This document shows, in pieces, positions 1 through 64,000 of a DNA stretch of 64,000 nucleotides; the stretch's first letter is position 1, and each line of letters opens with the position of its first letter. Location: the NCBI GenBank assembly GCA_944325415.1, contig CALUZW010000004.1:62001-126000 (forward strand). Direction: 5' to 3'. Source of the stretch: an uncultured Bacteroidales bacterium. GTDB lineage: Bacteria > Bacteroidota > Bacteroidia > Bacteroidales > UBA11471. The position numbers and the translations under genes are program-made. Under the pieces are notes generated by a model. That model was not told where the DNA came from. It did no database searches and saw only the letters and a program-made list of their open reading frames with translations.

Positions 1-95
1 TACTACTCTTACTTTTCATACCTCAGGCTGGTTACTGTTGATTATAATTTATATTATTCGTATCTTAGTAAAGGAAAAACCAAATAAATAGTCTT

Positions 96-125
96 TTTGT
101 TCACCAATAACAAAGATTATTTTTC
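96..125 (+). promoter_or_regulatory. candidate promoter of the HTH gene
   Basis: TTTG at 96-99 and TATTTTTC at 118-125, separated by 18 bp, approximate the Bacteroidota -33/-7 pattern with one mismatch in the -7 box. It lies 34 bp before the start codon at 160. The rest of 1-159 is AT-rich and shows nothing else I can name. Confidence 0.3.
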
Positions 126-159
126 TATTCTCAGCACTCAAAAAAAACAATAACGCGTT

Positions 160-621
160 ATGTCAAAGATTATCTATTCGGGAAACAAGTTCCGTGAATT
201 TTTGTCGAGAAGAGGTATCACCTACCAAGAAGCATCGGCTTTTCTGGGCATTGACAAGAATACCATCGGGAAAGCTGTTCGCGGAGGAAATCTCAACATG
301 AGTGTATTGCTTACCATCTGCAATAAGTATCATCTCGGTATTTCGGACTTCTTCGTTACCGAACCCGATAACGAAGAATCTACAACCCACGAAAATAGTT
401 TCGAACCGACTTATCCCGAAACTTCACCAGCCCTTTCGACCGTAACAGAAGAGTTCGGAAGTTATAAAATTTCTAAAAAGCCATCTTTTTTATACGAGGA
501 TTTCTTAGCCGCCAAAGACCAAGAAATTGCGTTGCTTCGAGAGATAAACGAGCTATACAAGAAACAAATCGAGATGTTGCAAGAGAAGATTCTCGAAAAC
601 GGCAACAAGAACGATTTGTAA
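160..621 (+). CDS. XRE/Cro-like helix-turn-helix protein with coiled-coil tail
   Basis: This is a 153-residue protein. Residues about 10-62 form a lambda-repressor-like HTH: a helix with FREFLSRRG, then TYQEASAFLGI and NTIGKAVRGG, then LLTICNKYHLG. Such domains bind DNA. Residues 65-105 are polar and probably disordered. Residues 113-150 are rich in E, K and L with heptad spacing (KDQEIALLREINELYKKQIE) and probably form a dimerising coiled coil. The gene stands alone; the next gene, on the opposite strand, ends 10 bp downstream, so the two are convergent. Base composition is lower in GC than the menG-phoH block beside it. The target is unknown. The HTH assignment is good; a transcription-factor role is inferred. 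Confidence 0.75.
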   Translation: MSKIIYSGNKFREFLSRRGITYQEASAFLGIDKNTIGKAVRGGNLNMSVLLTICNKYHLGISDFFVTEPDNEESTTHENSFEPTYPETSPALSTVTEEFGSYKISKKPSFLYEDFLAAKDQEIALLREINELYKKQIEMLQEKILENGNKNDL

Positions 622-631
622 AAGAGTGGCC

Positions 632-1381
632 CTACTTCTGTCCCCAGTAAATGGAGCAAACGCCCATTGTAAGCCGGCGACAGCGGGTCTTTTCAAACCC
701 CACACTCCGAAATATCGAAAGCATCTCTTCTCCCTGCGGAACAGCATCGACCGAACGGGGCAGGTAGACATAGGCCTGCCTGTCGCGCGAAAAGAGCCGG
801 CCCCAAAGGGGAATCACCCCGTGGGCATAAAGCCGGTAGAGCTGATGTACAGGGAATCTCGTGGGCTCCGATAGTTCGATTACCATGAGTACACCACCGG
901 GCTTCAACACCCGGTACATCTCGGCAAATCCCTGTTGCAGACGCTGGAAGTTACGCACGCCGAAAGCCACGGTCACGGCATCGAAACGATTGTCGGCAAA
1001 GGTCAGCGACAAGCAGTCCTGCCGTTCAAAAGTCACGGTATCTTCCAGCCCCAACTCCCGACATTTGCGGCGGGCAACAGCCAACATACCGTCGGAGAGG
1101 TCGATGCCGGTAACCGACGGGCTGTCGAGCAGACGTTGCATCATAAAGGGCAGGTCGCCCGTGCCGGTAGCCACGTCGAGTATCGTATGAGGCCGGTAGG
1201 TGCGCAACATCTTCAAGGCCGTCTTTCGCCACCCACGGTCGAGCCCGAAAGTCATGAGACGGTTCATGCGGTCGTACACGGGTGCTATGGCATCGAACAT
1301 ACGGCGCACCTGGACATTCTTGCTCTCGCCACTCTCGTAGGGGAATATGGTCTCGGGGTTGTGCTGAGGCTTCTTGGACAT
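632..1381 (-). CDS. menG: demethylmenaquinone methyltransferase
   Basis: This 249-residue class I SAM-dependent methyltransferase belongs to the UbiE/MenG family, which performs the last step of menaquinone synthesis (C-methylation of demethylmenaquinone). The SAM-binding motif I, ILDVATGTGDLP, is at about 67-78, followed by GIDLSDGML (motif around the acidic ribose-binding residue) and the family signature VAFGVRNF. Length matches the family. Anaerobic Bacteroidales use menaquinone and not ubiquinone, so menG is the fitting name (ubiE is a synonym). It is 68 bp downstream of purC on the same strand, with a hairpin between them, so it may be partly co-transcribed with phoH-purC. Confidence 0.93.
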   Translation of the reverse strand: MSKKPQHNPETIFPYESGESKNVQVRRMFDAIAPVYDRMNRLMTFGLDRGWRKTALKMLRTYRPHTILDVATGTGDLPFMMQRLLDSPSVTGIDLSDGMLAVARRKCRELGLEDTVTFERQDCLSLTFADNRFDAVTVAFGVRNFQRLQQGFAEMYRVLKPGGVLMVIELSEPTRFPVHQLYRLYAHGVIPLWGRLFSRDRQAYVYLPRSVDAVPQGEEMLSIFRSVGFEKTRCRRLTMGVCSIYWGQK

Positions 1382-1396
1382 CGTCTGCTGAAAGAT

Positions 1397-1444
1397 TTCC
1401 GGCGACCGGCGGGAGGGGTATCCTCCCGCCGCGGTCGGCCGGAA
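1397..1444 (-). terminator. imperfect hairpin between purC and menG
   Basis: The core stem pairs GGCGGGAGG (1408-1416) with CCTCCCGCC (1422-1430) around a 5-base loop. It extends outward through gacc/ggtc and ttccggc/gccggaa with small bulges. No T-run follows on the minus strand, so this could be an attenuator or mRNA-processing structure as easily as a terminator. Confidence 0.4.
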
Positions 1445-1449
1445 GTTTT

Positions 1450-2403
1450 TTATTTACGGCTGTTCAGGAAATCGGTAACGTTCTTCTCGATGCGGGCAGC
1501 CACGTTGTCGGTGTCGGCCTTGTCAAATTTCTCACCGACGATGTGCTCATAGAGTTCGATGTAGCGGTCGCTGATAGAGGCAACGATAGCATCGGTCATC
1601 TCGGGTACCTGCTGACCGGCTTTTCCCTGGAAACCGTTATCCATCAGCCATTCGCGTACAAACTCCTTGGAGAGTTGCTTCTGGGGTTCACCTTTGGCAA
1701 AACGTTCTTCGTAACCCTCGGAGTAGAAATAGCGGCTCGAATCGGGGGTGTGGATTTCGTCCATGAGGTAGATTTTACCGTCGTGCTTGCCAAACTCATA
1801 TTTGGTGTCGACCAGTATCAACCCGCGCTCGGCAGCAATCTCTGTTCCGCGTTTGAAGAGCTCCATGGTGTATTTTTCGAGCAAGGCATACTCTTCGGGG
1901 GTAGCCAGTCCGCGGGCCAGAATCTCCTCTTTGGAGATATCGGCATCGTGCTCACCTATCTCGGCCTTGGTCGTGGGGGTAATGATGGGCTCGGGGAATT
2001 TCTGGTTCTCCTTCATGCCTTCGGGCAGTTTCACGCCGCAGATTTCACGCACACCGCTCTTGTAGGCACGCCAGGCGCTTCCGCACAGATAGCCCCGCAC
2101 AATCATTTCCACGGGAAAGCCTTTGCACATCACACCCACGGTTACCATGGGGTCGGGGGTAGCCACCTTCCAGTTGGGGCAGATGTCGGTTGTGGCATCG
2201 AGGAACTTGGCGGCAATCTGGTTCAGCATCTGGCCTTTGAAGGGGATACCCTTGGGCAGGATAACGTCGAAGGCAGAGATACGGTCGGTAGCAACCATGA
2301 CCAGCAGGTCGTCGTCGATATTGTAAACATCTCTTACTTTCCCGTGATATACACTTTTCTGTCCGGGAAAATGAAAATCGGTCTTTACCAATGCTTTTTC
2401 CAT
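1450..2403 (-). CDS. purC: phosphoribosylaminoimidazole-succinocarboxamide synthase
   Basis: SAICAR synthase of de novo purine synthesis joins CAIR and aspartate using ATP. The protein is 317 residues from the ATG at 2401-2403 ([10 protein letters not shown]). The frame stays open further upstream, but that part overlaps phoH and has no family similarity. Recognisable segments include [28 protein letters not shown] near the N-terminus (ATP-binding), [20 protein letters not shown], and [12 protein letters not shown] followed by [12 protein letters not shown] (SAICAR synthetase signatures). The C-terminal part is of the longer Bacteroidota type. It lies 13 bp downstream of the phoH stop, so the two genes probably form an operon. 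Confidence 0.95.
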
Positions 2404-2416
2404 TTTCGTTATATAT

Positions 2417-3439
2417 TTAGGTTCTTCGTTTCTGGGGTTGCGGCCTGTCCGCGTCGTCGCGAAGGGCCTCTTCGCTCTCTTTCCACAGCCGCTGCTGGCG
2501 GCACTTCTCGTCGTAGGCATCATAGGCCTCGACGATACGCTGCACGAGTTTGTGGCGCACAATGTCTTTCTTGGAGAACTGCACCTTGCCGATGCCCGGC
2601 ACGTCGTGCAGCAGCTCGATGGCCTGCGACAGACCCGAACGCTGCGAGGGGGGCAGGTCGATCTGACTCATGTCGCCGGTAACAATCATCTTGGCATTGA
2701 GCCCCATGCGGGTAAGGAACATCTTTATCTGGTGGGTCGACGTGTTCTGTGCCTCGTCGAGTATGATGACGGCCTCGCCCAAGGTGCGGCCTCGCATGAA
2801 GGCAAGCGGGGCAATCTGTATGATATTGTTGTCCATCAACTCTTTGAGCCGGGCAGCCGGAATCATGTCCTGCAAGGCATCGTAGAGAGGTTGCAGATAG
2901 GGATCGATTTTGTCTTTCATGTCGCCGGGGAGGAAGCCGAGTTTCTCGCCGGCCTCTACGGCGGGCCGGCTGAGGATAATTTTCTTCACCTCCTTGTTTT
3001 TCAAGGCCCGCACGGCCAGGGCTATGGCTACATAGGTCTTTCCCGAACCGGCCGGGCCGAGTGCAAAGACAAGGTCGTTCTCTTCAAAGGCTTTTACCAG
3101 CCGTTGCTGGTTTTCCGAACGGGCCACGATGGGACGTCCGTTGACGCCGTGTATGATGAGATTGTCTCTCTTCACCTCGGGCGGGCGGTTTCCCTTGACG
3201 ATGTCGATGATAATGGTCTCGTTGAGCAGATTATACTCGGCACAGTAACGTATGAGCTCGTTTACCTTCTCTTCAAACAGGGCCATCTCCACCTCATCGC
3301 CGATGGCTTTTACCACCAGCCCGCGCGCCAGAATGCGCAACTTGGGAAAGAGCGTGCGCAACAACTGTATGTTGCTGTCGTTTACGCCATAAAAGATGAC
3401 CGGGTCGACGTTTTCGAGAATAATGACGCGTTCTATCAT
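2417..3439 (-). CDS. phoH: PhoH family ATPase
   Basis: This 340-residue protein starts at the ATG at 3437-3439 ([13 protein letters not shown]). Upstream in-frame codons run through the promoter and were discarded. An N-terminal KH-like region (about 1-90) is followed by the PhoH P-loop NTPase domain, with Walker A GPAGSGKT at about 128-135 and Walker [11 protein letters not shown] at about 223-232. PhoH proteins are cytoplasmic ATPases; relatives have RNA-helicase or RNA-linked roles, and in many bacteria they sit near ybeY, which is not seen here. Its neighbour purC follows after 13 bp. The exact biological role is not deducible from sequence. Confidence 0.93.
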
Positions 3440-3461
3440 GCCTGAATATTTCTTGACCCGA

Positions 3462-3469
3462 CAAAGATA
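3462..3469 (-). promoter_or_regulatory. -7 promoter element of phoH-purC
   Basis: The minus strand reads TATCTTTG here, an exact match to the Bacteroidota -7 consensus TAnnTTTG, 22 bp before the phoH ATG. No clear -33 TTTG lies at the usual 19-21 bp. The interval 3470-3601, down to the end of the next gene, shows nothing else. Confidence 0.5.
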
Positions 3470-3601
3470 CAAAATAATACCGGTATGGCCGTCGGCGGAA
3501 CAAAAGTTTTGAAACACACCCTCTTTTCAGCCGGCTTATCCGACAGAGAAAATGCGGGTCATTCCAAAACAACGGCCGACATCGACAAAGGGGCTCCGAC
3601 G

Positions 3602-5749
3602 CTATCTATCCAACGCGTCGAGCAGGTAACGTCTCATCGTTTCGACACCGGGATAGCCAGTCAGTTTTTTCACCCGGTTACCTTGCCGGTCGACAATGAT
3701 AAACGTCGGGACTCCGCTTATTCCCAAAAGGGAAGAAAGACTGCGACCCTGACGGAGCGACAACAAGATATGATAGCCGGGAACAGCCTCAATCAAGTTC
3801 GACCATGTCTCCTTATTGGAAGAGCCATCGGTTGCCAGATAAAGATAAACGATATCTTTACCGGCCAATTCTCTTTTGAGAGGGACCATCTGCTGCATGG
3901 CTATGCGGCACGGAGAGCACCAGGTCTCCCAGAAATCCACCAAGACAATCTTACCCCGATAAGGAGCCACGAGAGCCGCAAAAAGGTCTTCCCCTGAAAG
4001 AGAATCAAGCGGGGCATCGAGTCGGGAAGAGAGCGCGCGATTATGTTTGAGGTAGACCGATAAAGAATCGCTATCGGCCGAGAGTATCCGATAAAACATC
4101 GTATCGTCCATCGCCCGCAACGATGCCATATCGTCTTGGTCAAGTGGCGTATAATTTTCTTTTAATTTCACGTAACAGCGTTGAGCTTCGGCCCAATCGA
4201 AGTATGTACTCTCTTCGCCGAAGAAAGCCACCGGTAACGAAACGTTTCCTTTACGGGAAATAACCCCTAAAAAGAATTTCAAATATCTTTTATGGGCATC
4301 TACCATATTCCACACTCTTTCTTTATCACTCTCGTCCAACAAGTCATACCCCTCCCGGGATATATCTCGTAGCAAAGATCTCTCTTCGTCCGACAAAAAA
4401 TGATGTATGGAATCGGCCTCCTCGATAAATTGCCAAAGGTCGGGACACATCTTTTTTTTCAATTTGACCTCCTTCGTTATCGAGTTGACCAAATCGCCGA
4501 AGCGTTCTCCCCAAACAATCGACCCGTCATCGAAATAAGGCCGGAGCATCAACAAATAATCGAAATACGATGAATCGGGATATTCGAACTGCTGAGCAAA
4601 AGCATACGGCCCAGCATCTCTGGGTCCTTTGAAAAAACGACAATAAGACAATCGCAAACTCAAAGAATAACGATTCAACAGCAAGGCGCACCACACCGCA
4701 TTATTTATCCGATTGATTTTCTTATAAGTCTCACTCCACGGTTGCCGGTCGATTTCGACACAAAGGCTGTCATAGCGGTGCAACAGATAAGCTTTATAAT
4801 CATCGACAGTCATTTTATAAAAGGCCTTTATTTTACCGAGGCTCGAATAATATCTCTGCCAAAAATCTCCTATCAGCAATGTGTCATGCACTTTCTCATC
4901 ATTTATCCCGGCCATTGCTCCCGAGAAATAAGCCGATCGTTCCCGGGAAGGCTGCTCCCGAAGCAAGCGACTGCCCCGACGAGTCCATTCCGCTAAATTT
5001 ATATCCACATTCACCGTCTTTCCCGGAACGACAAAGAAACGCAAAGGCTGCTCATCATATGAGAAGATAATTTCCGTCGGGACATGTACCGATAACGATA
5101 AGCGGAAAGTTCCATTGTCATCGACACGACCGGTTACACATTGCTGCCGACCGTCGAAAACCGTATTATACCAAGCCGCTATCTGTCGGCCGAAATCTTT
5201 TCTGAACCCGATAATTCGTCCGGTAACAACGGCCGAATCAGCCGTCAGCCCGGTATCAGGAAGAGACAGTCCGCTTTCTGATACTTTCCGTTTTTCGAGA
5301 CGCTTTATCTCTTTTCTGTCATCAGAAAGCCTTCCTGTCAAAGATATGCCATATATTTTCCAACTGTTCTCACTGAAACCTTCGACAAAATCGAACGAAC
5401 GGGTTTTCGGAGGCAATGGTTCGAAAACAAGCGATAACGATAATTTTCCACTCTCGGGCATACGCACCCTTTTTCCTGGTACCATACCCTCACACGAACG
5501 GAATGCATAACGACATCCGTTACCGTCGACCAAAGCGAGGGAAGAACTGAACTCAACCGTTTTCCCCGCCCGATAATACACCTCGAAATCGACAATCGTC
5601 GCCGTATCGGTAAGCGTAACACGGGGTATTTCGAGTATTGTCGTAGAGCTATAAACATAAGGCGGTTTTTCTACAATTCGTGTCTTGGCTTGTATCCCAA
5701 CCGTAAACACGAAGAAAATCGAAACAAAAATCAAAAAAGTGTTTTTCAT
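3602..5749 (-). CDS. secreted TlpA-like thioredoxin-domain protein
   Basis: This is a 715-residue protein with an N-terminal signal peptide (MKNTFLIFVSIFFVFTVGIQAK). Residues about 25-170 look like a beta-rich domain, and about 170-260 resemble the beta-barrel domain (DUF4369-like) often placed before TlpA domains in Bacteroidota. A long helical middle region follows. The C-terminal 150 residues are a TlpA/ResA-type thioredoxin fold with WCSPC at 610-614 and the cis-proline loop GVPTF. Such proteins act in the periplasm as thiol reductases or oxidoreductases; the partner is unknown. The gene is monocistronic and its GC is visibly below that of its neighbours, which may indicate acquisition. 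A hairpin and the ROK kinase lie upstream. Confidence 0.8.
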   Translation of the reverse strand: MKNTFLIFVSIFFVFTVGIQAKTRIVEKPPYVYSSTTILEIPRVTLTDTATIVDFEVYYRAGKTVEFSSSLALVDGNGCRYAFRSCEGMVPGKRVRMPESGKLSLSLVFEPLPPKTRSFDFVEGFSENSWKIYGISLTGRLSDDRKEIKRLEKRKVSESGLSLPDTGLTADSAVVTGRIIGFRKDFGRQIAAWYNTVFDGRQQCVTGRVDDNGTFRLSLSVHVPTEIIFSYDEQPLRFFVVPGKTVNVDINLAEWTRRGSRLLREQPSRERSAYFSGAMAGINDEKVHDTLLIGDFWQRYYSSLGKIKAFYKMTVDDYKAYLLHRYDSLCVEIDRQPWSETYKKINRINNAVWCALLLNRYSLSLRLSYCRFFKGPRDAGPYAFAQQFEYPDSSYFDYLLMLRPYFDDGSIVWGERFGDLVNSITKEVKLKKKMCPDLWQFIEEADSIHHFLSDEERSLLRDISREGYDLLDESDKERVWNMVDAHKRYLKFFLGVISRKGNVSLPVAFFGEESTYFDWAEAQRCYVKLKENYTPLDQDDMASLRAMDDTMFYRILSADSDSLSVYLKHNRALSSRLDAPLDSLSGEDLFAALVAPYRGKIVLVDFWETWCSPCRIAMQQMVPLKRELAGKDIVYLYLATDGSSNKETWSNLIEAVPGYHILLSLRQGRSLSSLLGISGVPTFIIVDRQGNRVKKLTGYPGVETMRRYLLDALDR

Positions 5750-5877
5750 ATCATAGACAAACCAAAGATCAAAATCATTTTTTGCGAGAACCTCATTACG
5801 GCAAATGTCTAATACGGTAAATACAATGTTTAAATTATTCCCGTATTGTCCTTATCCGCCGATTTTGGAAAAATACA

Positions 5878-5913
5878 GATAAAGTCGTTCTGCCCAAGCA
5901 GAACGACTTTATC
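5878..5913 (-). terminator. strong terminator after the ROK kinase
   Basis: A perfect 15-bp inverted repeat, GATAAAGTCGTTCTG (5878-5892) and CAGAACGACTTTATC (5899-5913), has a 6-base loop. On the minus strand a T-rich stretch (TATTTTT) follows, fitting rho-independent termination of the kinase gene that ends at 5937. The remaining bases 5750-5877, upstream of the TlpA-like gene, show no clear promoter. Confidence 0.85.
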
Positions 5914-5936
5914 GTTTTCGACACATGGAGAAATAG

Positions 5937-6893
5937 TTATTGCGCGGCTTCCCAACCCAAGGCACTGGCACCGAGAATGGCGGCGTCGGCTTCATTGAGT
6001 TGCGAGAGTACCAGCTCTACCTTTCCCTTGTAGATGTGAAGCAGATTGTCTTCCATGGCCTCTTTGATGGGTCGCAGAATCAAATCGCCGGCATGGGTGA
6101 GACCACCGAAGAGCACAATCATCTTGGGACTGGAAAAGGCTACGAAATTGGCAAAGGCTTCGCCCAGAATCTTTCCGGTATATTCAAAGATTTCCTGCGC
6201 CAGGGCATCGCCGGCCACCGCCGCGTCGTAGACATCTTTCGACGTAATGTCCTGCACGGGTATGCGCCGCAGAAGACTCTCGACACGTTGCAATTCGAGA
6301 AACTCGCGGGCCGTGCGGGCCACACCGGTGGCCGATGTGTAGGTTTCGAGACAACCCGAACGGCCACAGCCGCACAGCCGCCCGTTGGGCCGTACAATGA
6401 CATGACCCAGCTCGCCGGCGTTACCGTCGCTGCCATATACAAGCTGTCCGTTGGCCACGATGCCGCTGCCCACACCTGTACCCAGGGTTATCATGATAAA
6501 ATCCTTCACTCCGCGGGCGGCACCATAGGTCATCTCACCGATGGCGGCGGCATTGGCGTCATTGGTTATCTTCACGGGTATTCCAAACTCTTTCTCCATC
6601 AGCTCGGCAAAGGGTACTACACCTTTCCACGGCAGATTCACGGCCCCCTCAATGGTTCCCTTGAAATAGTTGGCATTAGGGGCTCCCACGCCTATCCCGC
6701 CTATCTCCCCGTCGAGGCCGTTGGCCTCGACCAGCGCTTTATAGGCCTTGTGCAGCTCACGGATATACTCTTCGATACTTTGATACTTGTTGGTTTTGAT
6801 GGAATCTTTGGCCAGGACAGTACCGCGACTGTCGACAATACCCAGCTTGGTATTGGTTCCACCTATATCGATTCCTACGACATACGATTTCAT
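5937..6893 (-). CDS. ROK family sugar kinase (probable glucokinase)
   Basis: The ATG at 6891-6893 gives 318 residues (MKSYVVGIDIGGTNTKLGIVD). The N-terminal ATP phosphate-binding loop DIGGTNTKLG, the central substrate and catalytic region ITNDANAAAIGE, the glycine-rich segment ITLGTGVGSGI and the cysteine-rich ROK zinc site CGCGRSGCLET are all present. This supports a functional cytoplasmic hexokinase, most likely glucokinase, although ROK kinases for N-acetylmannosamine or fructose look similar. It has no DNA-binding domain, so it is not a NagC-type repressor. It is transcribed alone, divergently from fabI. Confidence 0.88.
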   Translation of the reverse strand: MKSYVVGIDIGGTNTKLGIVDSRGTVLAKDSIKTNKYQSIEEYIRELHKAYKALVEANGLDGEIGGIGVGAPNANYFKGTIEGAVNLPWKGVVPFAELMEKEFGIPVKITNDANAAAIGEMTYGAARGVKDFIMITLGTGVGSGIVANGQLVYGSDGNAGELGHVIVRPNGRLCGCGRSGCLETYTSATGVARTAREFLELQRVESLLRRIPVQDITSKDVYDAAVAGDALAQEIFEYTGKILGEAFANFVAFSSPKMIVLFGGLTHAGDLILRPIKEAMEDNLLHIYKGKVELVLSQLNEADAAILGASALGWEAAQ

Positions 6894-6932
6894 GGTAATG
6901 GTATTAATAAAATGAGTCATACAATGATTCTA

Positions 6933-6964
6933 CAAATATATAAAAGTCAATATCAAAAGCCAAG
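6933..6964 (-). promoter_or_regulatory. candidate promoter of the ROK kinase
   Basis: The minus strand reads TATATTTG at 6940-6933, an exact -7 match, with a minimal TTG at 6964-6962, 21 bp upstream. It lies about 40 bp before the kinase ATG. Confidence 0.5.
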
Positions 6965-7100
6965 CAGGTTCAACATTTTTATGGTATGTTTTTGCCCGTT
7001 TGCCTACAAATTCTCCTTATCTGAAACAGAAGCAACGGCAAAAAGTTTTTATCAATCAGTCCATTCCTTCCGGAGAGAAAGCAAATTAGCCGCCAAAAGA

Positions 7101-7130
7101 TTGTCGGATAGAAAAAATAATGTACCTTTG
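7101..7130 (+). promoter_or_regulatory. promoter of fabI
   Basis: TTG at 7101-7103 and TACCTTTG at 7123-7130, separated by 19 bp, match the Bacteroidota housekeeping promoter. The fabI start is 66 bp downstream. Confidence 0.7.
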
Positions 7131-7196
7131 CACTGTTAAAAAACCGGCACAAAAAGCGCCGAAATGTGCAACTTGCCGGATAAAAAAACAATAAGT

Positions 7197-8057
7197 ATGA
7201 GCAATAATTTACTGAAAGGGAAACGAGGCATTATTTTCGGAGCCCTTAACGACATGTCCATCGCATGGAAAGTGGCCGAAAGAGCCGTAGAAGAGGGAGC
7301 CATCATCACCTTGTCGAACACACCCGTTGCCGTGCGCATGGGGCAAGTTACGGAACTGAGCGAGAAGCTTCATGCCGAAGTGATTCCCGCCGACGCCACC
7401 AGCGTAGAAGACCTCGAAAACGTGTTCAAACGTTCGGTCGAAGTGCTGGGAGGAAAGATTGACTTTGTACTGCATTCCATCGGTATGTCGCCCAACGTGC
7501 GTAAAAAACGTCCCTACGACGACCTCGATTACAGCCTGCTCGACAAGACTCTCGACATCTCGGCCATCTCGTTCCATAAAATGCTGCAAGTAGCCAAGAA
7601 ACTCGATGCCATCAACGAATATGGTTCGGTCGTTGCCTTGTCTTACGTCGCTGCACAACGCACCTTGTTCGGATACAATGATATGGCCGATGCCAAGGCC
7701 CTGCTGGAATCTATCGCCCGCAGCTTCGGATACATCTACGGCCGCGAAAAGAACGTGCGCATCAACACCATTTCGCAATCACCCACGATGACCACTGCCG
7801 GTAGCGGCGTAAAAGGCATGAACTCCCTGATGGACTTTGCCAACCGCATGTCGCCCCTGGGTAACGCCAACGCTGCCGAGTGTGCCGACTACTGCATCGT
7901 GATGTTCTCTGACCTCACCCGCAAGGTAACCATGCAGAACCTCTACCACGACGGAGGATTCTCGAGCATGGGTATGAGTCTGCGCGCCATGGACCAGTAC
8001 AACAAGAGCTTCGACGAATACCGCGACCCCGAAACCGGAGAAATCGTTTACGGATAA
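7197..8057 (+). CDS. fabI: enoyl-[acyl-carrier-protein] reductase (NADH)
   Basis: FabI catalyses the last reductive step of each fatty-acid elongation cycle. The protein is 286 residues from the ATG at 7197 (MSNNLLKGKRGIIFGALNDMSIAW). The nucleotide-binding motif is GALNDMSIAW at about 15-24. The catalytic pair is the FabI-type Y-x6-K, Y160 and K167 in GYNDMADAKALLE. LHSIGMSPN matches the family segment LHSIA/G. The upstream in-frame ATG at 7164 was rejected because it sits close behind the promoter and adds non-conserved residues. It is monocistronic, with a promoter before it and a terminator just after. Confidence 0.95.
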   Translation: MSNNLLKGKRGIIFGALNDMSIAWKVAERAVEEGAIITLSNTPVAVRMGQVTELSEKLHAEVIPADATSVEDLENVFKRSVEVLGGKIDFVLHSIGMSPNVRKKRPYDDLDYSLLDKTLDISAISFHKMLQVAKKLDAINEYGSVVALSYVAAQRTLFGYNDMADAKALLESIARSFGYIYGREKNVRINTISQSPTMTTAGSGVKGMNSLMDFANRMSPLGNANAAECADYCIVMFSDLTRKVTMQNLYHDGGFSSMGMSLRAMDQYNKSFDEYRDPETGEIVYG

Positions 8058-8086
8058 TTCCCCGAGGTTTTCTCTTTGAGATAAAC

Positions 8087-8113
8087 AAAGCCCGGCCCCC
8101 TCGGCCGGGCTTT
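8087..8113 (+). terminator. terminator of fabI
   Basis: AAAGCCCGGCC (8087-8097) pairs perfectly with GGCCGGGCTTT (8103-8113) over a 5-base loop, ending in TTTC. The A and T ends make it usable in both directions. Confidence 0.85.
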
Positions 8114-8219
8114 CTTGTATATAAAAAAAACGAACAGCCGATTAAACCTCACCCCCCCTCTCCGCGTCTAACCGTAAAATCGCTTTCAAAAAAGAAGAAG
8201 GAGAACAAAAATTTCTTTC

Positions 8220-8227
8220 TATCTTTA
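8220..8227 (+). promoter_or_regulatory. -7 element of the ECF sigma operon
   Basis: TATCTTTA differs from TAnnTTTG in the last base only and lies 33 bp before the sigma factor ATG at 8260. No convincing -33 box is present, which could mean an autoregulated or activator-dependent promoter. Confidence 0.4.
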
Positions 8228-8259
8228 CCGCCTCAAAAACAAGAAGCCGGAAAAAACGT

Positions 8260-8814
8260 ATGTTGCCCGAATATAATGAAGAGATTATAGTCGCCCAGTT
8301 GCAAGACCCCAAGCGATGCAGGGAGGCTTTTGCACTGGTTGTAAGGCATTACAGCCAATCGCTCTACTGGCAGATACGTAAAATGGTTATCTCGCACGAC
8401 GATGCCGACGACCTGCTGCAAAACACCTTCCTGAAAGCATGGACCAACATCGCCTACTTCCGTGCCGAGGCCCGGCTCTCGACGTGGCTCTACCGCATCG
8501 CCGTCAATGAGACGCTCACCTTCCTGGCCCGCCAGCGCCAGCAAAACAACATACCGCTCGACGGCGAAGACTCATTCCTGGTAGAACGGCTCGAAAGCGA
8601 CGAATGGTTCAACGGCGACGAAATACAGCGACTGCTCCAAGAGGCCGTGCTGCGCCTGCCCGAGAAACAACGGCTCATATTCAACATGCACTACTTCGAC
8701 GAAATGAAATACGAAGACATCTCCCGTATTCTCGGCACGTCGGTGGGTGCGCTGAAAGCCTCTTACCACCATGCCGTCAAAAAAATAGAGGAATATTTAA
8801 CATCAGCCGATTAA
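8260..8814 (+). CDS. ECF-type RNA polymerase sigma-70 factor
   Basis: This 184-residue protein has the two-domain ECF layout. Sigma-2 (about 20-95) contains DDADDLLQNTFLKAWTNI and ARLSTWLYRIAVNETL, which contact the -10 element and core polymerase. Sigma-4 (about 125-180) contains LPEKQRLIFNMHYFDEMKYEDISRILG and a C-terminal HTH, SVGALKASYHHAVKKIEEYL. Sigma-1.1 is absent. It is the first of three same-strand genes (next starts at 52 and then 11 bp). The second gene is a small single-span membrane protein, the usual place for an anti-sigma factor. It resembles Bacteroidota RpoE-like stress sigma factors; it is not next to a SusC/FecR pair. Confidence 0.92.
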   Translation: MLPEYNEEIIVAQLQDPKRCREAFALVVRHYSQSLYWQIRKMVISHDDADDLLQNTFLKAWTNIAYFRAEARLSTWLYRIAVNETLTFLARQRQQNNIPLDGEDSFLVERLESDEWFNGDEIQRLLQEAVLRLPEKQRLIFNMHYFDEMKYEDISRILGTSVGALKASYHHAVKKIEEYLTSAD

Positions 8815-8865
8815 ACCTTGACAAGACACCGTAGTCTAAATATCGAAAAATAAAGGCAAATAAGT

Positions 8866-9225
8866 ATGGGAACTAAAAAAGAAATTTGGCAGAAGATTGA
8901 CCGGCGGACCGGACTTACCGAGCCCGGCGGGGACTACTTCGAGCAATTCACCTCCCGTATCATGGAACAATTGCCCGAAATAGAACGCCCGAAAGAACAC
9001 CCCGTAACCCTGTGGTCGCGCATTCAACCCTGGGTTTACATGGCCGCCATGTTTGTGGGTATCGCTTTGATGGTGCGTATCTTTTCTCCGCAAACTGCGA
9101 CGACAGAAACCGATATTGTGGCCGAAGAAAATTTCAGCAACGAGTACTACGACGAGCTCATCTGGGCTTCGTGTGTCGATGATTACTGCGTCTACGAATA
9201 TTTCGCCGACGCCTACGACTATTAA
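8866..9225 (+). CDS. small single-pass membrane protein, probable anti-sigma factor
   Basis: This is a 119-residue protein with a cytoplasmic-looking N-terminal 50 residues, one transmembrane segment at about 53-72 (RIQPWVYMAAMFVGIALMVRIF) and a short acidic, tyrosine-rich outer tail ending YEYFADAYDY. Small proteins of this shape directly downstream of ECF sigma genes in Bacteroidota often act as anti-sigma factors. I see no HxxxCxxC zinc anti-sigma signature, so the role rests on position and topology. The next gene starts 10 bp after its stop. Confidence 0.65.
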   Translation: MGTKKEIWQKIDRRTGLTEPGGDYFEQFTSRIMEQLPEIERPKEHPVTLWSRIQPWVYMAAMFVGIALMVRIFSPQTATTETDIVAEENFSNEYYDELIWASCVDDYCVYEYFADAYDY

Positions 9226-9235
9226 CTCTGAGGAT

Positions 9236-9871
9236 ATGCGTAACTTTATCTTTTCACTCATTCTGTTGCTGACATTTACAGCCTGCCCCCTTGTGCTATC
9301 GGCCCAAGAGAAAGTGCTTACGCTTTCCGAAGCCGAGGCCATGCTCGAAAAGGCCCAAAAGAAATATGCCAAGGCTAAGGAGGAGTATCGCAAGTCGCTG
9401 AAATCGCCCGACGAAAGCTCCTCGCTGAAAGCCATGCGGGCCGCCAGTCGCGAGGTAGGCCGTTGCCGGCTCGAAATCTTCAAGGCACACAAGCGGAGTT
9501 TCTTGCAGGAACGTGCCGAACTGACCGACAAGGAGGCCGCTGAATTCTTCCCCATATATGAAGAATTGCAAACCAAAATGTTCCATGTACAGGACGAGGC
9601 CTCTCGTGCCATCAAGCGGATACTGCGCGAAAAGGAACCCGCTTCCGAAGAGGAATACAGGGCTGTCGTGGAGAAAAAGATAGAATCGGAGATGCAGGAA
9701 GCCATTCTGCAAAAGGAGTATTTCGGACGATTCCTGAAAATACTGCCCGCTAAGAAAATCGTTGAGATATTCGATGCCGAGGCCCGGTTCTCACAAGAGC
9801 TGATGCGCAACAAAAATTTCAAGAACGACAAAAAAGCGCCACAAAATCCGCCTTCGCCAGAAAAGAAATAA
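9236..9871 (+). CDS. periplasmic helical protein, Spy/CpxP-like
   Basis: The ATG at 9236 gives 211 residues with a signal peptide (MRNFIFSLILLLTFTACPLVLSAQ). The rest is almost entirely helical and charged. LTDKEAAEFFPIYEELQTKMF (about 118-138) resembles the LTxxQ-type motif of Spy and CpxP-like periplasmic chaperones and sensors. The lysine-rich C-terminus is probably disordered. As the third gene of an ECF sigma operon, it could sense envelope stress or be an output of the response. The frame is open upstream to 9116, but that part overlaps the previous gene and has no signal peptide. Confidence 0.7.
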   Translation: MRNFIFSLILLLTFTACPLVLSAQEKVLTLSEAEAMLEKAQKKYAKAKEEYRKSLKSPDESSSLKAMRAASREVGRCRLEIFKAHKRSFLQERAELTDKEAAEFFPIYEELQTKMFHVQDEASRAIKRILREKEPASEEEYRAVVEKKIESEMQEAILQKEYFGRFLKILPAKKIVEIFDAEARFSQELMRNKNFKNDKKAPQNPPSPEKK

Positions 9872-9913
9872 TGTGTTAAGTGTAATATAGATTCTCGTTA
9901 ACTTTGTGTTTTT

Positions 9914-9943
9914 ATCCCGGGGCCCTGTCCCGGGATTTTTTTT
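9914..9943 (+). terminator. terminator of the ECF sigma operon
   Basis: ATCCCGGG (9914-9921) pairs with CCCGGGAT (9929-9936) over a 7-base loop, followed by an eight-base T run. Bases 9944-10048 hold nothing I can identify. Confidence 0.88.
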
Positions 9944-10048
9944 GCAAAACGACACATGCAAAATAGCATTGCACCTGCGGGAAAAAGAATCCGCGTGCAG
10001 GAAGGGGGAAGAGGGAAGAAGAAAAATGAAAAGACGCGGCAAGCCTAC

Positions 10049-10579
10049 TCACCGGGAAGCCAGCCGCTGCAAGAGCACCACCGACTCATACCCCTCGCCA
10101 CGCACAATCCACTCGTCGAGCCGCCCGCTCGGCCGGAACCCGGCCTTTTCAAAGAGGCCCAGACTGGCACCGTTCGACTCGGCCACCTGGGCATAGAGCT
10201 GATGCAGATGCAGGAAATCAAACGCATAGCGGCACAACACGCCGAGTGCCTCAGCGGCCATTCCCTGCCGACGTGCTGCCGCATCGACATAGATACCCAC
10301 CGCAGCCCGGCGGTGGTAGGGCTCGAAGTCGAACAGGTCGACCATACCCACGGCCGCCCCGTCCGAAGCCCTGACAATCATGAAGCGCAACTGCCGCATC
10401 TGGAAAATATCCTGCCGCAGGCTCTCCTCGATATAGGTGCGTATCGCGTACCGCGAATAGGGCGAGAGCGCACAGCCGTCGCCCCAGGAAGAGGAGTCGT
10501 TTTCCCAGCGGTATATGAGCGCAACATCTTCGGGCTCGACAGCCCTCAGCGACAGAGTGGTTCCTGAGAGAAAATTCAT
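10049..10579 (-). CDS. GNAT family N-acetyltransferase
   Basis: This is a 176-residue protein from the ATG at 10577-10579 (MNFLSGTTLSLRAVEPEDVALIYRWEND). The layout is that of RimJ/SpeG-type acetyltransferases: LSLRAVEPEDVALIYRWE at the start, then IVRASDGAAVGMVDLFDFEPYHRRAAVGIYVDAAARRQGMAAEAL, where RRQGMA is the acetyl-CoA pyrophosphate-binding turn, and GLFEKAGF near the end. SpeG-like spermidine acetyltransferases share this start, but the substrate is not certain. It is 13 bp after the glycosyltransferase, at the end of the leftward cluster fbp-recR-GT2-GNAT. Confidence 0.87.
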   Translation of the reverse strand: MNFLSGTTLSLRAVEPEDVALIYRWENDSSSWGDGCALSPYSRYAIRTYIEESLRQDIFQMRQLRFMIVRASDGAAVGMVDLFDFEPYHRRAAVGIYVDAAARRQGMAAEALGVLCRYAFDFLHLHQLYAQVAESNGASLGLFEKAGFRPSGRLDEWIVRGEGYESVVLLQRLASR

Positions 10580-10592
10580 GGCCGGACAGAGA

Positions 10593-11756
10593 TTATGAAA
10601 ACAACGTATGGGGCGAAACGATTTTTCCGCTTTCGGGCGAGTAGATATGGAAACGCACCCGACCGGGAGCGCTCCACGCCTCCATGCAGGCGATAATCTC
10701 TCCGTAAGAGAGCATGGCGTGGTCGAAGACCACCTGTCGCACCCCCGACGCACGAGCCAGCAGCGAAGCCACGGCATCGCGGTCGGCCGTAACCAATGCG
10801 GGAGTCAGGCCACGGCTGCGCAGGATACGCTCCACCGCCGCAGGCTCCCGGCTGTAAACACACCACTCACCGGCCGTCTCGTCAGAGACATGCCGCCTGC
10901 GCGGAAACAGAAAACGGCGCAACGCCGCCATCGTAGCCCGCAAGCCGATGGCCGCCCGTATGAAGAAACGGGCCATAAAGGAGTAGTGGGGATAATGCTT
11001 GTGCAGGAAGATGGCCATGGCCTGGTAGAAAATGCGCACATAGCGCAACGACTCGGTCTTGGTGCTCTCGCCCTTGTAGTGAATGATGCGCAGGGGCAGG
11101 TAGTAATTGGCCTGTCGGGTGAGTGTCATGCGGTAGGAGAGGTCAATGTCTTCGCCATACATGAAAAACTGCTCGTCGAGAAGGCCGCAGCGGTCGAGCG
11201 TGTCGCGCCGCAGGAGCATGAAGGCACCAGACAGCACATCGACACGGTTTACCTCGTTCTCGTCGAGATAACGCAGGTGATAGCGTCCGAAGCGGGGACT
11301 ACGCGGGAAAAGGCCGGCCAGTCCGAAAATCTTGCAGAACGATACCCACGGCGAGGGGAAACCCCGCTTCGACTCGGGCAGGAAACGGCCGTCGCCGTCT
11401 AGCATCTTCACACCGAGCGCACCGGCATCGGGGTGTTTGTCGAGAAAGCGGCAGGCCTCGGAGAGGACCGTTTCGCCCACCACCGTATCGGGGTTGAGCA
11501 GCAGCACATAGCGTCCTGTCGACAGCTCGATGGCCTGGTTATTGGCCCGGGCAAAGCCCACATTTTCGGTATTATAGATATATTTCACCTGCGGAAAACG
11601 GGCAGGAATATACTGCGGGGAGTCGTCGGTCGAAGCGTTGTCGACGACAAATATCTCGTGCGGTATCGCCTTGACGGCCTCGCCGACCGAGAGCAGACAC
11701 TGTTCCAGAAATCCGCACACGTTGTAATTGACGATGACAATGCTCAGGGTAATCAT
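10593..11756 (-). CDS. family 2 glycosyltransferase
   Basis: This 387-residue protein is of the WbbL/rhamnosyltransferase-like GT2 type. The GT-A fold is clear in residues 1-230: LSIVIVNYNV at the start, FVVDNASTDDS, NVGFARANNQAI, LLLNPDTVV (the DxD-equivalent) and the acceptor-region FFMYGEDIDLSYRM. A C-terminal part of about 130 residues, basic and including RRFLFPRRRH, has no transmembrane span that I would call with confidence. It probably adds a sugar to a cell-surface glycan on the inner face of the inner membrane. It is co-directional with recR (10 bp apart) and the GNAT gene. Confidence 0.88.
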   Translation of the reverse strand: MITLSIVIVNYNVCGFLEQCLLSVGEAVKAIPHEIFVVDNASTDDSPQYIPARFPQVKYIYNTENVGFARANNQAIELSTGRYVLLLNPDTVVGETVLSEACRFLDKHPDAGALGVKMLDGDGRFLPESKRGFPSPWVSFCKIFGLAGLFPRSPRFGRYHLRYLDENEVNRVDVLSGAFMLLRRDTLDRCGLLDEQFFMYGEDIDLSYRMTLTRQANYYLPLRIIHYKGESTKTESLRYVRIFYQAMAIFLHKHYPHYSFMARFFIRAAIGLRATMAALRRFLFPRRRHVSDETAGEWCVYSREPAAVERILRSRGLTPALVTADRDAVASLLARASGVRQVVFDHAMLSYGEIIACMEAWSAPGRVRFHIYSPESGKIVSPHTLFS

Positions 11757-11766
11757 GTTTCGGATT

Positions 11767-12393
11767 TCAACTGTGAAACGTTTCGTCGAACGGCAGACGA
11801 TTGATGATGGAGCGGCCCAATGTAACCTCGTCGGTGTATTCGAGTTCGTCGCCGATGGAGACGCCCCGGGCCAGAATCGACACCTTCACCTGATAGGGAG
11901 CCAGCTTGCGGAAGATGTAGAAATTGGTCGTGTCGCCCTCCATCGTGGGACTTAGCGCCAGTATCACCTCTCTGACTCCGCCGGAGGCAACACGACGCAC
12001 GAGGCTCTCGATTTCGATGTCCGACGGACCTATCCCGTCCATGGGCGAAATGATTCCGCCCAGGACGTGATACAGGCCGTGGTACTGCCGCGTATTCTCA
12101 ATGACCATTACCTCCTTGATGTTCTCGACAACGCATATCGTCGCGGCATCGCGCGAGGGGTCGGAACAGAGGGCACAGGTGTCGGTGTCGGAAATGTTGT
12201 GGCACACGTTGCAGTAGTGCACCTCCTTACGCAGCCGAATGACGGCATTTCCGAAACTTTCGGCCACCGACTCGTCTTGCCGCAACAGATGCAGCACCAG
12301 CCGCAAGGCAGTCTTGCGGCCGATACCGGGCAACTTGGCAAATTCGTTGACGGCGTTTTCGAGCAGGGGTGAGGCAAAGGGTTGAAAATCCAT
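11767..12393 (-). CDS. recR: recombination protein RecR
   Basis: RecR loads RecA at gaps together with RecFO. The length of 208 residues is typical. It has an N-terminal helix-hairpin-helix region ([20 protein letters not shown]), a C4 zinc finger at about 58-73 ([16 protein letters not shown]), a Toprim domain beginning [28 protein letters not shown], and the C-terminal segment [24 protein letters not shown]. It lies 22 bp downstream of fbp and 10 bp upstream of the GT2 gene. Confidence 0.95.
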
Positions 12394-12415
12394 GACGATG
12401 AGAAAGAACGGGCTT

Positions 12416-14401
12416 TTACTGTTTTTCCTTGATGTATCCGTTGCGGTAGGCCACCAGCAACTTGTTGAGGTTATAAATCTGCTCTTCGAGCTCTTTTCCT
12501 ATATCGGTGTCGCGCACCCGCATACGGCGCTGGCTCAGTTCGAGAATGATGTTGGTAGAGATAATGTCGATACCGTCTTCGATGGCCTTCTGAGTCGACT
12601 CGAAAGGCTCGTGCTGCACCAGTTGCAGACCCCGCGAATGGAAGATGAGCGTGTAGCCGGCAATACCGGTCTCGGGCTGGTAGGCCTTGGAGAAGCCACC
12701 GTCGATTACCAGCAGTTTACCGCCGGCCTTGACGGGATTTTCGCCTTTGAGGGTCTTGACCGGGATATGGCCGTTGATGATATGGGCATTCTGGTCGGTG
12801 AGGCCAAATTCCTTCAATATCATCTCGCACACCGATTTCTCGTTGTAGAGCGTATAGTAGGGACATTTGTGCTCTTTCCACAACGCCTTGTCTTCGACAA
12901 AGTAGCGTTCGAAGGTGGCCATCTTGTCCTTGCCGAAAGAGGGTGCGTCGGCTCCGCACCAGAGATACCAGATGTAATCGAGGGCATACTGCTTCTCGGG
13001 CGAGTCTACGCCATAATAGGCGAGCCGTATCATCTGGTCGATTTTGTCGAGCAGCGACTTGCCCTTGTATTTCTTGCCGTCGATGACAACCTCCTTGAAC
13101 GAGCCGTCTTCGTTGAGCGGTATGGAGGCGTGATAGAGAAGGTTGTTGTTGCGCACGAGATACATGCTGCCGTTGGAGAAGAGGCAGCGCATGTGCTTGC
13201 GCAGCTTCTCGCTATTGACAAAGGAGGCGTGCAGACGGTTGACGAGCTCCTCCTCTTCGGGCGTGAGGGCATAGGGATTGGCCGGGTCGACGGTAGGGAA
13301 AACCTTGTCGCGCAAGGGGTACTCCTGCCCGTTGAGCAGCAGCACGCCGCGGGCATAGTCGATTTTGTCGAGCAGCAGGCGGTCGTTCATGTCAAAGTCG
13401 GGGCGGGAGAGAATGAGCTGCCCTTCGAGCTTGAACTGTATGATGGCTATGGCCTTGTGCATCTGGGCGAGAAGGCGGCGGGTCTTGTCGCTGAACTCAC
13501 CGTCGAGCCCCTTGGGCAGGAAGAGCGTGCAGGGGTCGTCCTTGTAGTGTTCTATGGCAAAGGTTGCCAGCGGCACGAGGTTGATACCGTAACCGTCTTC
13601 GAGGGTGGCGTGGTTGCCGTAGCGCATCGACATGCGTATGACGTTGGCCATACAACTGTCGTTGCCGGCAGCCGCCCCCATCCACAGGATATCGTGATTG
13701 CCCCATTGTATGTCGACATTGTGGTAGGCGCAGAGCTTGTCCATGATAATCTCGGCCCCGGGCCCGCGGTCGAAGATGTCCCCCACGATGTGCAGGGTGT
13801 CGATGACCAGCCGCTGTATGAGGTTGCAGATGGCACAGATACATTCGTCGGCACGGCCGGTAGAGATGATGGTAGAGATGATGCCGTTGACATAGGCCTG
13901 CTTGTTGGGGTCGATCTGCGACTCGTGCAGGAGCTCCTGCAAGATGTAGGAGAACTCGGCCGGCAGAGCCTTGCGCACCTTCGAGCGGGTGTATTTCGAG
14001 GAGACGTTCTGACATACACGTATGAGTTGGTGCATGGTGATGCGGTACCAGTCGGTCATGTCGTTCTCCTCCTTCTTGATGAGTTCCAGCTTCTGCTCGG
14101 GATAATAAATCAGGGTGCATAGCTCCTTGACCTCGCTCTCGCGAAGGGTCTGTCCGAAAATCTCTTCGACCTTCCGGCGCACAGAGCCCGAGGCGTTTTT
14201 CAACACATGAAGGAAAGCTTCGTACTCGCCGTGGAGATCGGTCAGGAAGTGTTCCGTCCCCTTGGGCAGGTTGAGAATGGCTTCGAGGTTGATAATCTCG
14301 GTACAAGCATCGGAGATGGTCGGGAACTTGGTCGACAACAACTGCAAATATCGCAAGTCGTTATATGCCGACTCGGGAGTGATGGGCGGCCTTTTTTCCA
14401 T
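12416..14401 (-). CDS. fbp: class III fructose-1,6-bisphosphatase
   Basis: This 661-residue enzyme dephosphorylates fructose 1,6-bisphosphate in gluconeogenesis. The class III (Firmicutes/Bacteroidota) type has a metallophosphatase core, seen as [11 protein letters not shown] (about 57-67), [25 protein letters not shown] and INGHIPVK. Length and the N-terminal helical region match the class. The start [23 protein letters not shown] is conserved in type and sits behind a promoter. It heads the leftward cluster fbp-recR-GT2-GNAT and is divergent from engB. Confidence 0.94.
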
Positions 14402-14421
14402 AGTATTGGTGTTTAGACAGT

Positions 14422-14454
14422 CAAAAATAGCACTTTTTTTTGATTATCTATCAA
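14422..14454 (-). promoter_or_regulatory. candidate promoter of fbp
   Basis: The minus strand has TATTTTTG at 14429-14422 and TTG at 14454-14452, 22 bp apart. It overlaps the divergent engB promoter, so the two may influence each other. Confidence 0.5.
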
Positions 14455-14471
14455 GAAACTTCCTATATTTG
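14439..14471 (+). promoter_or_regulatory. promoter of the engB cluster
   Basis: TTTG at 14439-14442 and TATATTTG at 14464-14471 are separated by 21 bp. The engB ATG lies 28 bp after the -7 box. Confidence 0.65.
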
Positions 14472-14499
14472 TCATGCCATCTGTAAAAACATTCGTTTC

Positions 14500-15138
14500 A
14501 TGGAAATAAAAGACGCCCGATTTGTCATCAGCAACACCGAGGTAAGCAAGTGCCCGGCCGGCGACCGGCCCGAGTATGCCTTCATCGGCCGGTCAAACGT
14601 GGGCAAGTCGTCGCTCATCAATATGCTCACCGGCCGCAAGGGGCTGGCCATGACTTCGTCGACACCGGGCAAGACCATGCTCATCAACCATTTCGACATC
14701 GACGGGACGTGGTACATCGTCGACCTGCCGGGTTACGGCTATGCCCGCCGGGGCAAGGAGGGGCGTGAAAACATTCGCCGCATCATCGAGCGCTACATTC
14801 TGGGGCGCGAGTCGATGACCTGCCTTTTTGTCCTCATCGACAGCCGCCACGAGCCGCAGAAAATCGACCTCGAATTCATGGCCTGGCTAGGCGAAAACGG
14901 CGTGCCGTTTGCCCTGGTATTCACCAAGGCCGACAAGCAGGGAACAACCGTGCTGCGCGACAAGGTCGAGGCCTACAAGGCCCGCCTGCTCGAAGACTGG
15001 GAAGAGCTGCCTCCACTGTTCATCACCTCGTCGGAGACCCGGAAAGGTCGCGAAGAGCTGCTCGACTACATAGGCACCCTCAACGAAATGGTAAGAAACA
15101 CTCCCTCGGGCGCCGATGTCGCGGCAGAGGGGGAATGA
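14500..15138 (+). CDS. engB: ribosome biogenesis GTP-binding protein EngB/YsxC
   Basis: EngB is a GTPase needed for large-subunit maturation. The protein is 212 residues from the ATG at 14500 ([19 protein letters not shown]). GTPase motifs are all present: G1 GRSNVGKSS, the effector threonine in TSSTPGKT, G3 DLPGYGYA, G4 TKAD and G5 TSSE. The longer upstream reading overlaps the promoter at 14464-14471 and was rejected. A C-terminal acidic tail of about 15 residues is poorly conserved. The next gene begins 28 bp downstream. Confidence 0.95.
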
Positions 15139-15166
15139 TATATAAAATCTAAATCTTGAAAAGAAA

Positions 15167-15625
15167 ATGAACTCTTGGTTCGAATGTAAAGTTAAATACG
15201 ATAAAGAGATAGAGGGCGGCTTGCAGAAAAGCGTGAGCGAGCCCTACATGGTCGATGCACTCTCTTTCACCGAAGCCGAGTCGCGCATACTCGAAGAGAT
15301 GCGACCCTTCATCTCGGGCGAATTTACCGTAGCCAATATCAAACGGGTGAAGATAAGCGAACTCTTCTTTGACGAAAGCGGCGACAAATGGTACAAATGC
15401 AAGGTCAACTTCATCACGCTCGACGAGAAAAGCGGCGTGGAGAAACGCACCGCCTCGTACATGATGGTGCAGGCGGCCGACTTCAAGAGCGCCCTTGAAA
15501 ACCTGCTGAAAGGCATGAAAGGTACCATGGCCGACTATGAAATAGCCTCGATAACCGAAACTCCCATCATGGACGTGCTCCGCTACGACGCCGACGCCGT
15601 ACCGACTGCCGCCAACCCCGAATAA
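15167..15625 (+). CDS. DUF4494 domain-containing protein
   Basis: This 152-residue soluble protein begins MNSWFECKVKYDKEIEGGLQK, the hallmark of the Bacteroidota DUF4494 family, whose function is unknown. It has alternating beta-strand-like segments (ANIKRVKISELFFD, KWYKCKVNFITLDEKSGVEKRTASYMMVQA) and a short helix, FKSALENLLKGMKG, and ends in a variable alanine-rich tail. No signal peptide or transmembrane segment is present. It is in a tight cluster with engB and yggS (13 bp before yggS). Confidence 0.85.
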   Translation: MNSWFECKVKYDKEIEGGLQKSVSEPYMVDALSFTEAESRILEEMRPFISGEFTVANIKRVKISELFFDESGDKWYKCKVNFITLDEKSGVEKRTASYMMVQAADFKSALENLLKGMKGTMADYEIASITETPIMDVLRYDADAVPTAANPE

Positions 15626-15638
15626 AAACCGCCGAACG

Positions 15639-16313
15639 ATGGATACCGACATAGCCCGAAACCTGCACGCCGTGCAATCGACCCTCCCCGAGGGAGTAGC
15701 CCTCGTCGCGGTATCGAAGTTCCACCCCGCAGACTCGCTGCGCGCCGCCTACGAAGCAGGGCAACGCATCTTCGGCGAGAGCCGGGTGCAGGAGCTGGTG
15801 GCCAAGCAGGCCGCTCTCCCGGCCGACATCGAATGGCACTTTATCGGACATCTGCAAACCAACAAGGTGAAACAGATTGTTCCCTTCATCTCGCTCATAC
15901 ACAGCATCGACAGCCCGCATCTGCTCGACGAGGTAGAGCGGTGTGCCGCCCGCTGCGGCCGCACCGTCGACTGCCTGCTGCAACTGCACATCGCCGAGGA
16001 AGAGACCAAATTCGGTTTCTCGCCCGACGAATGTCGCGACTACCTGGCATCGGGAGCTTGGCGCGCGCTCTCGCACGTGCGCCTGCGCGGTGTCATGGGC
16101 ATGGCCACCCTCACCGACGACGAAAACACCGTGCGGGAAGAGTTTGAGAGTCTGCACCGCTTCTTCGGCGAAATCAAGGCAAGCTATTTTGCCGACGACG
16201 AGAAGTTTTCGGAAATCTCCATGGGCATGTCGCACGACTACCGCATAGCCCTCACGTGCGGAACCACCATGGTGCGGGTGGGAACCCTTATTTTCGGAGA
16301 AAGAAATTATTAA
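15639..16313 (+). CDS. yggS: YggS-family pyridoxal phosphate homeostasis protein
   Basis: This 224-residue, fold-type III PLP-binding protein (PLPBP/YggS) controls free PLP and amino-acid pools and has no known catalytic reaction. The PLP lysine is in VALVAVSKFHPADSLR near residue 25. Family motifs follow: FGESRVQEL, WHFIGHLQTNKVK, HSIDSPHLL, GVMGMATLTDD, ISMGMSHDYRIA and TMVRVGTLIFGERNY at the C-terminus. Length is normal. It sits 13 bp after the DUF4494 gene and 20 bp before the DHOD-like gene. Confidence 0.93.
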   Translation: MDTDIARNLHAVQSTLPEGVALVAVSKFHPADSLRAAYEAGQRIFGESRVQELVAKQAALPADIEWHFIGHLQTNKVKQIVPFISLIHSIDSPHLLDEVERCAARCGRTVDCLLQLHIAEEETKFGFSPDECRDYLASGAWRALSHVRLRGVMGMATLTDDENTVREEFESLHRFFGEIKASYFADDEKFSEISMGMSHDYRIALTCGTTMVRVGTLIFGERNY

Positions 16314-16333
16314 CCATAAAGACCCCTATTATC

Positions 16334-17314
16334 ATGTTAAAGACCCAGTATGCAGGATTGGAATTGAAGAATCCTATCATCGCAGCCAGTTCGGGACTGA
16401 CCGACAGTGTCGAAAAAATCATCGCTCTCGAAAAAGCGGGCGTGGGTGCCGTCGTACTGAAATCGCTCTTTGAAGAGCAACTCGCCTCCCAAAGCGAGCA
16501 TCTGCTCAACAGCTCCGACAGCGACTACCCCGAAGCATACGACTACCTCCAACACATCGTCAAAGCCCACGAAGTAGAGAAATACCTCACCCTCATACGG
16601 GAAGCCCGCCAGGCCGTATCGATACCCGTTATCGCCAGCATCAACTGCTACGACGACGGCAGTTGGGAGAGCTTCGCCGCCGACCTCGAAAAAGCCGGCG
16701 CCAGCGCCATCGAACTGAACATACAGAAAATCAACCCCACGACCGAATACCGTCCCGGCACCATCGGCAAGCTCCACGTCGAGATACTGCAAAAGGTCAA
16801 AGCCACCGTACACATACCCGTAACAGTGAAAATCAGCCGCAACCTCTCCAACCTGGTATCGGTTGTCGACCAGTTGCGTGCTGCCGGAGCCGCCGGCGTC
16901 GTACTCTTCAACCGCCCGTGGCAACCCGACATCGACATCCGCACCCGCCGCCTTGTAGCCGGCCACCCGTTCAGCACACCGGCCGAACTGAGCGACACCC
17001 TGCGCTGGCTGGGTATCGTATCGGGACAGGTAAAAATGACACTGGCTGCCTCGACCGGCGTACACAGCCCCGAAGACCTCGTGAAGGTGATTCTGGCCGG
17101 AGCATCGGCCGCCGAGCTATGCTCCACCCTCTACATCAACGGTGAAGCCATCGTAGCCAAGATGCTCGACTTCCTCACCGGCTGGCTCAAAGAGCAGGGA
17201 TTTGCCTCGCTCCAAGAAGCCGTTGGCGCGCTCAACTACAAAAACATTCCCGACGTAGCCTACTACGAACGGTTGCAGTTCATTCGCCAGTACCGCGAAG
17301 CCGCCAACCATTAA
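16334..17314 (+). CDS. dihydroorotate dehydrogenase-like FMN protein
   Basis: The ATG at 16334 gives 326 residues (MLKTQYAGLELKNPIIAASSGLTDS). The fold is a TIM barrel of the DHODH class 1 superfamily: GLELKNPII at the start, VTVKISRN, and FMN-phosphate-type segments AASTGVHSPEDLVKVILAGASAAEL near the end. The usual ELNxSCPN active-site motif is replaced by ELNIQKINPTT, so the enzyme may not act on dihydroorotate. An overlapping upstream start at 16256 lies inside yggS and was rejected. I would not call it pyrD; a role in another flavin-dependent oxidation is possible. Confidence 0.82.
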   Translation: MLKTQYAGLELKNPIIAASSGLTDSVEKIIALEKAGVGAVVLKSLFEEQLASQSEHLLNSSDSDYPEAYDYLQHIVKAHEVEKYLTLIREARQAVSIPVIASINCYDDGSWESFAADLEKAGASAIELNIQKINPTTEYRPGTIGKLHVEILQKVKATVHIPVTVKISRNLSNLVSVVDQLRAAGAAGVVLFNRPWQPDIDIRTRRLVAGHPFSTPAELSDTLRWLGIVSGQVKMTLAASTGVHSPEDLVKVILAGASAAELCSTLYINGEAIVAKMLDFLTGWLKEQGFASLQEAVGALNYKNIPDVAYYERLQFIRQYREAANH

Positions 17315-17344
17315 TCAGCCCGCTCCCCTATTTCTCATATACCC

Positions 17345-17381
17345 CTCCTCTCCCGGTGTTTTTCCTGCGCCGGGAGAGGAG
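17345..17381 (+). terminator. 12-bp hairpin before the galactose operon
   Basis: CTCCTCTCCCGG (17345-17356) pairs perfectly with CCGGGAGAGGAG (17370-17381) over a 13-base loop. There is no T-run after it, and the next start codon is 21 bp away. It is either the end of the engB-DHOD cluster or a structure in the galM leader. No TAnnTTTG box is visible in 17315-17401. Confidence 0.5.
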
Positions 17382-17401
17382 CGTATAAAACCGATAATCT
17401 T

Positions 17402-18487
17402 ATGAATACCATAAATCTGACCGAAAAAACACAGTCGGGACTATCGTTCGCCGACTTCGATACCGTCATCGACGGTAAAAAGGTATCACTTTTCAGACTG
17501 ACCAACCGCAACGGTGCCGAAATATGCATCACCAACTACGGCGGCATCGTCGTCTCGCTCATGGTGCCCGACCGCAACGGCAAGATGACCGACGTCGTGC
17601 TGGGCCACAGCACCATCGACGGCTACCTGCACTCGCCCGAGAAATACCTCGGTGCCCTCATAGGCCGCTATGGCAACCGCATCGGCAAATGCCGCTTCAC
17701 CCTCGACGGGAAGGAATATACCATCGCCTCGAACAACCCCGACTGCGCCCTGCACGGCGGTATCAAGGGATATAACGAGGTCGTGTGGGAGGCCCGCCAG
17801 AGCGACACCCAGACACTGCACCTTACCTATCTGTCGCCCGACGGCGAAGAGGGCTTCCCCGGCAACCTGAAAATTGAGGCCACCTACTCGCTCACCAACG
17901 AAAACGCCATGGAGATACACTACCGCGCCACGACCGACAAGGCTACGGTGTGCAACCCCACCCACCACTCGTTCTTCAACCTCAACGGCGACGGCGGCGG
18001 CGAAGTTACCAACCACATCGTTACCATCAACGCCCCGTTCTTCACGCCGATGGACGACAAGTCGGTACCCACCGGCGAGATAGCCCCGGTCGAAGGCACC
18101 CCGATGGATTTCAGACAACCTACCGCCATAGGCCTGCGCATCGACGACGACTTCGAGCAACTGCGCTTCGGCCGCGGATACGACCACAACTATGTGCTGG
18201 CCAAAGACTTCCCCGGCGAATATGCCTGGGCTTCCGAGGCCTACTCACCCCTGACGGGTATTGCCATGAGCGTCTATACCACCGAACCGGGTGTACAGCT
18301 CTACACCGGAAACTGGCTCAACGGTTTCGCCGGGAAAGAGGGACATCGCTACGACGCCCGCACGGCCGTGTGCTTCGAGACCCAGCACTTCCCCGACAGC
18401 CCCAACAAGCCCCACTTCCCCTCGACGGTGCTGCGCCCCGGCGAGACCTACACACAGACGTGCCGTTACCAGTTCTCGGTGCGATAA
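17402..18487 (+). CDS. galM: aldose 1-epimerase (galactose mutarotase), cytoplasmic
   Basis: Mutarotase interconverts alpha and beta anomers of galactose before phosphorylation. The protein is 361 residues without a signal peptide. GalM motifs are present: GAEICITNYGGIVVSLMVPDRNG, GRYGNRIGKCRF, the catalytic-histidine segments CALHGGIKGYN and NPTHHSFFNLNG, GYDHNYVL and the glutamate segment AVCFETQHFPDSPN. It is the first gene of a tight three-gene operon with an FHS-type permease (39 bp) and galK (21 bp). A second, lipoprotein-type mutarotase lies at 21327. Confidence 0.93.
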   Translation: MNTINLTEKTQSGLSFADFDTVIDGKKVSLFRLTNRNGAEICITNYGGIVVSLMVPDRNGKMTDVVLGHSTIDGYLHSPEKYLGALIGRYGNRIGKCRFTLDGKEYTIASNNPDCALHGGIKGYNEVVWEARQSDTQTLHLTYLSPDGEEGFPGNLKIEATYSLTNENAMEIHYRATTDKATVCNPTHHSFFNLNGDGGGEVTNHIVTINAPFFTPMDDKSVPTGEIAPVEGTPMDFRQPTAIGLRIDDDFEQLRFGRGYDHNYVLAKDFPGEYAWASEAYSPLTGIAMSVYTTEPGVQLYTGNWLNGFAGKEGHRYDARTAVCFETQHFPDSPNKPHFPSTVLRPGETYTQTCRYQFSVR

Positions 18488-18526
18488 CAATCACCTCTTT
18501 GGCAAAAATTTATAAATAAGAAAGTT

Positions 18527-19903
18527 ATGATACAAGAAAAGAAAAGCAACAAAAATATCGTCGCCATCATTACGATGTTTTTCATCTTTGCGATGATCTC
18601 TTTTGTAACCAACCTGGCCGCCCCCATCGGCACCATCTGGGGATACCAGTTCGAAGGCAACGGCGTGCTGGGCATGATGGGTAACATGATGAACTTCCTG
18701 GCCTACCTCTTCATGGGAATACCCGCCGGTAACCTGCTGGTGAAAATCGGATACAAGAAGACCGCCCTTTGGGCCATGGCCGTAGGTGTTGTGGGCCTGG
18801 CCGTGCAGTACCTGTCGAGCGTCGTGGGTACCGACACCGTACTCTTCACGATGGAGAGCAGCGTCGAGAAGGGTGGCACACTGCAAGTAGCCGAATTCCC
18901 GGTAACGGTCAACTACTTCATCTACCTGCTCGGTGCCTTCATCTGCGGCTTCTGCGTGTGCATGCTCAACACCGTGGTAAACCCCATGCTCAACATTCTG
19001 GGCGGCGGCGGCAACAAAGGCAACCAGCTCATTCAGGCCGGCGGTGCGCTCAACTCGCTCTCGGCCACCCTCACCCCGTTTTTTGTGGGTGCCCTCATCG
19101 GCTCGCTGACCAAATCGACCACGATGGTCGACGTTGCCCCTCTGCTGTGGATAGGCATGGCTGTCTTTGCCGCAGCATTCCTCATCATCTCGTTTGTCAA
19201 CATACCCGAGCCGCATCTGCACAAGGGTGGAGAGAAAGAGGTGTTTGAGCATAGCCCCTGGAACTTCCGCCACACGGTCATGGGTGTCATCGGCATATTT
19301 ATATATGTAGGTGTCGAAATCGGTATTCCCGGCACCCTCAACTTCTACCTGGCCGACCAGAGTGCCACCGGTGCCGGCGTCGTGGGCGACGCCTCGGCCA
19401 TTGCCGGAGCCATCGTGGCCATCTACTGGCTACTCATGCTCGTGGGCCGCACGCTGAGCAGCGCCATCAGCGCCAAAGTATCGACCCGCGCCCAGCTCAT
19501 CGCCGTATCGGCCACAGCCATCGTGCTGGTGGTGCTGGCCATATTCATTCCCAAGACCATCACCCTCAACATGCCCGGTTACAGCGTGAGCAACGGCATC
19601 GTCGTGGCCCAGGTACCGGTGAGCGCCCTGCTGCTCGTGCTCTGCGGCCTCTGCACCTCGGTGATGTGGGGCGGCATCTTCAACCTCGCCGTCGAAGGGC
19701 TGGGCAAATACACGGCCCAAGCCTCGGGTATCTTCATGATGATGGTTGTGGGTGGCGGTATTCTGCCCCTCATACAGCAATACCTGGTGAAGGTAGGCGG
19801 ATACATGAACAGCTACTGGCTCATCGTGGCCGCCCTCGTGTACCTGCTCTACTACGGCGTGTCGGGCTGCAAAAACGTGAACAAAGATATTCCTGTCGAT
19901 TAA
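18527..19903 (+). CDS. MFS sugar permease, FHS-like (probable galactose uptake)
   Basis: This 458-residue integral membrane protein has about 12 hydrophobic spans. The start NKNIVAIITMFFIFAMISFVTNLAAPIGTIWG, the GIPAGNLLVKIGYKKTA loop (MFS motif A-like) and CVCMLNTVVNPMLNILGGGGNKGNQLIQAGGALNSL resemble the fucose-galactose-glucose:H+ symporter family. An unusual extracytoplasmic insert after span 3 (about 100-125, including ESSVEKGGTLQVAEF) is seen in Bacteroidota members. Placement between galM and galK strongly suggests galactose as substrate, but specificity is inferred from context only. Confidence 0.85.
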   Translation: MIQEKKSNKNIVAIITMFFIFAMISFVTNLAAPIGTIWGYQFEGNGVLGMMGNMMNFLAYLFMGIPAGNLLVKIGYKKTALWAMAVGVVGLAVQYLSSVVGTDTVLFTMESSVEKGGTLQVAEFPVTVNYFIYLLGAFICGFCVCMLNTVVNPMLNILGGGGNKGNQLIQAGGALNSLSATLTPFFVGALIGSLTKSTTMVDVAPLLWIGMAVFAAAFLIISFVNIPEPHLHKGGEKEVFEHSPWNFRHTVMGVIGIFIYVGVEIGIPGTLNFYLADQSATGAGVVGDASAIAGAIVAIYWLLMLVGRTLSSAISAKVSTRAQLIAVSATAIVLVVLAIFIPKTITLNMPGYSVSNGIVVAQVPVSALLLVLCGLCTSVMWGGIFNLAVEGLGKYTAQASGIFMMMVVGGGILPLIQQYLVKVGGYMNSYWLIVAALVYLLYYGVSGCKNVNKDIPVD

Positions 19904-19924
19904 CCTATTAAACTCTCATACCTT

Positions 19925-21070
<1,146 letters not shown>

Positions 21071-21102
21071 GGCCTCCCGACAGAAAATCAACCCCACGAT
21101 AC

Positions 21103-21137
21103 AAAAGCCACTGCCCCCACAAGGACGGTGGCTTTTT
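21103..21137 (+). terminator. terminator of the galactose operon
   Basis: AAAAGCCACTG (21103-21113) pairs with CGGTGGCTTTT (21126-21136), with one wobble pair, and a TTTTT run closes the stem. Confidence 0.8.
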
Positions 21138-21262
21138 ATTTCTACGTTCTTGTCGTATTTCTCCATTCTTGCCAAAAAAGCGTTTCATCTCCAAAATTAT
21201 CCTCAAAATGAGCCGTTTTATGTTGCACAACATACAAGAAATGGAATAACCGGCAGCAATAA

Positions 21263-21277
21263 GTGTTATTTTTACAC
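21263..21277 (+). promoter_or_regulatory. candidate operator over the arabinose operon promoter
   Basis: GTGTTATTTTTACAC forms an imperfect palindrome with half-sites GTGTTA and TTACAC. It overlaps TATTTTTA (21267-21274), a near match to the Bacteroidota -7 box, 50 bp before the first gene of the operon. A repressor bound here would block the promoter, which fits control by the AraR encoded at 24253. Neither the site nor the regulator match has been tested. Confidence 0.4.
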
Positions 21278-21326
21278 CGTTAATAAATCACACCTGTTGC
21301 CTGAAACTCAAAAAACATACCTCATC

Positions 21327-22460
21327 ATGAAAAAACACACCTTACTTCTGGCAGCGCTGACTCTACTGCTGAGTGTCTCCTGCACACAAAAGAGCGAGAC
21401 CACCCGCTCGGGTCTCGACCCGGCCGACTTCAATGCCGTCGTCGACGGGAAACCGGTAGCCCTCTATACCCTGAAAAATACCGCCGGCATGGAGGTCTGC
21501 ATCACCAATTTCGGCGGACGCATCGTCTCACTCATGGTACCCGACCGCAACGGCGAGCTGCGCGATGTAGTTCTGGGTTTTGACAACATCGCCGACTACC
21601 AGAACGTGCCCTCCGACTTCGGCGCATCGATAGGCCGCTATGCCAACCGCATCGACCACGGCCGCCTCGTCATCGACGGCGACACGGTGCAACTGCCTCA
21701 AAACAATTTCGGCCATTGCCTGCACGGCGGCCCCGCCGGCTGGCAATACAAGGTATATGAGGCCCGACAGCTCGACGGCAAGACCCTCGAACTCTATATG
21801 GACTCGCCCGACGGCGACGAAAACTTTCCCGGTCATGTAAAGGCCAAAGTCACCTACAACCTCACCGACGACAACGCCATCGTCATCGCCTACGAGGCCA
21901 CCACCGATGCCCCCACCGTCGTGAACATGACCAACCACTCCTACTTCAACCTCTCGGGCGACCCCTCCCGCACCATTCTCGACCACCTGCTCACGGTCGA
22001 CGCCGACAGTTACACCCCCGTCGACAGCACCTACATGACCACGGGCGAGATAGCCCCGGTCGAAGGCACACCGATGGACTTCCGCACCGAAACGGCCGTG
22101 GGTGCCCGTCTGCATGAGAACAACGAACAGCTGAAAAACGCCAACGGCTACGACCACAACTGGGTACTGGCCACTGCCGGCGACGCCGAGCGCACCGCCG
22201 CCCGGCTGGTATCGCCCGAGACAGGCATCTGCCTCACCGTGCGCACCACCGAGCCGGGACTGCAAATCTACTCGGGCAACTTCCTCGACGGCACGGTCAA
22301 AGGCAAAGGTGGCATCGTCTACAACCCCCGGACGGCCATCTGCCTCGAAACGCAACATTACCCCGACAGCCCCAACAAACCGCAATGGCCCTCGACCCTG
22401 CTGCGCCCCAGCGAGACTTACGAGAGCCTCTGCATCTACGGATTCTCCATCGCTGAATAA
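21327..22460 (+). CDS. aldose 1-epimerase, lipoprotein type
   Basis: The ATG at 21327 gives 377 residues starting with a lipoprotein signal (MKKHTLLLAALTLLLSVSC, lipid-modified Cys19). The rest is a full GalM domain: MEVCITNFGGRIVSLMVPDRNG, GRYANRIDHGRL, CLHGGPAGWQYK, MTNHSYFNLSGD, GYDHNWVLA and AICLETQHYPDSPNKPQWP. It therefore acts in the periplasm on the free sugar before uptake. It is the first gene of the arabinose operon, as in the characterised Bacteroides thetaiotaomicron ara locus, where a mutarotase accompanies the Nudix AraR. It is clearly paralogous to the cytoplasmic copy at 17402. Confidence 0.92.
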   Translation: MKKHTLLLAALTLLLSVSCTQKSETTRSGLDPADFNAVVDGKPVALYTLKNTAGMEVCITNFGGRIVSLMVPDRNGELRDVVLGFDNIADYQNVPSDFGASIGRYANRIDHGRLVIDGDTVQLPQNNFGHCLHGGPAGWQYKVYEARQLDGKTLELYMDSPDGDENFPGHVKAKVTYNLTDDNAIVIAYEATTDAPTVVNMTNHSYFNLSGDPSRTILDHLLTVDADSYTPVDSTYMTTGEIAPVEGTPMDFRTETAVGARLHENNEQLKNANGYDHNWVLATAGDAERTAARLVSPETGICLTVRTTEPGLQIYSGNFLDGTVKGKGGIVYNPRTAICLETQHYPDSPNKPQWPSTLLRPSETYESLCIYGFSIAE

Positions 22461-22494
22461 CCTGTTTTTTTATAAACCTTAAACAACGAATATT

Positions 22495-24192
22495 GTGGAA
22501 ACATTAGACTGGATTGTCATCGGGCTCTTCTGTGTAGCCCTTGCGGGCATCATCGTATGGGTGATGCGCCAGAAACAAGACGACTCGAAAGATTACTTCC
22601 TCGGTGGCCGCGACGCCACCTGGATTGCCATCGGTGCCTCGATTTTTGCCTCGAACATCGGCTCCGAACACCTCATTGGCCTCGCCGGCGCCGGCGCGTC
22701 GAGCGGCATGGCCATGGCCCACTGGGAGATACAGGGGTGGATGATACTGATACTGGGCTGGGTGTTTGTACCGTTCTACTCGCGCAGCATGGTCTACACG
22801 ATGCCCGAGTTTCTCGAACGCCGCTACAACCCCCAGTCGCGTACGATACTCTCGCTCATCTCGCTCATCAGCTATGTACTCACCAAGGTGGCCGTGACGG
22901 TCTATGCCGGCGGACTGGTCTTCCAGCAGGTCTTCGGCATCGACACGCTGTGGGGCATCGACTTCTTCTGGATTGCCGCCATCGGACTGGTGGTCATCAC
23001 CGCCCTCTATACCATCTTCGGCGGCATGAAATCGGTACTCTACACCTCGGTGCTGCAAACCCCCATTCTCCTGCTCGGCTCGCTTATTATCCTGGTACTC
23101 GGATTCAGGGAGCTCGGCGGCTGGGACGAGATGATGCGCATTTGCAGCAACGTTACCGTCAACGACTACGGCGACTCGATGACCGACCTCATACGCAGCA
23201 ACAACGACCCCAACTTCCCGTGGCTGGGTGCGCTCATCGGCTCGTCGATTATCGGCTTCTGGTACTGGTGCACCGACCAGTACATCGTGCAACGTGTACT
23301 CTCGGGTAAGAACCAGAAAGAGGCACGCCGCGGAACCATCTTCGGCGCTTACCTCAAACTGTTGCCCGTCTTTCTCTTCCTCATTCCCGGCATGATAGCC
23401 TTTGCCCTGCACCAGAAATCGCTGGCAGCCGGCGGCGAAGGATTCCTGCCGATACTGGCCAGCGGCATGCATAATGCCGACGCCGCCTTCCCCTCCCTGG
23501 TATCGAAACTGCTGCCCGCCGGCGTGAAAGGTATCGTGGTGTGCGGTATCCTGGCCGCCCTCATGAGCTCGCTGGCCTCGCTCTTCAACTCCTCGGCCAT
23601 GCTCTTCACCATCGACTTCTACAAACGCTTCCGCCCCAACACCCCCGAGAAAAAACTGGTGGTGATAGGTCAGGTGGCCACCGTGGTCATCGTGCTGCTG
23701 GGCATCTTGTGGATACCCATCATGCGCAGCGTGGGCGATGTGCTCTATGCCTACCTGCAAGACGTGCAGTCGGTACTGGCTCCCGGTATCGCCGCCGCCT
23801 TCCTCCTGGGTATCTGCTGGAAACGCGCCTCGGCCAAGGGCGGTATGTGGGGACTGCTTGCCGGCATGATTATCGGTCTCACCCGACTGGGAGCCAAGGT
23901 CTACTACTCCACGGCCGGAGCTGCCGCCGGCGACAGCCTCTTCAAATACCTCTTCTACGACCTCAACTGGCTCTTCTTCTGCGGCTGGATGTTCCTCTTC
24001 TGCCTCCTCGTGGTCATCGTGGTGAGCTACTGCACCGAGGCTCCCTCGCAAGAGAAAATCAAAGGTCTCGTCTTCGGCACCTCTTCGCCCGAACAACAGG
24101 CCGAAACCCGCGCCAGCTGGAACAAGTGGGACATCATTCACACCTGCATCATTCTGGCCATAACCATCGCCTTCTACTGGTATTTCTGGTAA
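22495..24192 (+). CDS. sodium/sugar symporter (SSS family), probable L-arabinose transporter
   Basis: This 565-residue membrane protein with about 13-14 spans begins with GTG at 22495. SLC5/SSS features are visible: DYFLGGRDATWIAIGASIFASNIGSEHLIGLAGAGASSGMAMAHWEIQ (spans 1-2, including the Na+ site region), PEFLERRYN, LYTIFGGMKSVLYT and SSLASLFNSSAMLFTIDFYKRFRP. The same family member lies next to araR, araD and araA in Bacteroides, where it imports arabinose; the assignment here is from that context. It follows the mutarotase by 34 bp and precedes araR by 60 bp with a hairpin between. Confidence 0.9.
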   Translation: METLDWIVIGLFCVALAGIIVWVMRQKQDDSKDYFLGGRDATWIAIGASIFASNIGSEHLIGLAGAGASSGMAMAHWEIQGWMILILGWVFVPFYSRSMVYTMPEFLERRYNPQSRTILSLISLISYVLTKVAVTVYAGGLVFQQVFGIDTLWGIDFFWIAAIGLVVITALYTIFGGMKSVLYTSVLQTPILLLGSLIILVLGFRELGGWDEMMRICSNVTVNDYGDSMTDLIRSNNDPNFPWLGALIGSSIIGFWYWCTDQYIVQRVLSGKNQKEARRGTIFGAYLKLLPVFLFLIPGMIAFALHQKSLAAGGEGFLPILASGMHNADAAFPSLVSKLLPAGVKGIVVCGILAALMSSLASLFNSSAMLFTIDFYKRFRPNTPEKKLVVIGQVATVVIVLLGILWIPIMRSVGDVLYAYLQDVQSVLAPGIAAAFLLGICWKRASAKGGMWGLLAGMIIGLTRLGAKVYYSTAGAAAGDSLFKYLFYDLNWLFFCGWMFLFCLLVVIVVSYCTEAPSQEKIKGLVFGTSSPEQQAETRASWNKWDIIHTCIILAITIAFYWYFW

Positions 24193-24204
24193 TTAATCTC
24201 TCCA

Positions 24205-24237
24205 CCGTCCGCGCGGCATTTTCTCCCGTGCGGACGG
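24205..24237 (+). other. intercistronic hairpin before araR
   Basis: CCGTCCGCGCGG pairs with CCGTGCGGACGG, with one wobble pair, over a 9-base loop. No T-run follows, so full termination is unlikely. It may set the ratio of symporter to regulator mRNA. Confidence 0.45.
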
Positions 24238-24252
24238 CCCTAACAACAGACT

Positions 24253-24930
24253 ATGTCGTATTATCATTCCGAAATCAAACACTACGTTGCGGTAGACTGC
24301 GTCATCTTCGGCTTCCAGCAGGGCTCGCTCCACCTGCTCCTGCTCAAACGCAAGATGGAACCGGCCCAGGGGCAATGGTCGCTCATGGGAGGTTTCGTGC
24401 GCGAAGGCGAGAGTGTCGACGAGGCCGCCAAGCGGGTGCTGGCCGAGCTCACCGGTCTCGAAAATCTCTACATGGAGCAGGTACACACCTTCGGTGCCAT
24501 CGACCGCGACCCCGGCGAGCGGGTCGTCTCGGTGGTCTACTACGCCCTCATCAACATCGACGAGTACGACCGCGAATCGGTGCATCAGCACAACGCCTAC
24601 TGGGTAAACATCGACGAAGTGCCCCCCCTCATCTTTGACCACGAAGAGATGGTGGCCATGGCCCGGGAGAAGATGAAACAGAAAGCAGCCCGCGAGCCGA
24701 TAGGCTTCAACCTGCTACCCGAGCTCTTCACCCTCACCCGCCTGCAAAACCTCTACGAAGCCATCTACGGCGAGGCCATCGACAAGCGCAACTTCCGCAA
24801 GCGCGTGGCCGAGATGGACTGCATCGAGAAGACCGACAAAATCGACAAGGAGTCGTCGAAACGGGGCGCCTCGCTCTACCGCTTCAACGCCAATGTCTAC
24901 CGACACACCAACACGAAATTCAAACTTTAA
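24253..24930 (+). CDS. araR: Nudix-like transcriptional regulator of arabinose use, AraR
   Basis: This 225-residue protein has an N-terminal Nudix fold (about 8-145) and a C-terminal winged HTH (about 150-225, including LFTLTRLQNLYEAIYGEAIDKRNFRKRVAEMD). The Nudix box region (about 47-69, GFVREGESVDEAAKRVLAEL) is degenerate: the expected REUxEE reads RVLAEL, so two of the three catalytic glutamates are missing. It is therefore probably an effector-binding domain and not a hydrolase. This is the architecture of B. thetaiotaomicron AraR, a repressor released by L-arabinose. It lies inside the operon it should control, 12 bp before araD. Confidence 0.92.
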   Translation: MSYYHSEIKHYVAVDCVIFGFQQGSLHLLLLKRKMEPAQGQWSLMGGFVREGESVDEAAKRVLAELTGLENLYMEQVHTFGAIDRDPGERVVSVVYYALINIDEYDRESVHQHNAYWVNIDEVPPLIFDHEEMVAMAREKMKQKAAREPIGFNLLPELFTLTRLQNLYEAIYGEAIDKRNFRKRVAEMDCIEKTDKIDKESSKRGASLYRFNANVYRHTNTKFKL

Positions 24931-24942
24931 CACCCTACCGCT

Positions 24943-25632
24943 ATGTTAGAATCGTTGAAAGAAAAAGTATTCCGTGCCAACCTCGACCTAGTCAAGCACG
25001 GGTTGGTTATCTTCACCTGGGGAAACGTCTCGGCCATCGACCGGGAAAACAATCTCGTCGTCATCAAGCCCTCGGGCGTGAGTTACGAAACAATGGTAGC
25101 CTCAGACATGGTGGTGGTCGACCTCGACGGCAACGTCATCGAAGGCGGCCTGCGCCCCTCGTCCGACACCCCCACGCACCTCATGCTCTATAAAGCCTTC
25201 GAGGGCATCGGCGGCATCGTACACACCCACTCGACCTATGCCACCGCCTGGGCACAGGCCGGCCGCGCCATACCCAACATCGGGACGACGCACGCCGACT
25301 ACTTCCACGACGCCATACCCTGCACCGACGAGATGTCGCGTGCCGAGGTCGAAGGCAATTACGAAAAGGAGACCGGCCGCGTCATCGTCAGATGTTTCAA
25401 AAACATCGACCCGCTGCACACCCCCGGAGCTCTCGTGCGCAACCACGGCCCCTTTGCCTGGGGCAAAGATGCCGCCGACGCCGTACACAACGCCGTGGTC
25501 ATGGAACAGGTGGCCCAGATGGCCTATCTCTCCTACCAAATCAACCCCGAACTCACCATGAACCCCCTGCTCGTCGAGAAGCATTTCAGCCGCAAGCACG
25601 GCCCCAATGCCTACTACGGACAGAAAAAATAA
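24943..25632 (+). CDS. araD: L-ribulose-5-phosphate 4-epimerase
   Basis: This 229-residue class II aldolase-fold enzyme converts L-ribulose 5-phosphate to D-xylulose 5-phosphate. Visible signatures: [16 protein letters not shown] (phosphate-binding loop), [24 protein letters not shown], the zinc histidines in [36 protein letters not shown], and [22 protein letters not shown] with a further zinc His. Length equals E. coli AraD. It belongs to the araR-araD-araA-araB run. Confidence 0.95.
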
Positions 25633-25669
25633 CCCCTACTGTATCAACAAACAAAAAAAATAACACGCT

Positions 25670-27175
25670 ATGAAAGGATTTGAAAATTTTGAAGTCTGGT
25701 TTGTAACCGGAGCCCAACTGCTCTACGGAGGCGATGCCGTCATCGCCGTCGACGCCCACTCCAACGAAATGGTAAAGGGGCTCAACAACTCGGGCAACCT
25801 GCCCGTAAAGGTGGTGTACAAAGGCACCGTCAACTCGGCCCGCGAAGTAACCGAGACACTGAAAGCCGCCAACAACGACCCGCACTGCATCGGCGTCATC
25901 ACCTGGATGCACACCTTCTCGCCGGCCAAGATGTGGATACACGGCCTGCAAGAGCTGCGCAAACCGCTGCTGCACTTCCACACCCAGTTCAACAAGGAGA
26001 TACCCTGGGAGACCATGGACATGGACTTCATGAACCTCAACCAGTCGGCACACGGCGACCGCGAATTCGGCCACATCGTCACCCGCATGCGCAAAAACCG
26101 CAAGGTGGTCGTAGGCCACTGGCAAGACCCCGCCGCTCAGGCCAAAATCGCCGTGTGGATGCGGGTGGCTGCCGCCTGGGCCGACGCACAGGATATGCGC
26201 ATCATCCGTTTCGGCGACCAGATGAACAACGTAGCTGTTACCGACGGCGACAAGGTCGAAGCCGAAATGCGGCTGGGCTATCACGTCGACTACTACCCCA
26301 TTGCCGACCTCGTGGCCGTGCAAGACCAGGTAACCGAAGCCGAGGTCGATGCCCTCGTGGCCGAATACGAGAAAGAGTATGACCTCGCCCCCAACTGCCA
26401 GGCCGGCGGCAAAGACCGCCAACAGGTGCGCAACGCCGCCCGCGAAGAGATAGCCCTGCGCCATTTCCTCCAAGAAAAAGGAGCCAAGGCCTTCACCACC
26501 AACTTCGACGACTTGGCCGGTGTCGACCAGCTGCCCGGCCTCGCCTGCCAGCGTCTCATGGCCGAGGGTTACGGTTTCGGCGCCGAAGGCGACTGGAAGA
26601 CGGCCGCCCTCTACCGCACCATGTGGTTCATGGGTCAGGGTCTGCCCCGCGGCTGCTCCTTCCTCGAAGACTATACCCTCAACTTCGACGGCGAAAAGAG
26701 CGCCATACTGCAAGCCCACATGCTCGAAGTGTGCCCCCTCATTGCCGAACACAAACCCAAACTCGAAGTACACCCCCTCGGCATCGGCGGCAAGAACGAC
26801 CCGGCCCGCCTCGTCTTCACCTCGAAACAGGGTGCCGGCGTGGCCGCCACGATTGTCGATATGGGCAACCGCTTCCGCCTCATCGTCAACGAGGTCGACT
26901 GCATCAAGTCGAAAGAGCTGCCCAAACTGCCGGTAGCCTCGGCACTGTGGATTCCGCGCCCCAGCTTTGAAGTAGGAGCCGCCGCCTGGATACTGGCCGG
27001 AGGCACGCACCACACCTCGTTCTCCTACGACCTCACCACCGAATACCTCGAAGACTATGCCGACATGGCCGGCATCGAGATGGTGGTCATCGACGCCAAC
27101 ACGACCATACCGCAATTCAAGAAAGAGTTGCGTCTCAACGAGATTTTCTACATGCTCAACAAAGCCCTCTGCTAA
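25670..27175 (+). CDS. araA: L-arabinose isomerase
   Basis: This 501-residue enzyme isomerises L-arabinose to L-ribulose. The start is FENFEVWFVTGAQLLYGGDAV. Family segments include TWMHTFSPAKMWIHGLQELRKPLLHFHTQFNKEIPW, MNLNQSAHGDREFGHI, GEGDWKTAALYR-type AEGDWKTAALYRTMWFMGQGLPRGCSFLEDYT, HMLEVCP and GGTHHTSFSY near the C-terminus, which together carry the Mn2+ and catalytic residues. Full length. It follows araD by 37 bp and precedes araB by 12 bp. Confidence 0.97.
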   Translation: MKGFENFEVWFVTGAQLLYGGDAVIAVDAHSNEMVKGLNNSGNLPVKVVYKGTVNSAREVTETLKAANNDPHCIGVITWMHTFSPAKMWIHGLQELRKPLLHFHTQFNKEIPWETMDMDFMNLNQSAHGDREFGHIVTRMRKNRKVVVGHWQDPAAQAKIAVWMRVAAAWADAQDMRIIRFGDQMNNVAVTDGDKVEAEMRLGYHVDYYPIADLVAVQDQVTEAEVDALVAEYEKEYDLAPNCQAGGKDRQQVRNAAREEIALRHFLQEKGAKAFTTNFDDLAGVDQLPGLACQRLMAEGYGFGAEGDWKTAALYRTMWFMGQGLPRGCSFLEDYTLNFDGEKSAILQAHMLEVCPLIAEHKPKLEVHPLGIGGKNDPARLVFTSKQGAGVAATIVDMGNRFRLIVNEVDCIKSKELPKLPVASALWIPRPSFEVGAAAWILAGGTHHTSFSYDLTTEYLEDYADMAGIEMVVIDANTTIPQFKKELRLNEIFYMLNKALC

Positions 27176-27187
27176 AACCGAACGATT

Positions 27188-28897
27188 ATGAGTAAATATG
27201 TCATAGGACTCGACTACGGCAGCGACTCGGCCCGGGCCATCGTCGTCGACGCGGCAACGGGCCGGCAACTCGCCTCGTCGGTCAAGTACTACCCCCGCTG
27301 GAAAGCCGGAAAATATTGCGACCCCGCCGCCAACCGTTACCGCCAGCACCCGCTCGACTACATCGAAGTGCTCGAAGCCTCGGTGCGCGAAGCACTGGCT
27401 GCCTGCCCCGCCGGAACGGCGGAGCAGGTGGTGGGCATCGCCTTCGACACGACAGGCAGCACGCCGGCCTTCACCGACGAGAGCGGTACGCCGCTGGCAC
27501 TGCTGCCCGAACTGGCGGAGAACCCCAACGCCATGTTTGTCTTGTGGAAAGACCACACCGCCGTGAAAGAGGCCGCCGAAATCAACGACCTCGCCCATCG
27601 CTGGCACACCGACTACACCGCCTACGAAGGGGGCATCTACTCCTCGGAATGGTTCTGGGCCAAGGCGCTCCATATCCTGCGCGAAGACCCGCAGGTGCGG
27701 GCCAAGGCCTACTCCATCGTAGAGTATTGCGAATGGCTGCCCGCACTCATCACCGGCGTGAAACACAGCCGCGACATCGTGCGCAGCCGCTGCGCGTGCG
27801 GCCACAAGGCCATGTGGCACGAGAGCTGGGGCGGGCTGCCCGACGAAGAGTTCCTCACCACGCTCGACCCGCTGCTGGCCGGATTCCGCGACCGCCTCTT
27901 CGACAAGACCGAGACGGCCGACAAGCCGGTAGGCACCCTCTCGCCCGAATGGGCCGAGCGACTGGGCCTGTCGACCGACGTCGTCGTGGCCGGCGGAGCC
28001 TTCGACTGCCACATGGGAGCCGTGGGGGCCAACATCGCCCCGCACACCTTCGTGCGTGTCATCGGCACATCGACCTGCGACGTGATGGTGGCCTCCTATG
28101 AAGAGGTAGGCGACAAGCTCATTCGGGGCATCTGCGGGCAGGTCGACGGCTCGGTGATTCCCGGCATGATAGGGCTCGAAGCAGGCCAGTCGGGATTCGG
28201 CGATGTCTATGCCTGGTTCAAGCGGCTGCTCGAATATCCGCTCCGCGAAATCCTGGCCAAATCGGAAATCATCGACAATGCCACAAAAGAGAAACTCATC
28301 GAGGAGACGGCCGACCAGATTATACCCCGCCTCACGGCCGAGGCCGAAAAACTGCCCGTAGGCGAGAACGCCCTCCTCGCCACCGACTGGCTCAACGGCC
28401 GCCGTACCCCCGATGCCAACCAGTTGCTCAAAGGCACCCTGTCGGGTCTCACCCTCGGCAGCGACGCGCCCCGCATCTTCCGGGCCCTGGTCGAGGCAAC
28501 GGCTTTCGGGTCGCGGGCCATCGTCGAGCGGTTCCGCAGCGAAGGAGTGCGCATAGACCATGTAACGGGCATCGGCGGCATCGCCCTGAAATCGCCCTTT
28601 GTGATGCAGACACTCAGCGACGTACTCAATATGCCCATCAAGGTATGCCGCACCGATCAGGCATGCGCGCTCGGTGCCGCCATGTTCGCCGCCACCGCCG
28701 CCGGAATCTACCCGACAATCGAAGAAGCACAAGCTGCCATGAACTCAGGATATGCGGCCGAATACCGCCCCAATGCAAAAAATGTAGTCGAATATCAAAA
28801 AATGTACGAAAAATATTGTAATTTAGGGGCGTTTACCGAAAAGGTGCTCTATTCGCAAGCCGAAAAGGTGCTCTATTCGCAAGCCGAAAATATCTAA
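27188..28897 (+). CDS. araB: ribulokinase
   Basis: This 569-residue FGGY kinase phosphorylates L-ribulose. The N-terminal phosphate loop is VIGLDYGSDSARAIVVDAATG; DTTGSTPAF, GGIYSSEWFWAKALHI and DWLNGRRTPDANQLLKGTLSGLTLGSDAPRIFRALVEATAFGSRAIVERF are characteristic of AraB. The last residues contain EKVLYSQA twice, from a 24-bp tandem duplication at 28836-28883 that lengthens the C-terminus by eight residues without breaking the frame. The catalytic domains are untouched. Transketolase starts 11 bp downstream. Confidence 0.96.
   Translation: MSKYVIGLDYGSDSARAIVVDAATGRQLASSVKYYPRWKAGKYCDPAANRYRQHPLDYIEVLEASVREALAACPAGTAEQVVGIAFDTTGSTPAFTDESGTPLALLPELAENPNAMFVLWKDHTAVKEAAEINDLAHRWHTDYTAYEGGIYSSEWFWAKALHILREDPQVRAKAYSIVEYCEWLPALITGVKHSRDIVRSRCACGHKAMWHESWGGLPDEEFLTTLDPLLAGFRDRLFDKTETADKPVGTLSPEWAERLGLSTDVVVAGGAFDCHMGAVGANIAPHTFVRVIGTSTCDVMVASYEEVGDKLIRGICGQVDGSVIPGMIGLEAGQSGFGDVYAWFKRLLEYPLREILAKSEIIDNATKEKLIEETADQIIPRLTAEAEKLPVGENALLATDWLNGRRTPDANQLLKGTLSGLTLGSDAPRIFRALVEATAFGSRAIVERFRSEGVRIDHVTGIGGIALKSPFVMQTLSDVLNMPIKVCRTDQACALGAAMFAATAAGIYPTIEEAQAAMNSGYAAEYRPNAKNVVEYQKMYEKYCNLGAFTEKVLYSQAEKVLYSQAENI
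28836..28883 (+). repeat. 24-bp tandem duplication at the araB 3' end
   Basis: Two identical 24-bp units run 28836-28859 and 28860-28883, followed by a partial third (ccgaaaa). The unit is a multiple of three and encodes EKVLYSQA in each copy. Confidence 0.95.
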
Positions 28898-28908
28898 ATA
28901 AATACCTA

Positions 28909-30918
28909 ATGGACAACAAAGTAACTAATCTGGCAGCCGACAACATTCGCATTTTGGCTGCCTCTATGGTTGAAAAAGCCAACTCGGGCCACCCCGGAGG
29001 AGCCATGGGCGGAGCCGATTTTGTCAACATTCTTTTCTCGGAATATCTGGTGTACGACCCCGAAAATCCCCGTTGGGAAGGTCGCGACCGTTTCTTCCTC
29101 GACCCGGGACACATGTCGCCCATGCTCTACTCGGTACTGGCCCTCACCGGCAAGTTCACCATGGAAGAGCTGAGCCAGTTCCGCCAATGGGACAGCCCCA
29201 CGCCGGGCCACCCCGAAGTGAACGTCATGCGCGGCATCGAAAACACCTCGGGCCCGCTGGGTCAGGGACACACCTTTGCCGTGGGAGCCGCCATCGCCGC
29301 CAAGTTCCTCAAAGCCCGTCTCGGCGAGGTGATGAACCAGACGATATATGCCTACATCTCCGACGGCGGTGTACAGGAAGAGATTTCGCAAGGCGCCGGC
29401 CGTCTGGCAGGCCACCTGGGACTCGACAACCTCATCATGTTCTACGACTCCAACGACATACAGCTCTCGACGGCCACCAACGCCGTGACCAGCGAAGATG
29501 TCGCCAAGAAATACGAAGCCTGGGGCTGGAAAGTTCTCGAAATCAACGGTAACGACCCCGACCAGATACGCCGCGCCCTCAACGAAGCCCGTGAGGTGAA
29601 GGGCCAACCCACCCTCATCATCGGCAAGACCGTCATGGGTAAGGGTGCCCGCAAGGCCGACGGCAGCAGCTACGAAAACAACTGCGCCACCCACGGTGCC
29701 CCCCTCGGCGGAGACGCCTACGTCAACACCATCAAGAACCTGGGCGGAGACCCGGAAAATCCCTTCCATGTCTTCCCCGAAGTGCAGGCCCTCTACGCCG
29801 CCCGTGCCGAAGAGCTCAAAAAAATCGTGGCCGAGCGCTACGCCGCCCGCGATGCTTGGGCCAAGGCCAACCCCGAACTGGCCGCCAAGATGGAGAGCTG
29901 GTTTGCCGGTAACGTACCTACCGTCGACTGGGCAGCCATCGAGCAGAAACCCGGCGCCGCCACACGTGCCGCATCGGCCACCGTACTCGGTGCCCTGGCC
30001 ACACAGGTAGAGAACATGATTGTCGCCTCGGCCGACCTCTCCAACTCCGACAAGACCGACGGCTTCCTGAAAAAGACCCACGCCTTCACGCGCGACGACT
30101 TCTCGGGAGCCTTCCTCCAAGCCGGCGTATCGGAACTCACCATGGCCTGCTGCGCCATAGGTATGGCCCTGCACGGCGGTGTGATACCGGCCTGCGCCAC
30201 CTTCTTTGTATTCTCCGACTACATGAAACCGGCAGCCCGCATGGCGGCTCTCATGGAGACCCCCGTGAAGTTCATCTGGACCCACGACGCCTTCCGCGTA
30301 GGCGAAGACGGCCCCACGCACGAACCGGTAGAACAGGAAGCCCAGATACGACTCCTCGAAAAACTCAAAAACCACAAGGGCCACAACTCGATGCTGGTAC
30401 TGCGCCCGGCCGACGCCGAAGAGACCACCGTGGCCTGGCGACTGGCCATGGAGAACACCACCACTCCCACGGCGCTCATCTTCTCGCGGCAGAACATCGC
30501 CAACCTGCCCGCCGGTAACGATTACAGCCTCGTAGCCAAAGGTGCCTACATCGTGGCCGGCTCCGATGCCAAGCCCGACGTGGTACTGGTAGCATCGGGT
30601 TCGGAAGTATCGACCCTCGTGGCCGGTGCCGAGAAACTCCGCGCCGAAGGCATCAAGGTGCGCATCGTATCGGCTCCGTCGGAAGGACTCTTCCGCAACC
30701 AGAGCAAAGAATACCAGGAAAGCGTTATCCCCACGGGAGCCAAGGTATTCGGCCTCACCGCCGGACTGCCCGTCACCCTCGAAGGGCTGGTAGGCGCCAA
30801 CGGCAAGGTATTCGGTCTCGAATCGTTCGGCTTCTCGGCCCCCTACAAGGTACTCGACGAGAAACTCGGCTTCACCGCCCAGAACGTCTACGACCAGGTA
30901 AAAGCCCTGCTGGCCTAA
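28909..30918 (+). CDS. tkt: transketolase
   Basis: This 669-residue, single-chain TPP enzyme of the pentose phosphate pathway transfers two-carbon units from xylulose 5-phosphate, the product of the ara pathway. Key parts: NSGHPGGAMGGADF near the N-terminus, PGHMSPMLYSVLALTG, PLGQGHTFAVGAAIAAKFL (TPP pyrophosphate region), YAYISDGGVQEEISQGAGRLAGHLGLDNLIMFYDSNDIQ, and DAFRVGEDGPTHEPVEQEAQIRL in the pyrimidine domain. It is the last gene of the arabinose operon, 11 bp after araB, with a strong terminator behind it. Confidence 0.95.
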   Translation: MDNKVTNLAADNIRILAASMVEKANSGHPGGAMGGADFVNILFSEYLVYDPENPRWEGRDRFFLDPGHMSPMLYSVLALTGKFTMEELSQFRQWDSPTPGHPEVNVMRGIENTSGPLGQGHTFAVGAAIAAKFLKARLGEVMNQTIYAYISDGGVQEEISQGAGRLAGHLGLDNLIMFYDSNDIQLSTATNAVTSEDVAKKYEAWGWKVLEINGNDPDQIRRALNEAREVKGQPTLIIGKTVMGKGARKADGSSYENNCATHGAPLGGDAYVNTIKNLGGDPENPFHVFPEVQALYAARAEELKKIVAERYAARDAWAKANPELAAKMESWFAGNVPTVDWAAIEQKPGAATRAASATVLGALATQVENMIVASADLSNSDKTDGFLKKTHAFTRDDFSGAFLQAGVSELTMACCAIGMALHGGVIPACATFFVFSDYMKPAARMAALMETPVKFIWTHDAFRVGEDGPTHEPVEQEAQIRLLEKLKNHKGHNSMLVLRPADAEETTVAWRLAMENTTTPTALIFSRQNIANLPAGNDYSLVAKGAYIVAGSDAKPDVVLVASGSEVSTLVAGAEKLRAEGIKVRIVSAPSEGLFRNQSKEYQESVIPTGAKVFGLTAGLPVTLEGLVGANGKVFGLESFGFSAPYKVLDEKLGFTAQNVYDQVKALLA

Positions 30919-30947
30919 CCGCTCGGCATCATTTAATACAAGGTAAG

Positions 30948-30982
30948 AAAGCCGGTCCGCTATGTTAGCGGACCGGCTTTTT
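30948..30982 (+). terminator. terminator of the arabinose operon
   Basis: AAAGCCGGTCCGC (30948-30960) pairs perfectly with GCGGACCGGCTTT (30968-30980) over a 7-base loop and ends in a T run. Bases 30983-31190 beyond it contain no gene I can support. Confidence 0.92.
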
Positions 30983-31191
30983 GCGTCTAAACCTATCCCT
31001 CTATCTGCAAAACGACTACGAAAACCAGCCCCTTGCACCGTCGTGAATATCATCGGGTTGCACCGCGACATGGAACCTTACACCACGTTTTCAGCCCGCG
31101 TGAAGAGAGCCGACAATCAATCACAACAGTTTTTTAGTCAACAAGTTATAAACAGAAATATGAAATTAATAAAAAATTTCTGTCGAAAAAT

Positions 31192-31222
31192 TTTGACTGA
31201 AAATATTTGATATATATCTTTG
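31192..31222 (+). promoter_or_regulatory. promoter of the coiled-coil lipoprotein
   Basis: TTTG at 31192-31195 and TATCTTTG at 31215-31222, 19 bp apart, are an exact match to the Bacteroidota consensus. The implied 5' untranslated leader is about 100 nt, AT-rich and without an obvious secondary structure. Confidence 0.75.
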
Positions 31223-31332
31223 CCGCAAAAACAAATAGGTCTTTACGTCACGCTATTCAGGAAAAAGTACACTCTTAAAATACCAATAATTATCATAAAT
31301 AACAAAAAACCACTAACCAAATTTGGGAAATT

Positions 31333-34300
31333 ATGAAAAAAAAGTTTCTAACAGGAATGTTACTGGGGACGCTGGCTCTGTCGGCTACCCCGTTTGTTGT
31401 GGGCTGTTCCGACGATGACGACATCAGCCGTCTGGAAGAACAGATGGCAACCAACCAGAACACGGCAACCGTCGACAAGAACGAGTTGCTCAACCTCATC
31501 AACGAGACCAAAGCCGCTCTCGAAGAACAACTCGAACTGGCTGTCTCGGGTAAGGCCGACAGCCAGGAGGTCATCGACCTACAAGCCAAGGTTACCGCTC
31601 TTACCGAACAGCTCAACGCGGCTTCGGAGGGTGCTGCCGAGCAGATTACTTCGCTCATCGAGCAAATCAACGGCCTGGTAGCCGATGTCAATAAGGTATC
31701 GGGCGACCTCGATGGTCAGAAAGTAGAACTCGAAGGCGAAATCGCTGCCGTGAAGGAGGCTCTCGACAAAGCCAACGCCGACAACAGCGCAAGCACCCAG
31801 GATCTGAAAGACCAACTCGCTTCGCTGAAAGACGAACTGGCCAAGCTCAACGAGCAGGTGGGTGGTGTCGATGGCGCTCTCGACGCTCAGAAACAGGAAC
31901 TCCAGAATCAGATTGCCGCTGTTGAGAAAGAACTCGGCGATGCCGTCGCTGTCAACAGCGAAAAAATCGCAACGATGACCGAAGAGCTGACCGACCTGCA
32001 AAACGAACTCAAAAATGTAAATACGCTGATTGAGAAAAACGGCGAATCGATTGCCGACCTCACTCTGAAAATCGAAAACCTCGAAGGGCTCACCGCCAAA
32101 GTTGAGGCCCTCGAAAGCAGCAGCGAAGGCTACGCCAGCGATATCAACGAAATCAACACCAAACTTCAATCGATTGTCTCGGGCAATGCCACCATTGAGC
32201 AGGAGTTGCGCGGAAAAATCGACGCCCTCTCGCAGCAGATGAGCTCGCTCGTGGCCGAGAGCGATTTCAGCGCACTGGCCGAACGGGTTACGGCTCTCGA
32301 AACCTATAAAAACGGAGTTCTGCAAACGGCTCTCAACGGAAAGGCCGATGCCGACGACCTCTCAGCCGCCCTGTTACGCATCACCACGCTCGAAGGGAAC
32401 ATGGGCTCCTACGACCTGAGTGCCATTGATGCCGAAATAGAGCAATTGAAGAGCGACTACAACAACATTATCGGCATGATCAACGCTCAGATTCAGAGCT
32501 TCATGTATATTCCTGCCTCGGCCGACCGTACCGTAGATTTCAGCTACCTCCTGCTCGACATACACGAGGCTGAGGTTGAAGAAGGCGAAGACCCCTATGC
32601 CGACGGCACCTACAAGCAACTGGCCTCGCCGGTGAAAAAAGAGCTGCGCTTCCGCGTATCGCCGGCTGCCGCCGCTGCCGACTTTGCCGACAACTACACC
32701 GTGTCGTTTGAGAAATACCAGCAACGCTCCATCGACGACGATGTGTTTGCCATCGAGTTGGAAAGCGCCGATGCCACTACCGGTATCGTTACCTTCTCGG
32801 TTACCGTGGCCAACCCCGAATCGTTGACCGACGGTACCACGGCCTGGTCGTCTTGCCTCTTTGTGAGAAGCGCCGAGTCGGATTCGGTAATGACCGACCT
32901 CTCTTCGGACTTCTTCACTCTGACCGCCGAAATCGAGAAAATCGAGGGTATCTATGCCAACTCCGAGAGCAACGTATCGAGTAAGGAACTCGTGGTAGAA
33001 GATGCCGAATCGATCAGCTATCCGCTCATTCTGTGCGATAACAAGGGTGCCTTCTCTTCGGACGAAAATCTGCTCGACAGCTACGACATTGCCTACTCGG
33101 TAGCCTACAAGTTCGTATCCGAAGACGACGACTTCTTCACATTCACCACCGAAGGAAACGCCGCCTCGATAGCCGTTGCCCAGCCGCTCAACTCGGCCAG
33201 CTACAATAAGACGGCTCACATCGAAGCTACCCTCACGGTAACGGCCGAAGGCAAGAACTACGACTTCGTTACCACCTACCAGACCGTTACGCTGGTTGCA
33301 AAAACTGAATTTGAAGGCACACTGGCACCCATCAGCTTCAAGTTTGAAGAGGGTCTCGACAAGACTTTCTCCATCGACGAGATTGCCGAGTGCGTAGGTA
33401 TAGACAAGGCCCTCCTCACCACCAACAACTTCGCACAAGAAGCATTGAGCGGCGTAACCGGCCTTACAGCAACCTGGTCGGCAGATGGTATAAAACTGGA
33501 AGTTGCCGAGAACACGGGTATAACACTGCCTGAGGGCAACATTGTAACCATCACCCTGAACGGTCAAAGCGGACAAAGTGGCAAGACCATCACGCTCGAC
33601 GTTACCATCGATCAGGTAATGCCCGCCATGCACACCTTCCTGACGAAAGAAGATGACTTCGGTACCCAGATTCTGTACAACTACGACAACACCGATTGGA
33701 ATGCAAGTCTCGATATCAAAGACTTCTTCAACGACACCCAGAATGCCGACACACTCGAAAAATATTACGGCGCGGGAGCATTTACCATCGAGTACACCGT
33801 AGCTGTTATCGGCGAAGATGAAGAGGGTGATGAGACGGTAACAACCGTAAGCGACGGCGGTACCCAAGCAGGTGTAAGCCTTAGTAGCGTCGGCGTAATC
33901 ACCATTGATAACGATGCCTATGCAGGCAATGTCATCAGAGTAACGGCCGAAGCTAACCTGAACAGCACCGGAGCCGAAATCGCCACCCCGAAAGCAATCG
34001 AGTTTACCGTACAACCCATCGCTACCCGATGGAGCCAGGCCGGCACTCCCGCCACACTGGGCAAAGGTGAATCTATCGACCTGGCCAAAGGGCTCATGCT
34101 CTCGACCACGGTTGGTGCCAAACTCGACGCTCTCAACGGTGTAGTCGACGAGATTACCCTGTGGAAAGACGGTGCCGACTATACCACAGCCAACGACGCA
34201 ACAAGTGGTTCGGCCGAAGAGAATGCACTGGCCACGGCATTCGGTACCAGCAAAAATCTGACAACGGTTTACGGTGTTGACAACTTCACTGTCAGCTACG

Positions 34301-34500
34301 AGATTATCGAAGGCGATACCTATGTAACGCTCTCGGGCAGCACCATCACGATGAAAGATCTCGAAACGGCTCCCAACAAGGACGTTACCATCAAGGCCGA
34401 AATTACCATTGCTCCCACCCTGTGGGGTGTAAGCGGTATGCCCGCCAACGGAACGACAACCGTAACCTTTACCATTCCGCAAGCCGAATGGTCGAAATAA
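31333..34500 (+). CDS. large surface lipoprotein with long coiled-coil stalk
   Basis: This is a 1055-residue protein. A lipoprotein signal ends at Cys25 (TPFVVGC), followed directly by SDDDD, an acidic stretch resembling Bacteroidota lipoprotein export signals for the outer surface. Residues about 27-388 are a nearly continuous coiled coil with repeated LxxQI/LxxEL heptads. From about 389 (SFMYIPASADR) onward the protein is beta-rich, with several Ig-like or beta-sandwich segments rich in acidic residues and threonine. The N-terminal arrangement recalls Bacteroides proteins annotated as having a PL29-type N-terminal domain, but I see no lyase catalytic region. It is monocistronic with a strong promoter and terminator, and it is probably an abundant fibre or adhesin-like surface protein. 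Its function is unknown. Confidence 0.8.
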   Translation: MKKKFLTGMLLGTLALSATPFVVGCSDDDDISRLEEQMATNQNTATVDKNELLNLINETKAALEEQLELAVSGKADSQEVIDLQAKVTALTEQLNAASEGAAEQITSLIEQINGLVADVNKVSGDLDGQKVELEGEIAAVKEALDKANADNSASTQDLKDQLASLKDELAKLNEQVGGVDGALDAQKQELQNQIAAVEKELGDAVAVNSEKIATMTEELTDLQNELKNVNTLIEKNGESIADLTLKIENLEGLTAKVEALESSSEGYASDINEINTKLQSIVSGNATIEQELRGKIDALSQQMSSLVAESDFSALAERVTALETYKNGVLQTALNGKADADDLSAALLRITTLEGNMGSYDLSAIDAEIEQLKSDYNNIIGMINAQIQSFMYIPASADRTVDFSYLLLDIHEAEVEEGEDPYADGTYKQLASPVKKELRFRVSPAAAAADFADNYTVSFEKYQQRSIDDDVFAIELESADATTGIVTFSVTVANPESLTDGTTAWSSCLFVRSAESDSVMTDLSSDFFTLTAEIEKIEGIYANSESNVSSKELVVEDAESISYPLILCDNKGAFSSDENLLDSYDIAYSVAYKFVSEDDDFFTFTTEGNAASIAVAQPLNSASYNKTAHIEATLTVTAEGKNYDFVTTYQTVTLVAKTEFEGTLAPISFKFEEGLDKTFSIDEIAECVGIDKALLTTNNFAQEALSGVTGLTATWSADGIKLEVAENTGITLPEGNIVTITLNGQSGQSGKTITLDVTIDQVMPAMHTFLTKEDDFGTQILYNYDNTDWNASLDIKDFFNDTQNADTLEKYYGAGAFTIEYTVAVIGEDEEGDETVTTVSDGGTQAGVSLSSVGVITIDNDAYAGNVIRVTAEANLNSTGAEIATPKAIEFTVQPIATRWSQAGTPATLGKGESIDLAKGLMLSTTVGAKLDALNGVVDEITLWKDGADYTTANDATSGSAEENALATAFGTSKNLTTVYGVDNFTVSYEIIEGDTYVTLSGSTITMKDLETAPNKDVTIKAEITIAPTLWGVSGMPANGTTTVTFTIPQAEWSK

Positions 34501-34558
34501 CAACCAGTTAACCCCCTGACATAAGGAAATCCTGACCGAACTTTTTCCTTACTGTCCT

Positions 34559-34599
34559 ACTGCCGGTGAGATGTGAATCCCGCCGGCAGTCTCTTTTTT
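34559..34599 (+). terminator. terminator of the lipoprotein gene
   Basis: ACTGCCGG (34559-34566) pairs with CCGGCAGT (34583-34590) over a 16-base loop, followed shortly by TTTTTT. Confidence 0.75.
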
Positions 34600-34671
34600 A
34601 AAGACCCCTTAAAGGAAAATCCACACAAAACAGACAAAAAATCCACATCTGCTACAAAAAAAGAAACGTTA

Positions 34672-34703
34672 TTTGTAGTCGATATAACTTTTCTCTATTT
34701 TTG
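34672..34703 (+). promoter_or_regulatory. promoter of the GH3 gene
   Basis: TTTG at 34672-34675 and TATTTTTG at 34696-34703, 20 bp apart. The -7 box excludes the in-frame TTG at 34701 as a start codon and favours the ATG at 34725. Confidence 0.72.
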
Positions 34704-34724
34704 CATAAATACTTAATGATGCCC

Positions 34725-37313
34725 ATGAAGAAACAACTTATTGCCTGCTTATGCGCCGGGCTGTGTCTGTTCACCGTCGAGGCGCAAGATGTACTTCCTT
34801 ACCAAAATGCCAACCTCTCGCCCGCCGAACGGGCCGAAGACCTGCTGCACCGTCTCACGCTGAAAGAGAAGGTGTCGCTCATGAAAAACGGCTCGGCCGC
34901 TGTCGACCGGCTGGGTATTCCCGCCTACGACTGGTGGAACGAAGCACTGCATGGCGTGGGACGCGCCGGGCTGGCTACCGTCTTCCCGCAAACCATAGGT
35001 ATGGCCGCCACCTTCGACGACCAGGCCGTGTATGAAACATTCGATATCGTATCGGACGAGGCACGCGCCAAACACCACCGCTTCAAGAACAGCCAGGACC
35101 AGTTGAAACGTTACCAGGGACTTACCTTCTGGACGCCCAACATCAACATCTTCCGCGACCCGCGCTGGGGACGCGGCCAGGAGACCTACGGCGAAGACCC
35201 CTACCTCACCGGACGCATGGGCGTAGCCGTCGTTCTGGGTCTGCAAGGCGACACGACCGCCCGTTACAACAAGTTGCACGCCTGCGCCAAACACTTTGCC
35301 GTGCACAGCGGCCCGGAGTGGAACCGCCACTCGTTCGACGCCGAAAACATATCGCCCCGCGACCTGTGGGAGACCTACCTGCCGGCCTTCAAGGAGTTGG
35401 TGCAGGAGGCTCACGTCAAGGAGGTGATGTGTGCCTACAACCGCTACGAGGGCGAACCCTGTTGCGGCAGCAAACAACTGCTCATACACATTCTGCGTGA
35501 ACAGTGGGGCTACCGCGACATCGTAGTCTCGGATTGCAGCGCCATTACCGACTTCTTTAAAAAGAACCACCACGAGACCCACCCCTCGAAAGAGGCCGCT
35601 TCGGCCGACGCCGTAATCAGCGGCACCGACCTCGAATGTGGCAGCAACTACTCGTCGCTGGTACAGGCCGTGCGCCAGGGCCTCATCACCGAAGCCCAAA
35701 TCGACACCTCGGTGCGCCGCCTGCTGAAAGCCCGTTTCGAACTGGGCCTTCTCGACCCCGACAGCCTTGTGCCCTGGTCGAAGATTCCCTACTCGGTAGT
35801 CGACTGCGACAAACACAAGGCCAAAGCCCTCGAAATGGCCCGCAAGAGCATGACCCTCCTCTATAACAAAGCGGGCATACTCCCCCTCGAAAAGGGCAAA
35901 CGCATCGCCGTAGTGGGACCCAATGCCGCCGACTCGGTAATGCAGTGGGGCAACTACAACGGATTCCCCTCGCACACCACCACCCTGCTCCTCGGCTTAC
36001 AGGAAAAAGGCATCGACTTCACCTACCAGAAAGGGTGCAACTGGGTGGAAGACAAGATTTTCAACAGCGTATTCGACCGCTGCACCTCCCATGGAAAGAC
36101 CGGTTTCTCGGCTACCTACTGGAACAACACCGAGATGCAGGGCGAAGCGGTAACCCGCACACACGTCTCGCTGCCGTTTAACTTCGACATCGGCGGTGCC
36201 GACGGATTCGCCGCAGGCGTGTCGCTCTACGACTTCTCGGGCCGCTACACCGCCACCTTCACCCCCGAGCGCGACGGTGAATATGTATTCACGCTCTCGG
36301 CCAACGACGGATTCCGCCTCATCGTCGACGGCGACACCCTCTCCAATCTCTGGTACGACTCACAATCGCGTGCCAACAACGAAATAAAATTCACGGCCGA
36401 AGGCGGCCGCTCCTACAACGTCGTTGTAGAATATGTACAGGGCGGCGGCGAAGGCCACCTGCGCTTCGACATAGGCCAGTACAACAGTGTCGACCCCGAA
36501 GCACTGGCCCGCAGCATCGACGAAGATGTTGTAATCTTTGCCGGTGGCATCACCCCCCGCCTCGAAGGCGAGGAGATGCGGGTGAACTATCCCGGCTTCA
36601 AAAAGGGCGACCGCACCGTCATCGAACTGCCCCAGGTGCAGAGAGAGGTAATCAAAGCACTGAAAAAAGCCGGCAAGAAGGTGATTCTCATACTCAACTC
36701 GGGTAGCGCCATCGGTCTCGAAGAGGAGCTGCCCTGCGTCGATGCCATTCTGCAAGCCTGGTATCCGGGACAGGCCGGCGGCACAGCCGTAGCCGATGTA
36801 CTCTTCGGCGACTACAACCCGGCCGGACGTCTGCCCGTTACTTTCTACAAGAGTACGGCCCAACTGCCCGACTTCGAAGATTACAACATGACGGGCCGCA
36901 CCTACCGCTACATGACCGAAGAGCCTCTCTTCCCCTTCGGCCACGGACTGAGCTACACAACCTTTGACTACGGAAAGGCCTCCATCGCCAAAAAGATAAA
37001 GGCAGGCAAGGCCAGCGACATCACCATCACACTCACCAACAGCGGCAGCCGCGACGGCGACGAGGTGATACAGGTCTATGTTCGCAACCTGCAAGACCCG
37101 CAGGGACCGAAAAAATCGTTGCGTGCCTTCAAGCGTGTACACCTCAAAGCCGGCGAAACACAGAAAGTGCGCATCGATCTGCGACCCACGACATTCGACT
37201 TCTTCGACCCGGCCACCGGCTCGGTATGGTGCAAACCGGGAAAATATGAAATCCTCTACGGCGGAACATCGGACGACAAGGCGCTGAAATCGGTTACCGT
37301 GACCGTACAGTAA
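34725..37313 (+). CDS. GH3 beta-xylosidase/glucosidase with PA14 insert
   Basis: This is an 862-residue secreted enzyme. The signal peptide is MKKQLIACLCAGLCLFTVEAQ. YDWWNEALHGVGRAG and the nucleophile motif VVSDCSAITDFF (Asp270) are of the GH3 beta-xylosidase/alpha-arabinofuranosidase type; glucosidases usually have SDW. The (alpha/beta)6 domain follows, interrupted at about 459-585 by a PA14 domain (FSATYWNNTEMQGEAV to GHLRFDIGQYN) that could shape substrate binding. A fibronectin-III-like domain (about 755-862) closes the protein. It probably acts in the periplasm on xylo- or arabino-oligosaccharides. ATGs at 34716 and 34719 are alternative starts. It is a single-gene unit between a promoter and a terminator. 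Confidence 0.9.
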   Translation: MKKQLIACLCAGLCLFTVEAQDVLPYQNANLSPAERAEDLLHRLTLKEKVSLMKNGSAAVDRLGIPAYDWWNEALHGVGRAGLATVFPQTIGMAATFDDQAVYETFDIVSDEARAKHHRFKNSQDQLKRYQGLTFWTPNINIFRDPRWGRGQETYGEDPYLTGRMGVAVVLGLQGDTTARYNKLHACAKHFAVHSGPEWNRHSFDAENISPRDLWETYLPAFKELVQEAHVKEVMCAYNRYEGEPCCGSKQLLIHILREQWGYRDIVVSDCSAITDFFKKNHHETHPSKEAASADAVISGTDLECGSNYSSLVQAVRQGLITEAQIDTSVRRLLKARFELGLLDPDSLVPWSKIPYSVVDCDKHKAKALEMARKSMTLLYNKAGILPLEKGKRIAVVGPNAADSVMQWGNYNGFPSHTTTLLLGLQEKGIDFTYQKGCNWVEDKIFNSVFDRCTSHGKTGFSATYWNNTEMQGEAVTRTHVSLPFNFDIGGADGFAAGVSLYDFSGRYTATFTPERDGEYVFTLSANDGFRLIVDGDTLSNLWYDSQSRANNEIKFTAEGGRSYNVVVEYVQGGGEGHLRFDIGQYNSVDPEALARSIDEDVVIFAGGITPRLEGEEMRVNYPGFKKGDRTVIELPQVQREVIKALKKAGKKVILILNSGSAIGLEEELPCVDAILQAWYPGQAGGTAVADVLFGDYNPAGRLPVTFYKSTAQLPDFEDYNMTGRTYRYMTEEPLFPFGHGLSYTTFDYGKASIAKKIKAGKASDITITLTNSGSRDGDEVIQVYVRNLQDPQGPKKSLRAFKRVHLKAGETQKVRIDLRPTTFDFFDPATGSVWCKPGKYEILYGGTSDDKALKSVTVTVQ

Positions 37314-37337
37314 GCACTCCGTCGCTCTCCGAAACAG

Positions 37338-37377
37338 AAAACGGCGTATGCCCCTCGTGGGGTATACGCCGTTTTTT
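37338..37377. terminator. bidirectional terminator between GH3 and araC-type genes
   Basis: A 17-bp stem with one wobble pair (37338-37354 with 37359-37375) has the loop TCGT and A/T ends on both sides. It serves the convergent genes ending at 37313 and 37402. Confidence 0.88.
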
Positions 37378-37401
37378 ACTGTCGCAAGGAACCGCCGACT
37401 G

Positions 37402-38328
37402 TCAGCTCTGCTTGTACTCGGTGGGCGACATGCCCGTGCGCCGCTTGAAATAGGTGCCGAAAAACGACTGGTTGGGAAAGTTGAGGTAATAGGCTATCTG
37501 CTGAATACTCATCGAGGAATATTTCAACAGGTTCTTGGCTTCGAGAATGACACACTCGTCAATCCACTCGGCCGCCGACCGTCCGCTTACCTGCTTGATA
37601 ATCGTCGTCAGGTACTTAGGGGTAATATGCAACAGTGAGGCGTAAAAGCCTAGCGAACGCTCCTGGCAATAGTGCTGTTGCAACTGCATCAGGAATTCCT
37701 TGAAATACTCCTCTCCCCGATTCTTGGTGGGAGCGACAACATTTTCACTACGCATACGAAGTACCCGCTCGAAGATAGCACACAGCTTGTAAATAGCCAC
37801 ACTCGTGTATCCACGCAAAATTTCCTTTTGATAGACCTTTCCCGAAAGATTCTCCATCTCCCGTTCTATCGTGGCAAAAATCTGCCGTATGTCGTCAAGC
37901 TCCTCAGGCAGAATCGTCATGCACGGATTGTCGAGCAAGTGGATAAATTGCGGGAGGATACTTTTCAAGTCGATATGCACATCGCGAAGAAAACTCTCGT
38001 CAAACGCTATGAGATGCACCACACTGTCTTCTATCTCATCGACTTTGACTATGGAATTGGAGGCATTGATGTAAAGAGTATTTTCCCGCAGAATATACTG
38101 TTTGAGGTTGGAGGTAAACTTTACCTGCCCTTTTTCGCAAATAACAACGGTAACGGCATCGACCCGACAGGGATATTGAAACAGCGGTATTCCGCTTCGC
38201 GCCGTATCACTCTTGTTGATATTGTGATAAGTCGACACCAAACAACCGTCGTGAAACGATGCCTGCAACACTTTTGCATTCTTGTAGAGTTCCTGTAAAG
38301 AAAAACTCACAATGTCTTTTTTTTCCAT
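37402..38328 (-). CDS. AraC family transcriptional regulator
   Basis: This is a 308-residue protein. The N-terminal 190 residues form a cupin-like sensing region with no signal peptide. The C-terminal 100 residues are the AraC double HTH: SLGFYASLLHITPKYLTTIIKQVSGRSAAEWIDECVILEAKNLLKYSSMSIQQIAYYLNFPNQSFFGTYFKRRTGMSPTEYKQS, which contains the conserved second HTH and the family signature. It is divergent from the RND efflux operon across about 400 bp of AT-rich DNA, so it is the natural candidate to control that operon. The ligand is unknown. Confidence 0.9.
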   Translation of the reverse strand: MEKKDIVSFSLQELYKNAKVLQASFHDGCLVSTYHNINKSDTARSGIPLFQYPCRVDAVTVVICEKGQVKFTSNLKQYILRENTLYINASNSIVKVDEIEDSVVHLIAFDESFLRDVHIDLKSILPQFIHLLDNPCMTILPEELDDIRQIFATIEREMENLSGKVYQKEILRGYTSVAIYKLCAIFERVLRMRSENVVAPTKNRGEEYFKEFLMQLQQHYCQERSLGFYASLLHITPKYLTTIIKQVSGRSAAEWIDECVILEAKNLLKYSSMSIQQIAYYLNFPNQSFFGTYFKRRTGMSPTEYKQS

Positions 38329-38726
38329 AACTGTTCTTTTTATATCGCGAATATAGGAAATTTTGAATAATTCATTTTTCGATTTATTCTTTTTTTTACC
38401 ATTAAAAACACCAAGATAAGACTTTTAATATTATTTCACATATAAACATCTTAATAAGTACCAAATTCAGACTATATATAGGAAATATAAAACAATATTT
38501 ATAGAAAGCATATCGTCTAGCATATCTACAAATCAAATTAAACTTCTATCATTTCGAGTTTTTTTACAATGAATACGAAGCACTTATTCGTACATTACAC
38601 AAAGTTGTTCATTTTGTCTTACACAGGAACACAAAAAGATATTTTGAACAATAACGACGAATTTAAAATATCCGTTCCGCCATTGTTATGCTTTTCCTTT
38701 GCAGAAAAAATTTAACAACACGGATT
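38329..38726. promoter_or_regulatory. AT-rich divergent control region
   Basis: About 400 bp lie between the AraC gene and the efflux operon. It is far more AT-rich than its surroundings. A direct repeat of TTACACA at 38595-38601 and 38619-38625 (24 bp from start to start) lies about 105 bp before the efflux start and could be AraC-type half-sites. TTCCTTTG at 38694-38701 is a weak -7 candidate. No coding frame of note is present. Confidence 0.35.
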
Positions 38727-39761
38727 ATGCACACAACACACACCTTATGGATGGCAGCCACCCTACTGCTGCTTCCATCGTTAAACAGTTGTCAGGGAAA
38801 AAGTACAACCACCCGAGAAGAGGTTGCCCCAGTAAAGATAAGCACACTCACCGTCGAGGCCGAACAGCGACACAACGAACACCGCTACTCGGGAACCGTC
38901 GAAGCCGCCAACAGCACGGCACTCAGCTTCACTATGCCGGGCAACGTACAGAGTATCGGCGTAAACGTCGGCGACCGGGTCGAAGCGGGCGACCTTATCG
39001 CCACCATCGATTCGAGCACAACGGCCAGCAGCTACAAAGCGGCCCTGTCGGCCCGGCAGCAGGCCGAAGACGCCTACGCCCGCATGAAAACGCTATACGA
39101 GAAAGGCAGCCTGCCCGAAATAAAATGGGTCGATATACAGAACAAGCTGCAACAGGCCCGGTCTCTGGAAGAGATTGCGCGCAAGAATCTGCACGACTGT
39201 AAACTATACGCCCCCTACACGGGAATTGTCGCCGAAAAATCCATCGAGGTGGGACAAACCGTATCGCCTGGCCTGCCCGTCGTGAAGATTGTATCGGGCG
39301 ACCGGCTGAAAGTAAAATTCTCCGTAGCCGAAAACGAAATAGCCGACATACACCTCGGCACCCGGGCCGTGGTAACCGTGGGCGCTCTCGACAACCGTCG
39401 CTTCCCGGGCGTGATAACAGAAAAGGGGATAGTGGCCCACCCGCTCTCGCGCTCCTACGAGGTGAAGGTGTCGCTCGACCATACCGACGCCGACCTCATG
39501 CCCGGCATGGTAACAGAGGTAGGCATCGAAAACGAGAAGGCCTCGTGGCAGTATGTCGTGCCGGCACAGGTGGTGCAGCTCGACGAGAAGAACCGTACGT
39601 TTGTGTGGATTGAGCAGGAGGGCAAGGCCCGGAAACGCTACATCGAGTGCGGCCCCTTCGCCACAGATGGCGTAACGGTCGTATCGGGATTGGAAAACGG
39701 CGACAGAGTCATCGTCGAAGGTCGACAGAAGGTGTGCGAAAACATACCGGTAACTTTATAA
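38727..39761 (+). CDS. RND efflux periplasmic adaptor (membrane fusion protein)
   Basis: The ATG at 38727 gives 344 residues with a lipoprotein signal (MHTTHTLWMAATLLLLPSLNSC, Cys22). An upstream in-frame ATG at 38688 would spoil the signal peptide. HlyD/AcrA-like order: barrel-sandwich half (YSGTVEAANSTALSFTMPGNVQSIGVNVGDRVEAGDLIATID), short helical hairpin (about 90-140), second half of the lipoyl domain (LYAPYTGIVAEKSIEVGQTVSPGLPVVKIV), then beta-barrel and membrane-proximal domains. It links the inner-membrane pump and the outer-membrane channel encoded next. It is first of three genes, 10 bp before the pump. Confidence 0.92.
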   Translation: MHTTHTLWMAATLLLLPSLNSCQGKSTTTREEVAPVKISTLTVEAEQRHNEHRYSGTVEAANSTALSFTMPGNVQSIGVNVGDRVEAGDLIATIDSSTTASSYKAALSARQQAEDAYARMKTLYEKGSLPEIKWVDIQNKLQQARSLEEIARKNLHDCKLYAPYTGIVAEKSIEVGQTVSPGLPVVKIVSGDRLKVKFSVAENEIADIHLGTRAVVTVGALDNRRFPGVITEKGIVAHPLSRSYEVKVSLDHTDADLMPGMVTEVGIENEKASWQYVVPAQVVQLDEKNRTFVWIEQEGKARKRYIECGPFATDGVTVVSGLENGDRVIVEGRQKVCENIPVTL

Positions 39762-39771
39762 AAGAACAGCG

Positions 39772-42700
39772 ATGAAAAAGAAACGCAACGCAGTAGAATG
39801 GGCCATGCATTACCGCCAGATTATCATTCTGGCCGTATGCTGCCTTATCGCTTTCGGCATTTACAGCCTGCCGAACATGCAGAAGAACGAATTTCCCGAC
39901 TTCACGATAAGACAGGGTCTTGTCGTAGCCGTGGCTCCGGGAAATACGGCCGAGGAGATGGTCGAGCAGGTAACCAAACCGCTCGAAGAGTATATCTTCG
40001 GCTACAAGGAGGTAAAGAAAGAGAAAACCTTCTCTACCACCCGCCCCGGCATCGTGTACATACAGGTACAGCTCAACGACGAGCTCAACAACAAGGACGA
40101 GTTTTGGAGCAAGTTCAAACACGGTGTCGCCACCTTCAAGGCCCAACTTCCGTCGAACGTACTGGCCGTACAGGTGGTCGACGACTTCGGCGACACCTCG
40201 GCCCTGCTCATCACGATGGAGAGCGAAGAGAAGACCTACCGTGAGCTGGACGGCTACATGGACGACCTGCAAAGCCGGCTGCGCCGCATCAACAGTATCG
40301 GGCGCATGACGGTGAGCGGCATGCAGAAAGAGCAGATTTCGGTCTATCTCGACAACAACAAACTCTCGCAATACGGACTGAACAGCCAGAGTCTGGCCGT
40401 CGCCCTCTTCTCAAAAGGGTTCATCACAACCGGCGGGGAGATAACGACCCCCGGCAACATCATGCCCGTGTATGTGGCCCAGTCGCTCAACACCGTGCGC
40501 GACGTGCAGGAACAGATTGTCTACACCGACCCCGACGGAAACAACATACGCCTGAAAGATGTGGCCCGCGTCGTGAAGGAGTATCCCGCACCCGACAGCT
40601 ACATCACCAACAACGGCAAGAAATGCCTCCTGCTGAGTGTGGAGATGAAAAAAGGGAAAAACATCGTAGAGATGGGCGAAGAGATAGACCGGGTACTGAC
40701 TACCTTTGAACAAGAGCTGCCGCCGGAGGTCGACATCTTCCGCATCACCAATCAGAGCGAAGTCGTCGACAACAGCGTGTCGACTTTTCTCAGTGAGCTG
40801 CTCATTGCCATCGCGGCAGTCATCGTGGTGGTCATGCTCCTGCTCCCCATGCGCGTAGCCCTGGTGGCCGCCTCGACGATACCTATCACGATATTCATCG
40901 CCCTGGGACTGTTCTACGCCTTCGGCATCGAACTCAACACCGTAACGCTGGCCGCCCTCATCGTAACGCTGGGCATGATTGTCGACAACTCCATCGTCAT
41001 CATCGACAACTACCTCGAAAAGCTGGGCGAAGGCTGTTCCCGCTGGCACGCCTCGATAGAGAGTGCCACCCACTTCTTCAAGTCGATTTTCTCGGCCACG
41101 CTGGCCATCAGCATCACCTTCTTCCCCTTCCTGCTCATCTTAACAGGTATGTTTCACGACTTCCTGCTGAGCTTCCCCTGGGCCATCACACTGATATTGG
41201 GCATCTCGCTGCTGGTAGCCGTACTGCTGGTACCCTTCATGCAGTTCTGGTTCATACGCAAGCCTATAAACACGGGTGAGAAGAAATTTTCGTTCCTCGA
41301 CGCGCTGCAAAGGCTCTACAACAAGGTGCTGGACATCTGCTTCGCCTGGCCGCTGACGACGGTGGCCACAGGCATTGCCTTCGTTGCCATAGGCGCCCTG
41401 CTCATCAGCCGCATACCCCAGCGGCTGATGCCCATAGCCGAACGCAACCAGTTCGCCGTCGAAATCTATCTTCCCACGGGCACACCGCTGGAAAAGACCG
41501 CCGAAGTGGCCGACAGTCTCGAACATATCCTGCGGAGAGACCCCCGGGTGGTATCAGTTACCTCTTTTACGGGCTGCTCCTCGCCGCGGTTCCACACCAC
41601 CTACGCGCCGCAGATTGCCGGCCCCAACTATGCCCAGTTCATCGTCAACACACAGGGCAACAAAGAGACCGAGGCTCTTCTCGACGAGTATGCCCCGTTG
41701 TACACCAACTACTTTCCCGAAGCATTTGTCCGCTTCAAGCAACTCAGTTACAATGAGTCGGTCTACCCGATAGAGATACGTCTGAGCGGCGACAACATCG
41801 ATACGCTGCGGGGCGTGGCCAACCAGATTGCGACACTGTTGAAAAACTGTCCCGAGACCGACCTGGTGCGCACCAACTTCTTCGAGCCGCAGGCCGGCAC
41901 CCGAATCGTACTGAAAGAAGACCTGGCCTCGCGTATGGGCATCAGCAACACCAGCGTGGAGACGACCCTCGCCATGCGTTACGGCAACGGAATCCCGGTG
42001 GCCAAGACCTGGGAGGGCGACTACGACATTGCCGTCGTGCTGAAAGGCGAAAATGCCGACTCGGCCGCCTGCAACACTCTTGCCGATGAACTTGTCGCCA
42101 CGATGGGCGGACTGTCTCATGTGCCCCTGCGGCAGATTGCCGACATACAGCCCACATGGAGCAACGGCCAGATTGTGCGTCGCAACGGCGTCTACACGAT
42201 TACCGTCATGTGCGACCTCAAAAGAGAGGTAAACAGCATGGCCTTCACCGGCAAAGTGCAGAAACAGCTGGCCGGCATCGCCCTGCCCGACAATGTAACC
42301 TTGGAGTACGGAGGCGACTATGAAGACAGCCAGGAGAAACTGCCGCTCATCATGTCGTGCCTGGTGGTTGCTGCCGTCATCATCTTCTTTATTCTGCTGC
42401 TCCACTTCCACCGCATCAACATCGCCCTGCTCATCTTCGCCAGCATGACGCTGTGCATCTTCGGCGCGGCTGCCGGCATGCTCATACACGGTGTCGATTT
42501 CAGTCTCACCTGTGTGCTGGGTCTGGTGAGCCTCATGGGCATCATTGTAAGGAACGGCATCATCATGATCGACTATGCCGAAGAGTTGCGCAAGAGCGAG
42601 AAACTCGACGTGCGCGATGCCATCTACCACTCGGCACGACGTCGCATGCGCCCCATCTTCCTCACGTCGGCAGCCGCCTCAATGGGTGTCGTGCCGATGA

Positions 42701-42864
42701 TTCTCGGAGGCAGCAGCCTGTGGATGCCCATGGGAACCGTCATCTTCTACGGGACACTCATCACCATGGTACTCCTGCTCACCGTCCTGCCGGTCAGCTA
42801 CTGGCTCATCTTCGACGGTACTTCTCATAAACGCGTGGCCTCGGCCCGCCTGGAAAACGAATAA
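39772..42864 (+). CDS. RND efflux pump inner-membrane transporter
   Basis: This 1030-residue AcrB/MMPL-superfamily protein has the usual 12 spans, with a first span near residue 17 and two large periplasmic loops (about 40-330 and 550-850). RND features: NFPDFTIRQGLVVAVAPGNTAEEMVEQVTKPLEEYIFG-like porter start, VDNSIVIIDNYLEKLGEG and IVRNGIIMIDYAEELRKSE in the transmembrane relay, and RRMRPIFLTSAAASMGVVPMILGGSSLWMPMG. The intact proton-relay region supports a working proton-driven exporter. The substrate cannot be told from sequence. It lies between the adaptor and the outer-membrane factor. Confidence 0.95.
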   Translation: MKKKRNAVEWAMHYRQIIILAVCCLIAFGIYSLPNMQKNEFPDFTIRQGLVVAVAPGNTAEEMVEQVTKPLEEYIFGYKEVKKEKTFSTTRPGIVYIQVQLNDELNNKDEFWSKFKHGVATFKAQLPSNVLAVQVVDDFGDTSALLITMESEEKTYRELDGYMDDLQSRLRRINSIGRMTVSGMQKEQISVYLDNNKLSQYGLNSQSLAVALFSKGFITTGGEITTPGNIMPVYVAQSLNTVRDVQEQIVYTDPDGNNIRLKDVARVVKEYPAPDSYITNNGKKCLLLSVEMKKGKNIVEMGEEIDRVLTTFEQELPPEVDIFRITNQSEVVDNSVSTFLSELLIAIAAVIVVVMLLLPMRVALVAASTIPITIFIALGLFYAFGIELNTVTLAALIVTLGMIVDNSIVIIDNYLEKLGEGCSRWHASIESATHFFKSIFSATLAISITFFPFLLILTGMFHDFLLSFPWAITLILGISLLVAVLLVPFMQFWFIRKPINTGEKKFSFLDALQRLYNKVLDICFAWPLTTVATGIAFVAIGALLISRIPQRLMPIAERNQFAVEIYLPTGTPLEKTAEVADSLEHILRRDPRVVSVTSFTGCSSPRFHTTYAPQIAGPNYAQFIVNTQGNKETEALLDEYAPLYTNYFPEAFVRFKQLSYNESVYPIEIRLSGDNIDTLRGVANQIATLLKNCPETDLVRTNFFEPQAGTRIVLKEDLASRMGISNTSVETTLAMRYGNGIPVAKTWEGDYDIAVVLKGENADSAACNTLADELVATMGGLSHVPLRQIADIQPTWSNGQIVRRNGVYTITVMCDLKREVNSMAFTGKVQKQLAGIALPDNVTLEYGGDYEDSQEKLPLIMSCLVVAAVIIFFILLLHFHRINIALLIFASMTLCIFGAAAGMLIHGVDFSLTCVLGLVSLMGIIVRNGIIMIDYAEELRKSEKLDVRDAIYHSARRRMRPIFLTSAAASMGVVPMILGGSSLWMPMGTVIFYGTLITMVLLLTVLPVSYWLIFDGTSHKRVASARLENE

Positions 42865-42879
42865 TCTCAACTCATCATC

Positions 42880-44166
42880 ATGAAACGAAACCTATCAATC
42901 AAATACGCTCTTCTCCTGCTCACCGGCATGACAATCCTCACGGCCGCTGCCCAGCGGGCCTACACCCTCGAAGAGTGCCTGCAACTGTCGCTTGAAAACA
43001 ACGTGCGGATAAAGAATGCCCGGAACGATATGCAGATATCGGAGCAGGAACGGAAAGAGGCCTTTACCAAATACTTTCCTTCGATATCGGCCGGTGGCGC
43101 CGGATTTGTTGCCAACAAGGGGCTTTTAGAAATGGAACTGGCCCCGATGATGCAAATGTCGATGGCCAAAGACGGTATCATCGCCGGCGTCTCGGCCGGG
43201 GTTCCGCTCTTTGCCGGCGGACAGATTGTCAATGCCAACAAACTGAGCCGGGTGGGCGTCGAAGCCAGCCGCCTGCAATACCGGCAGTCGGAGAACGAGG
43301 TGAGACTGACGACGGAAAGCTACTTCTGGCAAATCGTCATGCTGAAAGAGAAACAACGCACCCTCACCGTGGTTGAGACCCAGCTCGACACCCTCTACAA
43401 AGATGCCGAGGCTTCGGTCGAAGCCGGCATCGCCACCCGCAACGACCTGCTGCAAGTGCAGCTCAAACGCAATGAGGTGCAAAGCCAGCGCATACAGATA
43501 GAGAACGCCCTGAATCTCTCACGCATGGCCTTGTCGCAATATATCGGTGCCGAAAGCGACAGCCTCGACGTGGCGTTTGTCCTGACCGACTCGCTCCCCC
43601 TCTCGCCCGAACGGCTCTTTGTCGACCCCCGGAGTGCGCTTGCCGAGACCAACGAGTACCGCCTCTTGTGCCAGAACGTAAAAGCCACGCGCTTACAGAA
43701 AAAAATGGCCATAGGCAAACATCTGCCTACGGTTGCCATCGGTGGCGCGTATGCCTATGACAACATAACCGACCACGATCACCCGTTCTGGATAGGCTTT
43801 GCCACCGTATCGGTGCCCTTGTCGGACTGGTGGGGCGGCGCCCACAGCATCAGGAAACATAAATTACAGGTGATGAATGCCGAGAATACCCTGAACGATA
43901 ACAGCGAACAGCTCATCATACGCATGCAGCAGACATGGAACGACATGAACGATGCCTACAAACAGGTAGTGATAGCCCACTCTTCCATCGAACAGGCCGA
44001 AGAGAATCTGCGCCTCAACACCGATTACTACCTGGCCGGCACCTGCACCATGAACGACTGGCTCGACGCCCAGTCGCTCTACCAGCAGAGCCGCGACAAA
44101 TACATCGAATCGTATGCCGGCTTTGAGATTAAGAAACGGGAATACCTGCAAGCAACAGGCCGCTAA
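42880..44166 (+). CDS. TolC-like outer-membrane efflux protein
   Basis: This is a 428-residue protein with a signal peptide (MKRNLSIKYALLLLTGMTILTAAAQ). Two OEP repeats are present: YTLEECLQLSLENNVRIKNARNDMQISEQERKEAFTKYFPSIS at the start of the first and ATRLQKKMAIGKHLPTVAIGGAYAYDN at the start of the second, each followed by a long helical hairpin. It forms the trimeric channel for the RND pump encoded 15 bp upstream. The N-terminus carries no lipoprotein cysteine, unlike many OprM homologues. It is last in the operon. Confidence 0.92.
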   Translation: MKRNLSIKYALLLLTGMTILTAAAQRAYTLEECLQLSLENNVRIKNARNDMQISEQERKEAFTKYFPSISAGGAGFVANKGLLEMELAPMMQMSMAKDGIIAGVSAGVPLFAGGQIVNANKLSRVGVEASRLQYRQSENEVRLTTESYFWQIVMLKEKQRTLTVVETQLDTLYKDAEASVEAGIATRNDLLQVQLKRNEVQSQRIQIENALNLSRMALSQYIGAESDSLDVAFVLTDSLPLSPERLFVDPRSALAETNEYRLLCQNVKATRLQKKMAIGKHLPTVAIGGAYAYDNITDHDHPFWIGFATVSVPLSDWWGGAHSIRKHKLQVMNAENTLNDNSEQLIIRMQQTWNDMNDAYKQVVIAHSSIEQAEENLRLNTDYYLAGTCTMNDWLDAQSLYQQSRDKYIESYAGFEIKKREYLQATGR

Positions 44167-44196
44167 CAGAGAGAAACACCGTGATATTTTTTGCAA

Positions 44197-44234
44197 CGAC
44201 GCCCGGGTGTGCAGGCAGGCACACTCGGGCGTCG
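44197..44234. terminator. hairpin between the efflux operon and dnaX
   Basis: A 16-bp stem with one wobble pair (44197-44212 with 44219-44234) has a 6-base loop between two convergent genes. There is no strong T-run on either side, so termination strength is uncertain. Confidence 0.6.
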
Positions 44235-44255
44235 GTATTATTCGCGGAAAAAAGG

Positions 44256-46043
44256 CTAAGAGAGTTCGAGACCGAAAATCTCTTTCAGGCGGTTGAGTTC
44301 GGGATTTTTCTCGGCCAGCAGCACAAAGCGTTCGCCGGGGCTGAAAGCCTTGGTGCGCTCCTGCCGTTCGCGTTCCCGCACCCGCATCGTCAGATGGGTG
44401 TTGTGCAGCTCGCTACGCAGGAAAGCAAGCAGGTCGGCCCCCCGGCCGTTGAGCTTGTCCATCTGCGCCCGATTGTCTACCACCACCTCGAAGGTCGTGG
44501 CATCGAGCAGTTGCGGCATACACAGGTACATTGTCTGCACCAGCACCGTCTCGGTGGGAATCTTCTTGGTAAACCGCAGCCACGCATCGTGGAGGGCATC
44601 GAGCGTAAAGGCTTCGTGCATCTCGGCCGGCGTGTCGGGCACGACGACGGGTACCTCCGAGGGGTCGGGTTCGACACCGTGTTTGAGCGAGATGCGGGGC
44701 ACCTTGCGCACCGTAGCCCGTGCCTGCGGTGCCGGTGGTGGGGGTGGCGATACTCGCACATGGGAGGCTGCGGGAGCCTCCTCCCGGGGCGGGGGAGGGA
44801 CAGACGGCCCGGGCACCTCGGCGGCCGGCTTATTTGTGTGCGCGGTGGTCGGCGGCACCGCTGCGGGAGGGTTTGCCCCTGTGGCCTGACGCTGAGAAGG
44901 AACGGCTACCGATGGTATCGGAGTCCCCGACAAGGGAGCGGCTTCGGCCGGCATTGCCAACGCGCACACCTTTATGAGCATCAGCTCCACAAGCAGCCGC
45001 TTGTTGTTGCTGATGCGGTAATCGAGGTCGCACCGGTTGCTCAACTCCATGGCCGTATAGAGAAACCGCTTGTCGCACCGGGCAGCCTGCCGGGCATACT
45101 GCTCGGCAACGGTGGCTCCCACGTCGAGCAGCGGCAGGGTGGCGGCGTCTTTGCTCACCATGAGGTCGCGGAAGTGGCTGCTCAGGCCGTTGACAAAGAG
45201 CTGGCCTCCGAATCCGGCACGCAGCACGGCATCGAAAACGAGCAGTGCTCCGGGCACGTCGCCGGCCAGCAAGGCATCGGTGAGCTTGAAGTAGTAGTCG
45301 TAGTCGAGAATGTTGAGATTCTCGATGGTGGCCTGGTAGGTAAGGTTTCCTCCTGAGGAGGCTGCCACCTGGTCAAAGATGGAGAGGGCATCGCGCATGC
45401 CGCCGTCGGCCTTGCGGGCAATGACATTGAGGGCCTCGTCTTCGACGGTATAACCCTCCTGCGAGGCGACATGGCGCAGGTGGTCGACAATGTCTTCGAT
45501 GGTGATGCGCTGGAAATCGTATATCTGGCAACGCGAAAGTATGGTGGGCAACAGCTTGTGCTTCTCGGTGGTGGCCAAGATGAAGATGGCGTGGCGCGGC
45601 GGCTCTTCAAGGGTCTTCAAGAAGGCATTGAAGGCGGCTGTCGAAAGCATGTGTACCTCGTCGATGATGAATACCTTGTAGCGTCCCAGTTGGGGCGGCA
45701 CACGCACCTTGTCGATGAGGCTGCGTATCTCGTCGACCGAATTGTTCGACGCGGCGTCGAGCTCGATAATGTTGTAGGAGCGCTGCTCGTTGAAGGCGCG
45801 GCACGACTCGCACTCGTTACAGGCCTCCCCCTCGGGGGTGGGGTGTTCGCAGTTGATGGTCTTGGCAAAGATGCGGGCACAGGTGGTCTTTCCCACTCCG
45901 CGGGTTCCGCAGAAGAGATAGGCATGGGCCAGCTTGCCGGTAATGACAGCGGCTTTGAGGGTCTGCACCAGAGCTTTCTGCCCCACCACCGAACGGAAGG
46001 TCGAAGGGCGGTACTTTCGGGCCGATACGATATAATTGTCCAT
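44256..46043 (-). CDS. dnaX: DNA polymerase III subunit gamma/tau
   Basis: This is a 595-residue clamp-loader ATPase from the ATG at 46041-46043 (MDNYIVSARKYRPSTFRSVVGQ). Walker A GTRGVGKTT is at about 46-54, and the C4 zinc module is CEHPTPEGEACNECESC, the Walker B DEVHML and sensor-1 ATTEKHK are intact. A proline-rich linker (about 375-465, extreme GC, many PPP runs) leads to a tau-like C-terminal domain. I see no clear slippery A-run that would produce a shortened gamma form. It is divergent from the GH10 gene. Confidence 0.95.
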   Translation of the reverse strand: MDNYIVSARKYRPSTFRSVVGQKALVQTLKAAVITGKLAHAYLFCGTRGVGKTTCARIFAKTINCEHPTPEGEACNECESCRAFNEQRSYNIIELDAASNNSVDEIRSLIDKVRVPPQLGRYKVFIIDEVHMLSTAAFNAFLKTLEEPPRHAIFILATTEKHKLLPTILSRCQIYDFQRITIEDIVDHLRHVASQEGYTVEDEALNVIARKADGGMRDALSIFDQVAASSGGNLTYQATIENLNILDYDYYFKLTDALLAGDVPGALLVFDAVLRAGFGGQLFVNGLSSHFRDLMVSKDAATLPLLDVGATVAEQYARQAARCDKRFLYTAMELSNRCDLDYRISNNKRLLVELMLIKVCALAMPAEAAPLSGTPIPSVAVPSQRQATGANPPAAVPPTTAHTNKPAAEVPGPSVPPPPREEAPAASHVRVSPPPPPAPQARATVRKVPRISLKHGVEPDPSEVPVVVPDTPAEMHEAFTLDALHDAWLRFTKKIPTETVLVQTMYLCMPQLLDATTFEVVVDNRAQMDKLNGRGADLLAFLRSELHNTHLTMRVRERERQERTKAFSPGERFVLLAEKNPELNRLKEIFGLELS

Positions 46044-46067
46044 AAAAGAGTGTTTCTGCAAGAAAGA

Positions 46068-46075
46068 CAAAGATA
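46068..46075 (-). promoter_or_regulatory. -7 promoter element of dnaX
   Basis: The minus strand reads TATCTTTG, 24 bp before the dnaX ATG. No -33 TTTG is found at the usual distance. Confidence 0.45.
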
Positions 46076-46109
46076 CGGAATTCTTGCAAATAAATGGCTT
46101 CGAGCGGAA

Positions 46110-46137
46110 TTTTCACGGTCTTTTCACGGTCTTTTCA
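46110..46137 (+). repeat. 11-bp tandem repeat upstream of the GH10 gene
   Basis: TTTTCACGGTC occurs twice in tandem (46110-46120 and 46121-46131), plus TTTTCA. It lies 77-104 bp before the GH10 -7 box, in the divergent region shared with dnaX. Direct repeats of about one helical turn can be regulator sites; this one is unassigned. Confidence 0.85.
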
Positions 46138-46213
46138 GAAGACAGGAGGCGCCTCGACATAGTCAACGGACGAAAACTTTGTTTTCTCCTTCCCTCTGCG
46201 CTCGGCTTTTCAC

Positions 46214-46221
46214 TATCTTTG
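46214..46221 (+). promoter_or_regulatory. -7 promoter element of the GH10 gene
   Basis: TATCTTTG is an exact -7 consensus, 29 bp before the ATG. The nearest TTTG (46178-46181) is 32 bp away, too far, so activator dependence is possible. Confidence 0.55.
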
Positions 46222-46250
46222 TATCACTCGTTACCTTTAATACTACAACC

Positions 46251-47993
46251 ATGAAAAAACTGTTTACACTACTCCTTTCGCTCTGTGCATTTTCGGCCTC
46301 TGCCTCGGTAGAAGAGAGAATGCTGCAAGATTTTGAATCCTATCAGGTGGGCGATGCTGTTGACATGTGGAACATTTACAACTCCGACATCTCCACCTCG
46401 TCGGCCATCGTGGCGGCCGACCCCAAAGATGCCTCCAACAAGGTGCTGCACATCAAGAGCCGCTCGTGGAACACGCTGGTGGCCCTGCACGACCTGGGCA
46501 TCACTGCGGCCGACCTCACCGGCGAAGGCCGTTTCCTCGTCTTTGACCTCTACCGCCCGTCGAGCGACGGCGCCTACAAGCAGCTGATGATTTACTGCGG
46601 CGACAAGCGGGTCTACATCGACGGCTCGTTTGTGTCGCAATGTCCTCCCGAACGCTGGACGACGAAGTGTTACCAGCTTGACGCTTCGACCGGCGAGAGC
46701 GGAACCCTCTGCCTGGGATTCAACTCGACCGATGCCGAATATTATATCGACAACGTACGCATTGTCGATGTGGCCGATTTCGGGTACGACCGTTCCGATG
46801 CCGAAAACTCGATACGCCACTACGCCGAACAGTGCGGGAAAAACATAGGTATTGCCGTAGCAACGGGCGATGCCAACTTCTTCTCGGCCATGAACGACGA
46901 CAGCAAGGTGATTACGCAGACGGTTTCGAGCCAGTTCAACATGATTGTGGCCGGCAACGAGATGAAGTTCGACGCCATGGAACCCGAACAGGGTAACTTC
47001 AAGTTTGAAACGGCCGACAAGCTGGTGGCCTTCGCCGAACAGCACCAGATGAAGGTGCGCGGACATACCCTCGTATGGCATTCGCAACTGCCCGGCTGGC
47101 TGGGTGCCGGCTCCGAAGGTGCGTCGAACAACAACAATTACACACGCGACGAGCTGCTCAAAATCATGGAAAACCACATCACCACCATCGTCTCGCACTA
47201 CAAGGGGCGCGTGCATGAGTGGGACGTGGTAAACGAGTGCGTGAGCGACAACAGTACGCAGACGCTTCGCAACTCAATATGGCAGAAGGTCATCGGCGAG
47301 AGTTTCATCGACTCGGCATTTGTCTACGCCCGCCGGGCCGACCCCGATGCAAAACTCTACATCAACGATTACAGCGTGGAGTTTGCCGGCAACAACAAGG
47401 CCGACCGCTATTATAATCTGGTGAAGAAACTGGTGGCTCGCGGCGTACCCATCGACGGCGTAGGATTGCAGGCCCACCTCTACCAAGGGTCGGTCGACTC
47501 GGCCAAACTCGACCGCAACATGAAACGCTATGCCGAGCTGGGGCTGAACTGCATCATCACCGAACTCGACATCAGCCTGCCCACAAGCCAGTTTGGCTCG
47601 CAGACGGCATACGAAAAGCAGGCCGCCGACTATCGTAAAATCGTCAACGTTACCCTCAACAACGCCAACTCTCCCTCGCTGCTGATATGGGGCAGCTCCG
47701 ATGCCTACTCCTGGATTCCCGGGTCGACCAACTACACCCGGGGCGAGCCGCTGCTCTTCGATACCTACTTCTGTGCCAAACCGGCCTACTACGCCGTGCG
47801 CGACGCATACAGCGCCCGCGCCACAACAATGGCTCTCGAAGAGGTACTCAATGCCGTACCCTCGGAATCGCTCTATGTAGATGTCTACAACATTCTGGGA
47901 CAACCGGTGAGACTGCACATGCACCGCTCGCAGATATACTCCCTGCCGCAAGGCACATACATCATCGACGGAAAAGTGATGAACATACGCTGA
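46251..47993 (+). CDS. GH10 endo-1,4-beta-xylanase with CBM-like and sorting domains
   Basis: The ATG at 46251 gives 580 residues with a signal peptide (MKKLFTLLLSLCAFSASA). Residues about 22-168 look like a carbohydrate-binding beta-sandwich (FESYQVGDAVDMWNIYNS to YIDNVRIVDVADFG). The GH10 barrel follows: GNEMKFDAMEPEQGNF, VRGHTLVWHSQLPGWL, acid/base Glu329 in WDVVNE, and nucleophile Glu438 in IITELDIS. The last 45 residues (LYVDVYNILGQPVR, then LPQGTYIIDGKVM) resemble a type IX secretion C-terminal sorting domain. It probably cuts xylan at the cell surface. Open frame upstream overlaps dnaX on the other strand and was rejected. Confidence 0.93.
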   Translation: MKKLFTLLLSLCAFSASASVEERMLQDFESYQVGDAVDMWNIYNSDISTSSAIVAADPKDASNKVLHIKSRSWNTLVALHDLGITAADLTGEGRFLVFDLYRPSSDGAYKQLMIYCGDKRVYIDGSFVSQCPPERWTTKCYQLDASTGESGTLCLGFNSTDAEYYIDNVRIVDVADFGYDRSDAENSIRHYAEQCGKNIGIAVATGDANFFSAMNDDSKVITQTVSSQFNMIVAGNEMKFDAMEPEQGNFKFETADKLVAFAEQHQMKVRGHTLVWHSQLPGWLGAGSEGASNNNNYTRDELLKIMENHITTIVSHYKGRVHEWDVVNECVSDNSTQTLRNSIWQKVIGESFIDSAFVYARRADPDAKLYINDYSVEFAGNNKADRYYNLVKKLVARGVPIDGVGLQAHLYQGSVDSAKLDRNMKRYAELGLNCIITELDISLPTSQFGSQTAYEKQAADYRKIVNVTLNNANSPSLLIWGSSDAYSWIPGSTNYTRGEPLLFDTYFCAKPAYYAVRDAYSARATTMALEEVLNAVPSESLYVDVYNILGQPVRLHMHRSQIYSLPQGTYIIDGKVMNIR

Positions 47994-48016
47994 TACGGTA
48001 TATACACCATCAACAC

Positions 48017-48044
48017 ATACGGCCGGACCACAATCCGGCCGTAT
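48017..48044 (+). terminator. terminator of the GH10 gene
   Basis: ATACGGCCGGA (48017-48027) pairs perfectly with TCCGGCCGTAT (48034-48044) over a 6-base loop. The downstream sequence is only moderately T-rich. Confidence 0.7.
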
Positions 48045-48098
48045 TATGTATCAGATAATAAACCGGTTACACGACACGGATTTTCTTCTCGGGAAACA

Positions 48099-48131
48099 TT
48101 TGCCGCAACAACTCTTTTTTTATTATCTTTG
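48099..48131 (+). promoter_or_regulatory. promoter of the IbrAB-like module
   Basis: TTTG at 48099-48102 and TATCTTTG at 48124-48131, 21 bp apart, are a full consensus match. The first gene of the module starts 47 bp further on. Confidence 0.7.
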
Positions 48132-48178
48132 CTTCGGCAGGGAAGAGAAGCCCTGCCACAACAAATGTTGAGAGATAC

Positions 48179-48598
48179 ATGAAAATCGAAATTCTGGGGG
48201 GCACATCGCCCCGCCTGTACAAGCTCGTAGCTCCGCTTGTCATGAATGCGGCGGTTCTGCGACAAAACAACAACTATCCCTACAAGACATCTTCGCGACA
48301 CGAATGGCTCGTAGGACTCGACGACGACGGAAAAACCGTGAGAGGATTCTTTCCCATGGAACGGCGCGAGGGATATTACTACCTCAACAACTACTACGTC
48401 CCGGCCGATTCGGAGGAGGAACTGTTGCACATCTTCATCGAAGAGGCCATCACACTCTACGCCCCAATCGGCCCCTTGGTCGCCGTCGTACATTCCCATC
48501 ATGTACCCGTATTTCAGAAAAAAGGATTCCTGCCCGAACGGGAGTGGAAACTATATGTAAAAATGCGATATGGAAAGAGCGATGGAAAGACGTCGTAA
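48179..48598 (+). CDS. GNAT-fold-like protein, first gene of the IbrAB-like module
   Basis: This is a 139-residue soluble protein. The order is an N-terminal strand-helix (MKIEILGGTSPRLYKLVAPLVM), a central hairpin (HEWLVGLDDDGKTVRGFFPMERREGYYYLNNYYV), a helix, and VPVFQKKGFLPEREWKLYVKMRYG. The VFQKKGF element followed by a final strand is typical of the C-terminus of GNAT acetyltransferases. The pyrophosphate loop (R/QxxGxG/A) is absent, so it may bind but not transfer acetyl groups. It overlaps the next gene by 29 bp, which implies translational coupling. The function is not known. Confidence 0.68.
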   Translation: MKIEILGGTSPRLYKLVAPLVMNAAVLRQNNNYPYKTSSRHEWLVGLDDDGKTVRGFFPMERREGYYYLNNYYVPADSEEELLHIFIEEAITLYAPIGPLVAVVHSHHVPVFQKKGFLPEREWKLYVKMRYGKSDGKTS

Positions 48599-49880
48599 TG
48601 TCTATGAGGCCGCACTCTCGCGCATAGAAAAGATATTCTCCGACTTCGACAACATCTATGTATCCTTTTCGGGAGGGAAAGACAGCGGCGTACTGCTCAA
48701 CCTCTGCATCGACTACATCAGACGCCACAAGTTGAAACGCCGCATCGGTGTCTTCCACATGGACTACGAGGTGCAGTACTCGGCCACGTTGCAGTATGTC
48801 GAAAAGGTCTTCTCGGAGAATACCGACATACTCGACATTTACCGGGTGTGCGTGCCCTTCAAGGTATCGACCTGCACCTCAATGCACCAGAGTTATTGGC
48901 GCCCGTGGGACGAGGAAATGAAAGAAATCTGGGTGCGCGAGATGCCCCGTTCGGCGTTCCGCAAAGAAGATTTCGACTTCTTCTCCGACGACCTGTGGGA
49001 CTACGACTTCCAGATGAGGTTTGCCGAGTGGCTGCACCGCTACAAGCGGGCCGCACGCACCTGCTGCCTGGTAGGTATCCGCACCCAGGAGAGCTTCAAC
49101 CGCTGGCGGGCCATACACAGCGACAAAAACTACTGCTGCTACGAGCGCTTCAAGTGGACGCGCAAAATTGCCGACGACGTGTACAACGCCTACCCCATCT
49201 ACGACTGGCGCACGACCGATGTGTGGGTGGCCAACGGCCGCTTCGGCTGGTCCTACAACCACCTCTACGACCTCTACTACCAGGCCGGTGTCTCTCTCGA
49301 AAAACAACGGGTGGCCAGCCCCTTCATCTCGGCGGCCATTCCCAGCCTGCAACTCTACCGGGCCATCGACCCCCAAATGTGGGGCCGCATGATAAACCGG
49401 GTGAACGGCGTGAACTTTGCCGGCATCTACGGCAATACCTCGGCCATGGGCTGGTACAAGGTAAAGTGCCCCAAAGGCATGACCTGGGAAGATTATATGC
49501 ACTTCCTGCTGAGTACCCTGCCCGACGACATCAGGCAGGGCTATCTCGACAAGCTCAGTGTGAGCATCGCCTTCTGGCGAAACAAGGGGGGCTGCCTGGC
49601 CGACGAGACCATAGAGAAGCTGCGCCGCATGGGGGTGGAGATTTCGGTGGGCGACTCTACCAATTACAAGACCGACAAGAAACCTGTGCGCATGGAGTAT
49701 CTCGACGATATCGACATCGAAGAGTTCAGAGAGCTGCCCTCGTTCAAGCGTATGTGCATCTGCATTCTCAAAAACGACCATGCCTGCAAATACATGGGGT
49801 TTGCTCCCACCAAAGACGAGAAAGAGCGTCGCAATCAAATCATGGAAAAGTATAAGAAATATTATGGCGAAGACAGATAA
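48570..49880 (+). CDS. IbrA-like PP-loop protein (PAPS reductase-like, DUF3440)
   Basis: This is a 436-residue protein. The ATP-pyrophosphatase loop SGGKDS is at residues 34-39 (YVSFSGGKDSGVLL), as in the PAPS reductase and DndC superfamily. A family core follows (RTCCLVGIRTQESFNRWRAI, PIYDWRTTDVWVAN). The C-terminal half, with KNDHACKYMGFAPTKDE, fits the DUF3440/IbrA family. The redox ECGLH tail of true sulfate reductases is missing, so simple sulfate reduction is unlikely. E. coli IbrA and IbrB are paired regulators of phage-linked surface proteins. The gene overlaps both neighbours (29 bp and 17 bp). It may adenylate or thiolate a nucleic acid or nucleotide, but this is inference. Confidence 0.87.
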   Translation: MERAMERRRNVYEAALSRIEKIFSDFDNIYVSFSGGKDSGVLLNLCIDYIRRHKLKRRIGVFHMDYEVQYSATLQYVEKVFSENTDILDIYRVCVPFKVSTCTSMHQSYWRPWDEEMKEIWVREMPRSAFRKEDFDFFSDDLWDYDFQMRFAEWLHRYKRAARTCCLVGIRTQESFNRWRAIHSDKNYCCYERFKWTRKIADDVYNAYPIYDWRTTDVWVANGRFGWSYNHLYDLYYQAGVSLEKQRVASPFISAAIPSLQLYRAIDPQMWGRMINRVNGVNFAGIYGNTSAMGWYKVKCPKGMTWEDYMHFLLSTLPDDIRQGYLDKLSVSIAFWRNKGGCLADETIEKLRRMGVEISVGDSTNYKTDKKPVRMEYLDDIDIEEFRELPSFKRMCICILKNDHACKYMGFAPTKDEKERRNQIMEKYKKYYGEDR

Positions 49881-50391
49881 GGAACCCCGGTACAGAAGTC
49901 CGGTATATAAAGTAATAGCCGTCCCGGTCGACAAAGTGGTGGCCAATGCCTACAACCCCAATGTGGTGGCGCCTCCCGAGATGAAGCTGCTCGAACTCTC
50001 GATATGGGAAGATGGCTACACGATGCCCTGTGTGTGTTACTATGTGGCCGACAAAGATGTGTATGAGCTGGTCGACGGCTATCACCGGTACATGGTGATG
50101 AAGACCTCGCGCCGCATCTACGAGCGCGAGCATGGCCTGCTGCCCGTCGTCGTCATCGAGAAAGACCTCTCCAACCGCATGGCCTCGACCATACGCCACA
50201 ACCGCGCCCGCGGAACGCACAATGTGGAACTGATGAGCGAAATCGTATCGGAGCTGACCCGCGCCGGTATGTCCGACCGTTGGATAGAGCGCAACATCGG
50301 CATGGACAAGGACGAGCTGCTGCGGCTGAAACAGATTTCGGGTCTGGCCGCTCTCTTTGCCGACAAAAATTTCTCGCTTACCGACGACTGA
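49864..50391 (+). CDS. IbrB-like ParB/Srx-fold protein
   Basis: The ATG at 49864 gives 175 residues. Residues about 15-105 form the ParB N-terminal (sulfiredoxin-like) fold: VPVDKVVANAYNPNVVAPPEMKLLELSIWEDGYTMPCVCYY, then ELVDGYHRYMVMK, where DGYHRY replaces the GERR/DGxHR nucleotide-binding motif, and VVVIEKDLSNRMASTIRHNRARGTH. Residues about 120-165 look like an HTH (VSELTRAGMSDRWIERNIGMDKDELLRL). ParB folds bind or hydrolyse NTPs or cut DNA; which applies is not clear. It overlaps the IbrA-like gene by 17 bp, as these two genes do elsewhere. No parA or parS is nearby, so chromosome partition is unlikely. Confidence 0.82.
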   Translation: MAKTDKEPRYRSPVYKVIAVPVDKVVANAYNPNVVAPPEMKLLELSIWEDGYTMPCVCYYVADKDVYELVDGYHRYMVMKTSRRIYEREHGLLPVVVIEKDLSNRMASTIRHNRARGTHNVELMSEIVSELTRAGMSDRWIERNIGMDKDELLRLKQISGLAALFADKNFSLTDD

Positions 50392-50430
50392 CCCCGGCAA
50401 CCATTACCGAGAGGTTCTGTGGCAATACAG

Positions 50431-50464
50431 GAGAGGCGGCCGGAAATCTTTCCGGCCGCCTCTC
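50431..50464. terminator. bidirectional terminator of the IbrAB-like module
   Basis: A perfect 16-bp inverted repeat, GAGAGGCGGCCGGAAA (50431-50446) with TTTCCGGCCGCCTCTC (50449-50464), lies between the convergent genes ending at 50391 and 50507. Confidence 0.88.
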
Positions 50465-50506
50465 TCTTTAAGTAAATGTGGCAGAGACAAGCGCCGCCCC
50501 TCCCGG

Positions 50507-51403
50507 TCAGCGCAGACGCAGCACGTCGCCCACACGGGGTACCCTCTCGCCCGAAATCTTGTTGCGGCTCAGGAGCCGTTTGAGCTTGATGCCGTATTTC
50601 TGGGAGACATCGTGCAGCGATTCACCCGGTTGGAGGGTGTGTGTGGTATAGGGTTTCTGAGCCCGACGGCGTTTGGCTTTGAGGTAGACGATGTCGCCGG
50701 CTTTGAGTTTGTAGCCGCGAGGGAAGTCGTTGTAGCGACGTATCTGGTAGGCATACAGTTCAAATTCGCGGGCAATGAGCCGCTGGGTATCGCCGTCGCG
50801 GGCCACGACGTAAGGCAGCCCCCATTTCGAATCCATGTCGTGATATTCATAGCCTTTGGGCATTCGGGGCAATCCCTTTCCGTCGTAACGATGGAGGCCA
50901 TAAAGCTCGATGGTCTGTATCAGCTTGCTGGCATAGGCCTTGTCGGTGGCGTAGCCGCAGCGCTTCAATCCGTGGGCCCACCCCTTGTAGTCGGTAATGT
51001 CGAGCTTGAAGAGCTTTTCATAGCGGGGGCTCTTTGTCAGGAAGAGGGCATGGTCTTCGTACGACTCTTTGGGGTTGCGGTATTTCCTGAAACACTCGCC
51101 CTTTTCGTCGTCGTCGTGATAGACACGCTTACCCTCCCACGAGTTGTGGCACTTGATGCCGAAGTGATTGTTCGACTTCCGGGCCAGTTCGCTGGTACCT
51201 GCCGCCGATTCGAGCAACCCTTGGGCAAGCGTGATGCTGGCCGGTATCTTGTAGCGCTTCTGGTGGTCAATGGCGATATCTTTGTACTTGTTGATGTAAT
51301 CGAGATATATCGGGTTTTTCGTCTGGGCCGAGACGAAAACGGCGATAAAAAGGAAAATCCCTATAAACGGAAGGCGGGAACGTACATACATATTCTCGGA
51401 CAT
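50507..51403 (-). CDS. glucosaminidase-LysM cell-wall hydrolase
   Basis: This is a 298-residue secreted protein (MSENMYVRSRLPFIGIFLFIAVFVSAQ signal). Residues about 35-175 are a FlgJ-type N-acetylglucosaminidase: IPASITLAQGLLESAAGTSELARKSNNHFGIKCH, where Glu in LLESAAG is the expected catalytic residue, and the second motif FRKYRNPKESYEDHALFL. Two LysM-like peptidoglycan-binding segments follow (GDTQRLIAREFELYAYQIRRYNDFPRGYKLKAGDIVYLKAKRR and HTLQPGESLHDVSQKYGIKLKRLLSRNKI to the end). It remodels the cell wall in the periplasm. It is transcribed alone, divergently from cdd. Confidence 0.92.
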   Translation of the reverse strand: MSENMYVRSRLPFIGIFLFIAVFVSAQTKNPIYLDYINKYKDIAIDHQKRYKIPASITLAQGLLESAAGTSELARKSNNHFGIKCHNSWEGKRVYHDDDEKGECFRKYRNPKESYEDHALFLTKSPRYEKLFKLDITDYKGWAHGLKRCGYATDKAYASKLIQTIELYGLHRYDGKGLPRMPKGYEYHDMDSKWGLPYVVARDGDTQRLIAREFELYAYQIRRYNDFPRGYKLKAGDIVYLKAKRRRAQKPYTTHTLQPGESLHDVSQKYGIKLKRLLSRNKISGERVPRVGDVLRLR

Positions 51404-51530
51404 AAAATCTTCTTATCAATTTAAGGCCGGCCGGCAGAATGTATCGGAAATTCCGATTATATTTGTAGAATATAGGATTCGGTTTGGGATAAAGTTCAAG
51501 TAAACTTGGCTTTCTCCTCTCACCTTTCAC

Positions 51531-51538
51531 TATATTTG
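51531..51538 (+). promoter_or_regulatory. -7 promoter element of cdd
   Basis: TATATTTG, 29 bp before cdd, has a partial CTTG at 51505-51508 upstream. A second TATATTTG at 51458-51465 on the same strand could be an alternative start site. Both lie in the 164-bp divergent region. Confidence 0.5.
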
Positions 51539-51567
51539 TAAGGAATCCGATATAAAAATATCTTCCT

Positions 51568-52056
51568 ATGGCAAAACAACTTCAACTATCGGCAAAGATA
51601 ACGGTTTGTCGGTACAATGAGTTAACCGACAGCGAAAAAAAATGGGTCGATGCAGCCCGTGAAGCCGCAAAAAAGGCCTATGCACCCTATTCGCGATTCT
51701 GCGTCGGCGCGGCTGTGGCACTGGCCGACGGAGAGATAATCACCGGTAACAACCAGGAAAACGCCTCTTATCCCGAAGGGTTGTGCGCCGAACGGGTGGC
51801 CCTGTTTGCCGCCGGAGCTGCCGCCGGCGCCCGGCCGGTGGCCATCACCCTGGCGGCCATCGCACCCGATGGCAAAAGCCCCCTCATGCCCGTTACCCCC
51901 TGCGGCGGCTGCCGGCAGGTCATGCGTGAGGTCGAGAGCCGCTACGGAGCCCCTCTGCGCGTACTCATGTGCGGCGCCGAAGAGATATACATCGCCGCAT
52001 CGGCCGGCGACCTGCTGCCGCTGAGTTTCGAACTGTCGGCAACGCCGCAAGCGTAA
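51568..52056 (+). CDS. cdd: cytidine deaminase
   Basis: This 162-residue homotetrameric zinc enzyme of pyrimidine salvage converts cytidine to uridine. The active-site segments are YAPYSRFCVGAAVALADG, NQENASYPEGLCAERVALFAAGA (zinc Cys and proton-shuttle Glu) and PCGGCRQVMREVE (two zinc cysteines). About 25 extra N-terminal residues compared with the short bacterial form are typical of Bacteroidota. A GH43 gene begins 107 bp downstream with no promoter consensus between, so read-through into it is possible. Confidence 0.95.
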   Translation: MAKQLQLSAKITVCRYNELTDSEKKWVDAAREAAKKAYAPYSRFCVGAAVALADGEIITGNNQENASYPEGLCAERVALFAAGAAAGARPVAITLAAIAPDGKSPLMPVTPCGGCRQVMREVESRYGAPLRVLMCGAEEIYIAASAGDLLPLSFELSATPQA

Positions 52057-52163
52057 CGGCCGGCAGCCTCCACAAGCAGGGAGCCTCCGCCCTGCATTGC
52101 ACCCGTCGTCTCCGGCAGGCAATACAGCCCTACACCGGGAGCCGGCAGGAAAAACTGAATACC

Positions 52164-53768
52164 ATGAAAAAAAGATTTCTAACGGTTGCCATAGCCCTAA
52201 TCGGCCTGATAGCTGGCCGTATGGCAACCGCTCAATCGGGCGACAACTACGACGGAACGTTTACCAACCCCGTCGTGTGGGCCGATGTTCCCGACCCCGA
52301 CGTGATACGCGTGGGCGACGACTTCTACCTGGTAAGTACCACGATGCACCTCATGCCGGGCGCCCCCATCATGCACTCCAAAGACCTGGTCAACTGGGAC
52401 ATCATGAGCTACCTCTACGACCGTATCGACGAAAAACCTCAATATGACCTGATGGAGGGCACCGTCTACGGACGCGGACAGTGGGCCACCTCGCTGCGTT
52501 ACCGCGACGGTCGCTACTACGCCTATTTCTCGCCCAACGACACCCCTTTCAAAGGCTACCTCTACTCCACCGACAATCCCTCCGGCAAGTGGTCGCTCGT
52601 AGCCCGACTGCCCCATTTTCACGACGCCTCGCTCTTCTTCGACGACGACGGACGGGCCTATGTCTTCTACGGCACGGGGCAACTGCGGGAACTCAAACCC
52701 GACCTGACCGGGGTACTGCCCGGCGGGATAGACACCACCCTCTTTGTGCGCGACGCCGAAGAGACCGGACTGCTCGAAGGGAGCCGCGTCGTCAAACACG
52801 ACGGCCGCTACTACCTGCTGATGATTTCATGGCCGGTCGGTGCGCCCCGCCGGCAGGTATGCTACCGTGCCGACCGCATCACGGGCCCGTATGAGAAACG
52901 GGTGATTCTCGAAGATGCGTTCGCGGGCTTTCCCTATGTGGGGCAAGGTACCATCGTCGACGACGGCCGGGGCAACTGGTACGGCATCATCTTTCAAGAC
53001 CGCGGAGGCGTGGGCCGTGTGCTTACCCTCATGCCCTGCCGGTGGGTCGACGGCTGGCCCCTGCTGGGCGACGAGTCGGGCCGGGTACCCGAGACCATGG
53101 ACAAACCCGTGGCGGGATTTTCTTCGCCGAGGCTGACGGTGAGCGACGATTTCAATGCCAAAGACCTGAAACGCAACTGGCAGTGGAACCACAACCCCAT
53201 CGACAGTTGCTGGTCATTAACGGCACGCAATGGGTTCCTGCGCCTCTCGACAGGCCGCGTGGCAGAGAATCTGTTTCTGGCACCGAACACCCTCACCCAA
53301 CGCATGGAGGGGCCCCGGTGCCGGGGTATCGTCGCCCTCGACCTCGCGGGCATGAAAGAGGGCGACGTGGCAGGATTTGCCGCGTTCAACAGCGATGCGG
53401 GCGTATTGGCAATTACCTGCCGGGACGGGAAAAAACAGCTCTCGATGCAGAGCCAGTCGGTGAGCCTGACCGAAAAGGAGAAACGTGTGTCCGACGTCAA
53501 AACAAGGACACACGAGACCGTTGCGCTCACCTCCGACACCCTCTACCTGCGCATCGACGGCGATTTCAGGGTAGGCCGCGACATCGCCACCTTCTATTAC
53601 AGCCTCGACAATAAGCATTGGAGACAAATCGGCGCGGATTTTAATATGATATTCGACTACCGGCGCTTCTTCATGGGCACCAAATTTGCCCTCTTCAACT
53701 ATGCCACTCAGGCTACGGGCGGATACATCGACGTCGACTTCTTCGACTATAAACGCCTCGGCGAATAA
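52164..53768 (+). CDS. GH43 family glycoside hydrolase (xylosidase/arabinofuranosidase type)
   Basis: The ATG at 52164 gives 534 residues, signal peptide MKKRFLTVAIALIGLIAGRMATAQ. The five-blade propeller shows FTNPVVWADVPDPDVIRVGDDFYLVSTTMHLMPGAPIMHSKDLVNW (base Asp), HDASLFFDDDGRAYVFYG (pKa-modulating Asp) and GLLEGSRVVKHDGRYYLL (acid Glu). The C-terminal 200 residues (from about 330) are a concanavalin-like beta-xylosidase C-terminal domain. A secreted exo-acting enzyme on arabinoxylan fragments is likely; subfamily and exact substrate cannot be fixed here. It leads a run of three hydrolases. Confidence 0.9.
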   Translation: MKKRFLTVAIALIGLIAGRMATAQSGDNYDGTFTNPVVWADVPDPDVIRVGDDFYLVSTTMHLMPGAPIMHSKDLVNWDIMSYLYDRIDEKPQYDLMEGTVYGRGQWATSLRYRDGRYYAYFSPNDTPFKGYLYSTDNPSGKWSLVARLPHFHDASLFFDDDGRAYVFYGTGQLRELKPDLTGVLPGGIDTTLFVRDAEETGLLEGSRVVKHDGRYYLLMISWPVGAPRRQVCYRADRITGPYEKRVILEDAFAGFPYVGQGTIVDDGRGNWYGIIFQDRGGVGRVLTLMPCRWVDGWPLLGDESGRVPETMDKPVAGFSSPRLTVSDDFNAKDLKRNWQWNHNPIDSCWSLTARNGFLRLSTGRVAENLFLAPNTLTQRMEGPRCRGIVALDLAGMKEGDVAGFAAFNSDAGVLAITCRDGKKQLSMQSQSVSLTEKEKRVSDVKTRTHETVALTSDTLYLRIDGDFRVGRDIATFYYSLDNKHWRQIGADFNMIFDYRRFFMGTKFALFNYATQATGGYIDVDFFDYKRLGE

Positions 53769-53824
53769 CACAACCTCCGCCCCTCTCTACACAAGAATGT
53801 CCAATCTCCCTTAAACATATACTC

Positions 53825-55774
53825 ATGAAAAAACCGATATTGATACTGCTGACATTGTGTTGCGTATCTCTCCTGCATGCAGGAGAGGTGAAGTTGTCGG
53901 GCCCCGATGGGCGGCTCACGGTCGTCGTCTCCGACAGCGGAGGGTATGCCTCCTACCGCATACTGTACGACGGCATGACCTTTCTCGACGCCTCGCCCCT
54001 CGGACTCACTACCGACGCGGGCGACTTCACCCGCGACCTGCGCCTGGGCAATGCCTCCGACGCGTGTGTCGTCGACGAGACATACAGCCTCAGAAACAGC
54101 AAGAGAAGCGAGATACGTTACCTCGCCCACATAAGAGAGATACCTTTTGTGCAGGACGGGAAAACGGTCTTCAAGGTAATGTTCAGCGTAGGCAACAACG
54201 ATGTGGCGTTCCGCTACACCGTCTGCCGCACCGGCGAGGCACTGTGCGGCGTGGTGCGGCAGGAGGCCACGGGGTTCAGGCTCCCCGCCGGAAGCACTAC
54301 ATTTCTCTGCCCGCAAAGCCCGGCCATGAAGGGATTTGCCCGCACAACCCCGAGCTACGAGACCCCCTACACCCCCGACGACACACCGGGCAAGAACGGA
54401 CTGGGCGAGGGGTACAGCTTCCCCGCCCTCTTCCGTATTGCCGACCGGGGCTGGGTGCTGATTTCGGAGACGGGTGTCGACAGCCGCTACTGCGCCTCCC
54501 GTCTCCTGGGACACGCCGGCGGACTCTATACCATCGGGTTTCCGCAAGAAGAGGAGTTCAACGGCAACGGCTCGGCCTCGCCGGGCATCACTTTGCCGGG
54601 AGAGACGCCGTGGCGCACCATCACCGTAGGAGGCACCCTCGCACCGGTGGTCGAGACGACAGTGGCCTTCGACCTCGTCGAGCCGCTCTATGAGCCATCG
54701 AAAGAGTATGCCGACGAGTATGGCTGCGGCACATGGAGCTGGATTATCGCCGGAGACGGCAGCATGAACTACGCCGAGCAGAAACGCTACATCGACTTCT
54801 GTGCCGAGATGGGCTACCGCACGGTACTTGTCGATGCCTGGTGGGACACCCGCATCGGCTACAAGGGTATCGAAGAACTGGCCGCCTACGCCCGCTCCAA
54901 AGGGGTGGGCCTCTACCTGTGGTACAACTCCAACGGTTACTGGAACGATGCCCCGCAGGGGCCGCGCGGCAAGATGGACAACCTCATCAGACGCCGCCGG
55001 GAGATGAAGTGGCTGCAACAGACCGGCATCAAGGGCATCAAGGTCGACTTCTTCGGGAGCGACAAGCAGGCCGCCCTGCAACTCTACGAGGAGATTCTGG
55101 CCGATGCCAACGACTACGGCCTGCTGGTCATCTTCCACGGTTGCACCCTGCCCCGCGGTTGGGAACGCATGTATCCCAATTATGCCGCCAGCGAAGCGGT
55201 ACTGGCCAGCGAGAACATGAACTTCACGCAAAGCAGTTGCGATGCCGAAGCCTTCAACGCCTGCCTCCACCCTTTCCTGCGCAATACGGTGGGAAGCATG
55301 GATTTCGGCGGCAGCACGCTCAACCGCTACTACAACGCCGGGAACCGTCCGGGCGGAAGCCGGCGGGTTACCTCCGAGGTCTTCGCACTGGCCACGGCCA
55401 TACTGTTCCAAAGCCCCGTGCAGCATTTTGCTCTGGCACCCAACAACATGATCGACGCCCCGGCCTGGGCCATCGACTTCATGAAGGCGGTGCCCACGAC
55501 CTGGGACGACACCCGCTTCATCGATGGATACCCGGGGCAGTATGTAGTGCTGGCCCGCCGCCACGGCGACATCTGGTATATCGTGGGGGTGAATGCCCGT
55601 AAAGAGACGGTGCGCCTCACCCTCGACCTGCCCATGTTCGAGGCCGGCGAGACAGTTACCGTCTATGACGACAACAAGCGGCTCGAAGGAAGGGTGCGTA
55701 CCGTCCGAACAGGAAAAAGACAACAATTCTCCATCGCCATTCCCACCAACGGCGGAGTGGTCATTCACAACTGA
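53825..55774 (+). CDS. GH97 family glycoside hydrolase (retaining type)
   Basis: This is a 649-residue secreted enzyme (MKKPILILLTLCCVSLLHA signal). An N-terminal beta-sandwich (about 20-270) is followed by the (beta/alpha)8 domain with YGCGTWSWIIAGDGSMNYAEQKRYIDFCAEMGYRTVLVDAWWD, GIKGIKVDFFGSDKQ and a C-terminal beta domain. The Asp in KVDFF (Asp408) matches the nucleophile of retaining GH97 enzymes, which are alpha-galactosidases; inverting SusB-type alpha-glucosidases use glutamates instead. Alpha-galactosidase is therefore the best guess. It sits between two GH43 genes with 56 and 14 bp gaps. Confidence 0.92.
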   Translation: MKKPILILLTLCCVSLLHAGEVKLSGPDGRLTVVVSDSGGYASYRILYDGMTFLDASPLGLTTDAGDFTRDLRLGNASDACVVDETYSLRNSKRSEIRYLAHIREIPFVQDGKTVFKVMFSVGNNDVAFRYTVCRTGEALCGVVRQEATGFRLPAGSTTFLCPQSPAMKGFARTTPSYETPYTPDDTPGKNGLGEGYSFPALFRIADRGWVLISETGVDSRYCASRLLGHAGGLYTIGFPQEEEFNGNGSASPGITLPGETPWRTITVGGTLAPVVETTVAFDLVEPLYEPSKEYADEYGCGTWSWIIAGDGSMNYAEQKRYIDFCAEMGYRTVLVDAWWDTRIGYKGIEELAAYARSKGVGLYLWYNSNGYWNDAPQGPRGKMDNLIRRRREMKWLQQTGIKGIKVDFFGSDKQAALQLYEEILADANDYGLLVIFHGCTLPRGWERMYPNYAASEAVLASENMNFTQSSCDAEAFNACLHPFLRNTVGSMDFGGSTLNRYYNAGNRPGGSRRVTSEVFALATAILFQSPVQHFALAPNNMIDAPAWAIDFMKAVPTTWDDTRFIDGYPGQYVVLARRHGDIWYIVGVNARKETVRLTLDLPMFEAGETVTVYDDNKRLEGRVRTVRTGKRQQFSIAIPTNGGVVIHN

Positions 55775-55788
55775 AACACCCAAAAGCG

Positions 55789-57171
55789 ATGAAACCCTCA
55801 TCAAAAAAGTTTATCTCGACCACACTGACTATTCTTGCCCCGATATGGCTGTCCGCACAGAACCCCATCGTGCAAACCTGCTACACCTCCGACCCAGCAC
55901 CGATGGTACACAAAAGTACCCTCTACCTCTACACGGGACACGACGAAGACGGTGCCGACTTTTTCTGGATGCAGGAGTGGCGCGTCTATTCGACCCGGGA
56001 CATGGTCAACTGGACCGACCACGGCTCCCCGCTGGCCATCGAATCGTTTGCCTGGGCCGATGACCGGGCTTGGGCCGCACAGTGCATCGAGCGCAACGGT
56101 AAGTTCTACTGGTATGTGTGCCTGCACTCGAAACTCTCAAACACAATGGCCATTGGCGTCGCCGTAAGCAAGTCGCCCACGGGGCCCTTCAAAGACGCCC
56201 TCGGCAAACCGCTCTATGAGGGCAGTTGGGATTATATCGACCCCACCGTCTTCATCGACGACGACGGACGGGCCTTCCTCTACTGGGGAAATCCCAACCT
56301 CTACATGGCCGAACTCAACGAAGACATGGTATCGTTCAAAGGCGAGGTGCAAAAAATAGAACAGACCGTCGAGAGTTTCGGGGCGCCCAATCCCGAGAAA
56401 CGGCTAAAAGGGGTAAAATATCCCGACACCTATACCGAAGGCCCTTGGCTCTGCAAACGCGGCAACAATTATTACCTGCTCTATGCTGCCGGCGGGATAC
56501 CCGAACACATTGCCTACTCGATGGGCCCGAGCCCCACGGGGCCGTGGCGATACATGGGCGAAGTCATGCCCCTGCAAGAGACCGGCTCCTTTACCAACCA
56601 TGTAGGAGTCATCGATTACAAAGGAAATTCCTACCTCTTCTACCACACCGGCAAGTTGCCGGGCGGCGGAGGATTCGGTCGCTCGGTAGCCGTAGAACAA
56701 TTTGAATATAACGCCGACGACACCTTCCCCCTCATCTATGCTACCGACAAAGGGGTAGACCCGGTAGGCACCCTCAACCCCTACAAGCGCACCGAGGCCG
56801 AAACGATGGCATTCTCTCGCGGGGTGAAATCGGAACCCAATGCCACGACAGGAATCTACATTGCCGACATACACGACGGCGACTACATCAAAGTGCGTGC
56901 GGTCGACTTCGGCCACAGTAGCCCGAAAAAATTCCATGTCGTCGCCGCAAGCGCACGGCGCGGCGGGACCATCGAAATGCGGCTCGACAGCATCGGCGGG
57001 AGCATCATTGCCAAAGTCGATGTTCCACCGACGGGAGGCTGGGAACAATGGAAGAGATTAAAATGCAATACGACCGGAAATGTTTCGGGCGTTCACGACC
57101 TCTATTTCGTATTTAAAGGGCGGAAAGGATGTAAACTCTTCAATCTTGACTGGTGGAGATTCGATAATTAG
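55789..57171 (+). CDS. GH43-CBM6 glycoside hydrolase
   Basis: This is a 460-residue secreted enzyme, signal peptide MKPSSKKFISTTLTILAPIWLSAQ. Propeller motifs: YTSDPAPMVHKSTLYLYTGHDED, DYIDPTVFIDDDGRAFLYWGNPNLYMAELN and TEGPWLCKRGNNYYLLYAAGG, giving the base Asp, middle Asp and acid Glu. From about 325 a CBM6 domain follows (RTEAETMAFSRGVKSE to LFNLDWWRF), which usually binds xylan or beta-glucan. The combination suggests arabinofuranosidase or xylosidase action on polymeric arabinoxylan. Only 14 bp separate it from GH97. The start 3 codons after the GH97 stop region is the only one that gives a signal peptide. Confidence 0.92.
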   Translation: MKPSSKKFISTTLTILAPIWLSAQNPIVQTCYTSDPAPMVHKSTLYLYTGHDEDGADFFWMQEWRVYSTRDMVNWTDHGSPLAIESFAWADDRAWAAQCIERNGKFYWYVCLHSKLSNTMAIGVAVSKSPTGPFKDALGKPLYEGSWDYIDPTVFIDDDGRAFLYWGNPNLYMAELNEDMVSFKGEVQKIEQTVESFGAPNPEKRLKGVKYPDTYTEGPWLCKRGNNYYLLYAAGGIPEHIAYSMGPSPTGPWRYMGEVMPLQETGSFTNHVGVIDYKGNSYLFYHTGKLPGGGGFGRSVAVEQFEYNADDTFPLIYATDKGVDPVGTLNPYKRTEAETMAFSRGVKSEPNATTGIYIADIHDGDYIKVRAVDFGHSSPKKFHVVAASARRGGTIEMRLDSIGGSIIAKVDVPPTGGWEQWKRLKCNTTGNVSGVHDLYFVFKGRKGCKLFNLDWWRFDN

Positions 57172-57212
57172 ACAAGAGGCTTGTCGAGACAAAAAATCTC
57201 CGCCGGAAGGTG

Positions 57213-57243
57213 TTGTGCCATACCGCATTTTTTCCTATATTTA
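57213..57243 (+). promoter_or_regulatory. promoter of the transglutaminase-like gene
   Basis: TTG at 57213-57215 and TATATTTA at 57236-57243, 20 bp apart; the -7 box differs from consensus only in its last base. The ATG is 20 bp downstream. Confidence 0.5.
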
Positions 57244-57263
57244 GCTGATAAATATTTTCCGTC

Positions 57264-58835
57264 ATGAAACCCCGTTTTTTCTCTCTCGTCGGCATTGCCA
57301 TTCTCTTTCCGCTCTGCGCCACGGCCCAAAACTCGTATGAAGAGTACCGAAACGCACGACGGAACGACTTTGCCTCGTACAAGCAAAAGGCCAAAGAGGA
57401 TTTTGCCGCCTACCGGGCCCGCGTAAATGCCGAATACACCCAGTTCATGCGCGAACGCTGGAAAGAGTTCTCGGGCGAAGAGGCCATACCGCTGCCCGAA
57501 CAGGAACCGCCCGTACCACCTACCGTCGCCCCCCGCGAAGAGCAGGAGCGCCCCAAGGTAGACCGGCCTGTCGCCATCGACAGAATCGTAAAGAAACCCA
57601 TCGCCCCGATAACGGTACCGCAGCCTGTGGTACACATCGACAAGGAACCTCAGCTCCTGCCCGTCGTACCGCCTACGCCCCGTGAGGAGACACCCCGGCC
57701 CCAAGAAGAAGAGGCGGTACAACCGGCCGACTCCCGGTTTGCCTTCTCGTTTTACGGCACCGACTGTCGCGTGCGTCTCGACGGGAAACAGCGGTTTGCT
57801 CTCGACAACACACAAGAGGAGGCCGTGGCCGACCGATGGGAAATACTCTGCTCCGACGCCTATACCGACATGGTGGCCGACTGCCTGCGACTAAAAGCCG
57901 AGCTCAACCTGTGCGACTGGGCCTACCTGAAAATGGCCCAACAACTCGGCGCATCTTTCCTGGGAGAGTCGAGCGACGAGTCGACCCTGCTGCAAGCCTT
58001 TATACTCAACCAGTCGGGCTACCGCATACGCCTGGCCCGGGGCAACGACAACCACCTCTACCTGCTTGTGGCCAGCGACTATACCATATACGGGAAACGA
58101 TTCTTCTTCCTCGACAACACCCGCTTCTACCTGCTGCAACCTTACGAAGGCAACACGATGCATATCTTCGACCGGCGCTTTCCCAACGACTGCGCCCTGA
58201 CCCTCACGATGACCGAAACACCCCGGCTGAGGGTGGAAGAGTCGGCTGAACGCACCCTTACCGCCCGGCGTTACCCCGACGTGCGCGCCAGCGTGTCGTC
58301 AAACAAGAACCTGATCGATTTCCTCGCCGACTATCCCGCCTCGGCCATGGGCGACGACGAACACACGAAGTGGACGATTTTTGCCGACATTCCCCTCAGT
58401 GCAGAAAACCGCGAACGCCTCTACCCCGCTCTGCGGCAGGCTATTGCCGGGAAAAGCGAAGAGGAGGCGGCCAACATGATTATCAATTTTGTGCAGACGG
58501 CCTTCGTCTATGAATACGACGACAAGGTATGGGGCGGCGACCGCATCTTTGCCGCCGACGAGACTCTTTACTATCCTTACAGCGATTGTGAAGACCGGGC
58601 CATACTCTTCACCCGCATCGTGCGCGACGTGATGGGACTCGAAACGGCACTCATCTACTACCCCGGCCACCTAGCGGCCGCGGTGCGGTTCAACGAAGAG
58701 ATACCGGGCGACTATTTCGTCATCGGCGACAAACGCTACCTCATCTGCGACCCCACCTTCATCGGCGCCACCATAGGCCGCACGATGAAGGGCATGGACA
58801 ACAGCCGGGCGCAGGTGATACTGCTCAACCGATAG
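57264..58835 (+). CDS. secreted transglutaminase-like cysteine-peptidase-fold protein
   Basis: This is a 523-residue protein with a signal peptide (MKPRFFSLVGIAILFPLCATAQ). Residues 23-70 are a charged helix (NSYEEYRNARRNDFASYKQKAK). Residues 75-155 are proline- and glutamate-rich and probably disordered. A beta-rich middle follows. The C-terminal 130 residues have the transglutaminase-like triad: YYPYSDCEDRAILFTRI (Cys), YYPGHLAAAVRF (His) and YLICDPTFIGATIG (Asp). Such folds act as peptidases, amidases or cross-linking enzymes. The substrate is unknown. It ends 11 bp inside the convergent MutS-like gene, with no terminator visible between the two. Confidence 0.75.
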   Translation: MKPRFFSLVGIAILFPLCATAQNSYEEYRNARRNDFASYKQKAKEDFAAYRARVNAEYTQFMRERWKEFSGEEAIPLPEQEPPVPPTVAPREEQERPKVDRPVAIDRIVKKPIAPITVPQPVVHIDKEPQLLPVVPPTPREETPRPQEEEAVQPADSRFAFSFYGTDCRVRLDGKQRFALDNTQEEAVADRWEILCSDAYTDMVADCLRLKAELNLCDWAYLKMAQQLGASFLGESSDESTLLQAFILNQSGYRIRLARGNDNHLYLLVASDYTIYGKRFFFLDNTRFYLLQPYEGNTMHIFDRRFPNDCALTLTMTETPRLRVEESAERTLTARRYPDVRASVSSNKNLIDFLADYPASAMGDDEHTKWTIFADIPLSAENRERLYPALRQAIAGKSEEEAANMIINFVQTAFVYEYDDKVWGGDRIFAADETLYYPYSDCEDRAILFTRIVRDVMGLETALIYYPGHLAAAVRFNEEIPGDYFVIGDKRYLICDPTFIGATIGRTMKGMDNSRAQVILLNR

Positions 58836-60678
58836 AGGCGTCGCGGCCCTTCTGCCCGTCGCGGGGTATGATATCCATCTGCTCCATGAGGAAGCAGGCA
58901 TTCATGTGGCGGGCCACCCCGGGCCGCAGACGGTAATCGAAGTGCAACGCATCGTCGACGATTTCCGACTCGAAGCAGACGGCCCGCACCACACCGGGAA
59001 ACTCTTCGGCAAGCGAGCCCAGCACCAGGTCGTGTGTGGCGGCCGCCCCTACGGTACCGAGCGAAACCAGTTGGCGGACAAGAGCCAGCGAGCCGGTCTG
59101 CTTGTCGACCGAATTGGTACCTTTGAGTATCTCGTCGAGAATCACCATGCACTTCTCTCCGGCCCGCTGACGCAGCACCACCTGACGCAGCCGTTTCAGC
59201 TCGGCAAAGAAATAAGACTCGTTGCCGGCCAGCGAGTCGGTCGTGTGCAGCCCGGTAAAGAGCGTGCAGGGAGTGAATGTCATCGACGCGGCACACACCG
59301 GCGCGCCGAGCATGGCCAGCACGAAGTTCACCCCGACAGCCCGCAGATAGGTACTCTTTCCGGCCATATTGGCACCGGTAACGATGAGAAACGACGGGCG
59401 GGCCGGCAACTGCACCGAATTGCACACACAGCGGGCCGGGTCGATGAGCGGGTGGCCCAAGGCCTCGGCCTCGTAGACCGGACGGTCGCTGCCGACCGCC
59501 TCGGGGTAGACATACCCGGGGTGATTATAGGCAAATGCCCCCAGCGACGCCAAGGCGTCAAACCCGGCCAAGGCATCGAACCAGCCGGCCACCTCACGGC
59601 CATAACGCCGCAACCAGCCGTCGAGAGCGGCCAGCTGCCTGAAATCCCACAACAGAAAACCATTGAGCAGGAGAAAGACCAGCGCATTGTTGCGCTGGTT
59701 GAGATTGTCCATCAGACGGCGCAGGCGGCGCAAAACCACCGAAGCCTTCTCGCCCGAAGAGGTGGAGAACGCATCGGTTACCGCACGCAGTTCCGGGGCC
59801 GAAAACGAAGCCGATTCGAGAGTCTCGATGAGCGGAGCATATTTGGCCAGCGCCCGCAGGCCCGATTCGAGCCGCTCTTGCGCCTGCGAGACCCGCTTGA
59901 CGGCAGCCAGCGCCGCCACCAGACACACGGCAAAGAGCAGTCCTATGAGCGACGCGGCAACAGGCCATACGCCCGTCGAGAGGGCTAGGGCAAGGTAGAC
60001 AAACGGGAGAATTCTTATGGCCCAGAAGAGACCTTTGCTACGGGGAAAAACCGGCGCCGAAAGGGCCGTACCGACAGTCTCGGCATCGCCCCGTTTCTCG
60101 CCCGACACCCGCCCCGTAGCAGCAAAGTGCAGACGCAGGTCGGGCAGGGCTGCCAGTTCACGCACCGCCTCCTGCCGGCGGGCTATCGATGCCACATCGG
60201 AGAGCGGCCGGCGCAACCAGTCGGCCAGCCGACGACGACCCGCCTCGGTAGCCGTGCGGTTGATATAGGCAAAGAGCGATTTCTCGCCGAAGATGTCGAG
60301 GTCGGCCGTAAAATCATGCGTGGCATCGAAAAACTCGACACCCCCGTCGCAATCCGAGAAGTCGTATTGCGACAGACGGAACTCCTGCCGGCAAATCTCC
60401 ATCGCCGCTTCGACATAACTCCGGCGGGCAAAGAGGCGGCCATGCACCTTGACCAGAGCCAGGAAGGCTGCCACGAGAGCAACGGCCACCGACCACACCA
60501 CCGGTGCGGGACACCAGTCGCGCCCCCACACCAGCCAGGCAATAAACAGTAGGGCGAGGGCCACCCGCGCAAAACTCACCCGGCGTATGCGACGGGAGAG
60601 CCCAGCCAGAGCGACGGTATATTCTTGCTGTTTTCTATTGTAAAAATCGAGCGGCGACAGGTCGGCAGGTTGTTCCAT
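58825..60678 (-). CDS. membrane-anchored MutS-family ATPase
   Basis: This is a 617-residue protein from the ATG at 60676-60678 (MEQPADLSPLDFYNRKQQEYTVAL). Two hydrophobic segments near residues 35-80 (VALALLFIAWLVW and VVWSVAVALVAAFLALV) and more near 215-260 (PFVYLALALSTGVWPVAASLIGLLFAV) suggest membrane insertion. The MutS lever/clamp part follows, and the ATPase domain has Walker A TGANMAGKST (about 432-441), the N-box region, CMVILDEILKGTNSVDK (Walker B) and TVGAAATHDLVL. The mismatch-recognition domain of MutS is missing. MutS2-like roles in recombination or RNA are possible, but membrane placement is unusual. In-frame sequence upstream of the ATG is non-coding in character. Confidence 0.85.
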   Translation of the reverse strand: MEQPADLSPLDFYNRKQQEYTVALAGLSRRIRRVSFARVALALLFIAWLVWGRDWCPAPVVWSVAVALVAAFLALVKVHGRLFARRSYVEAAMEICRQEFRLSQYDFSDCDGGVEFFDATHDFTADLDIFGEKSLFAYINRTATEAGRRRLADWLRRPLSDVASIARRQEAVRELAALPDLRLHFAATGRVSGEKRGDAETVGTALSAPVFPRSKGLFWAIRILPFVYLALALSTGVWPVAASLIGLLFAVCLVAALAAVKRVSQAQERLESGLRALAKYAPLIETLESASFSAPELRAVTDAFSTSSGEKASVVLRRLRRLMDNLNQRNNALVFLLLNGFLLWDFRQLAALDGWLRRYGREVAGWFDALAGFDALASLGAFAYNHPGYVYPEAVGSDRPVYEAEALGHPLIDPARCVCNSVQLPARPSFLIVTGANMAGKSTYLRAVGVNFVLAMLGAPVCAASMTFTPCTLFTGLHTTDSLAGNESYFFAELKRLRQVVLRQRAGEKCMVILDEILKGTNSVDKQTGSLALVRQLVSLGTVGAAATHDLVLGSLAEEFPGVVRAVCFESEIVDDALHFDYRLRPGVARHMNACFLMEQMDIIPRDGQKGRDASIG

Positions 60679-60811
60679 ACAGGCAGTAGGATTAGCGTAA
60701 AAGATTGGTGTAAAAAATTCGGATAAAAAATTTCCGGCCGCCCCGGCAACACAAGGCACGAAAACCCCGCAACAGAGAGACCCCCTCTCATTTGCCGGCA
60801 ACAGCCGCACG

Positions 60812-60843
60812 CAAAGATAAACGATTGCCCGCACACACGCAAA
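60812..60843 (-). promoter_or_regulatory. promoter of the MutS-like gene
   Basis: On the minus strand TTTG (60843-60840) is followed after 20 bp by TATCTTTG (60819-60812), a full consensus match. The leader before the ATG is about 130 nt. It is the main recognisable item in the 335-bp gap 60679-61013, apart from the terminator at 60958-60990. Confidence 0.7.
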
Positions 60844-60957
60844 AAATAGTATATATCCATACACCCGGCCTTCTCTCACCTTTCCGGCCCTACTCCTCTG
60901 CGACACACCGCCAAACCGGCAGCCCCTCGAATCACCCACACGCACTGACAAAGAAAA

Positions 60958-60990
60958 AGCGATGTCCGGCCTCTCTGGTCGGACATCGCT
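60958..60990 (-). terminator. terminator of the BspA-like pseudogene
   Basis: AGCGATGTCCGGCC (60958-60971) pairs with GGTCGGACATCGCT (60977-60990), with one wobble pair, over a 5-base loop. On the minus strand the stem is followed by TTTTTC. Confidence 0.75.
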
Positions 60991-61013
60991 GCAAAAACCA
61001 TATCGCGTCTCTC

Positions 61014-62080
61014 TTAGAGGGCAACCTTCGTCACCGTCGGGCCGCACTTCACGAGATAGAGGTGGCCTGCGGGGAGTGTCAGCTCGGTGCGGGAGCCGCT
61101 CGCCACGCCCTCGTACACCACTGTGCCCGAGAGGGTGTAGACGGTCACTGCCGTCCCGGCCGGGAGATTCTCCACAACAATGCCGTCGCCGCAGGCGGTT
61201 ATCACGGCCTGTCCGGCCCTGTCGGCGCCGACCTCTTCTATGGAAGAAGATCCCTCCTCGACGATATTTACAAACTCTTTTCACCCATCGGCCGCCTTGT
61301 AGGCTTCGAGCGCTCCCTTGGGTACATACAGCGTACAGGCACTCTTGTCGACATCCCAAAAACAATCGCTTTTACAAGTCGGAGGCGTTATGGCCAGGCT
61401 GTGTATTTTTTGAAGATTGCTGCAAAACTGAAAAGCATTTTCTCCAATCGAGGTAAGGCTCTCGGGAAGGGTAATAGAGGCAAGGCTGCTGCAACAAGAA
61501 AAAGTGCCGTCTTCAATGGAGGTAACCCCTTCGGGTATCACAATGGAGGCAAGGCTGCTGCAAAACTGAAAAACATACTCTCCAATGGAGGTAAGGCTCT
61601 CGGGAAGGGTAATAGAGGTAAGACTGCTACAATCCCCGAAAGCATAGTCTCCAATCGTGGTAACCCCTTCGGGTATCACGATGGAGGCAAAGCCATTACA
61701 GTCTGAAAAGTCTCGCTTTCTATCGAGGTAAGACTCTCAGGAAGAGTGATGGAGGCCAGACTGCTGCAATTAAAAAAAGCATAGTCTCTAATCGAGGTAA
61801 CCCCCTCGGATATCACGATGGAGGCCAGATTACTGCAATCATAAAAAGCATGTTTTCCAATCGAGGTAACCCGATAGGTTATGCCATCATAAGCGACCGT
61901 AGCCGGAATGGTTACATCACCGCTGTATTGGGCATCACCGACCACGACCTCGACCGTCTTGTCGGCGGTGGAGGTGATTCCGTAATAAATACCGTTGGCC
62001 TCAAAGTCATAGGCCCACGCGCCCATCGTGCAACACCATGCAACGAGAAGCATTGCGGTTTTCATGCAGACTCTTTTCAT
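61014..62080 (-). pseudogene. BspA-like leucine-rich-repeat surface protein, disrupted
   Basis: The intact parent would have about 355 residues: signal peptide (MKRVCMKTAMLLVAWCCTMGAWA from 62080), a short N-terminal part, about seven BspA-type (LRR_5) repeats of about 23 residues alternating ASIVIPEGVTSIEDxxF and ASITLPESLTSIGExxF, then a C-terminal sorting-like domain (VTVYTLSGTVVYEG, LPAGHLYLVKCG). Two lesions break it. One is a one-base deletion in a T-run (A-run at 61706-61709 on the plus strand), which would otherwise read ETFSDCNGFASIVIP. The other is an in-frame TGA at 61281-61283, where the repeat-cap sequence expects Trp (AADG-W-KEFVNIVEEG). Frame and similarity resume after each. 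BspA-like proteins bind host or bacterial surfaces. Confidence 0.88.
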
Positions 62081-62333
62081 AAAAATATCCGTATTGAAAG
62101 GGTTTGATTTTTTGTTTCTACCGGCACTGTCAAATGCCGGACCTCCTTGTCTTGCAGACTTTCGCCACAAAAATAGGCCAAATCCGTCAGATTAAAAAAA
62201 CAGCGTAGTAAAAGCTTCTCCTCTTCGATAAAGTTTTTTCAAGGAGAAGAGAGCCTTTCTCCCAAAAATTCTTAAAGAGCCGGGCATTATCGAAAAAAGC
62301 GGGAACGGAGAGAGCAGTATGAACGAAAAATCG

Positions 62334-62341
62334 TATTTTTG
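62334..62341 (+). promoter_or_regulatory. -7 promoter element of the DUF1573 gene
   Basis: TATTTTTG is an exact -7 match, 70 bp before the ATG. No -33 box is found. Bases 62081-62333 hold the leader region of the pseudogene and no gene. Confidence 0.45.
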
Positions 62342-62411
62342 TAATTACGGTATTTCTCCACACAGGAGCGCATACACATATATAAACTTTATTATCAATA
62401 TCTTATAAGCC

Positions 62412-62876
62412 ATGACCCGCAAATCGATTCTCATCGTCGGGCTGCTCCTCATCGCCCTGCTGCCGATGCAGGCTGCCCGCAAACTGACGAAAATATCGTT
62501 CGACAAGCTCACACACGACTTCGGTACCCTCTACGAGAAAGACGGCAACGCCACCTGCACCTTCCGCTTCGTCAACGAAGGGAAGACGCCGCTCGTCATA
62601 CTCCGCGCGCAAGCATCGTGCGGCTGCACGGTACCCTCCTACCCCGAACACCCCATCGCTCCGGGCGACACGGCCGAGATGACCGTCGAATACCGTACCC
62701 GCCACCGTCCGGGAGAGTTTACCAAGTACATCTTTGTCTACTCCAACACCAAGCCCGACCGCACCACCCTGCAAGTGAAAGGCGTGGTGATTCCCGACAA
62801 CGGCAACAACAGCGCCGAGCCTTCGACCAGCGACTACCCGGCGGGCGAACTGCGCACCCGCCCCGTCGCCCGATAA
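62412..62876 (+). CDS. secreted DUF1573 domain protein
   Basis: This is a 154-residue protein with a signal peptide (MTRKSILIVGLLLIALLPMQAA). DUF1573 is a small Ig-like beta-sandwich common in Bacteroidota; here it spans about 30-130, with ISFDKLTHDFGTLYEKDGNATCTFRFVNEGKTPLVILRAQASCGCTVPSY, the usual family core including the ASCGC motif, and VEYRTRHRPGEFTKYIFVYSN. A polar tail follows. The function is unknown; the conserved cysteines may form a disulfide. meaB begins 46 bp downstream. Confidence 0.9.
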   Translation: MTRKSILIVGLLLIALLPMQAARKLTKISFDKLTHDFGTLYEKDGNATCTFRFVNEGKTPLVILRAQASCGCTVPSYPEHPIAPGDTAEMTVEYRTRHRPGEFTKYIFVYSNTKPDRTTLQVKGVVIPDNGNNSAEPSTSDYPAGELRTRPVAR

Positions 62877-62922
62877 GCGGCAAGACTCCACCACCAAGTA
62901 GCAAACACCTTAACCCTGCCCC

Positions 62923-64000
62923 ATGAAACATATCGAGAACAACAGCGAATATGCCGGACTGTCGGTCAACCAGGGCGTCAGCCAACCCCCGTCGATAAAC
63001 CCCTATCTGGCACAGAAACTGCAACACCGCCGCCGCGAATACACCGCCGCCGAGTACATCGAAGAGATACGCAAAGGCAACATCACCGTGCTGAGCCAGG
63101 CCGTCACACTGGTCGAGAGCCAGCTACCCGAGCATCAGGCCATTGCCCAGGAGGTCATCACCGGCTGTCTGCCCTACGCCGGACATTCGGTGCGCATCGG
63201 CATCACCGGCGTACCGGGGTCGGGCAAGAGTACATCGATCGATGCCTTCGGACTGCATGTGCTGGGCCGGGGCAGCAAACTGGCCGTACTGGCCATCGAC
63301 CCCAGCAGCGAGCGCTCAAAGGGGAGCATACTTGGCGACAAGACCCGCATGGAGCGGCTCTCTCAGGAGAAAAACGCCTTCATACGCCCTTCACCGTCGG
63401 CCGGCTCGCTGGGCGGCGTGGCCCGTAAGACACGCGAGACCATTATCCTGTGCGAAGCCGCAGGCTTTGACACCATCTTCGTCGAGACCGTGGGTGTGGG
63501 ACAGTCCGAGACCGCCGTACACTCGATGGTCGACTTCTTCCTCCTTATCCAGCTGGCCGGCACGGGCGACGAACTGCAAGGCATCAAACGGGGCATCATG
63601 GAGATGGCCGACGGCATCGTCATCAACAAGGCCGACGGCAACAACATCGAGAAAGCCAAACTGGCACAGGCCCACTTCCGCAACGCCCTGCACCTCTTCC
63701 CCCCCACCCCGTCGGGCTGGGAGCCGCAGGTACTCACCTACTCGGGCTACTACGAGATAGGCATCGCCGAGGTGTGGAAAATGATTGACGACTATGTGGC
63801 CTTTGTCAAAGCCAACGGCTACTTCGACCGCCGCCGCCGCGAACAGTCGCGCTACTGGCTCACCGAAACCATCGACGAACAGTTGCGGGCCCACTTCTAC
63901 CAGAATCCCGACATCGCCCGGCTGCTGACCGAGAAAGAGCGCCGCGTGCTCGTGGGCGAAGAGAGCCCCTTCACCGCCGCCCAGGAGATTCTCGACCGCT
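62923..64000 (+). CDS. meaB: methylmalonyl-CoA mutase-associated GTPase MeaB, partial
   Basis: The ATG at 62923 opens a frame that runs off the end at 64000, so 359 codons are visible and the C-terminus is missing. MeaB is a G3E-type GTPase that protects and loads adenosylcobalamin for methylmalonyl-CoA mutase, part of the succinate-propionate pathway of gut Bacteroidales. Motifs: Walker A GVPGSGKST at 96-104, LAIDPSSERSKGSILGDKTRM, FIRPSPSAGSLGGVARKTRE, FVETVGVGQSE and GIVINKADG (GTP base recognition). Length already exceeds 300 residues, as expected for the family. The mutase genes are not in the window; they may lie further right. Confidence 0.95.
   Translation, partial: MKHIENNSEYAGLSVNQGVSQPPSINPYLAQKLQHRRREYTAAEYIEEIRKGNITVLSQAVTLVESQLPEHQAIAQEVITGCLPYAGHSVRIGITGVPGSGKSTSIDAFGLHVLGRGSKLAVLAIDPSSERSKGSILGDKTRMERLSQEKNAFIRPSPSAGSLGGVARKTRETIILCEAAGFDTIFVETVGVGQSETAVHSMVDFFLLIQLAGTGDELQGIKRGIMEMADGIVINKADGNNIEKAKLAQAHFRNALHLFPPTPSGWEPQVLTYSGYYEIGIAEVWKMIDDYVAFVKANGYFDRRRREQSRYWLTETIDEQLRAHFYQNPDIARLLTEKERRVLVGEESPFTAAQEILDR

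Follow-up and report, generated by a model that had tools for sequence, protein, structure and literature searches.

The three overlapping genes at positions 48179–50391 of the window (the whole stretch of DNA analysed, 64,000 nucleotides of a contig from an uncultured Bacteroidales bacterium) form a conserved module of the IbrA/IbrB type that has three components, its GNAT subunit being unexpectedly linked to a phage helicase. DUF3440 and ParB-like genes are found as pairs in E. coli K-12 and Listeria as well as in gut Bacteroidales and numerous phages, and no biochemical activity is recorded for them in the literature searched. With the GNAT component, which can be fused to the helicase in phages and keeps a fixed position in Bacteroidales, the orphan pair gains a defined set of partners and a testable chemistry. 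We propose, at a probability of roughly 0.45, that the trio may carry out an NTP-gated, adenylation-dependent modification of DNA, as a helicase-less chromosomal variant of a phage module. The locus is organized as follows:

48099–48131, forward strand: Bacteroidota-type promoter, TTTG-N21-TATCTTTG (-33/-7), by pattern match
48179–48598, forward strand: gene 1, GNAT-fold protein of 139 aa (ORF, AlphaFold2 and Foldseek)
48570–49880, forward strand: gene 2, PP-loop ATP-pyrophosphatase of the IbrA/YbdN family, 436 aa (ORF, Pfam, PHROGs, AlphaFold2 and similarity to YbdN)
49864–50391, forward strand: gene 3, ParB/Srx-superfamily protein of the IbrB/YbdM family, 175 aa (ORF, PHROGs and similarity to YbdM)
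50431–50464, forward strand: perfect 16-bp hairpin 3′ of gene 3, intrinsic terminator (arm complementarity)

The promoter, the three overlapping genes and the perfect hairpin listed by the first-pass annotation of this DNA are all present. The pattern TTTG-N21-TATCTTTG, which we take to be the Bacteroides-type promoter consensus, occurs 5 times in the window versus 0.62 expected by chance, a number reached in 0 of 100 shuffles. The hairpin arms (50431–50446 and 50449–50464) are complementary at 16/16 positions, enclose a loop of 2 nt and are followed by TCTTT. The annotated overlaps of 29 and 17 bp are correct for starts at 48570 and 49864. Several relatives begin nearer to the NVYE motif, which is conserved, so that the ATG at 48582 is a possible alternative start of gene 2; this would reduce its overlap with gene 1 to 17 bp. 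Comparison with a same-genus orthologue gave dN/dS values of 0.18 (gene 1), 0.06 (gene 2) and 0.05 (gene 3); all three are therefore real genes under purifying selection, gene 1 being the fastest-changing. Among 74 complete trios with clean ORFs, genes 1 and 2 overlap in 85% and genes 2 and 3 in 84%, most commonly by 4 bp, and the three genes are presumably translated as a unit.

Genes 2 and 3 had been assigned to the IbrA and IbrB types, and their similarity to E. coli YbdN and YbdM supports this assignment. Gene 2 resembles YbdN over nearly its full length (30% identity, E = 1e-64), matches PHROG 2302 (2.2e-102) and contains the Pfam domains DUF3440 (6.8e-92) and PAPS_reduct (1.6e-12), both above the Pfam cut-offs (306.6 bits versus 25 and 48.2 versus 22.5, respectively). 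The SGGKDS motif (residues 34–39) is invariant or nearly so across trio, phage and E. coli proteins, as are D65, E67, R171, E174, R178 and D212. A motif check detected ECG[LIV]H neither in gene 2 nor in 162 relatives, in agreement with the annotated DUF3440-type PP-loop protein devoid of ECGLH. The absence of this C-terminal catalytic cysteine motif argues against an assimilatory PAPS/APS reductase (CysH). Three other cysteines, C94, C396 and C406, are invariant in 75/75 trio PP-loop proteins, and are found together in 26/30 helicase-type proteins versus 7/52 phage proteins without a recognised helicase. C94 is missing in YbdN, whereas all trio proteins have it, and C396 is missing in many phage members. 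A universal Fe-S site formed by the three residues was rejected, as only those 7 of the 52 non-helicase phage members have all three. When 163 PP-loop proteins were placed in a tree, the 75 from trios grouped together, with a single row from a phage contig among them that is probably the orphan prophage gene of locus L137. At this locus (L137:5944-7272), prophage-like genes surround a solitary PP-loop gene of the trio type that is accompanied by neither GNAT nor ParB genes.

The AlphaFold2 model of gene 2 (pLDDT 90.4) has CysH, FAD synthase, TilS, NcsA and LarE as Foldseek neighbours, which cover about half of the protein. Sequence search of solved structures gave no relative for gene 2. These structural neighbours could indicate that the target is RNA (for instance tRNA), a small molecule or a cofactor, as could the cysteines invariant in the trio proteins and the joint appearance of ybdNM and cys genes in an expression table for a regulator mutant of E. 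coli (PMC9068703). We consider such a target unlikely, because the ParB-like partner, and the SNF2 partner of the phage relatives described below, indicate DNA, because gene 2 has neither CxxC nor ECGLH, because C94 and C396 are not kept in YbdN and in many phage members, respectively, and because none of the Foldseek matches listed corresponds separately to the DUF3440 half.

Gene 3 is closer to its E. coli counterpart, YbdM (49% identity, E = 4e-54, nearly full length), and matches PHROG 2159 (1.2e-72) and the Noc structure 7ol9 (E = 0.001). It carries the motifs DGYHR and TIRHNRARG, corresponding to DGxHR and RHNRARG, which together with the full-length similarity to YbdM place it in the IbrB/YbdM family; ParB motifs are conserved at about 100% among the relatives. 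The annotated ParB/Srx fold is retained, but the putative C-terminal HTH was not recovered as a separate domain; the support for it comes from aligning gene 3 with ParB-like families over their full length.

Gene 1 has no family match in Pfam, PHROGs, NCBIfam or PADLOC. Its AlphaFold2 model (pLDDT 94.8) adopts a GNAT fold, with ElaA and GCN5 as Foldseek matches (probability 1.00, TM 0.66–0.70). As the annotation had noted for this GNAT-like protein, the acetyl-CoA loop (acyl-CoA pyrophosphate loop, Q/R-x-x-G-x-G/A) is missing, and the pattern is found anywhere in only 3/80 trio GNATs. The trio GNATs keep a motif, LY.LVAPLVM...RQNNNYPFKTS...W, which maps in the model to the alpha1-alpha2 and beta2 region. 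This region lines the acceptor site in GNATs, and a ligand or partner site therefore seems to be retained in the predicted gene 1 product.

To follow the trio across genomes, one genome per GTDB species was scanned for relatives of gene 1; 161 were found, and 80 were kept. All but three of these carry Bacteroidales titles; the exceptions are one unassigned bacterium and two records with Firmicutes names (Roseburia and Ruminococcus), which may be misnamed bins. The order GNAT, PP-loop, ParB is complete in 77/80 loci and the remaining 3 run to a contig end, so that the three-gene order is conserved across genomes. Together with the usual gene overlap, this bears out the earlier description of the trio as a unit. 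The PP-loop gene is broken into two ORFs in 3/77 loci (L068, L109 and L131), by frameshift or assembly error. In a set of 393 genomes from the order, the GNAT-like gene was found in 27 and a PP-loop relative in 34; the DUF3440 PP-loop gene adjoins the GNAT-like gene in 27/27 cases. The PP-loop gene is present in 7/7 genomes of the genus. In a wider phylum sample DUF3440 was found in 3/297 genomes, and the E. coli and Lactococcus lactis controls were positive. Genes 1, 2 and 3 are passed on together as a single unit. Carriers include gut species amenable to laboratory work, among them Phocaeicola vulgatus ATCC 8482, which harbours two copies of the trio (L072 and L099).

The neighbours of the trio vary by genus and, as far as their translations are readable, are mainly housekeeping genes. 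We looked for the prophage or defence genes that might accompany it, and found none enriched: the 108 neighbouring proteins contain no recurrent defence family (PADLOC) or structural phage family (PHROGs), so that the phage link comes from the relatives of the trio and not from its context. Three "plasmid" matches were dismissed as a sign of mobility, all being typed as non-mobilizable; among the matching records, one from Parabacteroides has chromosome-like genes and one from Bacteroides is mixed. The patchy presence of the trio (27/393 genomes) could suggest an anti-phage defence or toxin-antitoxin system, as could the partial, weak similarity of gene 2 to BrxP and DndC among the PADLOC models and the detection of a Listeria DUF3440/ParB pair by the TASmania screen, through guilt by association (PMC7020466). 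Such a system appears very improbable to us. PADLOC matches among the neighbours are scattered, with no family in more than 2 of them, the trio contains neither a nuclease nor any other effector, every genome of the genus has the PP-loop gene, and the same module is present in phages and is thus not host-specific.

PP-loop and ParB genes are common in viral contigs, in which 135 loci of two main types remained after dereplication. The first type (53/135 loci) has an SNF2-like helicase, mostly directly upstream, and includes for example that of Streptococcus phage PYS40; in these modules the homologues of genes 2 and 3 are adjacent and in the same order as in the trio. In the second type, most loci have an ectoine-synthase-like cupin together with a protein similar to the C-terminus of DUF3440. 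Homologues of the gene 1 GNAT are present in 13/53 loci with the helicase versus 0/82 loci without it (Fisher p = 2e-6). Four of these phage GNATs were compared with a profile built from trio proteins only and matched it with E values of 1e-6 to 1e-10. The trio-type GNAT pattern gave no match in viral contigs; the phage homologues surfaced only by profiles around PP-loop loci. In L287 and L289, helicase and GNAT are fused in a single protein, as confirmed with Pfam, and in one Bacteroidales genome (L041) genes for a helicase, a GNAT-like protein, a PP-loop protein and a ParB protein form a single row. A CoA-type loop (YRQQGVF, YRKQGV) is retained in several of the phage GNATs and is missing in others and, as described above, in the gene 1 product.

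Since the GNATs are confined to helicase loci, and given the fusions and the row of genes in L041, we infer from these sequence comparisons that the GNAT is an original component of the helicase-type module. On the simplest reading, the Bacteroidales trio looks like a chromosomal variant of this module that lost the helicase. The earlier statement that no helicase partner is present is accordingly valid for the trio itself but not for its phage relatives, where the helicase is present and in some cases forms one protein with the GNAT. Members of the phage SNF2 helicase family are also widely found away from PP-loop/ParB modules, and helicase adjacency may therefore partly reflect a replication-module context. 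A "DNA helicase" annotated beside the PP-loop gene of Nebkiss is not recognizable as one from its sequence and was taken out of the helicase profile.

Additional genes were observed around the phage pairs. The ectoine-synthase-like cupin is present in 62/82 helicase-less loci versus 6/53 helicase loci; at L181:7293-7760 it lies between the PP-loop and ParB genes (PF06339, 2.9e-45). Proteins of about 85 aa that resemble the DUF3440 C-terminal motif PSYKRICIAILKND adjoin PP-loop/ParB genes at L207:2844-3116, L169:3535-3816 and about 20 other viral loci, and the position matching C406 is usually not a cysteine in them. Short phage ORFs matching the PP-loop profile had been considered as parts of split genes; this was rejected, as they are separate proteins of this kind.

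The proposal of DNA modification draws on several known systems. PP-loop enzymes adenylate or thiolate their targets. ParB-fold proteins bind CTP, ATP or GTP, depending on the protein, and a ParB-acetyltransferase fusion binds GTP (PMC12704722). The ParB-like DpdB accompanies base insertion by DpdA (PMC12839542), and in Dnd phosphorothioation, as in the trio, a PP-loop enzyme (DndC) that modifies the DNA backbone is found with a ParB-superfamily protein, DndB (PMC10853773). Mom of phage Mu is a GNAT-superfamily protein that modifies adenine in DNA, and it shares with other DNA-modifying GNATs and with the trio the association of a GNAT fold with DNA-acting partners (PMC7824862), although no sequence match between Mom and the trio GNAT was found and the latter has no acyl-CoA loop. 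By analogy, the ParB-like protein would be a DNA-binding switch toggled by NTP, the PP-loop enzyme would activate the target, probably a base, by adenylation, and the GNAT-fold protein would position the acceptor or take a donor other than acetyl-CoA. The outcome could be an epigenetic mark or altered gene expression. We favour this reading because the gene order is conserved, gene 1 has a GNAT fold, the PP-loop and ParB residues are invariant and the GNAT is tied to the phage helicase. Against it, no nucleotide modification by any member is reported in the literature searched, and the only effects known for the E. coli pair are on gene expression. The trio itself is not accompanied by a helicase, methylase or nuclease, and its GNAT lacks the CoA loop.

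The main rival to DNA modification is regulation. The PP-loop and ParB proteins would then be DNA-bound co-activators of transcription that respond to an ATP/NTP signal with no covalent change of DNA, with the GNAT-like protein as a ligand sensor. IbrA/IbrB and YbdN/YbdM belong to the same two families as genes 2 and 3, in the same order, and IbrAB of E. coli ECOR-9 was reportedly described by Sandt in 2002 as an activator of prophage eib genes. A phage annotation likewise names the PP-loop/ParB pair co-activators of prophage gene expression, and the loss of the CoA loop from the trio GNAT would suit a sensor. Of ybdNM it is known only that CitR targets it (PMC9068703); it has no GNAT gene, whereas in the trio a GNAT-like gene precedes and overlaps the pair. 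Regulation nevertheless strikes us as doubtful. The complete, invariant PP-loop active site and the ParB motifs argue for catalysis, and a GNAT, an EctC-like cupin or a helicase beside the phage pair fits enzymology better.

A DNA-modifying or regulatory role, as put forward in the first-pass annotation, remains the best inference, but the comparison made there with DndC-type thiolation is not specifically supported. Gene 2 scores 21.4 bits with the DndC model, for a cut-off of 290.4. Thiolation is possible and is not favoured here, because no desulfurase or DndD/E is adjacent (inspection of the window ORFs showed no DndA, DndD or DndE beside the trio), and C94 is not kept in YbdN, nor C396 in many phage members. 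The invariance of all three cysteines in the trio proteins nevertheless leaves some room for sulfur chemistry. In a more detailed scheme of DNA modification, which we regard as rather unlikely, the base adenylated by the PP-loop enzyme would receive an acyl or amino group from the GNAT-fold subunit at a site picked by the ParB NTP switch, joined in phages by the SNF2 motor; the trio would be a domesticated epigenetic version of this machinery, and the modification one so far undescribed.

Two further observations concern gene surroundings. Translations read by eye show that the region around the trio (window positions 44256–57171) contains a xylanase-like and several glycosidase-like genes, resembling polysaccharide degradation, a cytidine deaminase-like gene and a dnaX-like gene on the minus strand. 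In Fusobacterium phage phiFN37 (L044), a second ParB-like gene adjoins a queuine tRNA-ribosyltransferase-like gene near the PP-loop/ParB/helicase cluster, a pair reminiscent of DpdA/DpdB.
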